Below the pieces are notes generated by a model. The model was not told the origin of the DNA and did not search any database. It saw nothing but the letters and a program-made list of their open reading frames with translations. A stretch of 64,000 bases of DNA, taken from Roseofilum casamattae BLCC-M143. Its GTDB lineage: Bacteria > Cyanobacteriota > Cyanobacteriia > Cyanobacteriales > Desertifilaceae. Each line of letters starts with the position of its first letter. Positions within the stretch are counted from its first letter, which is position 1. Below are positions 1 to 64,000 of the stretch, piece by piece. The stretch covers positions 1 through 64,000 of the forward strand of contig NZ_JAQOSQ010000004.1 of the NCBI RefSeq assembly GCF_030068455.1, written 5' to 3'. The position numbers were made by a program, and so were the translations under genes.

Positions 1-44
1 TCCTTTTAGGACGGCTTTTTTAGTGTTATAATCGCAACGGTATG

Positions 45-415
45 AATCCCCTGAGTGTTGCTATAGGCTAGAACTCAAAAGTATCGCGTAAGGATACCAG
101 TATTGGGTGGCGAAAACCAAGAAAAACATAGCTAGCAAATCGAAAGTAGTAGCATCCAGAAAACTAATATCTTTGTGGGTTGAGAACGTATCGTGGGGCG
201 CACGATAACGCTAGGTTCGTATCCTAGTACGTCTCTGGAGATATAGCCCTCTGGGACTGGCTAAACTAAGCTCGTTGATTCATTCTATTGAAGGGTTGAT
301 GGGCTTGGGTATTGCTCGTAAGAGATAGCTGGTTTTAAGGTTTGTCGAAGAAAGAGAAAACCAGCAATAGTGATATTCAGCAATCCTCTCGCCTTTAGGC
401 AGAGGAGAACGTCAA
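45..415 (+). ncRNA. candidate structured RNA (omega-RNA/HEARO-like) of an IS200/IS605-type element
   Basis: No open frame covers this stretch, but it is dense in hairpins on the + strand. Stems I can pair by eye are 52-56 with 73-77, 81-85 with 93-97, 103-106 with 117-120, 189-195 with 201-207 (7 bp), 211-215 with 223-227, 244-248 with 259-263, and 328-336 with 357-365 (9 bp). The 3' end carries a compact hairpin at 385-405 followed by GAACGTCAAG, which resembles the right end of cyanobacterial IS200/IS605-family elements. Guide RNAs of such elements (HEARO/omega-RNA next to IscB or TnpB) are large and multi-stemmed in this way. No nuclease gene is present, so this would be a stand-alone or decayed copy. 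The family assignment is inference; the structure is seen. Boundaries are approximate. Confidence 0.5.
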
Positions 416-420
416 GTTCT
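385..420 (+). mobile_element. IS605-like right-end hairpin
   Basis: CCTCT (385-389) pairs with AGAGG (401-405) and GCC (391-393) with GGC (398-400), with one bulged C at 390. GAGAACGTCAAG follows. Small imperfect hairpins close to the right terminus are recognised by Y1 transposases in IS200/IS605 elements. No transposase gene lies in the window, so the element cannot move by itself from here. Confidence 0.45.
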
Positions 421-481
421 CACACAATTGTTCTGTAGCACGATCGCGCTTCATCTTATCTCGAAGATCGCGATCGCCGAT

Positions 482-514
482 CCAAAACTGACATTATACG
501 AACGCCAGTTTTGG
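482..514. terminator. 9-bp stem-loop downstream of the GT9 gene
   Basis: CCAAAACTG (482-490) and CAGTTTTGG (506-514) form a perfect 9-bp stem with a 15-nt loop. It lies just beyond the stop of the minus-strand glycosyltransferase. No clear T-run follows in either direction, so it may be a processing or stabilising stem rather than a classical intrinsic terminator. Confidence 0.35.
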
Positions 515-531
515 ACTAGCAGGAACTCGCC

Positions 532-1488
532 TCAACCAAGAATGCGGTCTACGATCGCCTGAGCCGGAATATCAGCCATCTTGCCCGTAGGCGAAGCAAT
601 CCCGATAAACTTATCGCTAACTGGCAATAACTTCTGCGGATTAGTCGGGCCGAATAGGGCGATAGTAAACGTTTTCACCGCAACTGACAAATGCATGGGC
701 GCGCTATCGGTGCAGAGCATCAGATTGGCTCCGGCGATCGTGGCGGCAAGTTTGCCAATATCGGGAGGCGAAGTTACTTTTAAGCTGGGACAAACTTGCA
801 GAAGTTGCTCCACAAACGCCTCATCTTCCGGCCCTTTCAGCACGACTAAGGGCAGGTCGGGTTGTTTTTCCTGCAACTGTTTTGCGATCGCCTGCCATCG
901 TTCCACCGGGTAAATTTTATCAATACCTTTGGTTTTCGCCAGTTGACTCGAACCGCCGTGAATCAGCACGTACCCAGTATCGGTAAGACCCAGTTTCGCC
1001 TGTTCGCTCTCCGCCCATTCCAAGTCTTTTTTGGGAATGGCGATAGATAAATCCGGACAGGGGTCGGGGATTTTCAGACCGGCGAGCAAGTCATAATACA
1101 TGTGGACGGCATATTGCTCGGTCTTCAGGGGAATGGGATGAGTCAGAAACATCGATCCGGGGCCCTCATAGCTAATGCGGGTGGGAATACCGGTTAACCA
1201 GAGCAGGAGTCCCACGGCCCATCGCTGTCCGAGGGAGATAGCGACTTCGTATTCGCGATCGCGTAAAATCCCCAGTAAGTTCCCCCAGTCTGCCGGAGAG
1301 TTACGGTCTTTAAAGTCAAAGGGAATAACGCGACGAACAGATTGATTAACTCGATACGCTCCCTTCGACCGGGGTTCGACGATCGCATCAATCTCTGCTT
1401 CGGGATATGACTGTTTGAGGCGATCGAGAGTAGGGAAAAACAGAATCTGATCGCCAATTCCACCGGGAACGAGAGCTACTACTTTCAT
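532..1488 (-). CDS. glycosyltransferase family 9 (heptosyltransferase-like)
   Basis: The protein is about 318 aa and belongs to the ADP-heptose:LPS heptosyltransferase-like GT9 family, which transfers a sugar to cell-surface polysaccharide from a nucleotide-sugar donor on the cytoplasmic face. The N-terminus MKVVALVPGGIGDQILFFP is the typical acceptor-side Rossmann start of the family. The C-terminal half carries the donor-binding signature around DSAPMHLSV and ALFGPTNP. I place the start at the ATG at 1488 because it puts this canonical N-terminus at residue 1; an in-frame ATG 18 nt further upstream is possible, and a longer version would overlap ispD. The gene is divergent from ispD with a 75-bp gap. 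Acceptor and sugar cannot be told from sequence. Confidence 0.85.
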   Translation of the reverse strand: MKVVALVPGGIGDQILFFPTLDRLKQSYPEAEIDAIVEPRSKGAYRVNQSVRRVIPFDFKDRNSPADWGNLLGILRDREYEVAISLGQRWAVGLLLWLTGIPTRISYEGPGSMFLTHPIPLKTEQYAVHMYYDLLAGLKIPDPCPDLSIAIPKKDLEWAESEQAKLGLTDTGYVLIHGGSSQLAKTKGIDKIYPVERWQAIAKQLQEKQPDLPLVVLKGPEDEAFVEQLLQVCPSLKVTSPPDIGKLAATIAGANLMLCTDSAPMHLSVAVKTFTIALFGPTNPQKLLPVSDKFIGIASPTGKMADIPAQAIVDRILG

Positions 1489-1563
1489 TATCTTTGTAGA
1501 ATCCATCAATGCCTGTATTGTATAGCTCAATAGAGGATACGGAATCAAAAGACTATTGGAACT

Positions 1564-2262
1564 ATGCATTTATTAATTCCAGCAGCGGGAATGGGGAAGC
1601 GCATGGGGAGCGATCGCAATAAGCTCCTGCTAACGGTGTTGGGCGATCCGCTAATTGCCTGGACCCTGCGCGCTGCCGAGAGTTCGGAGCAGGTGGAGTG
1701 GATCGGAATTATGGGACAGCCGACGGATTTTCCGGCATTCGAGCAGATTTTGCACGATCTCGCGTTGCAAACGCCAGTACAGTTAATTGTCGGTGGAGAA
1801 ACGCGGCAAGAATCGGTTTACAATGGCTTGCAAGCGCTGCCGGAGGGAGCCGAACGGGTATTAGTTCACGATGGAGCGCGCTGTTTGGCGACGGCTGAAC
1901 TGTTTGACCGCTGTGCCACGGCCCTCGAACAGTGTCCGGGACTTATTGCCGCTATTCCAGTGAAGGATACAATTAAGGTGGTCGATGCCAATCGAGTTAT
2001 TCAGGATACGCCCAACCGCGCCAATCTTTGGGCGGCGCAAACCCCCCAGGGATTTGAGGTGGCGAAAATTAAAGCCTGTCACGACAAAGGGCGGCAGTTG
2101 GGATGGGAAGTAACCGATGATGCGGCTCTGTTCGAGAAATGTCAGCTACCGGTGACCATCGTACCGGGAGAAGAAACCAATATTAAGGTAACCACTCCCA
2201 TCGATTTGGCGATCGCCGAGCTAATTTTGCGCCAGCGCCAGACATCAGGCGATCGCAATTAG
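1564..2262 (+). CDS. ispD: 2-C-methyl-D-erythritol 4-phosphate cytidylyltransferase
   Basis: At 232 aa this has the normal length for IspD, the third enzyme of the MEP isoprenoid pathway, which makes CDP-methylerythritol from MEP and CTP. The N-terminus LLIPAAGMGKRMGSDRNKLL is the nucleotide-binding loop. Further signatures are LVHDGARCL, the IPVKDTIK segment, TPQGF, and TDDAALFE, where an aspartate-rich motif binds substrate and metal. The pathway supplies carotenoid, chlorophyll phytyl and quinone precursors in cyanobacteria. The gene stands alone and is divergent from the GT9 gene. A palindromic repeat element lies immediately downstream. Confidence 0.95.
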   Translation: MHLLIPAAGMGKRMGSDRNKLLLTVLGDPLIAWTLRAAESSEQVEWIGIMGQPTDFPAFEQILHDLALQTPVQLIVGGETRQESVYNGLQALPEGAERVLVHDGARCLATAELFDRCATALEQCPGLIAAIPVKDTIKVVDANRVIQDTPNRANLWAAQTPQGFEVAKIKACHDKGRQLGWEVTDDAALFEKCQLPVTIVPGEETNIKVTTPIDLAIAELILRQRQTSGDRN

Positions 2263-2274
2263 TCTAAATACTGT

Positions 2275-2402
2275 TGTAATACCAAATCCGTTTTATTGAG
2301 GATGTTTTCGGGGTTTGCCGTAGAGACAAGGCATGCCTTGTCTCTACTGGGTTTCGGTTAATTCTTGAATCTAGTCTGTGGTAACTGGATTTGGTATAAC
2401 AA
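2275..2402. repeat. MITE-like element with terminal inverted repeats and a perfect central palindrome
   Basis: The ends are TTGTAATACCAAATCC (2274-2289 region) and GGATTTGGTATAACAA (2387-2402), which are inverted repeats of each other with one mismatch. In the middle, 2320-2347 is a perfect 28-bp palindrome (arms GTAGAGACAAGGCA and its complement). There is no coding capacity. This architecture matches small non-autonomous cyanobacterial repeat elements. It also sits where a terminator for ispD would be expected and could act as one. Confidence 0.6.
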
Positions 2403-2560
2403 GTCTTCAATTTTTTCCAATTGAAAGTCTTTAGCAAGGTGGAGTAGGACGGTAGAAAACTCTCTTTGATTCCAAACGAACATAGCGATCGTGACAGCCG
2501 TTACGATAATTTAGGAAACAATGGATACTATGGATATTATAGTCTCTCAGTCCAACAGTT

Positions 2561-3310
2561 ATGACTACTCTCCCGGATTTTTCGTTTTTTCCGACTCGAT
2601 TATTGGCTGCCGAGTTTGACGATCTCATCTTCCTGAGCGATACAGGCTTTGGAGATTCGTTACTCAGTTATCCTGGAGGATTATGGGCGTTAAATGGGAA
2701 TGATACAATTTCCGGATCGGCATTGAGCGAAGTCATTTTAGGCAATGCAAATAATGACGTACTGCGGGGAGGATTTGGCAGCGATCGCTTGTTGGGAGGT
2801 CAGCATGATGACCTACTCTTCGGCGAAGGAGATGGAGACTTGTTGCGGGGAGATTTGGGTAACGATCGACTCTTTGGTGAAGCTGGGAACGATACCTTAC
2901 GCGGGGGAGCTGGAAACGATCTGCTCAATGGAAATATCGGTCACGATTTCCTCATGGGAGATTTAGGGACGGATAGTTTGGTTGGAGAAGTTGGTTTTGA
3001 TACATTTGTTTTGCGCACGGATGATGCCAGTCCGGGGCCGAGTTTAGTCGATCGCATTCTCGACTGGAACCCGAATGAAGATTTAATTGGGTTAACTGAG
3101 AACGTAACCTTTTTTAATCTCCATTTTGATACGACGCAAAATGTAGCTGGAGGAGGCGCCAACGATACGTTAATTACCATTGGTTTTAACGGCCCGAGTT
3201 TGGGAATTTTAGTAGACTATACCTTGGGTTTGGGCCCGGCGAATTTTATTTCCCTCACTCCAGCAGACGAGCAGATCGGGACGAATATCTTTTTTCCTCC
3301 GATCCCTTAG
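2561..3310 (+). CDS. RTX (haemolysin-type calcium-binding repeat) protein
   Basis: The 249-aa acidic protein has a central array of glycine/aspartate nonapeptides of the form GG-x-G-x-D-x-L-x (about residues 48-135, for example LRGGAGNDLL and LFGEAGNDTL). These form a calcium-bound parallel beta-roll. The segment after the array, FDTFVL followed by VDRILDWNPNEDLIGL, resembles the C-terminal region of type I-secreted RTX proteins. There is no N-terminal signal peptide, which fits ABC-type (type I) export; no exporter genes are nearby. No catalytic domain is visible, so it may be an adhesive or surface-layer type protein. Confidence 0.8.
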   Translation: MTTLPDFSFFPTRLLAAEFDDLIFLSDTGFGDSLLSYPGGLWALNGNDTISGSALSEVILGNANNDVLRGGFGSDRLLGGQHDDLLFGEGDGDLLRGDLGNDRLFGEAGNDTLRGGAGNDLLNGNIGHDFLMGDLGTDSLVGEVGFDTFVLRTDDASPGPSLVDRILDWNPNEDLIGLTENVTFFNLHFDTTQNVAGGGANDTLITIGFNGPSLGILVDYTLGLGPANFISLTPADEQIGTNIFFPPIP

Positions 3311-3418
3311 AGCCTATTTAATAAGGAATTTAATAAGGAAAAGTTTAGAAAAATCACAAACATCAAAGCATATAGTTAATTGAAATAACACTGAGACATA
3401 AAATCGCAAGACTAATGA

Positions 3419-3480
3419 GAGCTGAGCGGAGCCGAAGCTCGGACACCGCAAGCAACCCGGACTTCGACTGCGCTCAGTCC
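3419..3480. repeat. two copies of a ~22-bp palindrome-ended repeat unit
   Basis: GAGCTGAGCGGAGCCGAAGCTC (3419-3440, quoted in part as CTGAGCGGAGCCGAAG) and, inverted, GGACTTCGACTGCGCTC (3459-3475, extending to 3480) are variants of one unit with a core close to CTGAGCG-x-AG-x-CGAAG and complementary ends. They lie between two convergent genes. The same unit appears twice inside cobH at 34427-34474, which marks it as a dispersed repeat. Confidence 0.6.
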
Positions 3481-3523
3481 TCACATAATCATTTGTCTCA
3501 CTGTTAATCGAATTGACTATAGC

Positions 3524-6500
3524 TCAATTTTGCTTGAGTGCAACAAACGCCATATCATCAAACACTTTATACTGACCGATATGTTCGCGCACATCCTGAA
3601 GAACGGCTTGACAAATTTCTCGAGCAGATAAATGACGATTGGCACAGGTGACTTCAGCAATGCGATCGATTCCATATCTAACTCTCTGGCTGTTTGGCGC
3701 TTCTGGAATACCATCGGTATAGAGCACAACCACATCTCCAGGATTGAGTTCGATCTCATGGTAGGCAATAAACTGGGTAATCTCCAGTTCTAACCCCACG
3801 GGTAGTCCGAGGTCCATAGTATCTATCCGCTCGATCTTGCCATCATGACGAACCACAATTGTTTCCTCATGCTGACCGCTAACGCACAATCTTCCATGAC
3901 TATAATCCAACAGAGCAAGAGTCATGCTCTTATCTGAATTCATCCGTTCGATATTGCGATAGAGAGTACGATTAACAATGGAAAGAAACTCTACCGGATC
4001 GGTTTGTTCGCTCTCTTGCAAGGTGCGAATTGCCGTTTGTGCCATAATCATAATCAGACAGCTTTCGAGACCGTGACTGGTAACATCGCCGATGCCAATT
4101 TTCAGACGGTCTCCGTTCGCGAGAATATCGTAATAATCTCCCCCCACATCTTCCGCAGGTTCCATAAATCCGGCAATATCTAAAGATGAGATAGATTCTA
4201 ACTCGGAAGCAGGAGGTAAAACCATCTCTTGCATTCGGCGAATGATATCAATTTCTGCATTTAAGTATAAGTTTTCTGCTTTGAGAGATTTAATGTTCAA
4301 CTGAGTGCGCAACCGAGCTAATAACTCATCTTTTGCGATCGGTTTCGTTAAATAATCATTGGCTCCCAAATTCAAACCCGTGACGATATCCTGAATTTGA
4401 GTTTTTGCTGTTAATAAAACAATGGGAAGTTCGGTGGAATTAAACTGAGTACGCAAGTGTTGCGTCACCTCATAGCCAGTCATTTTTGGCATCATCACAT
4501 CCAAGAGAATCAAATCTAGTTTTAAGCCATCTTGAATTAAATCCAAGGCTTCTTGCCCCGTACTAGCTTGGTAAATTAAATAATCTTGCAAGGAAAGATG
4601 ATTGACTAATACTTGCCGATTTACCGGTTCGTCATCAACAATTAAAATTTTAATTTTTGTCGGATCGTCAATGAGATTGTCTGAGGGAATATTGAGAATT
4701 TCTGCTTCGGCGATCGCCGGTACGTGACGAAATGCAAGAGTCGAGACATTAGTTGCGTTATTATTCTCTACATTAGCTTCCGCAATCGGCAACGTAAAGG
4801 TAAAAATTGAACCATGATTCACCTGAGAGGTAACGCTAATGGTTCCGCCATGGAGTTCCACTAATTGTTTTGTAATTGCTAATCCCAAACCGGTTCCACC
4901 ATACTCGCGATCGGTAGAACTTTCAGCTTGTTCAAAGGAATCGAAAATGCGATCGAATTTATCTGGTGGAATTCCAATTCCGGTATCGTAAATCGAGATT
5001 GATAATTCCGAGCTATTCCCCGGCCGATAAAATTGTTCGGCCGCAATTCTTACCGTTCCAGATGCAGTGAATTTAATCGCATTTCCCAGTAAATTATATA
5101 AGATTTGCTGCAAGCGGTCTTCATCGGCATACGCGGCAGGAAATTCAAACGGTATATCATTAACCAATTCAATTTTCTTGTCGCCGATTAACGGTTTGCA
5201 TAAAATCAATACTAATTCCGCGATCGCCCGCAAGTCTACTGGCTTGAGTTGCAGAGAAATGGTCTTGTGTTGCAGCTTCGAGAAATCGAGAATATCATTC
5301 ACTAAATTCGACAAGCGTCGCCCGCTAGAGACAATCGTAAATAAGTTAGATTGAGTGGCTAAGGATAACTTACCAGTCACGCCATCAATCAACGATTCGG
5401 CAATTCCAATAATCCCATTTAGAGGCGTCCTCAACTCGTGAGAAGTATTGGCCAAAAATTCGTTTTTAATTCGGTCGAGTTGCTGTAGCTCTTCATTTTT
5501 TTGAGCTAAGTCTTCTTTTTGTTCTTCCAAAGTTTGAAACGAAGACCTCAGTTGTTCTGCCATGGAATTAAACGATCGCGCCAGTTCTCCCAGCTCGTCC
5601 GAGCGATTAATATCAACCGTTTGTTGCCACTGTCCGCTCGATAGTTTTTTCGCTGCTTCGTTTAAATTAAAAATGGCTTGCACGATCCATCGCGAGGTAA
5701 TACTACCGATAACTGTTGCCACGGCTAATGCAGTAATACAGAGCAGAATTGTGGTGCGAGTATTTTCATTAATTTTAGCCATGAAATCGGCTTCCGGAAC
5801 GATCGCAACAATTAACCAATCCAAACCGTATTCATCTCCATAGGGAGTCACTTGGACTAGTTGCCATTGTCCCTCATGCTTAAATCGCAACTGCGTCGGG
5901 CGATCGATGCGATCGAGCTGTGTAAATTCATCGAACAAAAAAATGGCTGTATGTTTAATTAATAAATTATCGCTTTCAGTGGCGAGCAAGCGTTTGGGAT
6001 CGTCTTTAGTTTCTATAAATGGCAGATTCTTTGTGGACGAGGCAACTAATAAACCATTGCGTTCCACGATAAACGTTTCGCCAGTTTGACCAATTTCTAG
6101 AGTACTGAGAAAATTGGAGATCGTTAGCAAGGAGAGATCGACGCCAAAAATTGCTTCGAGATCGCCGTCTTGGTTATAGTAAGGAGACAGAGCGGGTAAC
6201 GCTAAATTGGCATAAGGATAAAGCCAAACATAAATCTCTCCCCACACTTGTTTTCCCGCTTTTTTTCCTGCCAGATACCACGGACGATCGACCATACTAT
6301 AATTTGGAAATGACGACAACAACTCTGCGCGATCGCCCTTATTATTTGTCCCATAAGTATCATAGCTGCGATCGATATTCTCCACAGACCAATAGCCAAT
6401 ATTAGGCAGTCCATTGGGGACGTATTCTGCACCCACTAGAAGAGTACTTCCTTCTGCCACATAGATATATGAAGCCTCTGGAAATAACTGAATTTGCTGC

Positions 6501-6808
6501 CAAAAATGGCGCTCTAAAGCATTGGTATCTTTTAGGGAAATTTTCTCTAACTCGAGATCGTTGCTATTAATCCGATTAATTAAATGAGGCTGTTCTAAAT
6601 AAGTATTGAGATGTTCGACAATGCGGCTGGTAATTTCACTGCGTAACTGCGTAGCTAACTCATCAACAGCCTCCTGTCCGTTCCGAAATGACCAATATCC
6701 AGTCAGTCCAACTACCGCAAAAATTTGGACTACAAAAGGAACAATTAATACCATTCTTAACGGGACTCTGCCGGATGCTCGAGCCATCCATCGGTTGAAC
6801 AATACCAT
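3524..6808 (-). CDS. hybrid sensor histidine kinase - receiver - PP2C phosphatase
   Basis: This 1094-aa membrane sensor combines modules normally found in separate proteins. Order: a transmembrane helix (about 20-40), a large extracytoplasmic Cache-like sensor, a second helix, HAMP, coiled coil, HisKA with SHELRTPL, HATPase with DTGIGIPP and GGTGLGLA, a receiver with LILLDVMMPK, and a C-terminal RsbU/SpoIIE-type PP2C domain. The PP2C metal ligands are intact (DVGGDYYD, GIGDVTSHG, YTDGIPEA, DDMAF). Phosphorylation of the receiver probably controls the phosphatase, which would act on an STAS antagonist. I use the ATG at 6808: an AGGAGG lies 12 nt upstream, while the longest frame would need a TTG at 6880. 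A TTG at 6811 is an alternative start. Confidence 0.88.
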   Translation of the reverse strand: MVLFNRWMARASGRVPLRMVLIVPFVVQIFAVVGLTGYWSFRNGQEAVDELATQLRSEITSRIVEHLNTYLEQPHLINRINSNDLELEKISLKDTNALERHFWQQIQLFPEASYIYVAEGSTLLVGAEYVPNGLPNIGYWSVENIDRSYDTYGTNNKGDRAELLSSFPNYSMVDRPWYLAGKKAGKQVWGEIYVWLYPYANLALPALSPYYNQDGDLEAIFGVDLSLLTISNFLSTLEIGQTGETFIVERNGLLVASSTKNLPFIETKDDPKRLLATESDNLLIKHTAIFLFDEFTQLDRIDRPTQLRFKHEGQWQLVQVTPYGDEYGLDWLIVAIVPEADFMAKINENTRTTILLCITALAVATVIGSITSRWIVQAIFNLNEAAKKLSSGQWQQTVDINRSDELGELARSFNSMAEQLRSSFQTLEEQKEDLAQKNEELQQLDRIKNEFLANTSHELRTPLNGIIGIAESLIDGVTGKLSLATQSNLFTIVSSGRRLSNLVNDILDFSKLQHKTISLQLKPVDLRAIAELVLILCKPLIGDKKIELVNDIPFEFPAAYADEDRLQQILYNLLGNAIKFTASGTVRIAAEQFYRPGNSSELSISIYDTGIGIPPDKFDRIFDSFEQAESSTDREYGGTGLGLAITKQLVELHGGTISVTSQVNHGSIFTFTLPIAEANVENNNATNVSTLAFRHVPAIAEAEILNIPSDNLIDDPTKIKILIVDDEPVNRQVLVNHLSLQDYLIYQASTGQEALDLIQDGLKLDLILLDVMMPKMTGYEVTQHLRTQFNSTELPIVLLTAKTQIQDIVTGLNLGANDYLTKPIAKDELLARLRTQLNIKSLKAENLYLNAEIDIIRRMQEMVLPPASELESISSLDIAGFMEPAEDVGGDYYDILANGDRLKIGIGDVTSHGLESCLIMIMAQTAIRTLQESEQTDPVEFLSIVNRTLYRNIERMNSDKSMTLALLDYSHGRLCVSGQHEETIVVRHDGKIERIDTMDLGLPVGLELEITQFIAYHEIELNPGDVVVLYTDGIPEAPNSQRVRYGIDRIAEVTCANRHLSAREICQAVLQDVREHIGQYKVFDDMAFVALKQN

Positions 6809-7020
6809 CAATGGATAAAACCTCCTAGAGGAACGCAGGATTACCAGTCGGGACAGCCTTCTTATCCGTCCGATACCCAATCCAGTTTAGAAAAGATATA
6901 AACAGAATCCGCTATGGTTTACTACGCAAGCCGTTCCATTTTTCATATACACCCTGTGGTAGTCAGATCTGGTATGACCCAATGTTTAGGCTGTACTCCA
7001 CAACCGCACGAGGTGCCGTA

Positions 7021-9051
7021 TTATCCCGACTGCTCCTCAGATACTGCCTCATCCAGTATGCCTGACGATCGCAAGCGACCTAATTGATATTGAGCATCTT
7101 CATAACACCCGACTCGTCCCATGGTCAAACAGAGTTCGGAAGTTTGTTTAAAATCAGCGATCGCCTTTTCCGTTTGCCCTTTCTGTTGATAAGCTAAACC
7201 TCGGTCGTAATAGGCTAGCGCAAAATCCGGTTTGCGCTCGATCGCCAACCCAAAATCAGCGATCGCGCCATCGAGATCTCCTAAATCCAACCGGGTTAAC
7301 CCCCGATTATGATACGGAACTCCATCCTGCGGATCGAGACGAATGGCAATATTATAATCCTCGAGAGCGCCTTGCACGTCCTTTTGCTTCCGCCGGGCCA
7401 AACCGCGATTTTGATAAGCAAAACCGTCCGTTGGTTCCAAATTAATCGCTTGGGTGCAATCGGCGATCGCTCGGTCTTGATCTCCCACATTCGACCAAGA
7501 TAAACAGCGATTGAGATAGGCCGCGCTCAAGGTAGGATCGATTTTCAGAGCTTCCGTATAGTCTAATATCGCCCCTTTATCATCTCCCAAATCCGAGAGA
7601 ACGCTACCGCGATTGACATAAGCTTCCACAAAGGTAGGATCGGCTTCAATAACTTGAGTATAGTCCGATCGCGCTCCCTGGCGATCGCCCAACTTAAAGC
7701 GAACATTGCCCCGTTGATAGTAAGCTTGGTTTGCCTCAGTTTCCAGAGCAATGGCTTGGGTTAAATCTGCCAAGGCCGCCTCGAGATTGCCCAAATCTTG
7801 GTACAACATAGCGCGATTATAATAAGCCCGACCGTTTTTAGGCTGCTTTGCGATCGTTTCTCCATACACTCGCAAAGCTTGCTCCGGATTTCCTTCTGCG
7901 ACATGGGTTTCCGCTTGCTTGAGTCCTCGCCCTCCTAACCCAGGTAGAGATAAATAACTCGAGCCTAAGGCCACCCCAATCAAGACCAAACTGCCCAAAG
8001 CCACCGTTAACGGCACTAAATAGCGGCGATTGGCTGGCTCCTTTGTAGAGGTAGACGTTGGAGGAGGGGGCGGTGGAGGAGACATAGGTAGAGATTCTCC
8101 AGATGAGGAAGGAACAGCCATTTGCGGGACTAATTTTGCGGGTTCCGACCGAACTAGGGAGCTAGGGCCGGAACTTGGCGGTTTACCTGACTTAATATTG
8201 CGCAAATCTTCGAGGACGCTGCTGGCTAATTGATAGCGCTGTTTCGTATCGGTGGCAATCATTTTATCGAGCAGATCGATCAGTTGACTGTCAGCCTTAA
8301 CGCCATCGTGCCAGTCTGCAGACTGCTTGCCCCGCAATGTGGATAACTCGAGCAAGCTTTGCCCCGTCAACAACTGAATCGCAATCATGCCCAATGAATA
8401 CAGATCGCTATTGAAATGAGCCTGTCCTTGGTCTTGTTCCGGAGAGACATAAACTCCAGCCCCATTACTTTGCGCCTTCAGCAATTGCATTTGGGACTTC
8501 ATCACCTGAGTGCCAATTTCTTTAAAGATTCCAAAGCCAGTGAGGACAATCAGATTGTCAGATTTGCGCCGGATCAAATTAGATGGCTTAATCGAACGAT
8601 GGATGAGACCGCGACTGTGTACGAAGGCGAGCACTTCCAGCACTTCGGTCAGTATGGCGATCGCCCGCTCCTCCGACCAAGGAAGAGTAGACTCCATTTC
8701 TTCTTGTAAGGAAGAGCCAACAATAAATTCTTCTACTAGATAAAAGCTTTGACTTTCCTCAAACGAATCTAAAATCTGCGGAATTTGCGGGTGAGAGCCA
8801 ACACCTTTCAAGGTATCAGCCTTCTTATTCAGTAAAATTAAGCTAAATTCCAAAGTTTTCGGATTATTGCCAGGAAGTTTAAATTGCTTAACAACACACC
8901 GAGGGTGACCGGGCTGATGAGTATCTCCAACTAGATGGGTTTGACCGAGTTGATTGGAGCCGAGGGTTTTAATAAATTGATATCGTTGGTTAAGCAGCCG
9001 TTCCATGTGGGAGGTTTCTGGTTGTTTGGAGGTCATTTGATTTGCACTCAT
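7021..9051 (-). CDS. Ser/Thr-kinase-like pseudokinase with transmembrane helix and TPR array
   Basis: The 676-aa protein has an N-terminal protein-kinase fold (about 22-285), a proline-rich linker with a poly-Pro run, a transmembrane helix (about 348-368) and some eight TPR units (about 378-650) placed outside the membrane. The ATP-anchoring lysine is present (K55 in VVKQF), but the catalytic loop reads HRSIKPSN (Asp replaced by Ser153) and the DFG motif reads GFG (Asp replaced by Gly172). The glycine-rich loop is also poor. Loss of both aspartates predicts no phosphotransfer, so a scaffolding or regulatory role is likely. It is a single gene with its own 253-bp upstream region facing gvpA. 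The start ATG has no clear Shine-Dalgarno; an in-frame ATG lies at residue 16. Confidence 0.85.
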   Translation of the reverse strand: MSANQMTSKQPETSHMERLLNQRYQFIKTLGSNQLGQTHLVGDTHQPGHPRCVVKQFKLPGNNPKTLEFSLILLNKKADTLKGVGSHPQIPQILDSFEESQSFYLVEEFIVGSSLQEEMESTLPWSEERAIAILTEVLEVLAFVHSRGLIHRSIKPSNLIRRKSDNLIVLTGFGIFKEIGTQVMKSQMQLLKAQSNGAGVYVSPEQDQGQAHFNSDLYSLGMIAIQLLTGQSLLELSTLRGKQSADWHDGVKADSQLIDLLDKMIATDTKQRYQLASSVLEDLRNIKSGKPPSSGPSSLVRSEPAKLVPQMAVPSSSGESLPMSPPPPPPPTSTSTKEPANRRYLVPLTVALGSLVLIGVALGSSYLSLPGLGGRGLKQAETHVAEGNPEQALRVYGETIAKQPKNGRAYYNRAMLYQDLGNLEAALADLTQAIALETEANQAYYQRGNVRFKLGDRQGARSDYTQVIEADPTFVEAYVNRGSVLSDLGDDKGAILDYTEALKIDPTLSAAYLNRCLSWSNVGDQDRAIADCTQAINLEPTDGFAYQNRGLARRKQKDVQGALEDYNIAIRLDPQDGVPYHNRGLTRLDLGDLDGAIADFGLAIERKPDFALAYYDRGLAYQQKGQTEKAIADFKQTSELCLTMGRVGCYEDAQYQLGRLRSSGILDEAVSEEQSG

Positions 9052-9304
9052 TCTGACATAACGGTTGAAGGACTACAGAAGCTAAGGTTATTGCTATAAT
9101 TGACCCGATTGAGTTTGACCGTAAAGATCGAGATATAAGTAATTGATGAGAGCGATCGCGCTCAACGTTTAGATAATAGTTTTAGGTATAAGCCCTATCC
9201 AAAAACAGCAACATTGAATACGATGCTATGGTATCATTAACGATAGTCCGATAAAATTGAAGATCGTACACCGAAATCGGGTAATCCAAACGAGGGAAGA
9301 CACT

Positions 9305-9523
9305 ATGGCTGTTGAAAAAGTAAACTCTTCATCAAGTCTCGGAGAAGTCATCGATCGCATTCTTGACAAAGGCATTGTCATTGATGCTTGGGTTCGAGTT
9401 TCTCTGGTGGGAATCGAGCTACTGGCGATTGAAGCTCGCGTGGTTATTGCCTCCGTCGAGACCTACCTCAAATATGCTGAAGCAGTTGGTCTGACCACTC
9501 AAGCTGCCGTTCCAGCCGTATAA
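9305..9523 (+). CDS. gvpA: gas vesicle major structural protein GvpA
   Basis: GvpA (72 aa) forms the ribs of the gas-vesicle shell and gives buoyancy. The sequence [20 protein letters not shown], the segment [20 protein letters not shown] and the C-terminus [13 protein letters not shown] are near-invariant features of the family. The start at 9305 is preceded by AGGGAAG at a good distance; a longer frame opening 48 nt upstream lacks family sequence. Only one copy is seen, although many cyanobacteria have tandem copies. The 253 bp upstream presumably hold the operon promoter, but I could not pick out a convincing -35/-10 pair there. Confidence 0.97.
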
Positions 9524-9550
9524 TAAGGCGCTCTGCTGCATTTGATTTTA

Positions 9551-9584
9551 CCGAGAGGAAAAGAAGCGAGATATTTCCTCTCGG
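9551..9584 (+). promoter_or_regulatory. gvpA-gvpC intercistronic stem-loop
   Basis: CCGAGAGGAAA (9551-9561) and TTTCCTCTCGG (9574-9584) form a perfect 11-bp stem with a 12-nt loop, 28 nt after the gvpA stop. No T-run follows, so it is unlikely to be a complete terminator. Stem-loops at this place in other cyanobacteria set the large excess of gvpA over downstream gvp transcripts by attenuation or 3'-end protection, and the same role is inferred here. Confidence 0.7.
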
Positions 9585-9614
9585 GCTAACTCTAGGGGAA
9601 GATGGAGAACACCT

Positions 9615-10466
9615 ATGGCTCTGATAGACCAGTGGCGATCGCAAAGACACCAGCGGCAACTCGACGATCGCAACCGCCGAGTTGCAGTCCAAACCCACAT
9701 TCAACGCTTAAATACTCAACGGCAGTTAGAGACTCAGCAGCTCCAGGCAAATTTACACCAATTTCGCAACGACCTAGCCCGCTCGGAAGCCGATCGCTCT
9801 CTGGAGGCACAAGAGCGACAATCCAAGCTCCAAGCCACCATCGTTCAGTGGCAACAATACACCCAAACATCTCTCCAACAGGCTCGCAGCCATCGCCAAG
9901 AGCAACATCAAGCCTTACAACACGAACTCCAAGAATATATTGAAGACCTGCGGCTGCAAATTGCCAGCTATTTTCAATACCTCGAAGAACTGCGCCAACA
10001 GCGCCAGGAAGACATTGAAGAGCGCAAAGCCAATTTCGCGACCTTCCAAGTTGAAGCGCAAGAGCACCTACAGCATTGCAGTCGCGATCGCCAGAGCAGG
10101 GCAAGAGCGGAACAATTAGAACGGCATAACCACCGAATGAACTTGTATCGATCGGTCTGGGGAGATGGAGAACTCCCAGAATTGCCTGCCCCGACTCCAG
10201 CGCCAGAACCAATAGCCGTAAAACCAACCCCTTCAACTCCCCAGACCACCTCCGCTCCCCTACCTCCATCGGATACAGAAACCATAAATTTTAGTTCCAC
10301 CGAAGAAGAACAAGTTTATACATTCCTCCAAAAGTCCCCGGACTCCCGGTTAAGTGCCATTGAAGGAGCGCTAGGGATTAACCGCATCCAAGCCGTCGAT
10401 ACCCTCCGCTCGTTAATTAAGCGCGGTCTGGTCACTCAGCGCGATCGCCTCTACTCCGTCATCTAA
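9615..10466 (+). CDS. gvpC: GvpC-like gas vesicle strengthening protein with winged-helix-like C-terminus
   Basis: The 283-aa protein starts [15 protein letters not shown] and is almost entirely charged helix rich in Gln, Arg and Glu through about residue 185. That matches GvpC, which wraps the outside of the vesicle and stiffens it. The 33-residue periodicity of classical GvpC is only weakly visible. A Pro-rich linker (about 192-222) leads to a C-terminal domain (about 229-283) with [18 protein letters not shown] and RGLV, the pattern of a small winged helix. A related domain ends GvpN, the next gene. The gene lies between gvpA and gvpN and a GGAGAA precedes the ATG. The name rests on position and composition more than on close similarity. 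Confidence 0.75.
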
Positions 10467-10473
10467 CCTCCTC

Positions 10474-11583
10474 ATGCCCACCCTACTCAATGCCCGTTCT
10501 AAAGGGTTCGTCAATACCCCAACCCTAGAACGACTGACTGCCCGGGCCTTGCGATATCTCCAATCCGGCTTTGCCGTCCACCTGCGCGGCCCCGCCGGAA
10601 CCGGCAAAACCACCCTCGCCCTACATTTAGCCGACCTCCTCAGTCGCCCCATCATGCTCATCTTCGGCGACGACGAACTGAAAACCTCCGATCTCATCGG
10701 CAACCAAGCCGGGTATACTCGCAAAAAAATTGTCGATAACTACATCCACAGCGTCGTCAAACTCGAAGACGAACTGCGGAAAAATTGGGTAGACTCTCGC
10801 CTCACCCTCGCTGCCAAAGAAGGCTTTACCCTAGTTTACGACGAATTCAATCGCTCTCGACCCGAAGTCAACAACGTCCTCCTCTCCACCCTCGAAGAAA
10901 AACTACTCGTCCTTCCTCCCAACAACAGCCGCAGCGAATACATCCGCGTCCATCCCCAATTTCGGGCCATTTTCACCTCTAACCCCGAAGAATATTGCGG
11001 CGTCCATGCCACCCAAGACGCCCTCCTCGACCGGTTGGTGACCTTAAATATGCCCGACCCCGAAGCCCAGACCCAAGTGGCTATTTTAGTGGAAAAAATC
11101 GGCGTTACTCCCGAAGAAGCTTCGACTATCGTCAATCTGGTCGTCGAGTTTCAGCAAACTACGGAAATGCCCAAAACCATGGGATTGCGATCGGGGTTAA
11201 TGATTGCCAAAATTTGTCACGAACACCAAATTGCGATCGCTCTCGAACAGACAACCTTTCGCGAAGTTTGCGAAGATATCTTACTCTCGCGTACCGATCT
11301 CTCCCTCGCCTCTGCCCATCTCGCCTTGCAGAAAATTTTCCAGGGTTCCCGGAAGCAACCAACAACAACTCAACCCGCAGTCCCATCTGCACCCACCTCG
11401 GGCGCTTCTGGCTCAACTTTAGAGCGAGTTTATTCCTTCCTCTATCAAACCCAAGGCGCCAAACTTGCAGAAATTGAAACAACGATAGGTTTAAATCGGA
11501 TCGAAACGGTCAATATTTTACGCAGCCTGATGGAACAAGGCAAAATTCGCCTGAACGAACAGCGCCAGTATATTCCGCAATAA
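10474..11583 (+). CDS. gvpN: gas vesicle AAA+ ATPase GvpN with extra C-terminal domain
   Basis: GvpN is a MoxR-type AAA+ ATPase needed for full vesicle growth. The Walker A loop is GPAGTGKTT (39-47), the Walker B is LVYDEFNRS (D123, E124), and IFTSNPEEY is the sensor-1 region. The classical protein ends near residue 300; here a Pro/Thr linker and a winged-helix-like tail follow (about 315-369: [18 protein letters not shown]). The tail matches the C-terminus of the preceding GvpC in 17 of roughly 50 aligned positions by my count. The start is 7 bp after the gvpC stop, which indicates co-translation. Confidence 0.92.
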
Positions 11584-11607
11584 TCTCTACCCGATCCTGC
11601 ACTACCC

Positions 11608-11949
11608 ATGGCTCCTAACCCCCGTCCCATTACCTCACCCCAAAGTTCGACCCTTGCCGATGTTCTCGAGCGAGTGTTAGACAAAGGAGTCGTCATTGCC
11701 GGCGATATCTCCGTATCGGTGGGATCGACTGAGTTACTGAACGTGCGCATTCGCTTGCTCATTTCCTCAGTCGATAAAGCCAAAGAAATTGGGATTAACT
11801 GGTGGGAGAGCGATCCTTACTTGAGCAGTAACCACAAGCAACTGCAAGAAACGAACCAGCGCCTGCTCGAGCGCATCGAGCACTTGGAAACCCAACTAAA
11901 AACTTTACAAGGGTCGGCAGAAATTGAAGAGCCGAGTCCTTCGGAGTAA
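11608..11949 (+). CDS. gvpJ: minor gas vesicle protein GvpJ (GvpA-like)
   Basis: The 113-aa protein has a GvpA-type core: SSTLADVLERVLDKGVVI, followed by GDISVSVGSTELLNVRIRLL. It then extends with a coiled-coil C-terminus (HKQLQETNQRLLERIEHLE) ending in an acidic tail. This matches GvpJ, a minor homologue thought to shape or nucleate the conical ends of the vesicle. The gene follows gvpN by 24 bp. GvpM is a close relative and cannot be fully excluded, but cyanobacterial clusters normally carry GvpJ at this position. Confidence 0.85.
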   Translation: MAPNPRPITSPQSSTLADVLERVLDKGVVIAGDISVSVGSTELLNVRIRLLISSVDKAKEIGINWWESDPYLSSNHKQLQETNQRLLERIEHLETQLKTLQGSAEIEEPSPSE

Positions 11950-11977
11950 ACTAATAGAGGTTGCGTGGAAAAGTTTG

Positions 11978-12139
11978 ATGGCAAAAACATATATCTCTTC
12001 CGAACAGTATCGGCAAATGTTGGTCAAAGAGGGCGATCGCCGCTTCCAACAATGGCATACTCAATATTTAGACTATCAAAAACACTATCTCAAAGATATG
12101 GAGACGCGGAGACAACAGCGATCGGGTCACTCTAACTAA
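11978..12139 (+). CDS. small protein in the gas vesicle cluster, unrecognised
   Basis: A 53-aa, strongly charged protein starts MAKTYISSEQYRQMLVKEGD and continues with aromatic/basic residues (QWHTQYLDYQKHYLK). I do not recognise a family. Its location between gvpJ (28 bp upstream) and gvpK (32 bp downstream), on the same strand, makes an accessory role in vesicle assembly likely. The frame can be extended upstream to 11924, but that would overlap gvpJ; the ATG at 11978 is preferred. Alternative: a remnant of a longer gvp gene. Confidence 0.6.
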   Translation: MAKTYISSEQYRQMLVKEGDRRFQQWHTQYLDYQKHYLKDMETRRQQRSGHSN

Positions 12140-12171
12140 TGCCCATTATTAATTATTAATTGTTAATTGAT

Positions 12172-12678
12172 ATGAATTCTTCCCCAATTATTCCCTCATC
12201 TGGCAATGCTCCGGACTCGGGATTAGCCCCCTTATTGCTAACCGTCGTGGAATTAATTCGTCAGTTAATGGAAGCGCAAGTAATCCGTCGCATGGATTCC
12301 CAATTACTAACCGATGAAGAATTAGACCGCGCGGCTGAAAGCTTGCAGCGATTGGAAGAACAGGTAATTAACTTATGCGATATTTTTGAGATCGATCCCG
12401 CCGATCTCAATATCGATCTGGGAGAAATTGGCTCGCTGTTGCCCAAAGAAGGCTATTATCCGGGAGAGAAAAGTAGCGATCGCGCATCAATTCTCGAACT
12501 CCTCGACCGCCTCCTGCATACAGGTATTGTCATTCAAGGAGATGTCGATCTCGGACTGGCACAACTCGATTTAATCCATGCCAAACTGCGGTTAATTCTT
12601 ACCTCTAAACCCATCGATCGCTCAAATAACAGCGAGACACAACCCGGTAGGGTGGGCACCGCCCACCTGCCCAATTGA
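12172..12678 (+). CDS. gvpK: gas vesicle protein GvpK
   Basis: The 168-aa protein has the GvpK core (GLAPLLLTVVELIRQLMEAQ, then LLTDEELDRAAESLQRLEEQ, then DPADLNIDLGEIGSLLP) and the C-terminal GvpA-like segment typical of cyanobacterial GvpK (ILELLDRLLHTGIVI, LGLAQLDLIHAKLRLIL). It is required for vesicle formation, probably in early assembly. The start at 12172 is an ATG; a TTG 12 nt upstream is also in frame. An A/T-rich stretch of TTAATTATTAATTG type precedes the gene. The last 15 residues after the GvpA-like part are not conserved in type. It is the last gvp gene seen: gvpF/L, gvpG, gvpV and gvpW are not in the window. Confidence 0.93.
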   Translation: MNSSPIIPSSGNAPDSGLAPLLLTVVELIRQLMEAQVIRRMDSQLLTDEELDRAAESLQRLEEQVINLCDIFEIDPADLNIDLGEIGSLLPKEGYYPGEKSSDRASILELLDRLLHTGIVIQGDVDLGLAQLDLIHAKLRLILTSKPIDRSNNSETQPGRVGTAHLPN

Positions 12679-12721
12679 CTCGCATAATGTCTATCTGTCG
12701 ATAACTATAACAACAAAAAAA

Positions 12722-12741
12722 GGAGAACGGAATCGTTCTCC
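12722..12741 (-). terminator. intrinsic terminator of petH (possibly bidirectional)
   Basis: GGAGAACG (12722-12729) and CGTTCTCC (12734-12741) form a perfect 8-bp stem with a GAAT loop. On the minus strand the stem is followed directly by a run of seven T (12714-12720 as A on +). It sits 36 bp past the petH stop. On the + side, a shorter ATTTTTC follows 9 nt later, so it may also stop gvp transcription. Confidence 0.8.
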
Positions 12742-12776
12742 CCAATCGCTATTTTTCTTCCGATTGAAAAACCAGC

Positions 12777-13964
<1,188 letters not shown>

Positions 13965-14083
13965 TTAATTTTCTCCTTTCCCCTATCATTTCGGCGATCG
14001 CCGATCCATTGCGAGAGCGCAAGCCAGGCTTGAGTATAAACCCTTATTGTCTATAAACCAAGAGACTTAAAGCGCTATAGCTC

Positions 14084-14111
14084 GCCAATAGTTTAGGGCC
14101 AATAGCTTAGG
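14084..14111. repeat. 14-bp direct tandem repeat between petH and prk
   Basis: GCCAATAGTTTAGG (14084-14097) is followed immediately by GCCAATAGCTTAGG (14098-14111), with 13 of 14 positions identical. The spacing of about one and a third helical turns would place two protein protomers on nearby faces of DNA. A transcription-factor site is possible; the factor is unknown. Confidence 0.5.
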
Positions 14112-14385
14112 TACAATTTGACCATTTTATCGAAAAGCGAACCGTTTCAACGGAAAGATAGCATTCGATCGCCAGGCAATGTGGGAGAGGCGATCGGTTC
14201 GGGGCAGACATTCCCTGAAGCCAACTCCAATCAACCGAGCCATGCCTGAGTTCGACTTGCAGATTAGCCAAATCTATCCATACTACCCGCCAAAACTGCC
14301 ACCAAGCGATCGCGTTTAGCTTTTCTTAATTACCGATTCGCCTTAGCATGACAATTGAGGACTCTCCCCAATCGGCCAATTCACC

Positions 14386-14414
14386 TTGTGGAGACGATCC
14401 CGTTCTGGTAGAAT
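14386..14414 (+). promoter_or_regulatory. candidate sigma-70 promoter of prk
   Basis: TTGTGG (14386-14391), a 17-bp spacer and TAGAAT (14409-14414) fit a group-1 sigma promoter with a -10 one base off consensus. Transcription would begin near 14421. No experimental support exists in the sequence itself. Confidence 0.35.
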
Positions 14415-14635
14415 TTCATCCAGACTATTGACCCTAAAAGACTAAGCTGACACTCTAACTTGAGTAGTCCTCAACTAGAGGGAGCAAAAAGGCTATTTAG
14501 AGAACAAGCACTCTTCGATGTTCCAACCGATCGAAGGGCAGTTTTAGTGGATTGTCCTCAAAATGAGTTTAAATCCATTACTCATAAACAAAAAAAACTG
14601 ACTTTAGTGAACCCATTGATTGACAGAGGAAATCT

Positions 14636-15640
14636 ATGACCAGTAAACCGGATCGCGTGGTTTTAGTTGGTGTTGCCGGAGACTCCGGTTGTGGAAAATC
14701 AACCTTCTTGCGTCGCCTAACCGACTTGTTCGGAGAAGATCTCATCACCGTGATCTGCCTAGATGACTATCACTCTCTCGACCGCAAACAACGTAAAGAA
14801 ACCGGAATCACCGCGCTTAACCCCAAAGCCAACAACTTCGACTTAATGTACGAACAGGCGAAAGCGCTGAAAAACGGTGAAACGATACAAAAACCAATTT
14901 ATAATCATACCACAGGCGAGATCGATCCTCCCGAAACCATTATCCCCAAACCCATCGTTGTCCTGGAAGGACTGCACCCGATGTACGACGAACGGGTACG
15001 AGAGCTGCTCGACTTTAGCGTTTATCTCGACATCAGCGACGAAGTCAAAATTGCCTGGAAAATCCAGCGCGATATGGCAGAACGCGGTCACCGCTATGAA
15101 GATGTCTTATTTGCCATCAACGCCCGTCGTCCGGACTTTATGGCCTACATCGATCCGCAAAAAGCTCATGCCGATGTCGCGATCCAAGTCCTGCCCACCC
15201 AGTTGATTCAAGACGACAAAGAGCGGAAAATTCTGCGGGTGCGCATGATCCAACGCTACGGTGTTGCTGGTAGAGATCCCGTTTACCTCTTTGACGAAGG
15301 ATCGACCATTGACTGGATTCCTTGCGGACGCAAACTCACCTGCTCCTACCCCGGCATCAAAATGCACTATGGTCCCGATGCTTACTACGGCCATGAAGTC
15401 TCCATTCTGGAAGTAGACGGTCAGTTCGATAACCTCGAAGAGCTGATCTACATCGAAGGTCATTTGAGCAACACCGATACCCAGGAATATGGAGAGCTGA
15501 CTCATCTGCTGCGCCAACATCCCGACTATCCCGGATCGAGCAACGGAACTGGACTGTTCCAAGTACTGACGGGTCTGAAAATGCGCTCCATTTACGAGCA
15601 ACTGACTGCAAAGCCTGCTAAAGTAGCCGTCACTGCTTAA
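14636..15640 (+). CDS. prk: phosphoribulokinase
   Basis: Prk phosphorylates ribulose 5-phosphate to the Rubisco substrate RuBP, using ATP, in the cytosol. At 334 aa it has normal length. The P-loop GDSGCGKST (15-23) contains Cys19, and Cys41 follows in VICLDDYHS. This is the redox pair that thioredoxin reduces in the light. A second cysteine pair in DWIPCGRKLTCSYPG is the one implicated in binding CP12/GAPDH. The ATG is preceded by AGAGGAAA, a strong ribosome-binding site. A stem-loop follows the stop, suggesting a single-gene unit. Confidence 0.98.
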   Translation: MTSKPDRVVLVGVAGDSGCGKSTFLRRLTDLFGEDLITVICLDDYHSLDRKQRKETGITALNPKANNFDLMYEQAKALKNGETIQKPIYNHTTGEIDPPETIIPKPIVVLEGLHPMYDERVRELLDFSVYLDISDEVKIAWKIQRDMAERGHRYEDVLFAINARRPDFMAYIDPQKAHADVAIQVLPTQLIQDDKERKILRVRMIQRYGVAGRDPVYLFDEGSTIDWIPCGRKLTCSYPGIKMHYGPDAYYGHEVSILEVDGQFDNLEELIYIEGHLSNTDTQEYGELTHLLRQHPDYPGSSNGTGLFQVLTGLKMRSIYEQLTAKPAKVAVTA

Positions 15641-15648
15641 TTTCCCAG

Positions 15649-15674
15649 GGACATCGCATTTTTGTCCGATGTCC
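15649..15674 (+). terminator. candidate terminator of prk
   Basis: GGACATCG (15649-15656) and CGATGTCC (15667-15674) form a perfect 8-bp stem with a 10-nt loop. The trailing sequence TTCTAAAATT is only weakly U-rich, so termination may be partial. Confidence 0.5.
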
Positions 15675-15782
15675 TTCTAAAATTGAGATAAGTTATTCCC
15701 TGCGAGAGTCACTATCATCTGGCTCTCGCAATTCTTATGCTAAAGATGAGAAACTCGCTAATCGATCGCAACTCCTAATACT

Positions 15783-18509
15783 ATGAGTGCTAACCCTTCC
15801 CCCTTACCAACTCAATACGATCCCTTTAGTGCTGAAGCCAAATGGCAGCAGTATTGGGAAGAGAACCAGACCTTTCAAGCCGATCCGCAACAGGGGGGAG
15901 ATCCGTACTGCGTGGTGATTCCACCGCCAAATGTTACGGGCAGCCTGCATATGGGCCATGCCTTCGAGAGCGCTTTAATCGATACTTTGGTGCGCTACCA
16001 CCGAATGCTGGGCGAAAATACCTTATGGTTGCCGGGAACAGACCACGCCAGTATTGCCGTACAAACCATTTTAGAGAAACAACTGAAAGCTGAAGGTAAG
16101 AATCGCTACGATATTGGTCGCGACGCTTTTCTGGAGCAAGCTTGGCAGTGGAAAGCCGAATCTGGCGGGAAGATTGTCAATCAACTGCGTCGCTTGGGCG
16201 TGTCGGTAGACTGGTCTCGCGAGCGCTTCACCATGGATGAAGGGCTATCTAAAGCTGTGATTGAGGCTTTTGTGCGTCTCTATCGCGATGGCTTAATCTA
16301 TCGCGGTAACTACATGGTGAACTGGTGTCCGGCTTCTGAGTCTGCGGTCTCCGATATTGAAGTTGATAATAAGGAAGTTAACGGACACTTATGGTATTTC
16401 CGCTACCCCCTAACTGACGGTTCCGGACAGATTGAAGTGGCGACCACGCGGCCGGAAACAATGCTTGGAGATACGGCAGTTGCGGTTAATCCGAAGGACG
16501 ATCGCTATCAAGAGTTTATCGGTAAAACCGTTACTCTACCGATTACCGGGCGCGAGATTCCGATTATTGGCGACGATTATGTGGATGCGGAGTTCGGTAC
16601 CGGATGCGTGAAAATTACTCCGGCCCACGATCCGAATGATTTTGCCATGGGCGATCGCCACAATCTGCCGAAAATTAATATCATGAATAAAAACGGCAGC
16701 ATGAATGAAAATGCTGGCGAGTTTGAGGGATTAGATCGGTTTGAGGCGAGAAAGCAGGTGGTCGCGCGCTTGGAAGCCGATGGCTTTTTGGTGAAAGTCG
16801 AAGATTATCAGACGAAAGTACCGTATAGCGATCGCGGAAAAGTCCCCATCGAACCGTTAATCTCTACCCAATGGTTCGTCAAGATTCGTCCTCTCGCCGA
16901 CAAAGCGCTGGATTATCTCGATAACCAGAAGGAACCCGTCTTTGTTCCGGAACGCTGGAGCAAAGTTTACCGCGACTGGTTGGTTAAACTCAAGGACTGG
17001 TGTATTTCCCGGCAACTGTGGTGGGGACATCAAATTCCTGCCTGGTATGTCGTCAGCGAAACCAATGGCGCAATTACTAACAACACTCCCTTTATCGTTG
17101 CTTATAATGAAGAAGAGGCGATCGCCGAAGCCAAAGCCAAATACGGCAACAGCGCGCAACTGGAACAAGACCCCGACGTCCTCGATACCTGGTTCTCCTC
17201 CGGACTCTGGCCCTTTTCCACCATGGGATGGCCGGATAACACGGCAGACTTAGAACGCTACTATCCTACCAGCACCTTAGTTACCGGATTCGACATTATC
17301 TTCTTCTGGGTGGCGCGGATGACCATGATGGCCGGTTACTTTACCGATAGAATGCCCTTTGACACCGTTTACATTCATGGTTTAGTCCTTGATGAAAATG
17401 GGAAAAAGCAATCAAAATCCGCCGGAAATGGCATCGATCCTTTAGTGTTAATTGACAAATATGGAACCGATGCTGTGCGGTATGCACTGATTCGCGAAGT
17501 TGCCGGAGCCGGGCAAAATATTCGCTTAGAGTACAATCGGAAAACGGACGAATCTAGCTCCGTAGAAGCCTCGCGCAACTTTGCCAATAAGTTGTGGAAT
17601 GCTTCTCGGTTCGCGATGATGAACCTGGACGAGAAAACCCCCGCTGCTTTAGGAACTCCCGCGCTCGAGGAACTGGAGGTAGGCGATCGCTGGATGCTCT
17701 CGCGCTATTATCGAGTCGTACAAGAAACCCGCAACAATTTGGATCGCTACGGCCTTGGAGAAGCAGCCAAAGGCATCTACGAACTGATCTGGAATGACTT
17801 CTGCGACTGGTATATCGAACTGGTGAAACCCCGACTCTGGCAAGAGGCCGGATCTCCCTCTCGCTTAGTCGCACAGCAAGTTCTGGCGTTAGTCTTGGAA
17901 GGAATACTGAAACTGCTCCATCCCTTTATGCCCCATATTACTGAGGAAATTTGGCATACTCTGACTCAAAGTTCCGGTTCTTCCCTTGCCTTACAGAGCT
18001 ATCCGCAAGCCAAGGAAGAACAGATCGATCCGGCATTAGAACAAGAGTTTTCCTTACTCATCGACACTATTAGTACCATTCGCAACTTGCGCGCCGAAGC
18101 TCTCGTTAAACCCGGCGTAAAAGTCCCAGTTATCTTGCAAAGCGAACGCGAAGAAGAACGTCGGATTTTGACCAATGGGTCATCCACTATTGAAAACCTA
18201 GGCAAAGCCCAAACGCCAACGGTCATCGCTGCTCTCGAAGCAGAAAGCGGCCAAAGCATGGTTGGGGTTACTGGGGGCGTACAAGTGCTGATTCCGCTAG
18301 CTGGGGTGGTCGATGTCGCAGCGCTGCGCTCTAAGATAGAGAAAGATTTGGGTAAAATTGAGAAAGAAATGCAAGCGGTGAACGGCCGTTTGAGCAATCC
18401 CGGATTTGTCAAGAAAGCACCTGAAGATGTAGTTCGAGGGGCGCGAGAGACTTTAGCTCAACTGCAAGTCCAAGCTCAAATTCTGCGCGATCGCCTCAGT
18501 CATCTGTAA
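15783..18509 (+). CDS. valS: valyl-tRNA synthetase
   Basis: The class I synthetase (908 aa) charges tRNA-Val. The HIGH-type motif is [13 protein letters not shown] near residue 55. The CP1 editing domain follows, with [13 protein letters not shown] and [16 protein letters not shown]. The catalytic lysine loop reads [10 protein letters not shown] where most family members have KMSKS. The anticodon-binding helical region leads to the C-terminal coiled coil ([17 protein letters not shown]) typical of ValRS. It is preceded by its own short intergenic region after the prk terminator and followed closely by a small coiled-coil gene. Confidence 0.97.
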
Positions 18510-18533
18510 TCGAGATCTATAATTGGAGTCCCT

Positions 18534-19049
18534 ATGTTGTATCTCGCTCGGGTACAGAAAGAAGAAGAACCAGAAGCCAAGGTGCAACTCCTGGCCAACC
18601 AGCAAGCCGAAGCCACTTGGAATCTGGCAATTGAAACAGAGATTGTGGCAGCACCACTGGCCAACTCCTTTGGCGAAGGACAACTGGTGCTGGTTACGCT
18701 AAATAGCGATCGCCAAGTGGTCGATATTGCCGATGCCAAAGATTGGGTACTCAAGCTAGTCAAGCACTATTTATCTTCCGGTATTACCCCGGAAGTCTTG
18801 CAAAAAGAAACCGAACAAGCCGAAAAATGGCGGCAGTCCTTGACGTTGCAAAGCCAAGAAGTTGCCAGTAACCGCCTGCAACTGGAGGCTCGTCAAGCTC
18901 AGTTAGAGATTATTCGTGCCGATCTCAATGAGGAAAAAGAGAAATGGGTTCGGGAGAAAGCCGATCTCGAAAGAGCATTGCAAGCTTTGACTAGCGAACA
19001 AGAAGACTCGGAAACGTCAGAAATGTCAGAAACATCTGAGCTGAGTTAG
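18534..19049 (+). CDS. conserved-looking cyanobacterial coiled-coil protein, function unknown
   Basis: The 171-aa protein begins MLYLARVQKEEEPEAKVQLL and has a compact N-terminal domain of about 80 residues (TWNLAIETEIV, QLVLVTLNSDRQVVDIADAKDWVLKLVKHYL). A long charged coiled coil (about 90-155) and an acidic Ser/Glu/Thr tail follow. I do not recognise a catalytic motif. The ATG has a GGAG six nt upstream, and the gene starts 24 bp after valS, so it is probably in the same transcript. Confidence 0.7.
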   Translation: MLYLARVQKEEEPEAKVQLLANQQAEATWNLAIETEIVAAPLANSFGEGQLVLVTLNSDRQVVDIADAKDWVLKLVKHYLSSGITPEVLQKETEQAEKWRQSLTLQSQEVASNRLQLEARQAQLEIIRADLNEEKEKWVREKADLERALQALTSEQEDSETSEMSETSELS

Positions 19050-19149
19050 AGAAGTTATCCAAGATGGTTGAATTGGCGATCGCATCCAAGCCATGGCAAT
19101 AATTGCCATTTTGTGCCAAGATCGAGGAAATCTTCAAGATGGCCGTGCG

Positions 19150-19410
19150 ATGAAAACCATGAATGTCTCTCTTCCCGATCCAATGCGGGATTATGTCGAT
19201 TTGCAAGTTCAGATGGGAGGTTATGGAAGTGCCAGTGAATATATCCGCGATCTAATTCGTCAAGACCGGAAGCGCAAAGTTCAAGAAGAGTTAGAAACTT
19301 TGCTCCTGGAAGGACTTAACTCTGGGGATGCTACAGCAATGAGCGATCGCGACTGGCAAGAAATTCGCCAAGTTGTTCGCGACAAATTAAATCAACAGCA
19401 GCATGGTTGA
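19150..19410 (+). CDS. ParD-type antitoxin
   Basis: The 86-aa protein starts MKTMNVSLPDPMRDYVDLQV, a ribbon-helix-helix DNA-binding N-terminus, and continues with GGYGSASEYIRDLIRQDRKR, a conserved ParD signature. The acidic C-terminal helix would wrap and inhibit the toxin. The start at 19150 is chosen over a frame opening at 19093 because the RHH motif begins here; an internal ATG at 19159 is equally possible. It overlaps the toxin gene by 8 bp, the usual arrangement of these pairs. The complex normally represses its own promoter. Confidence 0.88.
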   Translation: MKTMNVSLPDPMRDYVDLQVQMGGYGSASEYIRDLIRQDRKRKVQEELETLLLEGLNSGDATAMSDRDWQEIRQVVRDKLNQQQHG

Positions 19411-19729
19411 CATTCGCAAGCGTCCGCAGGTTATTCGCGACTTAATTGATATCGCAACTTACATTGCTAATACCAACCTCGATCTGAGCGATCGTTTTCT
19501 GCAAGCGGCGGAACAAACCTTTCAACAACTCGGACAGATGCCAGAAATGGGTAAGCGCTGTCAGTTCGAGCGTCCAGAATTACAAAATATTCGTCAAATA
19601 GGAGTCAAAGAATTTAGGAACTATATTATTTTTTATAGCTTGAGCGAGAGAACCGTTGAAGTTATCCGAGTTATTCATGGAGCGCGAGATCTAGAACGTC
19701 TGTTAACAGAAGATGATGAGACAGGATGA
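19403..19729 (+). CDS. ParE-type toxin (RelE/ParE superfamily)
   Basis: The 108-aa protein has the ParE fold pattern: an N-terminal helical hairpin (RDLIDIATYIANTN, LSDRFLQAAEQTFQQLGQMPEMGK) and beta strands ending with FRNYIIFYSL and VEVIRVIHGARDLERLL. ParE toxins poison DNA gyrase; relatives in the superfamily cleave mRNA on the ribosome, and sequence alone does not separate these activities. The intact reading frame with its antitoxin suggests a functional pair. Confidence 0.88.
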   Translation: MVDIRKRPQVIRDLIDIATYIANTNLDLSDRFLQAAEQTFQQLGQMPEMGKRCQFERPELQNIRQIGVKEFRNYIIFYSLSERTVEVIRVIHGARDLERLLTEDDETG

Positions 19730-19731
19730 TG

Positions 19732-19761
19732 GACGATCGAGCGATCGCACGTCATTTTTTT
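19732..19761 (+). terminator. intrinsic terminator of the parDE pair
   Basis: GACG (19732-19735) pairs with CGTC (19750-19753), with an inner ATCG/CGAT stem interrupted by mismatched bases. Seven T follow at 19755-19761. It begins 2 bp after the toxin stop. The helicase gene on the other strand ends 29 bp further on. Confidence 0.5.
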
Positions 19762-19789
19762 CTGTAGAGAGAGGACAAAGGCAAATCGC

Positions 19790-22135
19790 TTATCGGCTAT
19801 CCATTTCAGCCAGCCACTGTTGCAGCGCGGGAATCACCGGACAGGGATCGGATGAGTTCAGACTAATCTGACGATTCACATTAAATTTACTCCAAGTAAA
19901 GGGAGCATTGCGCGCAGCGGACATCCAGAGCAACCGTTTGGCACGAGTCATAGCCACATAGAGCAAGCGAAATTCTTCGGCGGTTTTCAGTTGTTCGGCG
20001 TCTTTCCAAGCGCGATCGCCATCGGGAATGGGACTATCGTGTAAATAAGCACGGATTTGCGCGCGAGCGACTTCGGCTAAATTAAATTCGCCTAAAAACT
20101 TACTCTGGGGAGGACTCCACAAACTGCCGGGAATGCTGCGATAGTGCAGAAATGGCAAGAAGACGTAATCCCAGTCCAATCCTTTCGCTTTATGCATGGT
20201 GATGATGGTAAGCTGGTTAGACCGAGTGTAAGGGGAATCATCAGCGGTCTCTACATCAACTGGCTCGAAGTTTTCGGATTGTACAATTTCACTGAGAACG
20301 CTTAATAGAGCCGATAAGGACGAGTCGCCTAGAGTTTGCTGGGCGACTCGTTCTGCTAGTTTATCGGCAGTGGCCAGTTCGCTCTGGGTATAGCGCAGGG
20401 TTAAGCCGAGAAAGGGAATGAGTTGATAGGGCGGAAGTTCGAGTCGCGATCGCAATAAGCTGCGACAATAGCGACGGGCCGCTTGCCTTGCCGTACTTCC
20501 CACGGGGTCGAGGGGGCCGGGATAGAGAAAGACTTCGGGAAGAGTGGCGAGAGCATCTAGGTCTTGCGGGGGAATGAGGCGGCGTTTGACCAGGACGCTG
20601 AGGGCTTGTTTGAGATAGTCGGGAGAGTGGGGACGCTCGAGGAAAAGGAGCAGGTGCAAGAGTTCGGCGGGAATGAGAGAATGGCGATCGCTCTGTGCCA
20701 CTTCAAATAAGTTTAACTGGGTTCCGTATAATTCTTGCAGGTATTGGGCGGCAAATTTTCCTTGGTCGTTCGTCCGCACTAAAATAGCGGCATTGCGATA
20801 AGGGTCGTCCTCAAAGAGTTGTTTCACTCGCGCTCCAATCCATTCTACGGTTTGAAATACGTCATTCGGGGTATGCAGCTCCACTCCTCCCCCTTCTGGC
20901 TGGGGATTGGCATCCGGTTGCGGGTCTCCGGGAGGCACGGGGCGCACCATCTGCTCGCTAAAGGGTAAGGTTGTATCCTTGGCTTTAAACTGACGCTGCC
21001 ATCGTTGATTCACCCAGTGCAACATAAAGTTAGCCGCTTCCAGGATAATGAGGCTGCTGCGGCCGGCACAGTCCAGGCCGATAAGTTGCTGGTGCTGGCG
21101 GTTGCGATCGCAAAATTGGCGAAAATAAATCGGGTCTGCTGGGGTAAAAGTAGAGTTAATTGCTTGATTGGGGTCGCCAACGCGCATGAGGTTGATTTGC
21201 ACGGGTTCGTCGGTCGCTCCATCGAGCCTAGCATCTTGGGCGATAATTTCCAGGAGTTTGGCTTGAATGGGACTGGAGTCTTGGGCTTCGTCTTCAAACA
21301 CCGCAAAGACTTGGTTTTGCCACAACCGCCTTGCGCCCACATCTTCGAGAACGCGCAAGGCTCCCAAGATCATGTCATCGTAGTCAATTAGAGAGCGCGA
21401 TCGCAGTTGTTGCTGATAATTTTGATACAGTCCGGCAGCGATGCGCAAGATGGGATAGCTGGCTCCGGGGATTTCGGCTTCTTGGGTTTCGGCAATGTTG
21501 AGTAAATCTGCGGGCAATAACCCGGAACTTTTGGCTTCGTGAATGACAATATAAGCCAATTTCGGCAAAACGTCCGTGCGCAACACGGACTCCCGGCGCA
21601 ACCGCTCGCTTTCTTCCCCATCCGGTTGATTCCCTTCCAGCAACCGTTGATAGAGTTGGCGGTTGGTTTTCGCCCATTGTTCGACGCTTTGGCGCAGGAG
21701 TTGGTGCGATCGGTTCGGTAAAATTAACGTCAGCGCATCTAAGCTGAGAGTAGAAAGTTCCGGATGGCGAGTAGCAATTTGTAAGGCTAACCCGTGTAAG
21801 GTCTGGACGATAAAGCCGGTTTGCGGCAGTCCCAAGTCGCGCAAGTGGTGACGAATTTTACTCTTTAGGCTCGCCGCCGCCGATCGCGTGAAGGTAACGA
21901 CGACCAGTTGATGGCGGTTGTGCAGTTGATTGCGGGCGATCGCGATCGCGGCCGCACCTGCCATCCCCGTAGATTTACCCGATCCGGGCACCGCAGAAAC
22001 TGCCAACTGACCCCCTCGCCAGTCGGCCATCTGCTGCTGTCCTTGGCGCAGGCGATCGCGAATAGTTTGCAAAGCCGCTTCCATATCTTGAGAAACGACA
22101 GATTGAGAGAGAGAAGCTTGGAGTAGATCGGACAT
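19790..22135 (-). CDS. UvrD/Rep-family ATP-dependent DNA helicase
   Basis: The 781-aa protein is a superfamily 1A 3'-5' helicase. Motifs in order: VPGSGKST (Walker A, about 49-56), VVTFTRSAAASLK (Ia), LIDYDDMILGAL, FEDEAQDSSPIQ (Walker B; the usual DE is present as EDEAQD), VGDPNQAI (III), ITMHKAKGLDWDYVFLP (V) and LLYVAMTRAKR (VI). It is likely to act in repair or recombination rather than as the housekeeping UvrD, because the core is divergent (EDEAQD instead of VDEFQD). There is no visible nuclease domain. It stands alone on the minus strand. Confidence 0.9.
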   Translation of the reverse strand: MSDLLQASLSQSVVSQDMEAALQTIRDRLRQGQQQMADWRGGQLAVSAVPGSGKSTGMAGAAAIAIARNQLHNRHQLVVVTFTRSAAASLKSKIRHHLRDLGLPQTGFIVQTLHGLALQIATRHPELSTLSLDALTLILPNRSHQLLRQSVEQWAKTNRQLYQRLLEGNQPDGEESERLRRESVLRTDVLPKLAYIVIHEAKSSGLLPADLLNIAETQEAEIPGASYPILRIAAGLYQNYQQQLRSRSLIDYDDMILGALRVLEDVGARRLWQNQVFAVFEDEAQDSSPIQAKLLEIIAQDARLDGATDEPVQINLMRVGDPNQAINSTFTPADPIYFRQFCDRNRQHQQLIGLDCAGRSSLIILEAANFMLHWVNQRWQRQFKAKDTTLPFSEQMVRPVPPGDPQPDANPQPEGGGVELHTPNDVFQTVEWIGARVKQLFEDDPYRNAAILVRTNDQGKFAAQYLQELYGTQLNLFEVAQSDRHSLIPAELLHLLLFLERPHSPDYLKQALSVLVKRRLIPPQDLDALATLPEVFLYPGPLDPVGSTARQAARRYCRSLLRSRLELPPYQLIPFLGLTLRYTQSELATADKLAERVAQQTLGDSSLSALLSVLSEIVQSENFEPVDVETADDSPYTRSNQLTIITMHKAKGLDWDYVFLPFLHYRSIPGSLWSPPQSKFLGEFNLAEVARAQIRAYLHDSPIPDGDRAWKDAEQLKTAEEFRLLYVAMTRAKRLLWMSAARNAPFTWSKFNVNRQISLNSSDPCPVIPALQQWLAEMDSR

Positions 22136-22202
22136 AGAAGGGAAATGGTTAAATACTCAATTTCGTTCCGCCTCAGTCAGACTTGAATGGTGAAGATCTG
22201 GG

Positions 22203-24425
22203 CTAAACTTGACTCGATGAGTTGGAATTCATTTCCAACGTATCTCTAACTGGAATTTCAATAAAAAAAGTGGCACCGCTTCCGGGTTGCGAATCGCATC
22301 TTAAAATACCTTGATGATTATCAACAATAATATTATAGCTAATCGAAAGACCGAGTCCCGTACCTTTTCCAACTGGCTTGGTTGTAAAAAATGGATCGAA
22401 AATACGTCCTGCGTGTTCTGGTTCTATTCCCGGACCGTTATCCCTAATAAAAATCCTCACTTTAGATTCGTTCTTTACATACTCAGTGCAAATATTTAAA
22501 GTCGGCTTTTTGCCTTCACTATAATCAAAGTCTGGATGAAGCTCTAGAACTTCAATTCCATTCGCTAAAATATTCATAAAGACTTGATTGAGCTGTCCCG
22601 GATAGCACTTAACTAGAGGCAAACGCCCGTATTTTTTTTCTAGCACAATCTCGCAACCTTGCTTTGCCGCATTATTCAAACGGTGTTGTAAAATGAGTAA
22701 GGTACTTTCCAGTCCTTCATGAATATCCGCTTCTTTCAAGTCGGATTCGCCCAAGCGAGAAAAGTTTTTCAATGAGAGCACAATATCATGAATTCGTTCG
22801 GTACCAATATTCATTGCTTCCAAAATTTTGGGCAGATCTTCTTTGAGATAGTCCAAGTCAATTGCCTCAATTTTCCCCTCTGCTTCAGTCTGTTTCGGAC
22901 AATGGGTTCGGTAAATATCAATTAAGTCAAATAAATCTTGGCAATATTCCATTAATGGCACTAAGTTCCCATGAATAAAACTCACTGGATTATTAATTTC
23001 ATGGGCAATTCCAGCAACCATCTGACCCAAACTAGACATTTTTTCTGCTTGAATGAGATGACTCTGAGTTTCTTTAAGATTAGCCAGAGTGTCTTGTAAC
23101 TCATCATTTTTAATTTGCAATTCTTCCGTTCGTTCTTGTACGATATCTTCGAGATTTTTGCTATACTCTTCTAACTCGCGAAGAGATTGGCTCAAGGAAA
23201 CAGTCATTTGATTAAACGTTTGAGCAAGAATTCCAATTTCATCTGTCGATTCGACTCGTGCTTTTACCTCTAAGTTTCCCGCACTAACTTCCTCAGCAAT
23301 GGTTGTCAACCGTTGTACTGGATCGGCAATCTTTTGACGTAGAATAATTGTCATTGCTATTCCTACTGCTAGAGTAAAAATAGCACCAATTAGAGTTTGC
23401 AGTTGAGCCAAATTCAATCCCTGAATCCCCTGTCTTAGTTCGGAAGTTAGTTGGTTTTCTTGACTCTCAACAGTATAGGCAAGAATGACGAGCATTTGGT
23501 CGGCAATTGGTTCGACTTGAGTTTGGTAAATGTATAAATCTTCCCGATAGCGATCGCTATTGACAATCTCTAACATTTCTCGTGCTTTTTGTTCGATTAT
23601 ATCGAATCGTTCCAGAATTCTTTGCAGTTTTTCTTGTTGGGATGGGGAAAGATCGTTTTGCAGCGATTGCAACTGTGCCAAATTTTCTTTACTTTGGCGG
23701 TAATAAGCAGTATAGTTAAATTGATAACTGTCTTGTCGCGTAACAATATAACTTTCGAGATCGGATAAGAGTAAGGAAAACGAGACTTGAAACTCTTCTA
23801 AGATCTGAAAAATATCTCGTGCCGAACGAGATTGCCATTGGGATTCTTGTTCCGAAATTATGCTGCGGAGATCGGCCAATATCTCTAATGCAGGAACTTG
23901 AGTTTCTTCTTTCCAAATCCGAAATGCTGGTTGCGATTCAACTGGATTATCTTTTAATTCAAACAGATGAGGAGGCAGATCTAACCATACGTCGTACAGA
24001 GCTTCTAGAGTTTGTAGCTGCTCCAATTGAATTGGAACATTCCACTGTTGGAACAGTTGTTTCATCTGCTGTAGGTTATGTTCAAACTCATGGCGAGATT
24101 CTTGATAGTGCTGGCGAAATTCTGAATCGCCAGTAATTAAATAGCCTCGTACATTAGACAGCATTTTTAATAAACTGGTCTGAGCTTGAGCTGAAGACAG
24201 TGCGATCGGCATTCGTAACTCTTGCGTACGATTAATACTTAAGGTGGCTTGCCGACTGCTCAAATAATTAATTCCAACAATAGCAAAAGTTACTCCAATT
24301 AAAACACCTAAGGCTAAATTTAACTTATGCTTTATTTTTATATTATTTATATTTAGTTTTTTTATTTCCCCTGTTCTTCGAGAAAAGGTCTCCTGAAGCG
24401 AGTGCTGGATTTGCTTCCATTTCAT
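22203..24425 (-). CDS. membrane sensor histidine kinase (HAMP)
   Basis: The 740-aa kinase has a transmembrane helix at about 34-55, a long all-helical extracytoplasmic sensor (about 60-335), a second helix near 343-363 and a HAMP domain ([16 protein letters not shown]). A coiled coil ([17 protein letters not shown]) follows. The phosphoacceptor segment is [15 protein letters not shown], of the NtrB-like class. The ATP domain has [42 protein letters not shown]. No response regulator is adjacent, so its partner is elsewhere. The ATG lacks an obvious Shine-Dalgarno. Confidence 0.92.
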
Positions 24426-24508
24426 GATTTTGAAAATAACATTATGTCTCTTGAATTGATTTTGTTGAATATAAATGCACCTGATTTAGATGCAAAAATA
24501 TTGAATAC

Positions 24509-25639
24509 TTAGCGAATAGAAGTCAGAGCGTCCACCATAAAATTGGAGAACGTCAATTCATTGACTTGATGCCACTGAGCGCTTTGCGATCGAAATGCTA
24601 GCCAATCTTGATAAATAGTTTGAAAATCGGGATCTTCAGCAGCATATTCCTCATACAGTTCTAGGGAAGTTTGGTAAGCTCCTTGTAAAATATCCTGACT
24701 GTAAGGAACTAATTTAGTACCGTTTAATACCATTCGAGCTAAGGCTTCTCCATTGGCAGCATCATATCGGGCTAGGGTAATAAAATAAGCTTCTAAAGCA
24801 GCAGAGCGAAAGACTTCTTGATACTCTTTCGGCAGAGTATCCCATTCGGAGGGATTGACCAAGGCAATGAGTACGGATGAAGGTTCCCACCAGCCGGGAT
24901 AATAATAATAGGGAGCAATGCGATTAAGACCTAACTTTTCATCATCATAAGGCCCGATCCATTCGGCAGCATCTAGCTCCTGTTGCTCGAATGCCGCAAA
25001 AATATCCTTACCGGATAACAGTTTTACTTCAACTCCCAGTCGCTCTAGTACTTGCCCTCCCAAACCAGGAATACGCATTTTCAATCCTTTGAGATCGTTA
25101 AGACTATTGACGGGTTCGGCGAACCATCCTCCCATTTGCAGTCCGGTATTGCCGGCTGGAAAGACTCTTGCGCCAAAGTCAGCATAGAGTTTTTGCATTT
25201 CTTCGAGTCCTCCTCCGGCATACAACCACGCATTTTGTTGTTGCATATTCATGCCGAAAGGCAAACCCGAAATTAATCCTAAGGTTGGCGTTCGACTAAT
25301 AGAGTAGAGCAGATTTGTATGACCGCATTCAACCGTGCCATCAATTACTCCTTCCAGGATTTCTAGGGGAGAAATAATTTCACCAGCAGGATATGGGGTA
25401 ATGCTAAAGCGTCCTTCAGTCATTTCTTCGACTCGCCGACAGAGAATTTCGGCAGCTCCAAAAATAATATCTAAGGATTTGGGCCAGCTGGTGGCCATGC
25501 GCCAGCGAATCAGAGGTTGGCTGGGGGTGGGTTGGGGATCGGGTTCGGCTTGGCTCTGGGTTTGGGATTGACAAGCTGCCAAACTGTAAGCGGTGGCAGT
25601 TCCAAGAGCAAGTTGATTAATTAGGTTTCGACGTTTCAT
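24509..25639 (-). CDS. TRAP-type solute-binding lipoprotein (DctP family)
   Basis: The 376-aa protein has an N-terminal export signal with a twin-arginine-like start (MKRRNLINQLALG) and a lipobox SLAAC with Cys23. A mature DctP fold follows (WRMATSWPKSLDIIFGAAEIL, LKGLKMRIPGLGGQVLERLG, AAEWIGPYDDEKLGL). Such proteins capture carboxylates or related ligands for TRAP transporters. The residues WIGPYDDEK and the MRIPG motif resemble the subgroup binding 2-oxo or aromatic acids, but the ligand is not known. No DctQ/DctM membrane genes are present, so either the transporter is encoded elsewhere or the protein acts as a sensor. Confidence 0.88.
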   Translation of the reverse strand: MKRRNLINQLALGTATAYSLAACQSQTQSQAEPDPQPTPSQPLIRWRMATSWPKSLDIIFGAAEILCRRVEEMTEGRFSITPYPAGEIISPLEILEGVIDGTVECGHTNLLYSISRTPTLGLISGLPFGMNMQQQNAWLYAGGGLEEMQKLYADFGARVFPAGNTGLQMGGWFAEPVNSLNDLKGLKMRIPGLGGQVLERLGVEVKLLSGKDIFAAFEQQELDAAEWIGPYDDEKLGLNRIAPYYYYPGWWEPSSVLIALVNPSEWDTLPKEYQEVFRSAALEAYFITLARYDAANGEALARMVLNGTKLVPYSQDILQGAYQTSLELYEEYAAEDPDFQTIYQDWLAFRSQSAQWHQVNELTFSNFMVDALTSIR

Positions 25640-25707
25640 GGCTGGGGAATGGGTTAAGGTAAATGAGTAATGGGAATAAAACTTGTGGAACGCTCAATTA
25701 AAAATTG

Positions 25708-26691
25708 ATGCCGATTTACGTGTATTGGGGAGAGGATGAGTTTGCGATCGCATTAGCCGTTCGAGAATTGCGCGATCGCTCTCTCGATCCGAGTTGGAGT
25801 TCGTTTAATTACACAGACATTTTAGCCGACAGTCCTGATGCTGTAATTGATGCACTCAACCAGGCTATGACTCCCCCCTTTGGAGCCGGCCATCGCTTGG
25901 TATGGTTAATTAATTCTTCTCTATTACAGCAAGCCTCTGTGGAATTGGTGGAACAGTTAGAGCGAACATTACCCGTGCTTCTAGACTCATCTATACTATT
26001 GTTGACCCTGCGAGGGAAACCGGATAAACGCCTAAAATCGACGAAACTATTCCAGAAGTATGGCGAACTTCAGGAATTTTCTCCCATTCCACCATGGGAT
26101 AGCGCTCGGCTCTTGCAACAGGCGAAGCAAATGGCTCGGAAAAAGGGAGTGAAGTTAACCCATCGTGCTGCCGAAGTCTTGAGCGAGTCGGTGGGTAACG
26201 ATACTCGTCGGTTAGTGCAGGAGTTGGAGAAGCTGTCGCTTTATTATCCAGATGAAGGTATTTTGAATGATATCGCTGTGGAGCGGTTGGTGGTGTCGAA
26301 TACACAAACCAGCTTTAAGTTAGCAGAGGCAATTGTTCGAGGCGACATCGACCAAAGCTTGAGTTTAGTGGAAGGATTGCTGCTCGGGAATGAACCCGCA
26401 TTGAAAATTTCGGCAACTTTGGTGAGTCAATTTCGGACATGGTTGTGGGTGAAGCTCATGGTTCGCAATGGCGAGTCGGATAATCGCGCTATTGCGAAAG
26501 CAGCGGGAGTGAGCAATCCGAAGCGAGTTTATATTCTACAGAAGCAGGTGCGATCGCTGCGGGAAGAAGCACTGCGGAAAACCTTGAGCCAACTCCTCGA
26601 GTTGGAATGGAGCCTGAAGCAAGGCTATAACGAACGAGAGACCCTGCAAATGCACGCGATCGCAATGTGCCAGCTTTATCAACCCTCGTAG
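25708..26691 (+). CDS. holA: DNA polymerase III delta subunit
   Basis: The 327-aa protein starts MPIYVYWGEDEFAIALAVRE and has the clamp-loader delta architecture: an AAA+-like N-terminus without a Walker lysine, a lid region (ARLLQQAKQMARKKGVKLTH, LSESVGNDTRRLVQELEKLSLY) and a C-terminal collar (AIVRGDIDQSLSLVEGLLL, LEWSLKQGYNERETLQM). It opens the beta sliding clamp. I use the ATG at 25708; the longer frame starts three nt earlier with TTG. The gene is single and divergent from the TRAP-type gene. Confidence 0.92.
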   Translation: MPIYVYWGEDEFAIALAVRELRDRSLDPSWSSFNYTDILADSPDAVIDALNQAMTPPFGAGHRLVWLINSSLLQQASVELVEQLERTLPVLLDSSILLLTLRGKPDKRLKSTKLFQKYGELQEFSPIPPWDSARLLQQAKQMARKKGVKLTHRAAEVLSESVGNDTRRLVQELEKLSLYYPDEGILNDIAVERLVVSNTQTSFKLAEAIVRGDIDQSLSLVEGLLLGNEPALKISATLVSQFRTWLWVKLMVRNGESDNRAIAKAAGVSNPKRVYILQKQVRSLREEALRKTLSQLLELEWSLKQGYNERETLQMHAIAMCQLYQPS

Positions 26692-26794
26692 GATAAAATG
26701 AAAAGATTTACAGAATATCCCGGCGATCTGGAACTTCAGACCGGCAAAAGAATTCAAACTATGTTGATGCTCTCGTGTCTTTCAATGCTCCATC

Positions 26795-27310
26795 ATGAAT
26801 GATTCTTCTTATTTTCAATCAGAACCTCAGTCTTTCACAACGCTGCAGTTGGGTTGCCGAGTGTTATGGAGGGCGATCGCGGTAACTCTTGTCTCTTTCT
26901 CGACCTCAGCGATCGGTCAGTCCGCAGCCCAAGCTCAATTACCCTTAAATTCTAGCCAACACATGGCTAATTTTGTGCAATCGGTTCTGGAAATCGAACT
27001 CGCTCGGGAAACCACGTTACACAATACCCAAGGAGCAAATCCCAACGGAAGTATTCCAGTATTTGACTGCAACTTGGAAGTCGGTAATGCGATTAACACC
27101 ACTGGACTCTCCCATGATGTCATGAGCCATCTTCAGAATTTTTGCGGCCAATCCCAAGCAATTTTACAAAAATATAATTTATCTCCCAATGATTTTTATC
27201 AAATGAGGAGAGCTTACGGCGAAAATCCCAGACAGTACCCTCAAATCACCCAAAGCTTTCAAAGGTTATGTGAAAATAACCGTTATTCACAACTACAAAT
27301 CTGTCGTTAG
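26795..27310 (+). CDS. secreted DUF4168-like protein
   Basis: The 171-aa protein has an N-terminal hydrophobic segment (VLWRAIAVTLVSFSTSAIG) ending in AAQAQ, a signal-peptidase I type site. The mature part pairs a helix (HMANFVQSVLEIELARE) with a C-terminal segment ILQKYNLSPNDFYQMRRAYG followed by PRQYPQITQSFQRLC. This arrangement recalls DUF4168 of cyanobacterial periplasmic proteins. Three cysteines could form a disulfide. The function is unknown. Confidence 0.65.
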   Translation: MNDSSYFQSEPQSFTTLQLGCRVLWRAIAVTLVSFSTSAIGQSAAQAQLPLNSSQHMANFVQSVLEIELARETTLHNTQGANPNGSIPVFDCNLEVGNAINTTGLSHDVMSHLQNFCGQSQAILQKYNLSPNDFYQMRRAYGENPRQYPQITQSFQRLCENNRYSQLQICR

Positions 27311-27648
27311 AGAGGATTGCTTCTATTAATCTTCTGATAATTCAAGTGTTGCAGATGACAGCGAAACCAGTGACTGTTTGGTTTAAGGGAAAAGAAACAC
27401 GAGCGATTGCTCTAGTCAATCTTCTCGGAATGGTAATATAAAGTAGATATCGGTTGCCGCTAACAGATTCAGTACTAATTGAGAGCGAAGATTATCCGCT
27501 CTAGAGAGTATTAGCTCCTGGATCGCAATAGCCGATCGACCAATTTACTCATTCGAGGGAGTCAATTAAACTAAACGGAAGTAATGAGGCAACTCAAAGC
27601 GAAATCGTTCAATTGCAATCCCCTTAATCCAGACACAGAAGGTTAGCT
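27311..27648. other. 338-bp intergenic region, no gene seen
   Basis: No supported reading frame, tRNA or strong hairpin is visible. The region presumably holds the promoter of the glycosylphosphotransferase gene downstream, whose ATG at 27649 is preceded by AGAAGG. Confidence 0.4.
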
Positions 27649-29142
27649 ATGTCGGAGAATCTGCCCCGAACTCAGAACTCAGACCGTCAGCGTCAAGACA
27701 TTTCGGTAGATTTGCGAGTGCCGAAAATGATGCGCTTGCGCCGGGGAATGATATCTGCCCTACTTCGTATTCTTGCTTTTATTCTCTTGGATACGATGAT
27801 GGTTTCCTTGGCATGGAAAAGCGCCAAAGTCGTTGTTGAAGGGATTTCTTGGTTACAATCAGTACCTTCATTCCAACTGCTGGCTCATACGCCCAAACAA
27901 CCGGGATTCTTGTTTCCGATCCTGGTCGTTACCATTGGCATGATTGCCACGGGTGGGTTATATGGCGATCGCTATCATCGTCGGCAATTCGGGCATCTGT
28001 TACGAAGCATTACCATGTCCCAAGGGATTTTAATTATTATCGCGTTTATTTATCAACCCGGTTTAATTATTTCCCGCTCGATGTTTTTCCTGTCTTGGAT
28101 ATTTGTCATCCTCTATGTCGTGACTGCTCGCTTAGTTTCAGAAGCAACAATTACGACTCTTCGCCGTCACGGAAGAGTTCCCCGTCGCATCTTCCTGATT
28201 GGCAACCCAAAAGATACTCTGATTGCTAAAATTGCCTTGAAACTCGACAGCAATAAGGAATTTGCTATTGTCGGCCAGCTCGATCTTTCCAAAGCAACCC
28301 ATCGTTCGCAATGGGAACATATTCTCGAACACATTAATGAATTAGGGGTAGGTGAAGTATTTTTCTGTTCCTGGAGTTTAGTGGGCAATGCGATGCAAAT
28401 CTACTGGAGCTTAAAAAACTCAGGGATTGCCTTAAGAATTTTACCGATCGGACTGGAGATTCCCCACCACAATCCTCAGATTGAAATGATTGGAGGAATG
28501 CCGAGTATTCAATTTCAACCCCCCAGTTTACTCGGCACTGATTTTATGCTGAAGCGAGGGTTTGATTTATTCGTTGCCATTACCTTACTGGCCATCGGTA
28601 GTCCTCTATTTATTGCGATCGCGATCGCCATCAAACTCGACTCGCCCGGACCGATCTTTTTCAAACAAACTCGAATGGGATTAAAGGGACGACACTTTAA
28701 GGTATGGAAATACCGAACCATGGTAATTAATGCCGATCGACTCCTGAAAGAGTTAGAAACCAAAAATGAAATGCAAGGTGGAGTGTTGTTCAAAATGAAA
28801 GACGATCCTCGCATTACCAAAGTCGGTAAATTTCTCCGGCGCTACAGTTTAGACGAACTCCCTCAAATTATTAATGTTCTGATTGGAGAAATGAGTTTAG
28901 TCGGTCCCCGCCCCTTACCTTTACGGGATATTGAAGGATTTGCCGAACATCATTTTATGCGACACAATGTTCTACCCGGCATTACAGGACTTTGGCAGGT
29001 ATCCGGTCGATCGGACATCAAGAATTTTGAAGATGCTTTCAAATTAGATATGTCTTATATTAATAACTGGTCTTTAGCTCTGGACTTTGAGATTATATTG
29101 CGTACGGTTAAAGTTGTTTTCGGCCGCAGAGGAGCGTATTAG
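27649..29142 (+). CDS. polyprenyl glycosylphosphotransferase (exopolysaccharide initiating enzyme)
   Basis: The 497-aa membrane protein starts polysaccharide assembly by transferring a sugar-1-phosphate to undecaprenyl phosphate. The N-terminal half has four to five hydrophobic helices (about 40-170) and a Rossmann-like CoA-binding-type segment (RRIFLIGNPKDTLIAKIA). The C-terminal catalytic module (about 300-497) begins KRGFDLFVAITLLAIGSPLF. It contains SPGPIFFKQTRMG, FKVWKYRTM, DDPRITKVGKFLRRYSLDEL and LVGPRPLP, all diagnostic of the WbaP/WcaJ family. The sugar specificity is not visible. No other polysaccharide genes are adjacent, but the GT9 gene near the left end could contribute to the same surface. 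Confidence 0.93.
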   Translation: MSENLPRTQNSDRQRQDISVDLRVPKMMRLRRGMISALLRILAFILLDTMMVSLAWKSAKVVVEGISWLQSVPSFQLLAHTPKQPGFLFPILVVTIGMIATGGLYGDRYHRRQFGHLLRSITMSQGILIIIAFIYQPGLIISRSMFFLSWIFVILYVVTARLVSEATITTLRRHGRVPRRIFLIGNPKDTLIAKIALKLDSNKEFAIVGQLDLSKATHRSQWEHILEHINELGVGEVFFCSWSLVGNAMQIYWSLKNSGIALRILPIGLEIPHHNPQIEMIGGMPSIQFQPPSLLGTDFMLKRGFDLFVAITLLAIGSPLFIAIAIAIKLDSPGPIFFKQTRMGLKGRHFKVWKYRTMVINADRLLKELETKNEMQGGVLFKMKDDPRITKVGKFLRRYSLDELPQIINVLIGEMSLVGPRPLPLRDIEGFAEHHFMRHNVLPGITGLWQVSGRSDIKNFEDAFKLDMSYINNWSLALDFEIILRTVKVVFGRRGAY

Positions 29143-29147
29143 AATAT

Positions 29148-29258
29148 ATGGTATTAGATGTGGTGAATCGGTTAGAGAAGAGCAACCCAGGAAATATTCT
29201 TGCTCCAACCTCTCCAGTTGGCCCGAACGGAACTCCGGGCAATGGTTCTAATCCGTAG
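29148..29258 (+). CDS. candidate 36-aa small protein downstream of the glycosylphosphotransferase
   Basis: An ATG 6 nt after the preceding stop opens a 36-codon frame that begins MVLDVVNRLEKSNPGN and ends in a Pro/Gly/Asn-rich tail (GPNGTPGNGSNP). A GAGGAG lies about 14 nt upstream, within the preceding gene, so translation could be coupled. The frame overlaps the 3' end of thf1 by 11 bp. Without comparative data it may be a chance frame. Confidence 0.3.
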   Translation: MVLDVVNRLEKSNPGNILAPTSPVGPNGTPGNGSNP

Positions 29259-29982
29259 ATTCTGCCGCAGTCTCGGTGCTATCTTCAGATTGGCTCGAAG
29301 TAGAGGCTTCTTTTTGCAACGCTCGCTCTTGACGCTTCTTCCGTTCCGCTTCGCGCATATCTTTTAAAACGGCTTGCGCTTGCTTCATCTTCTCCAGATT
29401 GGAACGATAGAGTTCTGTATCCTTTTGCAGCTTTTCTAAGGATAAAGATAACCCTTGCGCCACGCTCTCTAAAGCGCGATCGCGGCTCTCTTCTTCCTCC
29501 ATGCGTTGGGCATCAACAGCAACAATCAATGTGTATAACCCGATCGCAAACAAACGACTGTATTTAAACTTAGTATTCTCCGAAACCTTGCGTATGGTAT
29601 CGCGCAACCGGTGCGCTCCCTCTCCTTCATTGGGATCGGACAATAACGCTACTACAGCATCGCCAGACCAATCCCCAATCTCATCGAGAATAGCCGTAGC
29701 ATCATTGCGATAAACATTTGTGTCGCTTTCCAATGCCTGACACAGTGCAGTGAAGATCGAATCTTTATCTGCCTCTGGTAAATATCCTTCCATAAATCGG
29801 TCAAAGGATGAGACGACCCCCAAGGCATAAACCGGGTCGTATTGAAAGTCCACATTGACCGACAACAAATGCATCTCTACCATTAACTCTTCTACCACTC
29901 GGCGATAGATCGAATTAATAGGTCGGGTGTGATGAGTATAAAAAGCGCGCTTAGTATCTGAGACAGTGCGGACAGTATTCAC
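29248..29982 (-). CDS. thf1: thylakoid formation / photosystem II biogenesis protein
   Basis: The 244-aa protein is Psb29/Thf1, which associates with FtsH proteases in thylakoids and supports photosystem II repair. The N-terminus MNTVRTVSDTKRAFYTHHTR, then RRVVEELMVEMHLLSVN and FQYDPVYALGVVSSFDRFM, are highly characteristic. The C-terminus is a charged coiled coil (KKRQERALQKE) ending in a Ser/Thr/Glu tail. The start is GTG at 29982, fixed by the conserved N-terminus. Confidence 0.95.
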   Translation of the reverse strand: MNTVRTVSDTKRAFYTHHTRPINSIYRRVVEELMVEMHLLSVNVDFQYDPVYALGVVSSFDRFMEGYLPEADKDSIFTALCQALESDTNVYRNDATAILDEIGDWSGDAVVALLSDPNEGEGAHRLRDTIRKVSENTKFKYSRLFAIGLYTLIVAVDAQRMEEEESRDRALESVAQGLSLSLEKLQKDTELYRSNLEKMKQAQAVLKDMREAERKKRQERALQKEASTSSQSEDSTETAAESTD

Positions 29983-30173
29983 AGCGACAATTCTTGAGAG
30001 TGAGCGATCCTATTCTCACCTCTTGAGGGCCCTTTGCCAAGACTCTCGACATAATTCGGGATCGCTCCGATCGCTCTCACAGAGTTCCCCATTAAGTAGA
30101 GCAACACTGTCGATCTATGGAATCTCTCCGCTCTCTCGGACCGTGCCACCCAAGCTCTAACCCGTGCTAGAGA

Positions 30174-30530
30174 CTAGCCAGCGACTCTGGGAACGCCCTC
30201 AAGAGCATCATTTTCGGTGTCAAAGATCTCGAATACCGAATCCATCATGGTCACCTCAAACACCAACTTGGCTTCGGGATGAACGTTGCAGATCCGAAAA
30301 GAGCCTTTGACTTTCTCCGCATCTCGCATTCCAGCGACGAGAGACGTTAGCCCAGAACTGTCGATAAAATTCACCTGGCCCAAATTCACCACTACGTGCC
30401 TACTGAGCTTAGAAATACATTCTTGTAGCTTCAACCGAAATTGCCAGGCGGTGGTGATATCCAAACGTCCGGTTGGGGTTAAAACAATAACGGTTGTCCC
30501 ATCTTCGGTTTCGTGTGTTCGTTGCTCCAT
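30174..30530 (-). CDS. STAS-domain anti-sigma factor antagonist
   Basis: The 118-aa single-domain protein has the SpoIIAA/RsbV fold: VIVLTPTGRLDITTAWQFRLKL, VVVNLGQVNFIDSSGLTSLV, then SFRICNVHPEAKLVFEV. Phosphoacceptor serine is at 58/59 in the conserved IDSSGL. In partner switching the unphosphorylated form binds an RsbW-like kinase and releases its target, and PP2C proteins reactivate it. Candidate partners in this window are the RsbW-like kinase at 55.5 kb and the PP2C proteins at 3.5 and 56 kb. The gene stands alone. Confidence 0.93.
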   Translation of the reverse strand: MEQRTHETEDGTTVIVLTPTGRLDITTAWQFRLKLQECISKLSRHVVVNLGQVNFIDSSGLTSLVAGMRDAEKVKGSFRICNVHPEAKLVFEVTMMDSVFEIFDTENDALEGVPRVAG

Positions 30531-30873
30531 TGCGATCGTCTACCTTCTCTGTAGGAATTGTGGACTTCTGGGTTGATTGTAGTATCTTCAATCGATTTGA
30601 AACAAGTCTTTAAGACCCATCATAAACCAGACTCCTAACATCGGAGCTAAACCCAGTCTTTTTTACAGTAGATTACCGAATGCGATCGCCTCAGTTGCTA
30701 AAATCGGGCAAAACTGCAATAATTCTTAATTCACAGCCCGTAAACCCAGCCCACAATGCTAACCTAAACTTCAATAATCGATCGTTGATACTAGCTCTGG
30801 TTTTCCCCGATCGGTATCAAAGTCTAGCCTTATCGGCCGTCCATTGAATTTTAGAGTGAGTATTGAATAGGCA
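30531..30873. other. 343-bp divergent intergenic region
   Basis: This separates the minus-strand STAS gene and the plus-strand SRPBCC gene. No reading frame is supported. It contains a terminator-like hairpin on the + strand (30629-30664) that belongs to no known gene, so a short transcript from the region is possible. Confidence 0.4.
30629..30664 (+). terminator. orphan terminator-like hairpin
   Basis: AGACT (30629-30633) pairs with AGTCT (30655-30659), and an alternative inner stem CTCC/GGAG (30632-30635 with 30643-30646) is possible. A run of six T spans 30659-30664. No plus-strand gene ends here, so it may terminate an unannotated small RNA or be fortuitous. Confidence 0.3.
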
Positions 30874-31401
30874 ATGCCCAATTTTTTGTCGAAATTATTC
30901 CGTCGGAAAAGCCGCAAAGTTCGCTACAGCCTGGCCAAAACCTATCGTACCGTTAGTTCTGCTTCGGTTGACGAGCTGTGGAAAACTGTGGTCGATCTGG
31001 CCGATGTCTCTTGGCATCCTCTGCTGACCAAAACCAATGTCCCCAGAGGCTTAGTTCCCAAGCCCGGCCTAATGTTCCGCGCTATGACCCGCTTTAGCCC
31101 GATTCCCATTCGCATTTTTGTCGAACGAGTCCGACCGGGAGAGTTGTTGAGCGTGAGAATTATGGCCATGCCCGGAATTGAAGAACAGACCATCTACCAA
31201 GTGGAATCCACCGTTTGCGGCACTCACATTTCCTATTCCGTCAGCTTGCGCGGTTGGCTTTCTCCGGTAGTCTGGTCATTTATTCGTCCCTATGCTGCCA
31301 AAGTTGCTGACGCTCTGGCGCAAGCAGCAGAACAAGCTGCGTTGCAGGGGAGTTCGGCCAAACCAACCAGCAGCAATAATTCAGTTGATTTCGGGTGGTG
31401 A
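30874..31401 (+). CDS. SRPBCC (START-like ligand-binding fold) protein
   Basis: The 175-aa protein has the polyketide-cyclase/START-like pattern: TYRTVSSASVDELWKTVVDL followed by WHPLLTKTNVPRGLVPKPG, then strands LLSVRIMAMPGIEEQTIYQV, and a long C-terminal helix (FIRPYAAKVADALAQAAEQAA). Such domains bind hydrophobic ligands. There is no signal peptide. It lies 65 bp upstream of mrp on the same strand, and may be co-transcribed with it. Substrate unknown. Confidence 0.75.
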   Translation: MPNFLSKLFRRKSRKVRYSLAKTYRTVSSASVDELWKTVVDLADVSWHPLLTKTNVPRGLVPKPGLMFRAMTRFSPIPIRIFVERVRPGELLSVRIMAMPGIEEQTIYQVESTVCGTHISYSVSLRGWLSPVVWSFIRPYAAKVADALAQAAEQAALQGSSAKPTSSNNSVDFGW

Positions 31402-31466
31402 GTTGCAATAATAAAGATAAAATTAAATATTGGTCGGCGAAATGCTGACCGCCAATCCAAGCACCA

Positions 31467-32552
31467 ATGTCCATGAAGAAGACCCTCAACCCCGAATCTG
31501 TCTTAGACGTATTGCGACCGGTACAAGACCCAGAACTGCAAAAGAGTTTGGTCGAGCTGAATATGATTCGTCAGATCGAAATTGACGCCGTCGGCAATGT
31601 CAGTTTTACTCTGGTTCTGACAACTCCAGCCTGTCCCCTGCGGGAATTTATCGTTGAGGACTGTACCAAAGCCGTGCAACAACTTCCCGGTGTTGGGGAA
31701 GTGAATGTTCGCGTGACGGCCGAAACTCCCCAGCAGAAAAATACTCTGCCCGATCGCCAAGGGATTGCAGGCGTTAAAAATATTATCGCGATCTCCAGTG
31801 GAAAAGGTGGGGTGGGTAAGAGCACCGTGGCAGCGAACGTGGCCGTTGCTCTCGCTCAAACCGGGGCAAAGGTAGGGTTGATTGATGCGGATATCTACGG
31901 GCCCAATGCTCCGACCATGTTGGGACTCGAGGGGGCGAATGTGATGGTGCAATCGAGCGATCGCGGCGATGTCCTCGAACCCGCCTTTAACCATGGCGTA
32001 AAGCTGGTTTCCATGGGGTTTTTGATCGAGAAAGACCAACCGGTGGTGTGGCGCGGCCCCATGCTCAATGGCGTGATTCGTCAGTTTCTCTACCAAGTCG
32101 AATGGGGTCAGTTAGATTATTTGATTGTGGATATGCCTCCAGGAACTGGAGATGCCCAGCTCACCTTAACCCAAGCCGTTCCCATGGTGGGCGCGATTAT
32201 TGTCACGACGCCGCAAACTGTAGCTTTGCTCGACTCCCGTAAGGGCTTGAAAATGTTCCAACAAATGGGAGTTCCAGTGTTGGGCATTGTGGAAAATATG
32301 AGTTATTTTATTCCTCCCGATCTGCCCGATCGCCACTACGATATTTTTGGGTCGGGAGGCGGCGAAAAAACCAGCCAAGAATTAGGAATTCCCTTATTAG
32401 GCTGCATTCCTCTAGAGATTTCCTTGCGCGAAGGAGGAGATACGGGATTGCCCATTGTGCTCGGCGCTCCCGAATCGGAATCGGCTAAATCTCTGGTGGC
32501 AATTGCTAAAGCGATCGCTGCTAAAATCTCGGTAACCGTTCTGGCAGGATAA
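31467..32552 (+). CDS. mrp: Mrp/ApbC iron-sulfur cluster carrier ATPase
   Basis: The 361-aa protein has an N-terminal MIP18-like (DUF59) domain (about 1-95: SVLDVLRPVQDPELQKSLVE, TLVLTTPACPLREFI) and a ParA-type ATPase (about 100-350). The deviant Walker A is SGKGGVGKSTVAANVA, and VDMPPGTGDAQLTLTQ and VENMSYFI are typical. It delivers Fe-S clusters to apoproteins such as photosystem I and respiratory components. The C-terminal CxxC of some homologues is not evident in the last part. ATG at 31467 or 31473. Confidence 0.93.
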   Translation: MSMKKTLNPESVLDVLRPVQDPELQKSLVELNMIRQIEIDAVGNVSFTLVLTTPACPLREFIVEDCTKAVQQLPGVGEVNVRVTAETPQQKNTLPDRQGIAGVKNIIAISSGKGGVGKSTVAANVAVALAQTGAKVGLIDADIYGPNAPTMLGLEGANVMVQSSDRGDVLEPAFNHGVKLVSMGFLIEKDQPVVWRGPMLNGVIRQFLYQVEWGQLDYLIVDMPPGTGDAQLTLTQAVPMVGAIIVTTPQTVALLDSRKGLKMFQQMGVPVLGIVENMSYFIPPDLPDRHYDIFGSGGGEKTSQELGIPLLGCIPLEISLREGGDTGLPIVLGAPESESAKSLVAIAKAIAAKISVTVLAG

Positions 32553-32668
32553 ATTAAGCGGATCGTCAATTGGCGATCGCCTCCGGGCGAGTCTTTAACT
32601 ATCGCGGATAGTCAAGATATACAGCATTTTCCGATCGATGCTCAATCCTTTTCCCTCCTCCTGAATCC

Positions 32669-33937
32669 ATGCGCAAATCCCTCTTTCAATCTCAATCCGT
32701 TCCTCGCATTCGCTGGCTCTCATTGCTCAATAGTTGGAAAAATCTCGATTGGGCGTTGTTGATCTTAGTCATTGGGTTAACCTTATTTGGCGGCCTGATG
32801 ATTCGCTCGACTCAACTCAATTTGGGATATACCGATTGGTTGCAACATTGGATTATAGGCGGCATTGGCTGCATCTTTGCCCTCTTCATTTCCCGCTGGC
32901 GTTACGAACTACTGATTCAGTGGCAATGGATTATTTATGGGATTACCAATGTCTCGTTACTCGCCGTTATTTTTGTCGGGACGACTGCATTAGGAGCGCA
33001 GCGCTGGATTACGATTGGGGGCTTTAACGTCCAACCGTCTGAATTTGCCAAATTAGGGTTAATTATTACCCTGGCAGCTCTGTTGCATAATAAAGGCGCT
33101 TCCACCCTCTCGGGTTTGTTTAAAACTCTAGCGATCGCTGCCGTACCTTGGGGTTTAGTCTTCTTACAGCCCGATCTAGGTACTTCTTTAGTCTTTGGCG
33201 CCATTTCTATGGGAATGCTCTATTGGGCGAATACCAATCCCGGTTGGCTCATTTTATTGGCTTCTCCCATCGTCTCAGTCGTATTATTTAATGTTTACTT
33301 ACCGGCTTGGTTTGCTTGGGTAGGATTGCTCGCTTTATTGGCATGGACGACCTTGCCCTGGCCGAGGTGGGGAACGGCTGCGATCGTTGCTATCAGTACA
33401 ATGTGCGGGTTTTTGGGCGATGTCTTTTGGGGAATTTTAAAAGACTATCAAAAAGATCGATTAATTTTATTTCTCAATCCGGAAAAAGACCCCTTGGGAG
33501 GGGGCTATCACTTAATTCAATCGCGGATTGCCATCGGTTCGGGACAGTTGCATGGGTCGGGATTGTATCAGGGAACGCAAACTCAACTGCATTTTATTCC
33601 GGAACAACATACGGATTTTATTTTTTCTGCGGTGGGTGAAGAGCTAGGCTTTATCGGTGCCATGGGCCTGTTGGTCGTCTTTTGGTTAATTTGTTTTCGC
33701 TTAGTCATGATTGCCCAAAATGCAAAGGAAAACTTTGGTTCTTTGTTGGCCATTGGCGTGTTATCCATGATTATTTTCCAGGTGATGGTGAATATCGGAA
33801 TGACGATTGGACTGGCGCCGGTGACGGGGATTCCTCTACCATGGATGAGTTACGGGCGATCGGCAATGCTGGCTAATTTTTTGGCGATCGGATTGGTTGA
33901 AGCGGTTGCCAATCACCGAAATCGAAATAAGTTTTAG
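32669..33937 (+). CDS. rodA: peptidoglycan polymerase of the SEDS family, RodA
   Basis: The 422-aa membrane protein has about ten hydrophobic helices and RodA/FtsW signatures: GAQRWITIGGFNVQPSEFAK, LQPDLGTSLVFG (catalytic Asp region, about 166-177), FLNPEKDPLGGGYHLIQSRI, and the C-terminal GIPLPWMSYGRSAML. RodA polymerises glycan strands during cell elongation. The last motif has Arg where many bacteria have Gly (SYGGS). It follows mrp by 116 bp on the same strand. Confidence 0.92.
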   Translation: MRKSLFQSQSVPRIRWLSLLNSWKNLDWALLILVIGLTLFGGLMIRSTQLNLGYTDWLQHWIIGGIGCIFALFISRWRYELLIQWQWIIYGITNVSLLAVIFVGTTALGAQRWITIGGFNVQPSEFAKLGLIITLAALLHNKGASTLSGLFKTLAIAAVPWGLVFLQPDLGTSLVFGAISMGMLYWANTNPGWLILLASPIVSVVLFNVYLPAWFAWVGLLALLAWTTLPWPRWGTAAIVAISTMCGFLGDVFWGILKDYQKDRLILFLNPEKDPLGGGYHLIQSRIAIGSGQLHGSGLYQGTQTQLHFIPEQHTDFIFSAVGEELGFIGAMGLLVVFWLICFRLVMIAQNAKENFGSLLAIGVLSMIIFQVMVNIGMTIGLAPVTGIPLPWMSYGRSAMLANFLAIGLVEAVANHRNRNKF

Positions 33938-33991
33938 ATAAATATAATTAAATTTCTACGCCTTCGCGATCGCGAAGCGCTGTATCCCTTC

Positions 33992-34657
33992 ATGAGCCAA
34001 TTAGACCATCCTATTGTTACCGAGAGCTTTGCGATTATCGATCGCGAGATAGGTTCCCATCAGCTCGATCCACAAGAATACGCGATCGCCCGTCGCATTA
34101 TCCACAGCACGGCTGACTTCCAGTTCAAAGACTTGCTGGCTTTTAGTCCCGATGGGATTCTCTCAGGAATTTCAGCGCTGCAACAGCAAACTCCCATTGT
34201 TACTGATGTTTCTATGGTGAAAATGGGGATTGCGAACCGGGTGGCGCGTACTTTTGGTAATCCGATCGTCACTGCCATCGAACATGCCACGACCCCCGAC
34301 CCCGGCAGAACCCGTACAGAGACCGGAATGATGCATCTCGTCCGTCAGTTTCCGCAAGCCATTTTTGTTATTGGCAATGCCCCCACGGCGCTGTTAGCCC
34401 TCTGTGAGGCGATCGCCAACCCTGAGGTGACTGAGCGAAGCCGAAGTCAGGTGACCGAGCGCAGCCGAGGTCAGGTGCAGCCAGCTCTGATTATTGGTGC
34501 TCCCGTTGGCTTTGTGGCTGTCGCCGAGGCGAAAGCGCGCTTAGCCGAGACAAAGGTTCCCCAAATTCGCGTTCTCGGCCGCAAAGGGGGATCGCCGGTG
34601 GCTGCCGCGATTGTGAATGCCTTAATTGGTTTAGCCGTAGAACAGGGGACGCCATGA
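33992..34657 (+). CDS. cobH: precorrin-8X methylmutase with inserted tandem repeat
   Basis: CobH/CbiC moves the C-11 methyl group to C-12 of precorrin-8X to give hydrogenobyrinate during B12 synthesis. The 221-aa protein has the family's DVSMVKMGIA, TPDPGRTRTETGMMHL and VIGNAPTALLALCEAI, and the C-terminal VRVLGRKGGSPVAAAIVNAL-like part. Between NPE and VQPALIIGAPVGFV lie 16 residues (146-161), two copies of VTERSR-x-Q, which I do not expect in the family. They are encoded by a 24-bp tandem repeat. The gene overlaps cobL by 4 bp (ATGA), so the two are translated together. No cobalamin riboswitch was seen upstream; a short palindrome containing GCGATCGC lies at 33962-33977. Confidence 0.93.
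   Translation: MSQLDHPIVTESFAIIDREIGSHQLDPQEYAIARRIIHSTADFQFKDLLAFSPDGILSGISALQQQTPIVTDVSMVKMGIANRVARTFGNPIVTAIEHATTPDPGRTRTETGMMHLVRQFPQAIFVIGNAPTALLALCEAIANPEVTERSRSQVTERSRGQVQPALIIGAPVGFVAVAEAKARLAETKVPQIRVLGRKGGSPVAAAIVNALIGLAVEQGTP
34427..34474 (+). repeat. 24-bp tandem repeat inserted in frame in cobH
   Basis: Unit 1 is 34427-34450 and unit 2 is 34451-34474; they differ at 4 of 24 positions. Each contains the core CTGAGCG/CCGAGCG-x-AGCCGA and has ends that pair with each other (TGAC...GTCA). The same unit occurs at 3419-3480 in an intergenic region. Both copies are exactly in frame and stop-free. Confidence 0.75.
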
Positions 34658-35877
34658 TCGATGCGATCGGAGTTGGACTCGATGGAGCCTCTGGATTATC
34701 AGCCGCCGCGCGCCGGTTAATTAGCGAGGCAACTGTGCTGGTGGGGAGCGATCGCCACTTAAACTACTTTGCCGAACATCCGGCCAAACGGCTGGTTTTA
34801 AACGATATCTCGCAAACCTTCCAGCAGATAAGTAACTGTCTCGACTCCGATGCGATCGTCATTCTGGTTTCTGGCGACCCCCTCTTTTTCGGTCTCGGAC
34901 GGCTCTTACTCGGTTATTTTCCGGCAGAACAACTCCGGTTTCATCCCCATGTCAGCTCTATTCAACTGGCCTTTAGTCGGCTGAAACTACCTTGGCAAGA
35001 TGCTCGAACCATCAGCGTTCACGGTCGTTCTTTCGATCGCCTCGTCGAACTCTTACAAAAAGGCGAATCTCCGATCGCTGTTTTGACCGATCCGGTCCAC
35101 TCTCCAAGCGCGATCGCCCATTTACTGCAACAGCTCGACCTCCCCAGTACTTATCAACTGTATATCTGCGAAAATTTGGGAGGAATGGACGAGCGCATTC
35201 ATACCTGTTCTTGGAAAGAGGCGATCGGGCGCACTTTTGCCGCCTTAAATGTGACGATTTTGGTGCGCCAACCGAGCCAACCCAGCACTGCTTCAGTGCT
35301 CCCAATCATCGGTATTCCCGATGGCCAATTCTACTCCTTTGCCGACCGACCGGGGTTAATTACAAAGCGAGAAGTGCGGTTACTGATTTTGGGAGAACTG
35401 GGACTGAGCGAGAACCAAACCATCTGGGATATTGGCGCGGGAACCGGTTCGGTAGCCGTTGAAATGGCACGCTTATCGCCAACGTCGCGGATTTATGCGA
35501 TTGAAAAAACCGCTGCTGGTATTGGTTTAATCGAACAAAATGCGCGCCACTTTCAAGTCTCGAATATTATCTCAATTCAGGGCATGGCTCCCCAAGCATT
35601 GCGACAAATTCCACCACCCGATCGCGTGTTTATTGGCGGAACGGGAGATGCGCTCTCGACAGTGTTAGCTTGTGCCGTGGCCAGCCTCTTGCCTGGAGGA
35701 AAAGTCGTGATGGCTCTGGCGACGGTAGAACATCTGCACGAGGCGATCGCGTGGCTTAACCGTCACAATTTATTCTATCGCCTGCTGCAAGTCCAACTCT
35801 CGCGATCGATTCCCGTCGGTCGATTTACGCGCTATACTCCTCTTAATCCGGTTACCATTCTCACCATTGGAGAGTAA
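34654..35877 (+). CDS. cobL: precorrin-6Y C5,15-methyltransferase (decarboxylating), CbiE-CbiT fusion
   Basis: The 407-aa protein joins two SAM-dependent methyltransferases: an N-terminal CbiE-type tetrapyrrole methylase (about 1-200: AIGVGLDGASGL, ILVSGDPLFFGLG, ENLGGMDERIHTC) and a C-terminal CbiT-type Rossmann enzyme (about 230-407, with SAM motif IWDIGAGTGSVAVEMA at about 257, and FIGGTGDAL). It methylates C5 and C15 and removes the acetate carboxyl in B12 synthesis. It starts inside the cobH stop codon. Confidence 0.95.
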   Translation: MIDAIGVGLDGASGLSAAARRLISEATVLVGSDRHLNYFAEHPAKRLVLNDISQTFQQISNCLDSDAIVILVSGDPLFFGLGRLLLGYFPAEQLRFHPHVSSIQLAFSRLKLPWQDARTISVHGRSFDRLVELLQKGESPIAVLTDPVHSPSAIAHLLQQLDLPSTYQLYICENLGGMDERIHTCSWKEAIGRTFAALNVTILVRQPSQPSTASVLPIIGIPDGQFYSFADRPGLITKREVRLLILGELGLSENQTIWDIGAGTGSVAVEMARLSPTSRIYAIEKTAAGIGLIEQNARHFQVSNIISIQGMAPQALRQIPPPDRVFIGGTGDALSTVLACAVASLLPGGKVVMALATVEHLHEAIAWLNRHNLFYRLLQVQLSRSIPVGRFTRYTPLNPVTILTIGE

Positions 35878-35922
35878 TAGACTCTGGTTGAGTTCTAGTC
35901 TTTTCGCCAAGAGGTCAAAATA

Positions 35923-36429
35923 ATGGGTAAATTAGCCTTGGGTCTATTTCTTAGTATTTTTTATCTGGTTGGGTTTGGAGTGCTATGGTATAGCATCAAC
36001 TCAGCCCAAAAATCGATTCAAGCCTCTCAATGGCCCTCCACAATGGGTACGCTTGAAAAGGTATCTCTTCACGAAAACTTAGATGACGATAGCAGTACTT
36101 ATGAAGTCCGGGTTGAGTATCGTTACTCCGTCATGGGGCAAACTTATACCAGTTCGCGATTAGCCTTTGGATATACCGGGAGCAGTGGCAGAAAACAGCA
36201 TCAAGAAATTCTGAAAAAATTGCAAAATGCTTCAGTGATTAATGTTCGATATAATCCCAACAATCCGGCAACCTCCGTTCTCTCTTTTGGCATTCATCGT
36301 TCCATAAAATTCCTTTTTGCTTTTGCCATAACATGGCTGAGTTTTGTCGTTGGTATTACCCTGATTATCTGGATCGACTCTCAAAGCGATCGCACTCTCT
36401 TGGATAACATCGATATTATTATTCAGTAA
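35923..36429 (+). CDS. DUF3592-like membrane protein
   Basis: The 168-aa protein has an N-terminal transmembrane helix (LALGLFLSIFYLVGFGVLWY), a soluble strand-rich domain (VSLHENLDDDSSTYEVRVEYRYSVMGQTY, then NVRYNPNNPATSVLS) and a C-terminal helix (FLFAFAITWLSFVVGITLII). This is the layout of DUF3592 proteins. The motif VRYNPNNP is typical. Function unknown. It lies 46 bp after cobL on the same strand. Confidence 0.75.
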   Translation: MGKLALGLFLSIFYLVGFGVLWYSINSAQKSIQASQWPSTMGTLEKVSLHENLDDDSSTYEVRVEYRYSVMGQTYTSSRLAFGYTGSSGRKQHQEILKKLQNASVINVRYNPNNPATSVLSFGIHRSIKFLFAFAITWLSFVVGITLIIWIDSQSDRTLLDNIDIIIQ

Positions 36430-36483
36430 ACCTTTCTCAACCTTTTCTGTCGAACGCTACTCTCGCACTCAAATCTTGCCATT

Positions 36484-36828
36484 ATGGATACCGAGCCATC
36501 TATCTCCTTCGATGATTTTCTCAAAATTGAGATGCGCGTCGGCACGGTGCGATCGGCAAAACGAAATGAAAAAGCGAAGAAACCGGCGTATATTCTGGAA
36601 ATCGACTTCGGTCAATTTGGAGTTAAAACCAGCTCTGCTCAAATTACAGAGGCTTATCAATTAGACGAGTTAATCGGTTCTCAAGTTATTGCTGTCACGA
36701 ACTTTCCTCCCAAGAGGGTTGCAGGAGTCAAGTCAGAAGTTCTAGTCCTTGCTGTAGTGGAGGAGGATGGTCGGGCAATATTATTGCGTCCAACCCAAAA
36801 GGTGGAAAATGGTATGAGAGTTGCCTGA
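36484..36828 (+). CDS. tRNA-binding (CsaA-like, OB-fold) protein
   Basis: The 114-aa protein is a single EMAP-II-like OB fold: ISFDDFLKIEMRVGTV, RSAKRNEKAKKPAYILEIDFGQFGVKTS (quoted segments are SAKRNEKAKKPAYILEIDFG), then YQLDELIGSQVIAVTNFPPK and VLVLAVVEEDG. This matches CsaA, which binds tRNA and was described as an export-related chaperone. The gene is followed by a hairpin at 36888-36909. Confidence 0.85.
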   Translation: MDTEPSISFDDFLKIEMRVGTVRSAKRNEKAKKPAYILEIDFGQFGVKTSSAQITEAYQLDELIGSQVIAVTNFPPKRVAGVKSEVLVLAVVEEDGRAILLRPTQKVENGMRVA

Positions 36829-36887
36829 ATGTTTGATTCTGATGTCTGCTGAGCAGAGGACGAATATTTCGCGATCGCAAAAAAAAA

Positions 36888-36909
36888 ATGACTGGCATTA
36901 GCCAGTCAT
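36888..36909 (-). terminator. intrinsic terminator on the minus strand
   Basis: ATGACTGGC (36888-36896) pairs perfectly with GCCAGTCAT (36901-36909) around an ATTA loop. On the minus strand it is followed by an uninterrupted run of about nine T. The only minus-strand candidate upstream is the small frame at 37036-37227, which this terminator supports. On the + strand it may also mark the end of the csaA-like transcript. Confidence 0.7.
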
Positions 36910-37035
36910 AAAGTTCCAAATTATCTAACCACGAAACGTATCTGAATTTATTGAAGAAACTGCTGCGATCGCGCAATTGTATTTGTCAGAGAAGCATAAC
37001 GGCTGTTATGGCTGAAGGGAATCTGACACAAATAC

Positions 37036-37227
37036 TCAGACAGCACCGCAGGATTCAAAGCGAGTCTGCCAACTGGGCAAGACCTGTCCCCATTCCCAAT
37101 CACTATCAATGACGGGTTGTTCTTTACTGATTAGCTCCCAAGTCTGTTGTATCTCTTCTTTATATTCTCCATCCCAGTGTTCGGGAGAGAAGCTAGTAGA
37201 TCGTTGGTTCGATAAGGAGGTGCTCAT
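37036..37227 (-). CDS. candidate small protein, 63 aa
   Basis: The frame starts MSTSLSNQRSTSFSPEHWDG and contains several tryptophans and acidic residues (IDSDWEWGQVLPSWQTRF). I recognise no family. A strong terminator for this strand lies 127 bp past the stop, and no other gene needs it. The ATG has only a weak ribosome-binding site. Confidence 0.4.
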   Translation of the reverse strand: MSTSLSNQRSTSFSPEHWDGEYKEEIQQTWELISKEQPVIDSDWEWGQVLPSWQTRFESCGAV

Positions 37228-37481
37228 AATCTTTGCTGGGTTAGATTGGGTAAATGCGGGTGCCGTTCTTGGCTGATTCTTTACTCAGCATAATTTAGGA
37301 TTGAAAGAGATGACAAGGTGAAACCCCCAATCTTGACGGAATCTTCTCAATTTGCGCAATTATACGGATAACATAAAAATGTAAGCCATTTGACTGAAAT
37401 TTCCAAAACGGTTTATGAAGAGAGGGGTTTGACCCCTTATGGCTAATACTTGAGAGGAAAGACGTAATTACAGGTTCGATT

Positions 37482-38315
37482 TTAAAGTAAAAATTGCAGC
37501 AGCATTGGAGCAAGTTGGTTAATTACACCGAGAAAACCACCTCGTCTTTTACCCGTTTTGCGGCTTTCTTCAATCGCCTTTTCCGTAACTTCAATAAATT
37601 GTTGTGAGGTCTGATATCCTTCTTCATGACCTTGAAATTGGAAAATTTCTGCAGCGACTTGCCAATCGGCGATCGCAGAGGTACTGTCTCCGAGTTGCAA
37701 GCGACTGACCCCCCGTCCCAAATACGCTGGAGCATAGTTTGGATCGATTTGCAGCGCTAAGCTATGTTTCTCGATGGCGCCTTGATGATTGCCCGATCGC
37801 GCATCCACAAATGCCAAGCGATAATAATCTTGAGGTTCGAGAACCCCACCGGGAAAATCAATAACCCCATTGAGGATAGCCGCATCGATAGTGGCATCTT
37901 CAATGATTGCATTCGTCATATACGCACCACTCAAGTTTGCTCCATTCAAATTCGCTCCCGTCAGATCGGCATAAGACAGATCGGCACCAATAAAATTAAC
38001 TCCAGATAAATTAGCTCCACTTAAATTGGCTCGCCTGAGATCGGCTTTATACAAAACGGCTCCAGTTAAGTCAGCTCCACTTAAGTTAGCTCGATCGAGA
38101 TTAGCGCTCTCCAGATTGGCAAAACTTAAATCTGCTCCGCTTAAGTCCGCATTCTTTAACTGAGCCAGGCGCAATCCCGCTTCGCTGAGATCGCACATGG
38201 GACATTGTTTAGAAGCGAGTAGTTGCCGAAGATCCTCCAAACTTTCTGCGGCGACTGGAGGAGAGATCGCAATGCTGAGGAGCAGAGCAGCAGTGGAGAT
38301 AATTTTAGAATTCAT
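37482..38315 (-). CDS. secreted pentapeptide-repeat protein with TPR-like C-terminus
   Basis: The 277-aa protein has a signal peptide ([18 protein letters not shown], cleavage near AAE), a short CPMCDLSEA motif, and about seventeen A(D/N)L-x-x pentapeptides (about 40-145) that form a right-handed quadrilateral beta-helix. The C-terminal part ([40 protein letters not shown]) is TPR-like. I chose the ATG at 38315 because it starts the signal peptide; the longer frame to 38456 runs through a hairpin. The role is unknown; such repeat proteins are often protein-binding scaffolds of the periplasm or thylakoid lumen. Confidence 0.85.
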
Positions 38316-38376
38316 GGCTGTGGATCGAGACTTAATCTTCATTATAGGAAGCGATCGAGGAATAGAACGTAGAGCA

Positions 38377-38408
38377 AGAGACCTCTTAGCGATCGCCAAG
38401 AGGTCTCT
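38377..38408 (-). terminator. perfect 11-bp hairpin with HIP1 in its loop
   Basis: AGAGACCTCTT (38377-38387) pairs with AAGAGGTCTCT (38398-38408), and the 10-nt loop is AGCGATCGCC. It lies between the 38441-38632 gene and the pentapeptide gene, both on the minus strand. There is no T-run, so it could end the upstream transcript inefficiently or act as a processing site. Confidence 0.45.
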
Positions 38409-38440
38409 CAAAACCAATGACTTCAATGTTCTACCGAACA

Positions 38441-38632
38441 TTAACGACGCTGACAAACCTTTTGCAAGCGATCGCCCTGCATCACCAACAAATTACACGA
38501 TACCCGCTCTTGCTCCCAATGCTCTAACACCGAGGCACTCGGAACCATCAAGAAGCTGCCATGAGACACTAAAGGATGAAACAGCGCAGCGATCGCCGTG
38601 GAAAAAGTAAAGATTGTTAAACCAGTATTCAT
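38441..38632 (-). CDS. small secreted or membrane-anchored protein
   Basis: The 63-aa protein starts [20 protein letters not shown], a hydrophobic segment, and ends in a charged part with two cysteines ([20 protein letters not shown]). A GGAGG lies 9 nt before the ATG, a good ribosome-binding site, which decides this start over a longer frame to 38692. No family recognised. Confidence 0.6.
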
Positions 38633-38793
38633 CGACTTCAACCTCCATGAGCTGTTGCCGTCTCGTTTCCGAGCCAAGGCAAGAAAAAACATTTAATCTG
38701 ACGCTACATCAGCCACCGTCTCCGAGAGTAGAGTGAGGATTGACCGAAAAAGTTCCGTGCTTTTGCGGGAATTATATCAAATTTATGCAAAAG

Positions 38794-38812
38794 TTGAGGT
38801 CAAACACCTCAA
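38794..38812 (-). terminator. candidate terminator downstream of yccF-like gene
   Basis: TTGAGG (38794-38799) pairs with CCTCAA (38807-38812) around a 7-nt loop. On the minus strand AACTTTTGC follows, a short T-run. It begins 24 bp past the stop of the gene. Confidence 0.35.
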
Positions 38813-38835
38813 TATCGCGGAGCGATCGCCAGGCT

Positions 38836-39210
38836 TCAGATGTCTTCAAGCTGCCGCCCAAAGGGGAACAGAGCTAATGGAATCAACTTAAAATGCTGTT
38901 GTGCAAAAGGAATCCCGATAATTGTAATAAACAGAATTAATCCATGAATCAAATGGGACAAGGCAATCTCCCACCCAAATAAGACTACCCAAATCAGGTT
39001 AAACACCATCGGGATAACTCCAGAGGCACTCTCCTCAACCCGAGTTTGCTTGCCAAATGGAGTAAAAGTCGCTAAACCCAACTTAATGGCTTGCCAGCCA
39101 AAGGGAATCCCCACAATCGTCAGGCACAAGCTAATGCCACCAACGATATAGCCAATTCCAGAGAGAAAGCCGCCAAAAATCAACCAAATTACATTACCGA
39201 ACAAAGTCAT
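38836..39210 (-). CDS. YccF-domain inner membrane protein
   Basis: The 124-aa protein contains the duplicated YccF (DUF307) motif: GNVIWLIFGGFLSGIGYIVG ... TIVGIPFGWQAIKLG and, in the second half, NLIWVVLFGWEIALSHLIHG ... TIIGIPFAQQHFKL, each followed by a PFG box (TPFGKQ, FPFGRQ). Three to four membrane segments are predicted. Function unknown. Confidence 0.88.
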   Translation of the reverse strand: MTLFGNVIWLIFGGFLSGIGYIVGGISLCLTIVGIPFGWQAIKLGLATFTPFGKQTRVEESASGVIPMVFNLIWVVLFGWEIALSHLIHGLILFITIIGIPFAQQHFKLIPLALFPFGRQLEDI

Positions 39211-39498
39211 AACGTTTCACTTCCTACCACTTGGAGATAACTAATAGAGACGTAAAGACATTGGAATAAGTGTCCCAATCTCAGCTTCAAGAAATTTTTA
39301 TCTAACTCGTACGCAATTATGCGGTTCGCAATATCCTCAACCCCAAGATAAACTCTAAATTACATTAAATTAACTGAGTTCTCAATATCATTGGGAGCAT
39401 TGCCAAGTCATAATTCAGCACTTGATGTAACATATTTAACTCTTGTTGTGTTGATGCCTGACTTTGGACATTTACTCACCTAGTTTTAACGAACAACC

Positions 39499-40239
39499 AT
39501 GCTAAAATTCACTCAAAAGACTCTGATATTAGCGATTCTGGCAACGTTAGGGGGACAAAGTTCCCTGCAAGCCAATCCCAACATTTATCTGGCGCAAACG
39601 TTTAAGCCTCCAGGACGAGGTGCGCCTCCGAAAACGGCAGATGCAGGAACTCGCGGCTGCACCATCAGTGCAGGAGAGCGCCAATCTCTCACGGCTTTAG
39701 TGCCCGGTGAAGCTTTAGCATTAACAACTCAAGAGAAGCCGACATTATTTTGGTATCTGCCAGAAGCCAAAGGAAAAACGGTACAATTTACCCTGCTCGA
39801 TCGCAATGATGAGACTATTATTTACGAAACTGAAATTGGAGGACTGAGCCAATCGGGAATTGTTGGTATCGACTTATCCCAAATTGCGCCAACCTCAAAA
39901 GGAACAACTGGCTTAGAAGTCGATCGCTTATATCATTGGTATATGGTCATTGTTTGCGATCCCACAGACCGTACGGGTGATGTTGTTGTCGATGGTTGGA
40001 TCGAACGAGTCGAACCGAGTCAGGCTCTGCAAGCTCAGTTGCAAAACACGGCAGCAGTCGATCGTGCTAAAATCTATGCTGAAGCTGGAATTTGGCACGA
40101 TGCACTTTCGGCGATCGCCAAACAATACTATTCTGGTTCCGCAAATCCAGCGATCGCAGCTCAATGGGAAACCCTACTGCGTTCCGTAGAACTCGATGCA
40201 TTTACTAACACTCCAATTCTGAAAATGAGTCAACGTTAA
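39499..40239 (+). CDS. DUF928 secreted protein
   Basis: The 246-aa protein has a signal peptide (QKTLILAILATLGGQSSLQA) and the DUF928 core: PTLFWYLPEAKGKTVQFTLL, VGIDLSQIAPTSK, then LYHWYMVIVCDP. A helical C-terminus (IYAEAGIWHDALSAIAKQYY) resembles a single TPR-like hairpin. DUF928 genes are common next to CHAT/haemagglutinin genes in cyanobacteria, which is what is seen here (13 bp to the next start). The two are probably one operon, and the protein may assist export or display of its neighbour; this is inference. Confidence 0.88.
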   Translation: MLKFTQKTLILAILATLGGQSSLQANPNIYLAQTFKPPGRGAPPKTADAGTRGCTISAGERQSLTALVPGEALALTTQEKPTLFWYLPEAKGKTVQFTLLDRNDETIIYETEIGGLSQSGIVGIDLSQIAPTSKGTTGLEVDRLYHWYMVIVCDPTDRTGDVVVDGWIERVEPSQALQAQLQNTAAVDRAKIYAEAGIWHDALSAIAKQYYSGSANPAIAAQWETLLRSVELDAFTNTPILKMSQR

Positions 40240-40252
40240 CGAGATCGCACTC

Positions 40253-43200
40253 ATGTCCCTACGGGTCAATCGTTTGTCTGTTCTGTTGCTCGCTGTTCTA
40301 CAAACCTGGGCGATGGCTCAATCCCCAGAAAGTCGAGCGCGAGCACAACCCATTATCCCTGCTCCTGACGGTACGGGGACGGCAGTCAGTACTCAAGGTA
40401 ACCAAATTACCATTACAGGAGGAATACAGCCTTCTGGTAGCAGCAACCTTTTTCATAGTTTCAGCGAATTTGGACTCAATTCCACTCAAATTGCCAATTT
40501 TTTATCCACTCCTGGAATTGAAAATATTTTAGGGCGGATTACTGGAGGAGATCCATCCTACATCAATGGATTAATTCAAGTTACCGGCGCTAACTCCAAC
40601 TTATATCTAATTAATCCCGCTGGAATTGTGTTTGGAAGCGATGCTCAACTGAACGTTCCGGCAGCCTTTCATGCCACCACAGCCAACCAAATTGGCTTTG
40701 GTGGCGATGTCTGGTTTCGTGCCGTTGGCGAGAATGATTGGCAAACCCTAATCGGTACTCCCCAAGAATTCCGCTTCGATGGCGAAACCCCAGGATCCAT
40801 TCTTAACTTTGGCAATCTCAGCGTCGAACCCGGTCAAAGCCTGAGCCTCACTGGAGGAGAGGTGATTAATCTCGGCACGATCGCAGCTCCCGGAGGAAGT
40901 ATTACTCTGGCTGCCGTTCCCGGACATCATCTTCTCCGTATTTCCCAGGAAGGACACTTGTTACGTTTAGAGGTTCCAATCGCAGAGCAAGAATCTTTAT
41001 CCTTCGATCCGCTCTCGGTTCCCGAACTGTTGACGGGAGGAAATATTTCAGGACATGCCTCTGGCTTAAGTATTAACTCAGAAGGAGAGGTCGTATTGGG
41101 GGACTCCGAGATTGTCATTCCCCAAACTCCAGGAGTGGCGATCGCCTCCGGAACAATTGATGTATCCGATATAACAGGAGGAATGGGCGATCGCACTCCA
41201 ACCATTAATATTATCGGTACTACAGTTGGGGCGATCGATGCAATTTTAAATGCCTCCAATAATGGCAATGGCGGCGAGATTAATATTGGCGGATCGTTTC
41301 AAGGGAACGGTCTTCTACCCAATGCGAATACAACTCTCATCGATGTCAACTCTTTCCTACAGGCCAACAGCCTAAATGACGGAGATGGCGGCAATATTAT
41401 CATCTGGGCAGACCGCAACACTCAATTCTACGGCATCGCAGAAGCCAATGGAGGCGCAATCGCTGGTAACGGCGGTTTCATCGAAATTTCCGGTAAAGAA
41501 AACTTGCTCGTGGCGGGTTCTGTTCGAGTCAATAGCACCGTCGGTCAATTAGGCACAATATTGCTCGATCCGGAGAATATTACTATTTCCAACGTTAGCA
41601 GTCCAGGAGTTAACGAAACATTACCCGAAATCAGTTTCGATGATACGTTTAGTTCCAGCGACATCACGATTAATGCCGCTACTTTACAAGCAATTCCCGG
41701 CAATATTGTTCTCGAAGCAACCAATAATATTACCGTTAATACTTCTTTGACTTTTGCTACGGGACTGGGTTCAATTACCTTTAAAGCTAATGCCAACTCC
41801 GATGGTAGTACTGGTCGGTTTCTGATGGCCCCCAGTACATCTATTGTTGCTCCCGGTCGCGATATTACTATTTCTGGAAGGGAAATTGATGCGACAACAA
41901 TTAATACTTCTGCCTCTGGAACAGAGGATGGTGGAAATATCTCCTTAGTTGTTGATGGAACTTTCGTCAGTATCAAAACAGGATCGTTATCCTCTAGCAG
42001 TCAAGGAGGTCATGGCGGAAATATATCTATTACTTCTAATGGAGTACTTGGCAATATTACAACAGGATCGTTATTTTCTAGCAGTCAAGGAGGTCATGGC
42101 GGAAATATATCCGTGAATGTTAATGGGACAAGTGGTAATATCACCACAAGCTCTTTATCCTCCACTAGTGAAGAAGGTAATGGTGGAGATATTCAACTCA
42201 TAACTGCAAATGGGAATATTACAGTTAATCAATCGATTCATTCTCATGTGGGATTTCTGGAGAACGGTACTTACTCAAATCCTCAAACTGCTGGAGATAT
42301 TACTATAACTGTACAGAGTGGTTCCGGAAGTATTAATACCACTTCACAAGATATTAATGCAAACACTGGGGGTTTCGTAGAGGGGAATGCTGGAAATATT
42401 ACTCTGACCACGGCTGAAGGAGATATTCTTACTAACAATATTGAGGCTTATTCATCGGGAACTGGTGATGGAGGGAGCATATCTCTGACGGTGAATGGAG
42501 GGATAGGCAATATTGATACAACTGCAGGAGATCGCTTAGAGACTACTAGCATACAAGGTAATGGTGGAGATATTACTCTGAGTACGGCTGCCGGAAATAT
42601 TCTTACGAGGGACGTTTGGGCTTATGTATTCGAAAATGGTGATGGAGGGAATATCTCTCTGACGGTGAATGGAGGGATGGGCAATATTGACACGACTGTA
42701 GGAGGAGTAGGAATATCCTTAGATTCTAGTAGCGCACAGGGTAATGGTGGAGATATCACTCTGAGTACGGCTGCCGGAAATATTCTTACGAGGGATGTTT
42801 GGGCTTATTCATCAGGAACAGGTGATGGAGGGAACATCTCTCTGACGGTGAATGGAGGGATGGGTAGCATTGAAATGACAGCAGACTCGTTATTACATGC
42901 TGGTAGCAATCGAGGTAATAGTGGAAATGTTAACCTGAGCACGGCTGAAGGAGATATTATTACAGATAATATTTTCAGCAATTCATCGGGAAATGGGAAT
43001 GGAGGAAATATTACCTTAAGTGTCAATAGTGGTGTCGGAAAAATTGATACAACTTCGGGAGTATTGTTCGCTTCTTCTGACGATAGTGAAGCTGGTAATA
43101 TCAGTTTATCTTCTCCCTCCGATTTGAATGTGGGCGGATTATATGCTACGGATCGTGGGGAAAATGGAGGCAATATCACATTAATTTCTAATGATATTGA

Positions 43201-45625
43201 TATTGCCGCTGATGTAGCTATTGTAGGAACGGGAAATATCGTTCTGTCTGCTTGGGATACGAGTAAAGATATTGCTTTTGGCGGCTCGACATTTGCTGGC
43301 GATGCTCTGCATTTGAGCGATCTAGAATTGCAGGCATTAAGTGGCTTACTGACTCAAATTGTTTTGGGTGATGCTAATGGCACGGGAGCAATTATTCTCA
43401 ATGATAATGGACAATTTAACAGTCCCATATCGATCCAAGGAGGATCTGAGATTGTTGGTCCCGATCGCGATACAGTATGGATACTTACAGGTAGTAATTC
43501 TGGAACGCTTTCTGGCTACAGTCAAGACTTGCAGTTTCAGAATATTGAAAATTTAATTGGCGGAGCAAATAATGATAATTTTGTGTTTGATTCTGGGGCA
43601 AACATCTCAGGTAATATCGATGGCGGAGGTGGTAATAATCAATTAAATTACTCTAATTTCGATGCCCCATTTACAGTGGATTTAGCGAGCGATCGAGCAA
43701 CGGGGGCAGCAGCAGTCTTTAATATTGATTCAGTGATTCCGGAACTAACTCCAGCTCCAACTTCAATTCCAGCTCCAGCTCCAACTCCAGCTCCAGCTCC
43801 AACTCCAGCTCCAACTCCAGCTCCAGCTCCAACTCCAGCTCCAACTCCAGCTCCAACTCCAGCTCCAACGCCAGCTCCAACGCCAACGCCAGCTCCAACG
43901 CCAGCTCCAACGCCAACTCCAACGCCAGCTCCAACGCCAGCTCCAACGCCAACGCCAGCTCCAACGCCAACTCCAACGCCAGCTCCAACGCCAGCTCCAA
44001 CGCCAGCTCCAACGCCAGCTCCAACGCCAACTCCAACGCCAGCTCCAACGCCAACTCCAACGCCAGCTCCAATGCCAGCTCCAATGCCAACGGCAACCCT
44101 GGTGTCAACGCTAACGGCAACCCTGGCGTCAACGCCAACTCCAACCCCAGCGTCAACATTGGCGACAGTTCCAACGGCAACACCGGCATCAACACCCACC
44201 GGTGGACTGATTCCTTCCGTGCCTACCTCAACAAGCAACGTAGGGAATACAGTGGAAGAGACGATCGCAGAGGACAATACGATTAACATTGCGATCGCCC
44301 AGCCCGCAACACATTCTCCAGATAACCTCTCATCAGTAATACCCGTCATACAACAGCAACATCTATCTGTCGCTATTGCCAGTCGAGAGAGCATGAAACG
44401 CTTATTAGATGAAGGAGACTTACAACAAGCTGTAGAAATCGGCGATCGCCTTCTGAGTGAAGAATTTGCCACTTATCTCAACCAAACCTTACCGCAACAA
44501 CCTCTCTCCTTGGAGCGCATGCAGCAACAACTGGCAGAAGTGAACGCCAATACAGGCAGTAATTCCGCCTTACTCTACCTGTTCTCGCGCCCGGAACAAT
44601 TGGATTTGGTCGCCGTCTCGGCGACTGGAGAGATTGTCTATAAATCCATTCCTGAAGCCAATTATGAAGCTTTGATGGCGGAAATTAAGCGATTGCAGGA
44701 AAAAATTGCCAATCCCATTCGGCGAAAAAGTACTCGTTATCTTCCTGCAGCTCAACAATTGTATCAATGGCTGATTGCCCCAATTGAAGCGGACTTAGAA
44801 GCGCAAAACATCGACACCCTAATATTAAGTGTAGATAGCGGACTGCGCAGCTTGCCGATCGCTTCTTTGCACGATGGCGAGCAATTTTTGGCTGAGAAGT
44901 ATCAGTTCAGTTTAGTTCCGAGTTTGAGCCTGACGAATACTGGCGATCGGGATATTCAAGAAACCTCTGTATTAGCTATGGGCGTGTCCGAGTTTACCAG
45001 TCAATCCCCTTTACCCGCCGTACCCGTAGAAGTTAATGCGATCGCCGAACAACTCTGGCAAGGCAAAGCATTTCTCAATCAAGATCTAACTCTAGAAAAC
45101 CTGAACGAACAGCGATCGCAAGCCAACTACGGAATTATTCACCTCGCCACTCACGGACAGTTTGAACCGGGCGCGATCGACAATTCCTATATTCAACTGT
45201 GGGATAATAAACTGCGGCTGAACAAAATGGGAGAATTAGACTGGAAAGACCCTCCCGTGCAATTGCTAGTTTTGAGTGCCTGTCGCACGGCATTGGGCGA
45301 TCCCAATGCTGAATTTGGGTTTGCCGGACTCGCCGTACAATCTGGCGCCCAGTCTGCCGTTGCCAGCTTATGGTATTCCAGCGATATTGGGACATTGGGC
45401 TTAATGGCTGAGTTTTACCATCACCTGAAAACCGAGCCAAACAAAGCTGCAGCGCTACGCCGGGCACAAGTTGCTTTCATACGCGGCGAAGTGGAAATTA
45501 AAGACGGGCAATTAATCGGTAACTTTGGCACCCTCGATCTCCCTCCAGATTTGGATCGAGACGTACAGCTCTCTTTAAATCACCCCTACTATTGGTCTGG
45601 GTTTACCACCATTGGTAGTCCGTAG
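40253..45625 (+). CDS. giant secreted haemagglutinin-type protein with C-terminal CHAT protease-like domain
   Basis: The 1790-aa protein has a signal peptide (SVLLLAVLQTWAMAQ), then a two-partner-secretion/haemagglutination domain (about 37-150) with LYLINPAGIVFG. A long beta-helix region follows (about 150-1165) of short GNGGNI-x-L type strands, including tandem copies of about 57-61 residues at 42410-42950. Next come a Pro/Ala/Thr linker (about 1165-1316) and a C-terminal region. Residues about 1530-1790 form a CHAT (caspase HetF-associated with TPRs) domain with both catalytic residues: His1634 in LATHGQF and Cys1677 in LSACRTALG. Secretion by the two-partner route needs a TpsB-type pore, and none is seen here. 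It is co-transcribed with the DUF928 gene. Whether the protease is active outside the cell is unknown. Confidence 0.92.
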   Translation: MSLRVNRLSVLLLAVLQTWAMAQSPESRARAQPIIPAPDGTGTAVSTQGNQITITGGIQPSGSSNLFHSFSEFGLNSTQIANFLSTPGIENILGRITGGDPSYINGLIQVTGANSNLYLINPAGIVFGSDAQLNVPAAFHATTANQIGFGGDVWFRAVGENDWQTLIGTPQEFRFDGETPGSILNFGNLSVEPGQSLSLTGGEVINLGTIAAPGGSITLAAVPGHHLLRISQEGHLLRLEVPIAEQESLSFDPLSVPELLTGGNISGHASGLSINSEGEVVLGDSEIVIPQTPGVAIASGTIDVSDITGGMGDRTPTINIIGTTVGAIDAILNASNNGNGGEINIGGSFQGNGLLPNANTTLIDVNSFLQANSLNDGDGGNIIIWADRNTQFYGIAEANGGAIAGNGGFIEISGKENLLVAGSVRVNSTVGQLGTILLDPENITISNVSSPGVNETLPEISFDDTFSSSDITINAATLQAIPGNIVLEATNNITVNTSLTFATGLGSITFKANANSDGSTGRFLMAPSTSIVAPGRDITISGREIDATTINTSASGTEDGGNISLVVDGTFVSIKTGSLSSSSQGGHGGNISITSNGVLGNITTGSLFSSSQGGHGGNISVNVNGTSGNITTSSLSSTSEEGNGGDIQLITANGNITVNQSIHSHVGFLENGTYSNPQTAGDITITVQSGSGSINTTSQDINANTGGFVEGNAGNITLTTAEGDILTNNIEAYSSGTGDGGSISLTVNGGIGNIDTTAGDRLETTSIQGNGGDITLSTAAGNILTRDVWAYVFENGDGGNISLTVNGGMGNIDTTVGGVGISLDSSSAQGNGGDITLSTAAGNILTRDVWAYSSGTGDGGNISLTVNGGMGSIEMTADSLLHAGSNRGNSGNVNLSTAEGDIITDNIFSNSSGNGNGGNITLSVNSGVGKIDTTSGVLFASSDDSEAGNISLSSPSDLNVGGLYATDRGENGGNITLISNDIDIAADVAIVGTGNIVLSAWDTSKDIAFGGSTFAGDALHLSDLELQALSGLLTQIVLGDANGTGAIILNDNGQFNSPISIQGGSEIVGPDRDTVWILTGSNSGTLSGYSQDLQFQNIENLIGGANNDNFVFDSGANISGNIDGGGGNNQLNYSNFDAPFTVDLASDRATGAAAVFNIDSVIPELTPAPTSIPAPAPTPAPAPTPAPTPAPAPTPAPTPAPTPAPTPAPTPTPAPTPAPTPTPTPAPTPAPTPTPAPTPTPTPAPTPAPTPAPTPAPTPTPTPAPTPTPTPAPMPAPMPTATLVSTLTATLASTPTPTPASTLATVPTATPASTPTGGLIPSVPTSTSNVGNTVEETIAEDNTINIAIAQPATHSPDNLSSVIPVIQQQHLSVAIASRESMKRLLDEGDLQQAVEIGDRLLSEEFATYLNQTLPQQPLSLERMQQQLAEVNANTGSNSALLYLFSRPEQLDLVAVSATGEIVYKSIPEANYEALMAEIKRLQEKIANPIRRKSTRYLPAAQQLYQWLIAPIEADLEAQNIDTLILSVDSGLRSLPIASLHDGEQFLAEKYQFSLVPSLSLTNTGDRDIQETSVLAMGVSEFTSQSPLPAVPVEVNAIAEQLWQGKAFLNQDLTLENLNEQRSQANYGIIHLATHGQFEPGAIDNSYIQLWDNKLRLNKMGELDWKDPPVQLLVLSACRTALGDPNAEFGFAGLAVQSGAQSAVASLWYSSDIGTLGLMAEFYHHLKTEPNKAAALRRAQVAFIRGEVEIKDGQLIGNFGTLDLPPDLDRDVQLSLNHPYYWSGFTTIGSP
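43747..44100 (+). repeat. hexamer-type tandem repeat encoding a Pro/Ala/Thr linker
   Basis: CCAACTCCAGCTCCAACG-type units repeat dozens of times with AACTCC/AACGCC variants, encoding (A/T)PTPAPTP. The tract is likely to expand and contract by slippage, changing linker length while keeping frame because the unit is a multiple of three. Stop-free frames on the opposite strand are a by-product of this composition. Confidence 0.85.
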
Positions 45626-45648
45626 CGGTTACTGCCAGCAAGCGATCC

Positions 45649-45750
45649 CTCTCGGTTGGCAGCGGCTTCAGTAAAGACTGCCGCCTGCTCCAACACTAAC
45701 GCGATCGCCAGCTTCTGCATATCGGGGGGATAGCCATACTGTTTAAATCT
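45649..45750 (-). pseudogene. remnant of type I restriction subunit (HsdR, DUF3387 region)
   Basis: Reading 45750 downward gives a stop just before, then RFKQYGYPPDMQKLAIALVL followed by EQAAVFTEAAANRE. This resembles the conserved C-terminal part of HsdR proteins (a K-x-YGYPPD-x-Q segment followed by VLEQA). There is no start and the rest of the gene is missing. It sits in the short gap between the CHAT gene and the Imm1/XisHI cassette, pointing to a deleted restriction system. The assignment is by motif only. Confidence 0.5.
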
Positions 45751-45783
45751 TCATTCATCGCCGTAACCCTAAACTCAAATTCC

Positions 45784-46185
45784 CTAAATTTGTTCTTCCC
45801 ACACCAGATTGAGGTTCGTTTTCCCGTGAAAACTAAAAAACACAGCCGCTTCCAGTACTTCATCTAAATTAGAGCTTAATTTCGTCTCATAAAATGCATA
45901 CTGTCTGCCAGCTACTATCTTGACTTGTGTCTCGCCATCTCGTTCCGGATGGATTAGGTTGAATAGTCTATTATTGTCTTCTATGTAACAGACATAATGT
46001 CTATCATTACCACCTCCAATTATCATAAACAATGTCTCATTGATGTCTAAACACACGAGTGTTACGTTATCGCCATCTAATCGGAGAATTGCCTCTTTAA
46101 CTTGAGCAATATTTTGACATGGATATTCGGTTCCTCGATCCGTGCCATCCGTCCAGTTCTCTTCAAAAATTGTTGTAATTTTCAT
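45784..46185 (-). CDS. Imm1-like immunity protein
   Basis: The 133-aa protein starts MKITTIFEENWTDGTDRGTE and matches the layout of the Imm1 family: NIAQVKEAILRLDGDNVTLV, MIIGGGNDRHYVCYI, and a C-terminal AAVFFSFHG...LVWEEQ. Imm1 proteins neutralise nuclease or deaminase toxins in polymorphic toxin loci. I use the ATG at 46185; the much longer frame to 46353 overlaps xisI and is not family-like. It lies 35 bp downstream of xisI on the same strand and likely shares its transcript. No toxin with a nuclease domain is seen; XisH is the nearest nuclease-fold gene. Confidence 0.65.
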   Translation of the reverse strand: MKITTIFEENWTDGTDRGTEYPCQNIAQVKEAILRLDGDNVTLVCLDINETLFMIIGGGNDRHYVCYIEDNNRLFNLIHPERDGETQVKIVAGRQYAFYETKLSSNLDEVLEAAVFFSFHGKTNLNLVWEEQI

Positions 46186-46220
46186 CAGAAATAAGTTGAC
46201 TGAACTCAAAACGCCGTTCT

Positions 46221-46562
46221 CTAAGCCACGCCATAATCTGTATAAGGTCGCTTGTAGGGAGGATGCAAACCCAGGACAATATCCTCTCGCGGAACTCCCA
46301 TTTCCACTAACTCTTCGGCGGGATTGCGATCGGTGAGGTTTTGTTGCAGCCAAATTTTACCATCTTTGATATCAAAATGGATAATCGAGCGATAAACTCG
46401 ATGTAGCTTTTCCCAACCCACATCCATCCATTGGTAGTGGTCTCGTTCGGTATCGAAGAGAAGTTGCGTTTCAACGTCAGGATTAGAGTAGCAATAGTCC
46501 TGGCTTCCATAATGGGTGAGAAGAGTCTGGATCGCGGTTCGATACTGTTCTACTTTATCCAT
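46221..46562 (-). CDS. xisI: XisI-like protein (fdxN-element excision controlling factor family)
   Basis: The 113-aa protein has the family signature: MDKVEQYRTAIQTLL, FDTERDHYQWMDVGWEKLHR, HFDIKDGKIWLQQNLTD and MGVPREDIVLGLHPPYKRPY. XisI acts with XisH in excision control of the Anabaena fdxN element. Here there is no nifD/fdxN element or XisF-type recombinase, so the pair must have another role. It overlaps xisH by 13 bp. Confidence 0.92.
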   Translation of the reverse strand: MDKVEQYRTAIQTLLTHYGSQDYCYSNPDVETQLLFDTERDHYQWMDVGWEKLHRVYRSIIHFDIKDGKIWLQQNLTDRNPAEELVEMGVPREDIVLGLHPPYKRPYTDYGVA

Positions 46563-46963
46563 TGGGTAATAGTCTCCTGGTCTGGATCGTAAACAATCAA
46601 AAGAAGTTGGTAGGTTTGAATAGCGGCTTGGGTAAAAGGCAGTTGAAAAAAAGTTTCATAACTTTCTAAGGGAACTGCCAAATAGAGAGTACGCTCTGGC
46701 TCATAACTTTCTAAAGCCAAGCGATAGCTGAGAAATTGCCCGAGTGCTGCATAAAAATCTGTAATCGCGGAAGGATTGAGAAAGCTCTTAATTTCAACAG
46801 CAATTTTTTCATCATTCCGTTCGGCTGCCAGTAATTTTTCCGCACCTAAATCGATGTAAAAGTCTACGTCCCCATATTTGAAGCTGAAGGGATCTTGAGT
46901 GATGACCCACTGCTCTTTCGTGAGTGCTGTTTTAACAGGATCGTGAAAACGGTCTTTAGCCAC
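46550..46963 (-). CDS. xisH: XisH-like protein, nuclease-fold
   Basis: The 137-aa protein has the XisH pattern: MAKDRFHDPVKTALTKEQW, GDVDFYIDLGAEKLLAAERN, KIAVEIKSFLNPSAITDFY, ALGQFLSYRLALE, YLAVPLESYETFF. The E57-x-K59 unit, with acidic residues upstream (D38 or E42), is consistent with a PD-(D/E)XK endonuclease-like core. It is the first gene of the XisH-XisI-Imm1 cassette. Cyanobacterial XisHI pairs are often scattered in multiple copies. Confidence 0.92.
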   Translation of the reverse strand: MAKDRFHDPVKTALTKEQWVITQDPFSFKYGDVDFYIDLGAEKLLAAERNDEKIAVEIKSFLNPSAITDFYAALGQFLSYRLALESYEPERTLYLAVPLESYETFFQLPFTQAAIQTYQLLLIVYDPDQETITQWIK

Positions 46964-47159
46964 AATAGATAACTGAATTTAGAATTGTAACTTCTGCCTA
47001 ATCATCATTGGGTGTCATTGACGATCGCAGCTTTCAGATACGATCGCCTCCTTCAGATTATAGTCTTTTGAACTACAGGCTGGCTTGCTTATTGTCGTTC
47101 GCGAAACACTTAGAGCTATAATAGCCAGTAAATTTATGGAACTAGGGGTGGGAGGAATC

Positions 47160-47993
47160 ATGAAGGAACTATGTTATCGAACCGCGATCGCACTACCGAT
47201 CGCCTGCACGACACTAATAGCAGCGATGGATAGTCGCGCAGCCGTTCGCGCCCAAACTCCTCAGGTCATGTATGGCAACTATGTCAGTCTTCCCGTACCA
47301 ACTCCTGAAGCGAATCCGTCAGACCTTTTGCGCGAACAAGGAAACCGGATTAAGTCTACCGTAGATAACCCCGACCCAATTAAACTACCTCCTCTCCAAC
47401 CGGCTGCCGAACCCATCTTCTGGGAAACACAACCGGTAGGACAGTCGAGCGAACCCCTGGAGCCTCTACCCGTTCCGGTGCTTCCAGAAAGCGAATCGCT
47501 ACCCCCTCTCACCCCTCCGGATTCCGAACCTGCCGCTCAACAAGCTCCGGCGAGAGAGCAAAGAGAACCATCCCAAAGTTATTTTGGTATTGGCGGAACC
47601 ATTGGTTTAGGTGGAGACGAAACAGCATTAGGGGATGGTGGCTTTTCTCTGGTAAGTAAAGCGGCGTTTACTGAAAATCTTTCTTTACATAATGCCACCT
47701 CCTTCGGCAAACAAACCGCAAGCATGTTTGCGCTCACGGGCGAAATGCCGATCCGAGATACGGAAACCCAACGAGTTGTGCTGATTCCCTTTTTAGGTGG
47801 CGGAACTTTAGTGACCACTGATGACGAATTGAAGTTGCATGGATTAATTGTCGGTGGCGTCGATGTACCGATCTCCGACCAGTTAATGGGAACGGTTCGC
47901 GTGAATACGGGATTTGTTGATGGCGATACAGAAGTCGGATTAGTTCTCGGCGTTGGCTATCGCTTTAGTGTCCTGAAACTTTTCAGACGATGA
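47160..47993 (+). CDS. secreted protein with C-terminal beta-barrel-like domain
   Basis: The 277-aa protein has a signal peptide (MKELCYRTAIALPIACTTLI, cleavage near VRAQ), a Pro-rich low-complexity segment (about 90-135: PLPVPVLPESESLPPLTPP) and a C-terminal part (about 140-277) of alternating strands (YFGIGGTIGLGG, GGFSLVSKAAFTENLSLHN, VGLVLGVGYRFSVLKLFRR). This looks like a small outer-membrane barrel. A GGAGGAATC ribosome-binding site precedes the ATG at 47160, which decides the start. The last 54 bp overlap the convergent gene that follows. Confidence 0.7.
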   Translation: MKELCYRTAIALPIACTTLIAAMDSRAAVRAQTPQVMYGNYVSLPVPTPEANPSDLLREQGNRIKSTVDNPDPIKLPPLQPAAEPIFWETQPVGQSSEPLEPLPVPVLPESESLPPLTPPDSEPAAQQAPAREQREPSQSYFGIGGTIGLGGDETALGDGGFSLVSKAAFTENLSLHNATSFGKQTASMFALTGEMPIRDTETQRVVLIPFLGGGTLVTTDDELKLHGLIVGGVDVPISDQLMGTVRVNTGFVDGDTEVGLVLGVGYRFSVLKLFRR

Positions 47994-48923
47994 TGTATTC
48001 CCAGGCTCTGGGTACAAGATTTGCCCTTCAGCATTACTCCGATATACCCAACGGCGACGAGGAGTGCTAACGACAACGCGCCATCCTTCAATCTCTTGTT
48101 CCTGGCAATCGCGATTCCAAAGTTGAATGCCCAAACAACTGTCCGACCAGGTTTGTGCCGTTGCTTCGAGAATCTCTAGAGCTTGAATCGGCAACCGTCG
48201 GCGACGAGCTAAATCTTTAAGAACAGCTTGAGCTACTGCCTCTGGGAGATCGCTCGCAGCACCCGAGTTTATGCTTGATGGGGGTAGCACGGCTCGGAGA
48301 AGAGAACCATCTTCATTCGTGCGATACGTCCAGCGTTGACGGGGATTTTGGCCGACGATCGCAATCTCCCAACCGGGAACTTGTATGGCTAAACAATTAT
48401 CCCCGTCTAACTCCAGACAGGTATCGGACCAACTTTGGGCGATCGCATTTTCGATCTCCAAGGACTCAATCGGTTCTTTGCTTTGCGTGGAAACCGCTTG
48501 CAGTACTAGTTCGCCAAGGAAGAGTGGAAATGCATTTGGACTGGGTAATGCTTCGATTCGTCGCTGTTGTCCGGTCATATCGGTACGATAGGCTCTCGCG
48601 TACCGGCCGTCGGAGAGCGTAATGCGCCATCCCGGAATAATTTGCCCGCCGCAAAATTCTCCCGGTGCGGATAAACCCAGGCAGGTATCGGGCCAGTTTT
48701 CCAAAGTAGCATCGACTAAAGAAATGCGATCGGGATGTACTCCAATTTCAATACTGAAATCCCAACGTACGGCATCGACAATCGATTGAGGCAAATTTTG
48801 CACAGTGCTAGCTTGGGAGAGCAATGGTGAGGGTAAGGCGCGGGCAACGGGTAAGGGATGAGTGACAATTAGGCTGACGGAGACTAGGCTCCAGAGACAA
48901 GTTCCGATCGGAAAGCGGTACAT
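47940..48923 (-). CDS. secreted protein with three copies of a ~90-aa Trp/Cys domain
   Basis: The 327-aa protein has a signal peptide (CLWSLVSVSLIVTHPL), then three similar units, each with a helix (IVDAVRWDFSIEI, LVLQAVS, AVAQAVLKDLARRR), a W-x-DTCLG/W-SD-x-CLG core, a second cysteine and GW-x-(I/V)-x...RW-x-YR. Units centre on residues about 60-130, 155-215 and 230-305. Two cysteines per unit suggest disulfides outside the membrane. The family is not recognised. Its 3' end overlaps that of the opposite-strand beta-barrel-like gene by 54 bp. Confidence 0.75.
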   Translation of the reverse strand: MYRFPIGTCLWSLVSVSLIVTHPLPVARALPSPLLSQASTVQNLPQSIVDAVRWDFSIEIGVHPDRISLVDATLENWPDTCLGLSAPGEFCGGQIIPGWRITLSDGRYARAYRTDMTGQQRRIEALPSPNAFPLFLGELVLQAVSTQSKEPIESLEIENAIAQSWSDTCLELDGDNCLAIQVPGWEIAIVGQNPRQRWTYRTNEDGSLLRAVLPPSSINSGAASDLPEAVAQAVLKDLARRRRLPIQALEILEATAQTWSDSCLGIQLWNRDCQEQEIEGWRVVVSTPRRRWVYRSNAEGQILYPEPGNTSSSEKFQDTKAIANAEN

Positions 48924-49025
48924 AATAAGATTTAATTGATAGTTAAGTCGCTAAGAATTATTTTGATTTATCTAATTCTCCTTATCCATAACCTACAAAA
49001 CCGATAAACGACAAAACGGACAGCT

Positions 49026-49853
49026 ATGAGCACTCTTTCTGGAGAAATCCAAACCCCTATCCCCAGCGATCGCGATTATCTCTTATCTTCTCCCGCTCAA
49101 TGGAAAGTTATCGCCAGTTCGGTGTTGGGAACCAGCCACGAAAAGCGAGGTCAGCCTTGTCAAGATGCCCATGCCTGGGACTCGTTACACTCTGGAACTA
49201 TCATAGCTGCGATCGCCGACGGGGCGGGTTCGGCTTCCCTCTCCGATATCGGCGCGCAAGTCGCCACCACAACGGCGATTGAGCTGCTGAAACTAAAACT
49301 AACTCAAATGAATGGAGAAGGAGGTTCTAGCTCTTGGGAGACGGTGCTCCGAGAGGTTTTGGAACACTGCCAGAGCGCGATCGCTGCTGAAGCTCTTTCT
49401 CGGGATATTGAAGTCCGCCAGCTCGCCACAACGCTTCTGATTGCGATCGCCTCTCCACAAGCGGTTGCAGTAGCTCAAATTGGTGATGGAGCCGTAACTA
49501 TCGGCGATCGTGAAGGGAACCTTACCGCTTTAACTTCTCCCGATAATGGAGAATATGCCAACGAAACCACCTTTCTCATTTCTCCAGGAGCGCTAGACTC
49601 AGCTCAAATTACTAGTTGGACTGGAGAGCTAGCTCACCTGGCTCTCTTTACCGATGGCCTGCAACGACTGGCACTGAAGCTGCCCGAAGGGACGCCATAC
49701 TCTCCCTTTTTTGCCCCTCTATTTCGATTTGTCGATAGCATGGAAAACTGCGATGAAGCCCAAAGCCAACTGGAAGATTTTCTGCGTCATCCTCGGATTA
49801 GCGATCGCACCGATGACGATCTGACTCTGGTGTTAGCTAGTATTAATAGATAA
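49026..49853 (+). CDS. PP2C-type serine/threonine phosphatase
   Basis: The 275-aa protein has the PPM fold with metal-binding aspartates: GQPCQDAHAW, AAIADGAGSASLS, IGDGAVTI, and the C-terminal TDDDLTLVL. It removes phosphate from Ser/Thr in the cytosol. Relatives of this class are paired with protein kinases and von Willebrand A proteins, but none are adjacent. The gene ends 22 bp before the next start, which indicates an operon with the beta-helix protein. Confidence 0.88.
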   Translation: MSTLSGEIQTPIPSDRDYLLSSPAQWKVIASSVLGTSHEKRGQPCQDAHAWDSLHSGTIIAAIADGAGSASLSDIGAQVATTTAIELLKLKLTQMNGEGGSSSWETVLREVLEHCQSAIAAEALSRDIEVRQLATTLLIAIASPQAVAVAQIGDGAVTIGDREGNLTALTSPDNGEYANETTFLISPGALDSAQITSWTGELAHLALFTDGLQRLALKLPEGTPYSPFFAPLFRFVDSMENCDEAQSQLEDFLRHPRISDRTDDDLTLVLASINR

Positions 49854-49875
49854 TCCTGAAGAGGCGATCGAGAAA

Positions 49876-51546
49876 TTGGCGAACTGGCAACAATGGATTA
49901 AGTGGGTTTTCTTATGCGGATGTGGATTAATTATCGCCGGTGCCTTGTCTCTGGGAATTTTACCCTTACCCGATCGTAATTTCGGTAGTGCAAATTTACC
50001 AGTAAACATCAATCTCGTTCCCGGTCAAGAATGTAGCAATGTCAGCGATCGCCTGGGAAACAATCCCATTACCTCGCACTACAGTCAAGAGTCTTATGAT
50101 TGGACAAATACTCTGAAATGGAATTGCCTCTACAATATTCAAGACTTTCCTGGAGAAACCAGCGATCGCAAATTTGCTAATGCGAAAGCTACTGCTCTCG
50201 CTCGTGGTGGAGGAGTCATTTATTTTCCCGCCGGAGAGTATCGGTTTGCCGACGATCTAGTTCTAGACGATCGCATTATTTTACGCGGCGATCCGCCCTC
50301 CGTCGATCGCGCCACTGCTGACGAATTTAAACCACCCTCCCATTTAATTTTTCCCCAATACATCCCTCAGTTATCTGGAAATGGAACTCCAAACGAAACT
50401 GCATTTAAAACCATTCGCACTGCTCATCCCAAAACCGACAGCAATCTCGGATTAGTTCATTTAGATATTAATCGTGCCGGTATTAAAATTGTTCCGAATT
50501 TGACTGAGATGAACAACCGCAATCTAGTCATTTTTGGCATTCGCAGCAATAACGTTGCCTATCCCGACTCTAACGTGCCCGATCGCTCTTTTCAACCCGG
50601 TTGGACGCGCTTTTCCAATCGCTTTACGGCCAATATTAAAGTAAGTGCAGCGGAAAATGTGTTGGTTGCCAATAATCGCTTGAACGATGAAATTACCGAT
50701 ACTTTCGAGCAACCCGGTTATCGCGTACGAGGATTGAAGCGCAAAGGAAAGACAAAGGAGATCGTTACTTATGCAGATGGGAGTAAAGTTCCTTTCGACT
50801 ATAGCGCCCATTATGGCATTACGGTGAATCGTTCTGGAGAATTTGGATTTGCTGAAACTCCCGAAACTCAACCGGGATTATTTCGTCCGGGAATAACCAT
50901 TCGCGATAACTGGATTTACCATACCATGCGCGTTGCTATTCATGCTGCTGGTGAAGGTTTAGCGATCCAAGACAATCAAATTCGCGATCGCCCCAAAAAA
51001 CAAGTCTGGGTGCATCCCACTGGATTAAAACAACCCAAAAATAACAATACTTATGAAAACCGAGGCATTGATTGGTCGGGACATCATGTCACCATTAGCA
51101 GCAACGACTATGAAGTCTATCGCCATCAAATTATGAATAATAACTATTGGAGCGTTGATGGAGAAGGAATTCTGATTCAAGAATGCTGTGGCGGTACGTC
51201 GGTAAATGGGGTCAGGATTGAAAATAATCGGGGCAATGCCTATATTGGTATTTATAAAATTCCCAACCTAAATAATGTGTTAATTCGGAATAATCAGATT
51301 GCATCGCCTTCTTTCGGACAAGGTGATATTTATGTCAGTGCCGATACTAATCGCAGTGCCAGCTCGATGAATAATGTCATTATCGAAAATAATACGATTG
51401 ATGGAAGTATTATTGCTAAAGCTTCACGGGGCGGTCGAGCCAATGCGATCGCGAATAATCGGGGCAGCGGCGATGGTTATCTTGACTATTCCTGTCATGT
51501 TACTGTTAAGGATAATCGAGGATTTACGGAAAAAACTTGTCAATAA
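49876..51546 (+). CDS. membrane-anchored right-handed parallel beta-helix protein
   Basis: The 556-aa protein has an N-terminal hydrophobic helix (WVFLCGCGLIIAGALSLGIL) and then a right-handed beta-helix of pectate-lyase type with N-N ladders in successive turns: VLVANNRLND, ITIRDNWIYH, LAIQDNQIRD, VRIENNRGN, VLIRNNQIAS, VIIENNTIDG. An N-terminal segment (GGGVIYFPAGEYRF) is typical of pectate-lyase-3-like enzymes. No classical pectate-lyase active site is evident. The start is a TTG at 49876, because no ATG precedes the membrane helix. It may act on an extracellular polysaccharide. Confidence 0.8.
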   Translation: MANWQQWIKWVFLCGCGLIIAGALSLGILPLPDRNFGSANLPVNINLVPGQECSNVSDRLGNNPITSHYSQESYDWTNTLKWNCLYNIQDFPGETSDRKFANAKATALARGGGVIYFPAGEYRFADDLVLDDRIILRGDPPSVDRATADEFKPPSHLIFPQYIPQLSGNGTPNETAFKTIRTAHPKTDSNLGLVHLDINRAGIKIVPNLTEMNNRNLVIFGIRSNNVAYPDSNVPDRSFQPGWTRFSNRFTANIKVSAAENVLVANNRLNDEITDTFEQPGYRVRGLKRKGKTKEIVTYADGSKVPFDYSAHYGITVNRSGEFGFAETPETQPGLFRPGITIRDNWIYHTMRVAIHAAGEGLAIQDNQIRDRPKKQVWVHPTGLKQPKNNNTYENRGIDWSGHHVTISSNDYEVYRHQIMNNNYWSVDGEGILIQECCGGTSVNGVRIENNRGNAYIGIYKIPNLNNVLIRNNQIASPSFGQGDIYVSADTNRSASSMNNVIIENNTIDGSIIAKASRGGRANAIANNRGSGDGYLDYSCHVTVKDNRGFTEKTCQ

Positions 51547-51575
51547 CTGCGATCGTCAATAGACATTGTTTTGGT

Positions 51576-51782
51576 TTAATTTGCGATCGCTTGAGAAACC
51601 AGACGAACGCTTCCGCGTTTTACAGCTCGCAACACGCGCTCTACAGATTTGCGTTCCGTACTATCGCTGGCAAAGTAACCCGCAGCAGCTTGCAAAGTGT
51701 AGTATTCGCTGAAAGAGATTGAATTGCGAGCACCAACGGCGGCAAAGATATCGGAGATGCGATCGGAAAGTTGGGTTTGCAT
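51576..51782 (-). CDS. small helical protein, unrecognised
   Basis: The 68-aa protein starts MQTQLSDRISDIFAAVGARN and continues SFSEYYTLQAAAGYFASDST, ending in a basic helix (KSVERVLRAVKRGSVRLVSQ). Its length and helix-rich make-up look like a real gene, and no ORF shadows it. An ATG four codons upstream (51794) is an alternative. No family recognised. Confidence 0.5.
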   Translation of the reverse strand: MQTQLSDRISDIFAAVGARNSISFSEYYTLQAAAGYFASDSTERKSVERVLRAVKRGSVRLVSQAIAN

Positions 51783-51937
51783 GGATAAAATCATGGTTAG
51801 GTGCTGAACTCATCATGTCTTTATCATTGCCTAAATAATTTAGATGAGGGGTGATACCCACCACGAGGTCTGCGTGATACTTCTGAAGTTGGATTGTGAT
51901 GGCAGTGAATTGACCTCTGTGATTTAAACCCGAGGGA

Positions 51938-52504
51938 CTATTTTCCCATTTGCTCCTTCATATCCTCCAGCTCCCGTTGCGCTTCCCAACGCTGGAACTC
52001 TTCTTCTAGAGGATCGGCACTGCTCCCACTGGGGGTATATCCCGTACGCCAACCGGGAGGAGAATCGGAAGCTGACTGACTTGCCTGCTCCTTCACCTGG
52101 GCAGCTCTGGCTTGAATTTCTTCCTTGCGCTTCTTCAGTTCTTGATACAGCTCTTTCGCTTTCGCAATGCGTTGCTTGCATCCTTGCATTTTGCCCCAGA
52201 GTTGATTGCCCTTGTGCAGCAAACTATTTTCGCGCTCCTGAGCCGCTTGAGCTAAATCCGGCCGTCCTTTGGCCGTGGCTTTTTGCACCCAAGTATGCCA
52301 GCGCTGAATCTCCTGAGCGGTTGCCATAATTTCTTCTTGGGCTTGCTTCTCTTGCCGTTGTAAGTCCACGATTAAGCGCAACGTATCTTCTTGCTGCTCG
52401 TTAATCTGGTCTTCTAAAATCGACAATTCCAATTGCGGATGTTTGCGCAGAAATTCATCGAGGCGCTCTTCGAGAAACCGACTGACATCATCAAACAAGC
52501 CCAT
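51938..52504 (-). CDS. TIGR04376-like coiled-coil protein
   Basis: The 188-aa protein starts MGLFDDVSRFLEERLDEFLR and is almost all helix (EDTLRLIVDLQRQEKQAQEE, AKGRPDLAQAAQERENSLLH, KRIAKAKELYQELKKRKEE). The C-terminus is a linker with an acidic helix (EEEFQRWEAQRELEDMKEQM). It resembles a family conserved in cyanobacteria and loosely PspA-like. A GGAGG lies 8 nt upstream of the ATG. The function is unknown. It lies 27 bp after the PilP-like gene, and is likely to be in its operon. Confidence 0.7.
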   Translation of the reverse strand: MGLFDDVSRFLEERLDEFLRKHPQLELSILEDQINEQQEDTLRLIVDLQRQEKQAQEEIMATAQEIQRWHTWVQKATAKGRPDLAQAAQERENSLLHKGNQLWGKMQGCKQRIAKAKELYQELKKRKEEIQARAAQVKEQASQSASDSPPGWRTGYTPSGSSADPLEEEFQRWEAQRELEDMKEQMGK

Positions 52505-52531
52505 AACTTCACCTCCTGGAATCTACAATCC

Positions 52532-53749
52532 TTAGAACATTTCGCCAACAAAGATCGATCGCACTTCGCCGTTGCGACGGATAATAGCTTCGCGATCGGC
52601 AATTTGGACCAACGTCCAGCCGCTGGAGTCGATCGCTTCTCCGACTTGAAAGCGTCGAGAAACTCCCTCAATTTCAAATAAGGCAGCCGAGCGATCGCCC
52701 AACTCTAAAATTCCGGTTAGCACGACTCCCGCTGGTTCGGAAGGAGTTGGGATTGCCGGAGCTGTTGGCGGCGTTATCTCTGGGGTAATGGCTGCGTTCT
52801 GAACCGGTGGCTCGGGAGCGGGAGGAGGAGCTGCTGGCGAACCCGAATCAGAGGGTATTGCCGTTGGGGAAGTGGGTTGATAGACCGGAATATATACTCT
52901 CTCCAACACGGTAGTTGGCTGCGGTGGCGTGGCTTCTGTTTTGACATCCACTGAAGGAGCGATCGCGCTGGCGTCTACTTCTCCCTGTAATTCTTCCCGC
53001 AGTTGCAACGAGCGCTGCATGTACTGAGCAAATTCTCGATCGGCGATGACTTGAGCCTGTCCATCGACTCGAGGCGTTTCTTCTGCCGCAGTCTGAGCCG
53101 AGGTCCGAACGGATGAAGATGACACGCCCAACTTGAAGCGGGCGAATTCCCATCCCGGTTGCCGAGAGAGCCACATACCGAACGGTATGGCGATCGCGCC
53201 TCCAATGGTAAATAACAGCAACCGATCCCACCAAGGAAGGGACGTACGGGCTATTGACGGTGCCGAAGGTGACGGTGCGGGAGGTTGGGGAGGTTCGGCG
53301 AGTTGAATTGGCTCGTCTGCAAAGAAGGAGCTGTCTAACTGAGCAATTTCATCAATATCATCAAATTGGGCCATCTCTTCGAGATCGGACATTCCAATTG
53401 CAGAAGAGGTATCCGATCTGGGAGAATCTTCAATTAAGTCTAATGCCGGCGGAGGCTCGTTATTGCTAAGGCCGGCAAGACTGGCAAGTTCTGGAGAAGA
53501 GCGGGCCAAACTTTCGGCGATCGCTGGCGGTAGTTTCATCGATGGGATATCCAATGGTTTCACCGCAACTGACTCCGGTTGTACTGGCTCCGTTGGCAGG
53601 ACTCCGCCTCGGTCTAATGCGCGATCGATATCTCCAAATAGATCGTCCATCAGCCCATTCACTTCTTGCTCGATTGACCAAGATGGCAGGTGAATAGACT
53701 CTGAAGTTACATCTGTATTTTGCCGCTGTTGATAAACATCCCGATCCAT
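52532..53749 (-). CDS. membrane protein with PilP/GspC-like C-terminal domain
   Basis: The 405-aa protein has an acidic, Pro-rich cytoplasmic N-terminus with a short helix (QEVNGLMDDLFGDIDRALDR), a transmembrane helix (about 177-195: LLLFTIGGAIAIPFGMWL) and a long Pro-rich extracytoplasmic segment. The C-terminal strands GVVLTGILELGDRSAALFEI, then RFQVGEAIDSSGWTLVQIAD and IRRNGEVRSIFVGE, match the homology region of PilP/GspC, which couples inner and outer membrane parts of type IV pili or type II secretion. The assignment to that family rests on this C-terminus only. No pil genes are adjacent. Confidence 0.7.
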   Translation of the reverse strand: MDRDVYQQRQNTDVTSESIHLPSWSIEQEVNGLMDDLFGDIDRALDRGGVLPTEPVQPESVAVKPLDIPSMKLPPAIAESLARSSPELASLAGLSNNEPPPALDLIEDSPRSDTSSAIGMSDLEEMAQFDDIDEIAQLDSSFFADEPIQLAEPPQPPAPSPSAPSIARTSLPWWDRLLLFTIGGAIAIPFGMWLSRQPGWEFARFKLGVSSSSVRTSAQTAAEETPRVDGQAQVIADREFAQYMQRSLQLREELQGEVDASAIAPSVDVKTEATPPQPTTVLERVYIPVYQPTSPTAIPSDSGSPAAPPPAPEPPVQNAAITPEITPPTAPAIPTPSEPAGVVLTGILELGDRSAALFEIEGVSRRFQVGEAIDSSGWTLVQIADREAIIRRNGEVRSIFVGEMF

Positions 53750-53880
53750 AGAAAAGTACGTTAGTTGAATAGCTTAGTTTCCATTAAAGATTCAATAATA
53801 CTCTACTCGATAATGGATTTCATAGTGGGGGATCTCTCCTCAGTCAGGGGTCGCTCGCATACTCCGACCTCCAACGTACC

Positions 53881-54552
53881 TCAGGAGAGCGGAAAATGCT
53901 GTGTTTTTTGCAGTAGAGTTAATTCTTGCATAATTTCCACTAACTCCATTGGAGATTCAATTAAATAATCGGGACTCGATGCGGCTAACAGCTCTCGCGA
54001 GTGAAACCCCCAAGCCACTGCGATCGCAACAACCCGAATCTTGCGCGCCGCTTGCATATCCCGCGCTTCATCTCCAACGTAAATAACCGTCTGGCGATCG
54101 AGTCGATATTTGGCGATCGCCTTTTTTATCGTCCGTGCCTTCCCAAATAAATTAAACTCCGATTCGACAAAATCAAAACACCGGTCTAGCTGATGATTGT
54201 GCAAGCACGACTGCACATTTTTTTCTGCATTTGAAGTAATAATTCCCAGACGATACCCCTGTGCCCGTAATTGCTGCAATACCTCCTTAATTCCATCCAC
54301 CAATTGCAAGCGATGAATTTCCTCATTCATTTCCGCTCGCAGTCTCCGGGTGACGAAGGGCAGTTTGTACCACGGCAGTCCCACTTGCAGCATGGCCTCG
54401 CGAGTACCCACCTCTCGCAAGCGCGCTATCTCTTGCGGACTGCTCGATCGATAGCCAAATTCCGGAGCCAGGCGATTGATGATGGTAACCACAGTCTCTA
54501 AAGATTGGACGAGAGTACCATCAAAGTCAAAGATAATAGTCGGAACGGTCAT
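53881..54552 (-). CDS. HAD-family phosphatase (phosphoglycolate phosphatase-like)
   Basis: The 223-aa protein is a HAD hydrolase with the nucleophile motif FDFDGTLV (D9, D11), a helical cap, motif II GIITSNAEKN, and motif IV VIYVGDEARDMQAARK. It could dephosphorylate 2-phosphoglycolate from photorespiration, but several HAD substrates are possible. It is 2 bp from queG and likely co-transcribed with it. Confidence 0.88.
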   Translation of the reverse strand: MTVPTIIFDFDGTLVQSLETVVTIINRLAPEFGYRSSSPQEIARLREVGTREAMLQVGLPWYKLPFVTRRLRAEMNEEIHRLQLVDGIKEVLQQLRAQGYRLGIITSNAEKNVQSCLHNHQLDRCFDFVESEFNLFGKARTIKKAIAKYRLDRQTVIYVGDEARDMQAARKIRVVAIAVAWGFHSRELLAASSPDYLIESPMELVEIMQELTLLQKTQHFPLS

Positions 54553-54554
54553 GG

Positions 54555-55529
54555 TTACGGAGACTGTTCGCCAGAATATAGATTCTCCAGGTTAGCACGA
54601 GCATTGCGCCGCCACATCTCCGGTTTAATCCGGCGCAGGGCCGAAGCGGGAAAGCGTCGGTTCCACTCTTCTTCATCCAGATTCGCCAGTTCGGTTAATT
54701 GCGGTGCAAGGTTGTCCGGATAGGGATGAAACTCCTCTACCGTTGTCGGTTGGGCAAAGCGTTGATTCCAAGGACAGACATCTTGGCAAATGTCACATCC
54801 AGCCACCCAGCCGTGCAAGCGATCGCGGATAGTCTCCGGTAGTTCTGGGGAGCGATTTTCGATGGTATGATAGGCAATACAGCGATTGGCGTCTACCACA
54901 AAGGGTTGGGCGATCGCATCTGTGGGACAAGCATCAATACAGCGCGTACAGGTTCCACAATGCGGTGTATGGGGGCGATCGGCAGTTAAGCTCAAATTCG
55001 TCAAAAGTTCTGCCAAGAACACCCACGAGCCATATTTGCGCGTAATCAGATTACCATGCTTGCCGATCCAACCGAGTCCGGCCGTCTGCGCGCAAAGCTT
55101 ATCTTGCACCGGCCCGGTATCCACATAAGCCTTAACTTGCACGTCTTCGTCCCACTCCCGCAGCCACTGGGCGAGAGCCTTGAGCTTTTTCTCTATTACT
55201 CGATGATAATCTCGTCCCCAAGCATAGCGAGAAATTTTGCCATACTCCTTTCCTTCCGGTCGCTGGTGGGACGTGTAATAATTCAGCGATACGCTAATAA
55301 TAGACACAACATTCGGCAAACAGCCTCGCACATCTTGGCGCTTGGGATTGCTCATCCATGTCATGTCAGCATGATATCCGAGAGCGAGCCAGGCTTGCAG
55401 CCGTTGGGAGGCTCGGGCCGCAATCTCCTCATCTATCGCCGCAATACCTACTTGAGAAAAGCCCAATTCCAGGGCCTTCTCTTTCACCATTTGCGCGCTC
55501 GGGCCGGTTAATCTGCGATCGCGATTCAC
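54555..55529 (-). CDS. queG: epoxyqueuosine reductase
   Basis: QueG makes queuosine in the tRNA wobble position by reducing epoxyqueuosine, using cobalamin and two [4Fe-4S] clusters. The 324-aa protein has CGTCTRCIDACPTDAI and GCDICQDVCPWNQRF, the two ferredoxin-type cysteine sets. The N-terminal domain (AWLALGYHADMTWMSNPKRQ, AYVDTGPVQDKLCAQTAGLG) is typical. It depends on B12, which this organism makes through cobH/cobL in the same window. Confidence 0.95.
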   Translation of the reverse strand: MNRDRRLTGPSAQMVKEKALELGFSQVGIAAIDEEIAARASQRLQAWLALGYHADMTWMSNPKRQDVRGCLPNVVSIISVSLNYYTSHQRPEGKEYGKISRYAWGRDYHRVIEKKLKALAQWLREWDEDVQVKAYVDTGPVQDKLCAQTAGLGWIGKHGNLITRKYGSWVFLAELLTNLSLTADRPHTPHCGTCTRCIDACPTDAIAQPFVVDANRCIAYHTIENRSPELPETIRDRLHGWVAGCDICQDVCPWNQRFAQPTTVEEFHPYPDNLAPQLTELANLDEEEWNRRFPASALRRIKPEMWRRNARANLENLYSGEQSP

Positions 55530-55542
55530 TATCCCCTAGCCA

Positions 55543-55980
55543 TTATTCACCTTGCAACACCGGAACGCTCGCCTCTAACTTCAGACAATTACGTCCTTCC
55601 ACTTGCAGTCGATATTCCACCCGATCCATCAACCGATTCATAATCAACCATCCATATCCGCCTTCTTGTTTCTGTTCCGGATCTGGAGGAAGGTACGTAG
55701 CTAAATCGTAACCTTCGCCGCGATCCCAAACTTCCAAGGCAATATTTAAATTCTCTCCTTCACTCAACTCCAAACACATGATCACGGGCAACTCTGCCTT
55801 TTCTTTGTGGGCATGGCGAACCACATTAGAATAGGCTTCCACCAGTGCCAACCGAAACCGAGTTGATTGTCTCGACCAATCAGGAGACTGACCCAACTCC
55901 ACCTCCAAACATCCGAGAAGCCAAGACTCCACAATTCCCAGAAATTTCAAATCGCTTGGAATATTTAGCTCAGTTTTCAT
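55543..55980 (-). CDS. RsbW-like serine kinase / anti-sigma regulatory factor
   Basis: The 145-aa protein is a GHKL ATPase of the anti-sigma factor family: an N-box ALVEAYSNVVRHAHKEK, a G1-type box WDRGEGYD and a glycine-rich region GYGWLIMNRLMDRVEY. It is directly after the PP2C regulator (5 bp) in one operon. The pair would switch a target by phosphorylating and dephosphorylating an STAS protein; the STAS gene at 30.2 kb is a candidate. Confidence 0.88.
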   Translation of the reverse strand: MKTELNIPSDLKFLGIVESWLLGCLEVELGQSPDWSRQSTRFRLALVEAYSNVVRHAHKEKAELPVIMCLELSEGENLNIALEVWDRGEGYDLATYLPPDPEQKQEGGYGWLIMNRLMDRVEYRLQVEGRNCLKLEASVPVLQGE

Positions 55981-55985
55981 GAGAA

Positions 55986-57671
55986 TTATAAAACCTCCAA
56001 AGATAGCAGTGTTTGGTCATCTTCCTGTATAGCATTATCTGCCCGAACGCTCTCAAGCAACTGGTTTAAATCCAGAGGTCCTTGCTGTTGAGTCAGCAAT
56101 TTCCATACTCCTTCTTGATTGAGCATAGCTTCCGAACCCGAGCGATCGCTTCCGGGTTCTTTCGCTTCTGTTATGCCATCACTAGTCAGTAATAATACAT
56201 CTCCAGTCTCCATTTGGATCTGCCCGGATTGGGCTTTCCAAACGGGGAGAATTCCTACGGGAATGCCTCGCACTTTCAAGGTATTGGGTTCTACAGTCAC
56301 GGGTTGTCCTGACGATAGCTGTTCGCTCACAGTTTTGTGAGACCAAACGAGAGGATAGACATGGCCCGCGCTCGCGTAGGAGAGTTCTTTGGTGGAGGGG
56401 CGATAGCGAGCGACAGCCATGGTAATGAAGCAATTGTTGGTCATCAAGTCGTCAATCATGGAGGTATTCAGATTGCGAATAACTTCATTTGGCTCAATGG
56501 AGCTTTCCTGAGACAGTTCTCGCCGCAGTACGGAAATGGCACTGGCCATAAAGAGGGCGGCTGGAACACCTTTACCAGAAACATCTCCCACGGCCACCCA
56601 GATGTCTCCTTGAGGTTGCACGTAGACTTCAAAAAAGTCCCCCCCAACTTCTCGTGCTGAGTAGCAATAGGCTTGAACTTCAGCGCCCTGAACTTCCGGC
56701 CAACTTTGCCGCAAGAGGTTGCTTTGAATTTGGCGAGCCACTTCTAACTCGCTGCGCATCTGCTCGGCTAGTTTTGTGGCTTTTTCATAGAGTTTCGCTT
56801 GCGACAGAGCCAGAGAGGCTTGTTCGATAATACTCTCGAGGAGTTGAATATCGGCATCGGGCCACTCGCTCTCCACATTGGCTTGGTAGAGCGACAGAAT
56901 GCCAAATACATTCTCTTGGTAGACTAAGGGAACGGCCAGATGCAAATAAGCGGTATCCCCTTCGGTGTAGCGCTGGGTTTGGGTTTGTTGAGACTCCAAC
57001 GCTTCCTGGATTGGAGCTTGACTTTCCTCCGAGTCAGTCAGGGCAGCATTGGAGTCCCGTTGATAGATAAATTGACTCTGGGTGAGTTTATTATCTTCGA
57101 CCGCTTGCAAGCAACAGATATCCGCTTCAAAGTTCCGGCCGATGGTGTCGCTAATGATTTGCAACATGCTGTTGTAATCGAGCTGCTCCCGCAGGGAACT
57201 CATGACCGCATTTTGAATGGACTCTCGTCGCAGCGATCGCCGCAGATCGTTGGTACTCTGTTTAATGGCTTGGTAGGTCTCTGAAGCCTGCTCGATCAGG
57301 GCTTTCAGTTCCGTCGGATTCCAAGGCTTAACAATATATTTAAATACCTTACCGGCATTAATCGCTTCCACCAAGTCTTCCACATCGGTATAACCCGTGA
57401 GCAAAATCCGAATCGTATCCGGAAATTTTTCTACAGTTTTGCCTAAAAACTCCGTACCATTCATCTCCGGCATTCGTTGGTCGGAAATAATAATAGCCAT
57501 TTCTCCTTCATTCTCGAGAATCTCCAGAGCGGCTTTCGCGCTCTCAGCCCGATGGACTTGAAAATCTCGGCGAAAGGTACGATAGAGTAGATCCAGGTTG
57601 TCGCGTTCGTCATCAACAACCATTAACTTTAACTTTTTGCTACGTCGTTCTCGACGTTCACCCTGACTCAT
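55986..57671 (-). CDS. receiver-GAF-PP2C response regulator phosphatase (RsbU/RsbP-type)
   Basis: The 561-aa protein has an N-terminal receiver domain (about 13-130) with phosphoacceptor D64 in IIISDQRMPEMNG and a KPWNP signature. A GAF-like region (about 165-300) and a coiled coil (KLAEQMRSELEVARQIQSNL) lead to a PP2C domain (about 330-560). Its metal motifs are complete: REVGGDFFE, AVGDVSGKGVPAALFMA, LLTSDGITEA, EDDQTLLSLE. The receiver would gate phosphatase activity. It is the first gene of a minus-strand unit with the RsbW-like kinase, queG and HAD genes. Confidence 0.92.
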   Translation of the reverse strand: MSQGERRERRSKKLKLMVVDDERDNLDLLYRTFRRDFQVHRAESAKAALEILENEGEMAIIISDQRMPEMNGTEFLGKTVEKFPDTIRILLTGYTDVEDLVEAINAGKVFKYIVKPWNPTELKALIEQASETYQAIKQSTNDLRRSLRRESIQNAVMSSLREQLDYNSMLQIISDTIGRNFEADICCLQAVEDNKLTQSQFIYQRDSNAALTDSEESQAPIQEALESQQTQTQRYTEGDTAYLHLAVPLVYQENVFGILSLYQANVESEWPDADIQLLESIIEQASLALSQAKLYEKATKLAEQMRSELEVARQIQSNLLRQSWPEVQGAEVQAYCYSAREVGGDFFEVYVQPQGDIWVAVGDVSGKGVPAALFMASAISVLRRELSQESSIEPNEVIRNLNTSMIDDLMTNNCFITMAVARYRPSTKELSYASAGHVYPLVWSHKTVSEQLSSGQPVTVEPNTLKVRGIPVGILPVWKAQSGQIQMETGDVLLLTSDGITEAKEPGSDRSGSEAMLNQEGVWKLLTQQQGPLDLNQLLESVRADNAIQEDDQTLLSLEVL

Positions 57672-57989
57672 GCCACGCTCCCATTCCAGGTTAGTTTAAC
57701 GGTATCGCTCGGGTTATTGCTCGGTTGGCGCAAGGAGTCGAGCACCTCTCGGGGATTGAAGTGCCACGCATGGCAGTTATCACAGCTAGATTTCATCAGG
57801 TTTGTTAAGGTTATCTAAAATCTACAGAATCGATCGCAGACGTTATCACTCTGTGGGATGGGCAAGAGGCAAGAATGGGGTTTAGGGATTGATGGCTCTC
57901 TTAGCATATAGACTAGAGATGAAACGATAGGAGCGGCGATCGCTCTTCGCCTGCAATTTCTTACCTTAGCTCATCATTGGCTTATTTAT

Positions 57990-58024
57990 AGTACTAGAGA
58001 GTTTATCTTCACTCAACTAGTACT
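57990..58024. repeat. 8-bp inverted repeat near topA
   Basis: AGTACTAG (57990-57997) and CTAGTACT (58017-58024) are perfect inverted repeats with a 19-nt spacer. Each half itself contains the palindrome AGTACT. It lies about 235 bp upstream of the topA start and could be an operator or a cruciform-prone site. Confidence 0.5.
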
Positions 58025-58177
58025 GGAATTATGGTACAGCCAATTGAGCCAAAAGAAAATTACGCCGATCGCAGCTCGTAGCGCTATAAAAGGAAAGAAT
58101 AAGGAGCTAGCTCCGTATTCCTAGCAACCCGTCAGTCAATGAGTCGCGATCGCCGGTGACTCAATCCCCCAGTACAC

Positions 58178-58193
58178 CCTCTTGACAAAGAGG
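58178..58193 (+). promoter_or_regulatory. leader hairpin before topA
   Basis: CCTCTT (58178-58183) and AAGAGG (58188-58193) pair around a GACA loop, 64 bp upstream of the topA start. A short A-run follows, so it is not a terminator for topA. A role in mRNA stability is possible. Confidence 0.35.
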
Positions 58194-58257
58194 CAAAAAT
58201 CCTTCAAGTTCACAAACTAACCGGAAACGCTCTCAAGTTAATTGCCCCGATCTTCTT

Positions 58258-60906
58258 ATGTCAACCCTTGTTATTGTTGAATCTCCAACGAAGGCTCGCA
58301 CGATCCGTAACTTTTTACCCAGCGGGTATCAAGTTGAAGCCTCTATGGGCCACGTGCGCGACCTGCCCTCCTCTGCCGATGAAATTCCCGCCCACGTGAA
58401 AGGGGAAAAATGGGCCCAGCTTGGCGTGAATGTGGAGTCTAATTTTGAACCGTTATATGTCATTCCTAAAGATAAGAAGAAAGTTGTTAAAGAACTTCAA
58501 GATGCCCTGAAACAGGCCGACGAACTGATTCTCGCCACTGACGAAGACCGAGAAGGGGAAAGTATTAGTTGGCATTTAAAAGAACTTTTAAATCCCAAAG
58601 TCCCGATTAAGCGCATGGTCTTTCATGAAATTACTCGCGAAGCCATTCGCGATGCCCTACAAAATTGTCGGGAGATTAATTTAGAATTGGTTCACGCTCA
58701 AGAAACCCGGCGGATTTTAGACCGGTTAGTTGGCTATACCATTTCTCCGTTATTGTGGAAAAAAATTGCTCCCAAGCTCTCTGCCGGGCGGGTGCAGTCT
58801 GTGGCCGTACGGTTGCTGGTGGCTCGGGAGAGGGCGCGCCGAGCCTTCCGACAAGGAGCCTATTGGGATTTAAAAGCCACGTTGGAAGAGAAGAAAATGT
58901 CTTTTGAGGCCCGGCTGGTTACCCTAGAAGGGGTGAAAATTGCCACCGGGAGTGATTTTGACCCGCAAACCGGGAAAATAGCAGAAAATCGCCAAGTGAA
59001 GCTGCTCAATGAAGCGGAAGCTCGAGCACTGCAAGAGCGGTTAGAGGGTAAGGAATGGACGGTGGTGGATGCGGACGAGCGACCGACAACGCGCAAGCCT
59101 TCTCCGCCCTTTACTACCTCGACATTGCAGCAAGAGGCGAACCGGAAATTAGGGCTGTCGGCGAAGGAAACCATGCGGACAGCGCAAAAATTGTACGAAC
59201 AGGGCTATATTACCTATATGCGAACGGATTCGGTGCATTTGTCCACTGAGGCGATCGCCGCTGCCCGCAGTTGTGTAGAAGAGAAGTATGGCAAGGAATA
59301 TCTTTCGCCGAAAGCCAGGCAATACAGTACCCAAAGCAAGGGCGCCCAAGAAGCTCACGAAGCGATTCGCCCTGCTGGTAAATCGTTCCGCACTCTCAAA
59401 GAAACTGGATTAGCCGACCGAGAAGGCAAAGTTTATGACTTAATTTGGAAACGCACCGTTGCCTGCCAAATGGCCAACGCCCAACTGACCCAAATTACGG
59501 TAAACCTAAGTGTGGAAGATGCCGGATTTCGTTCGTCGGGGAAACGGATTAACTTCCCAGGCTTTTTCCGCGCTTATGTAGAAGGTTCTGACGATCCCGA
59601 TGCCGCCTTAGAAAACCAAGAAGTTCTGTTGCCCGAACTCAAAGCAGGAGACCATCCCGATTGTACAGAACTCGAGGCCATCGGACACGAAACCCAACCT
59701 CCAGCGCGCTATACCGAAGCCTCCCTAGTGAAAACATTGGAGAAAGAAGGCGTCGGCCGGCCCAGTACCTATGCCAGCATTATCGATACAATTATTGGAA
59801 AAAACTACGCGCAAATGATGAACAAGGCTTTAGTTCCTTCCTTTACCGCCTTTGCCGTCACCAACTTACTCGAACAACATTTTCCCGATTTGGTCGATAC
59901 TCAATTTACCTCGCGCATGGAACAAACCCTGGATGATATTTCCATGGGGCAGGTAGAGTGGTTGCCTTATTTGCAAGGTTTTTACCAAGGAGAAACCGGC
60001 TTGGCAACTCAAGTGAAGGAGCGCGAAAGTCAGATCGACTCGAATACGGCGAAAACCTTAGAACTGGAAGGACTGGAGGCGAAAGTCCGTTTGGGTAAGT
60101 ACGGGCCCTATTTGGTGGTGGAAACGGAAGAAGAACCCCTCACGGCGTCTATCCCTCCCCATCTAACTCCAGACTCTCTCGATCCGCAACAGGTGGAAAC
60201 TCTTCTGAAACAAAAAACTGAAGGCCCGGATAAAGTAGGCATTCATCCAGAGACATCAGAAGTCATTTACCTGCTCAACGGAACTTACGGCCCCTACGTG
60301 CAACTGGGAGAGGTGACGGAAGAGAATAAAAAGCCGAAGCGCGCCTCCTTGCCCAAGGGAATGAAACCGGAGGAGGTCACCTTAGAAACAGCGGTAGGAC
60401 TGCTGTCGTTGCCGCGTTTATTGGGAATGCATCCGGAAACCCAACGGAAAGTACAAGCCGGTTTGGGTCGCTTCGGCCCGTATGTGGTACATGATGTGGG
60501 TAAAGATGAAAATGGTAAACCAAAAAAAGATTATCGATCGCTCAAGAAAGAGGATGATGTCTTGACGGTGACCTTAGAACGGGCCCTAGAGTTGTTAGCA
60601 CAGCCGAAACGAGGGCGAGGAGGCGGTCGAGGTAAAACCAAAGAACCCTTACGAGTGTTGGGCAATCATCCCGAAGATGGGGAGGCCATTGGAGTGTATG
60701 ACGGCCCCTACGGTCACTACGTGAAACATGGGAAAACCAATGCCAGTATTCCGAAAGACAAGGACATCGAACAGGTGACCTTGGAAGAGGCATTGGAGTG
60801 GCTGGCAGCTAAAGCAACGACGACCAAGAAAACAACAACTAAGAAAACAACGGCGAAAAAGACGACAGCAAAGAAAACCACCGCTCGCAGTCGTAAGAAA
60901 ACTTGA
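58258..60906 (+). CDS. topA: DNA topoisomerase I
   Basis: The type IA topoisomerase (882 aa) relaxes negative supercoils. The TOPRIM domain is at the N-terminus ([35 protein letters not shown]). The active-site tyrosine is Y320 in YITYMRTDS, and [13 protein letters not shown] and [12 protein letters not shown] are family motifs. Instead of zinc fingers, the C-terminus has repeats of the type GKYGPYLV...[10 protein letters not shown]...GRFGPYVV, and it ends in a long Lys/Thr tail ([14 protein letters not shown]), which is common in cyanobacterial enzymes. Confidence 0.98.
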
Positions 60907-60932
60907 GGACGATTTACACCCGCAAAAAACTC

Positions 60933-61994
60933 ATGAATCCATTCTCCATTATTCCAACTGTTGCGATCGCATCCCTGCTCCTCTGCTCTTCTGCTCTGGC
61001 GCTCCCTCCCTCCCCTGTTCCGCATTTAAGCCAAATCAATGTCCCAGCCTCAATGGCTCTGGAGGGAACATCGTGGCACTGGATCTCTTGGACAGAAGGA
61101 GAGCGCACCGAGCGACCCCAAGCTCAGCGTCCCATTACTCTCAAGTTAGAGAAGGGCACGGCCAGCGGGTTTGGGGGATGCAACTCCTTCGTTTCCGAAT
61201 ATCAGCGCCATGGCGAGGTATTGAATATCTCTGCCTCGTTTAACCGCACCTTCAAATTCTGCGGCCAGCTCTCGGAGCAAGAAGATTGGCTTTTAGCTCG
61301 GTTGGGACGGGTGCAGCACTATCAGATCTCGGCCGCTGGAGAATTAGAGTTATTTTACGGGCAGGAAAATACGAGCGCTGTGGGAACCCTGCGTTTTCGT
61401 GCAGAGCAAGAGCTAAGCCAAAACGCCCCATCCTTTACCGACGTGCCTCCCGGTTATTGGGCCCGAGAGGCGATATCTAGCGTCGTCGAGCGGGGGATTA
61501 TGTCCGGATGGGGTAGCGGTCAGTTTCGTCCGGAAGCGACCCTAACTCGGGCGGAGTTTGCCGGGATCTTGCAAAAGGCATTTCAACTTCCGCAAAGCAG
61601 TTCCAGACCGCGATTTGATGATGTGGCTCGCGACTTTTGGGCTTACGACGCCATTACCTATGCCACCAGTACCGTTCCTCGCTTGATGATTGGATATCCC
61701 GAGCAACGCTTTCACCCCGAACAACCGATCGCGCGGGTTGAAGCCTTAGTGGCACTGGCCGGTTTGTTGCGAGCTGCCGATCCGGAATCGATCGCTGCCA
61801 CAGTGATGCAATACCACGATCGCGATCGGATTCCCGACTATGCCCTAGAAAAATTAGCGATCGCCACGCAAGAACAAATCGCGATCGCCTGGCCCGACAG
61901 CAATCCCCTCGATCCCAACCGGCCGGCTACCAAAGCCGAGATTGCCGCATTAGTCCATCATGTTTCGCTTCAGACCATAGAACCGAGCCAATAA
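60933..61994 (+). CDS. secreted META-domain protein with SLH repeats
   Basis: The 353-aa protein has a signal peptide ([20 protein letters not shown]), a META/HslJ-like domain (about 40-165: LEGTSWHWISW, KGTASGFGGCNSFVSEYQ, CGQLSEQEDWLLARLGRVQH) and S-layer homology repeats in the C-terminal half (SFTDVPPGYWAREAISSVVE, RFDDVARDFWAYDAITYATS, and TRAEFAGILQKAFQ). SLH repeats anchor proteins to the cell wall or outer membrane. The start ATG at 60933 is preferred to a TTG at 60903 that would overlap topA. It probably shares a transcript with topA. Confidence 0.85.
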   Translation: MNPFSIIPTVAIASLLLCSSALALPPSPVPHLSQINVPASMALEGTSWHWISWTEGERTERPQAQRPITLKLEKGTASGFGGCNSFVSEYQRHGEVLNISASFNRTFKFCGQLSEQEDWLLARLGRVQHYQISAAGELELFYGQENTSAVGTLRFRAEQELSQNAPSFTDVPPGYWAREAISSVVERGIMSGWGSGQFRPEATLTRAEFAGILQKAFQLPQSSSRPRFDDVARDFWAYDAITYATSTVPRLMIGYPEQRFHPEQPIARVEALVALAGLLRAADPESIAATVMQYHDRDRIPDYALEKLAIATQEQIAIAWPDSNPLDPNRPATKAEIAALVHHVSLQTIEPSQ

Positions 61995-62528
61995 ACTCCG
62001 TTCCCAGTTCTGCAAAAAGAGGATGAGCGATCGCCCATTTATTTTGAAGAAAATTTAAAACTTCCGGAATAATGAGTGCAGGGGAGAATATTACAGGCAT
62101 CGCCCTCTGGCAGTTGCAGACTGCTGTTACCCTGTAGAAAAATTTTCCTTAACCGTACAAAGGGCCATAAGTCGGTCGATGGTTGCGCTATTCTGGATGG
62201 AGTAGCGGCCTTAAGGCGCACTTTTAATATCCGACTGGGTTTAGAACCAGTCCCAGGGGAGCATCAACAATGAGTCATCTATTACCTGCTGTTGGCCGTG
62301 CGATACACTTTTGAGCGTTTCCCTTGGAATAGAAAATATTTTATCCCGATAAGTTCTCGAGAATCGCGTTAGTCTAAACAACAAAGTCCTCATTTTCCCG
62401 TCCTGCTCTTGTCGATACTTAACGTCGTGTCGCATTTTGTCTGAAGCTACCCAGTCAAGCCTACAACCTTTGTTGTTTGCTTATCAGCAGTTACAGAGGG
62501 CTGCTAATCCCTCTCGATTGACCCCAAT
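61995..62528. other. 534-bp intergenic region, no supported gene
   Basis: Several short frames exist on both strands, but none has a plausible start, ribosome-binding site and composition. A short stem is present (GACTGG at 62233-62238 with CCAGTC at 62247-62252). It likely contains the promoter of the CHASE2 gene. I cannot exclude a small RNA. Confidence 0.4.
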
Positions 62529-64000
62529 ATGCGCAACCAAAATCGTAACCAGAGGTATAGTTTTTCCCCCACTCGAGGATGGCAACGATGGGTTGGAGGG
62601 GTTTTCGCCGCAGTCATTCTCATGGGTTGGGAAGGATTAGGAATTTTAGACCGTCTCGAGAGAGTGGCCTATCAGGGCTTATTCCAGGTGCGAGGACAGG
62701 AAACATGGCACAGCGATATTGTCATTATTGGTATTGATGAAGCTGCCATTCGCCATCCCCAAACCTCAGGCAACATCCGCCAGATGTATACCGATCTGCT
62801 GCAAGCTGTAGCGCCGAGTAAACCCCAGATGGTGGTTTTGGATATTTTGATGGATGAGCCAAGACCCGACGATCCTCCCCTAGCTGCAGCCATGAGGAGA
62901 GTCCCAGTTGCTCTATCCATCGCATGGGATAAAGAGGGCAACCAAAAGCGACCGACCGAGGAACTGGCGGAAGTGGCTGTCACTATGGGTCATGTTCTGA
63001 GCAATAAAGATCGGGATGGATTAATTCGCAGCGTTCAGCCTCAACTGGAAGATATCCCGGCTTTAGGGGTGGCCGTGGCCAATACGGTGAAAAATAAAGC
63101 AACTCTGCCTTCTCAGGCTTGGTCGCAACCGTTGTGGATTAACTGGCCCGGTTCGACGGAGAATCTACCTCACTATCGATTTTTAGATGTGGTTGAAGGG
63201 AAAATTCCAGCGGAGAAATTTACGGGGAAAATTCTCATTGTTGGGGCGAATGTTACGGGGTTTGATTGGGTGGCGACCCCTTTTAATCTCGATCCTCCAG
63301 CCAATGGTATTGACCTTCATGCGGCCGTGGTGAGCAATTTACTTTTGGATAATCGGTTGCAGGTGGCGAGCGAGTCTTGGGGTAAAGGATGGTTTCAACT
63401 GATCTATTTCGGCGGTGCGGTTAGTTTAAGTGCCACCATTGCGTTTTGGTCGTTCCGACGGCAAGCCCTGACGATGGTGGGATTGGGAGGTTTGTGGTTG
63501 GCGATTTGCTATATTGCCTTCCGCTGGCATTATTTGTTGCCAATTGTGCCGCCTTTACTATTGCTGGGCTTAATTTGGTTAATTGTCACCCTACAAGATC
63601 GGTTGCGAATCAAGGCGATTTTGCTCGAGCGCGAGAAACAACTGTTCGAGTCTGCCTTTTACGACGGGGTGACGGGGTTGCCGAATTATGCCTTGTTTAT
63701 GGATCGTTTAGAGGAGGCGATCGCCCGCCGGCACTCTTCGATCGCAGGATCGTCCGATCGTCCCCAAAAGTCTTTGTTTGCCGTATTGTTTATTTATGTC
63801 GATCGCTCGAAAGTAGTCAATATTGATGGCGGATATCGGTTAAGCAATAGCTTGCAAGTGGCGATCGCCCAACAGATCGAACATTGCTTGCAACAGTCGC
63901 AAAGTATATCCCTTACCTATCAACCGACCTCGGCAACCGCTCCCTTACTCGAGTCTGCCGAAACCCCAGGCTTTACTATCGCTCGTTTAGATACGGATAC
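62529..64000 (+). CDS. CHASE2 sensor with GGDEF domain (truncated by window end)
   Basis: The first 490 residues are present and the frame is open at the window edge. A signal-anchor helix (about 20-38) is followed by a CHASE2 extracytoplasmic sensor (about 40-285: IVIIGIDEAAIRHPQ, MVVLDILMD, ILIVGANVTGFDWVATPF, NGIDLHAAVVSNLLLDNRL). Three transmembrane helices follow (about 297-358). A GGDEF domain begins with FYDGVTGLPNYALFMDRLEE and LFAVLFIYVDRSKVVN. The active loop and any EAL domain lie outside the window, so diguanylate cyclase activity cannot be judged. The start at 62529 is the first ATG in frame with a signal anchor. Confidence 0.88.
   Translation, partial: MRNQNRNQRYSFSPTRGWQRWVGGVFAAVILMGWEGLGILDRLERVAYQGLFQVRGQETWHSDIVIIGIDEAAIRHPQTSGNIRQMYTDLLQAVAPSKPQMVVLDILMDEPRPDDPPLAAAMRRVPVALSIAWDKEGNQKRPTEELAEVAVTMGHVLSNKDRDGLIRSVQPQLEDIPALGVAVANTVKNKATLPSQAWSQPLWINWPGSTENLPHYRFLDVVEGKIPAEKFTGKILIVGANVTGFDWVATPFNLDPPANGIDLHAAVVSNLLLDNRLQVASESWGKGWFQLIYFGGAVSLSATIAFWSFRRQALTMVGLGGLWLAICYIAFRWHYLLPIVPPLLLLGLIWLIVTLQDRLRIKAILLEREKQLFESAFYDGVTGLPNYALFMDRLEEAIARRHSSIAGSSDRPQKSLFAVLFIYVDRSKVVNIDGGYRLSNSLQVAIAQQIEHCLQQSQSISLTYQPTSATAPLLESAETPGFTIARLDTD

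Follow-up and report, generated by a model that had tools for sequence, protein, structure and literature searches.

Related C-terminal winged-helix tails on cyanobacterial GvpC and GvpN, putative docking modules of gas-vesicle assembly

The gas-vesicle proteins GvpC and GvpN encoded in the window (the whole 64,000-nucleotide stretch of Roseofilum casamattae BLCC-M143 DNA analyzed here) end in related domains, both of which are predicted with high confidence by structure modeling to be minimal winged helices behind variable linkers. GvpC stiffens gas vesicles, and GvpN is an ATPase that makes vesicles elongate. We propose that the tails are putative protein-docking modules that would bring GvpC and GvpN to the growth site, either via each other or via a shared partner, and we regard this reading as evenly poised between right and wrong. 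It is built on the computed homology of the tails, their predicted fold, their occurrence at gas-vesicle loci only among the genomes searched, the purifying selection on them, their early split, and their independent loss; from these we infer that the ligand would be a protein and that the function would be recruitment to the growth site.

Window genes, tail homology, and predicted fold

Table 1. Gas-vesicle genes of the window and the domain parts of GvpC and GvpN
Feature	Position	Strand	Basis or remark
gvpA, upstream neighbor	9306..9523	+	PF00741 at 9335-9451
GvpC ORF	9615-10466	+	283 aa
GvpC coiled-coil core, residues 1-188, up to the ..LYRSVWG motif	9615..10178	+	ORF
GvpC Pro/Thr/Ala-rich linker, residues 189-228	10179..10298	+	Sequence
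GvpC predicted winged-helix tail, residues 229-283	10299..10463	+	TrmB match, AF2, Foldseek
GvpN ORF	10474-11583	+	369 aa
GvpN AAA+ domain, residues 1-290	10474..11343	+	TIGR02640 gas_vesic_GvpN
GvpN linker, residues 291-312, predicted disordered	11344..11409	+	AF2 pLDDT <50 for 295-312
GvpN predicted winged-helix tail, residues 313-369	11410..11580	+	AF2
gvpJ, downstream neighbor	11608..11949	+	PF00741, 56 bits
gvpK with C-terminal GvpA-like domain	12172..12678	+	PF05121 and PF00741, single ORF

Window GvpN is a member of TIGR02640 (380.4 bits over residues 12 to 273; cutoff, 266.8), and window GvpC is identified as GvpC by gvpA-gvpC-gvpN synteny, by its coiled coil, and by orthology to accepted GvpCs. 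Two accepted GvpCs from Planktothrix, the tail-bearing protein of PCC 11201 and the truncated protein of PCC 7821, have the end motif in common. The 33-residue repeats of PF01304 were not matched in window GvpC or in 3 other tail-bearing GvpCs, in a search in which a repeat-type GvpC used as a control scored 158.9 bits. A VWG-type end of the core is common to nearly all GvpCs compared and sits where repeat-type GvpCs terminate (..FRQDLFVSIFG).

Other features of the cluster were noted in passing. A small ORF between gvpJ and gvpK (11960-12139; MAKTYISSEQYRQML..) is conserved in other cyanobacterial gvp clusters and had no Pfam family above the cutoff; it was rejected as a candidate tail partner because it is also present in tailless clusters (L044 and L047). 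The fusion of gvpK with a GvpA-like domain has, as judged by eye, a like arrangement in L202, a rearranged Nostocaceae gvp cluster that also includes an ORF for a Cdc48-like double-AAA ATPase (L202 8295-10130). The GvpF/L genes of the window genome (G000) lie elsewhere than the gvpACNJK contig, at C6:1932-2642 and C12:5027-5707.

The sequence-only reading had claimed that GvpC and GvpN carry related C-terminal winged-helix domains, with a common pattern VY-x-FL ... G and 17 identities over about 50 residues. Our recount over the ungapped stretch agrees with that number, and a BLASTP comparison of whole GvpC with whole GvpN gives a single significant match, which is the tails (26 of 68 residues identical, linker included; E value, 3e-11). 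The TrmB family (PF01978; cutoff, 25.6 bits) matches the isolated GvpC tail above its cutoff, at 26.1 bits, and the GvpN tail weakly and below it, at 18.5 bits; when whole proteins are searched, both GvpC (22.8 bits) and GvpN (17.3 bits) fall below the cutoff. AF2, run on alignments of the locus proteins, predicts for both tails the winged helix that the earlier reading had expected, with three helices and a two-strand wing. The GvpC tail has a pLDDT of 97.3. In the full-length GvpN model, the tail reaches about 95 (block means of 94 to 96 for residues 321 to 369; H315-326 H331-338 H342-354 E358-360 E366-368), a low-confidence linker precedes it, and confidence elsewhere is moderate (mean, 72). 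The nearest Foldseek match of the GvpC tail is the Zbeta domain of ZBP1, a Z-nucleic-acid-binding domain (3eyi_B; TM score, 0.90; E value, 3.6e-4), and MarR, CadC, and IclR folds are also close.

Those best fold matches, to Zbeta and to MarR-type repressors, together with the TrmB matches, are what would be expected if the tails served to anchor vesicles, or GvpN, on nucleic acid (DNA or RNA), whether for nucleoid positioning or regulation. The Arg and Lys residues that GvpC tails conserve in the recognition helix and the wing are consistent with this as well (alignment columns R32, 100%; R40, 88%; R52, 79%; R55, 93%), and the Arg conservation, which also suits nucleic acid, counts against a docking function. 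Some AAA+ proteins, such as RuvB and Cdc6/Orc, end in a DNA-binding winged helix, which we count in favor of nucleic-acid binding too. Against it, both tails are close to neutral on average (net charge, -0.3), the residue after R32 is mostly hydrophobic (F in 73% of GvpC tails), a D or N lies two-thirds along the contact face, and the wing is often missing from the GvpN tail. Zalpha domains contact their ligand through Asn and Tyr on helix 3 and Pro-Pro-x-Trp in the wing. At the two helix positions the tail has V and R, and its wing reads R-D-R-x-Y. Moreover, the domain is confined to gas-vesicle proteins in the genomes searched. We therefore consider nucleic-acid binding unlikely, and the earlier suggestion that the tails bind nucleic acid to report vesicle state found no specific support.

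This confinement was determined with tail-profile searches that covered cyanobacterial-class genomes, phages, and plasmids. In 116 sampled genomes, all 67 of 67 strong tail hits (at least 51 bits) are at gvp loci, as matched by position to the GvpN search with G003 and G009 checked individually, and the next match has only 23.7 bits, which rules out a general cyanobacterial domain. The profile had no match in phages and one in plasmids, which is the GvpN of Nostoc sphaeroides, so that occurrence on plasmids or phages outside gvp loci is likewise ruled out.

Distribution and independent loss of the tails

Of 390 cyanobacterial-class genomes searched for GvpN, 182 encode it. We read the loci of 89 of these 182 genomes and a further 80 named loci, scored the tails with an iterated profile, and removed duplicates, which left 141 distinct gvpN loci; the tail states of a few loci were assigned by hand from sequence reading. 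Both tails are present in 76 of the 141 loci, which bears out the co-occurrence that the sequence-only reading had proposed to look for in other cyanobacterial gvp clusters. Only the GvpC tail is found in 14 loci, only the GvpN tail in 12, and neither in 15; GvpC could not be judged in 24. That reading had also described classical GvpC and GvpN as lacking such domains, which is correct for the 33-residue-repeat GvpC but not in general, since many cyanobacterial GvpC and GvpN proteins carry them.

Among named relatives, Roseofilum is nearest to the window (80 to 82% GvpN identity). Leptolyngbya PCC 6406, Oscillatoria PCC 10802, and Planktothrix PCC 11201 carry both tails. In Planktothrix rubescens PCC 7821, GvpC ends shortly after VWG and has no tail, and Arthrospira PCC 9108 (L102) carries its GvpC tail out of frame; the GvpN tail is retained in each. 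The Arthrospira locus has repeated gvpA-gvpC units ahead of gvpN, and the out-of-frame tail is that of the last GvpC. Repeat-type GvpCs of Nostocaceae terminate at the end motif, and a set of 193 Nostocaceae genomes includes 21 with two tails and 15 with a single tail. In one of the two-tail genomes (G335), gvpA and a tail-bearing gvpC are located ~6 kb from gvpN with both tails retained; frame sizes and spacing in the 21 are mostly G335-like, the detail having been read for G335 only.

Two further variants were seen. In L056 and L058-L065, which are probably Pseudanabaena-type, GvpN has no tail, and GvpC has another conserved domain at its C terminus (KIEQFVVDYVAQLS..DPSDILNTLLQMAE), which is present in one copy per genome and has no Pfam match. 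In genus g121, GvpN gives two matches per genome, and a split gene or an intein was considered; the pieces lie within one open frame in G162 and G217, which indicates simple divergence.

Divergence, selection, and the proposed function

Mean tail identity is 54% among GvpCs and 40% among GvpNs, and a GvpC tail is 42% identical to the GvpN tail of its own genome and 40.5% identical to those of other genomes (own greater than cross, P = 0.007). A tree constrained to a single GvpC/GvpN split has a higher likelihood than the free tree (p-AU, 0.78, from few columns). Because GvpC tails are nearer to other GvpC tails than to their own GvpN tail and because the tree fits a single split, the duplication is ancient, and the two tails, as judged from their sequences, diverged early. 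Thus, of the earlier suggestion that the domain was duplicated between neighbors, a common origin by duplication stands, but recent duplication or gene conversion is ruled out by these identities and the single-split tree.

The tail is the best-conserved part of GvpC. Between the window and Roseofilum it is 79 to 81% identical, compared with 44 to 49% for the coil and 32 to 41% for the linker, and its dN/dS ratio is about 0.1 to 0.16; the GvpN tail is conserved as well, and the GvpN linker is 9 to 30% identical. Median GvpC-tail scores do not drop when GvpN has no tail (84.2 and 84.3 bits). GvpN tails are under purifying selection where GvpC is tailless (dN, 0.135; dS, 2.4; L036/L041), and their median score there is 53 bits versus 65 bits otherwise, a difference that may reflect phylogeny only.

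The homologous tails on adjoining genes, the number of loci with both, and their persistence together despite gene separation in G335 are consistent with an obligate heterodimer of the two tails, which is the homotypic GvpC-GvpN contact of the earlier reading. As an obligate pair, however, this does not hold up: each tail has been lost independently, with the survivor conserved. Since strong GvpC tails occur without a GvpN tail and the reverse, and since purifying selection on GvpN tails continues where GvpC lacks its own, we consider an obligate pair very unlikely. The tails are also minimal domains without the extra dimerization helices of MarR/ArsR folds, and their covariation, given the AAA+ domain as a measure of GvpN phylogeny, is weak and falls short of significance (partial Mantel r = 0.09, P = 0.1), which counts against the docking reading as well. 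Independent losses with a conserved survivor instead favor a shared or separate partner.

That the domain is found, among the genomes covered, on these two proteins only, behind variable linkers, under selection, and mostly co-retained argues for a role within gas-vesicle assembly. In the docking mechanism that we propose, both tails would be copies of one gas-vesicle-dedicated winged-helix domain on a flexible linker, with the GvpC tail jutting out from the shell-bound coiled coil and the GvpN tail hanging off the AAA+ domain. In this way, the stiffener and the elongation ATPase would be gathered where the shell is growing, and GvpC and GvpN may bind each other there or a putative shared partner of the assembly machinery.

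A short conserved motif, x-P-[QP]-x-R-[VIL]-I-P, follows the AAA+ domain in 13 GvpN loci that lack the winged helix (some of them duplicates; L017, L018, L021, L022, L026, L028, L073, and L075 are included) and is absent from every GvpN that has a winged helix. It may be plain inheritance, since the 13 loci are largely one clade. A more elaborate and improbable possibility is that a repurposed winged helix serves as a gas-vesicle-only docking code, by which GvpC and GvpN come together at the growth site on a shared receptor, and that in this one clade, whose GvpN has lost the helix, the motif acts in its place as a peptide bound by the GvpC tail.

Taken together, the data point to a gas-vesicle-dedicated docking module that has been partly lost by laboratory model strains. 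Most mechanistic work has used strains whose GvpC lacks the domain, which would have kept a widespread and conserved link between stiffener and ATPase out of view, and a GvpC docking module would offer a handle for engineered vesicles. Being small and separable, and predicted with confidence, the tails lend themselves to direct tests of this question.

Comparison with known systems

The tails are similar to TrmB/MarR-type winged helices (PF01978 and PF01047) in fold and weakly in sequence, but they have no ligand or dimerization region, are fused to gas-vesicle proteins, and score under the family cutoffs when whole proteins are searched. The 33-residue-repeat GvpC of the Anabaena/Dolichospermum type (PF01304) is likewise a coiled coil encoded after gvpA and has a similar end motif (..SIFG versus ..VWG), at which it terminates without linker or tail.

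In Halobacterium GvpC, which resembles that of the window in this layout, a small globular domain sits C-terminal to a repeat core and contacts GvpN; Halobacterium GvpN bound the C-terminal GvpC fragment much better than the N-terminal fragment (PMC9372576). By analogy, this is the sole experimental precedent that we found for GvpN meeting the GvpC C terminus. Unlike the window tail, the Halobacterium domain has a zinc-finger motif, and haloarchaeal GvpNs align to window GvpN over about residues 10 to 273 only, which excludes the tail. C-terminal fragments of Halobacterium GvpC also associate strongly with one another, and monomeric GvpC is recovered with GvpN in pulldowns (PMC9372576), which, with the conservation of the GvpC tail independently of the GvpN tail, would fit tails that network GvpC on the shell while the GvpN tail caps or competes. 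We think such cross-linking quite unlikely, because the Halobacterium domain is of the zinc-finger type and because GvpN tails persist beside tailless GvpCs.

In Planktothrix, a 28-amino-acid stretch of the GvpC40 C terminus is 64% identical to GvpN, and the last 60 amino acids of GvpC40 resemble the GvpC of Geitlerinema PCC 7407 (Sci Rep 2017, PMC5259702). The region of similarity is the same tail, which we found in L101. Planktic Planktothrix strains float by gas vesicles (PMC5259702) and PCC 7821 has a tailless GvpC, so vesicle formation in that strain does not require a GvpC tail, which counts against the docking reading. The 2017 paper gave no fold, function, or survey beyond its strains, and our search, which covered the open-access literature, found no earlier description of a winged helix in either protein. 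The short similarity between GvpC and GvpN was thus known from Planktothrix (PMC5259702), and what this analysis adds is the predicted fold and the wider distribution.
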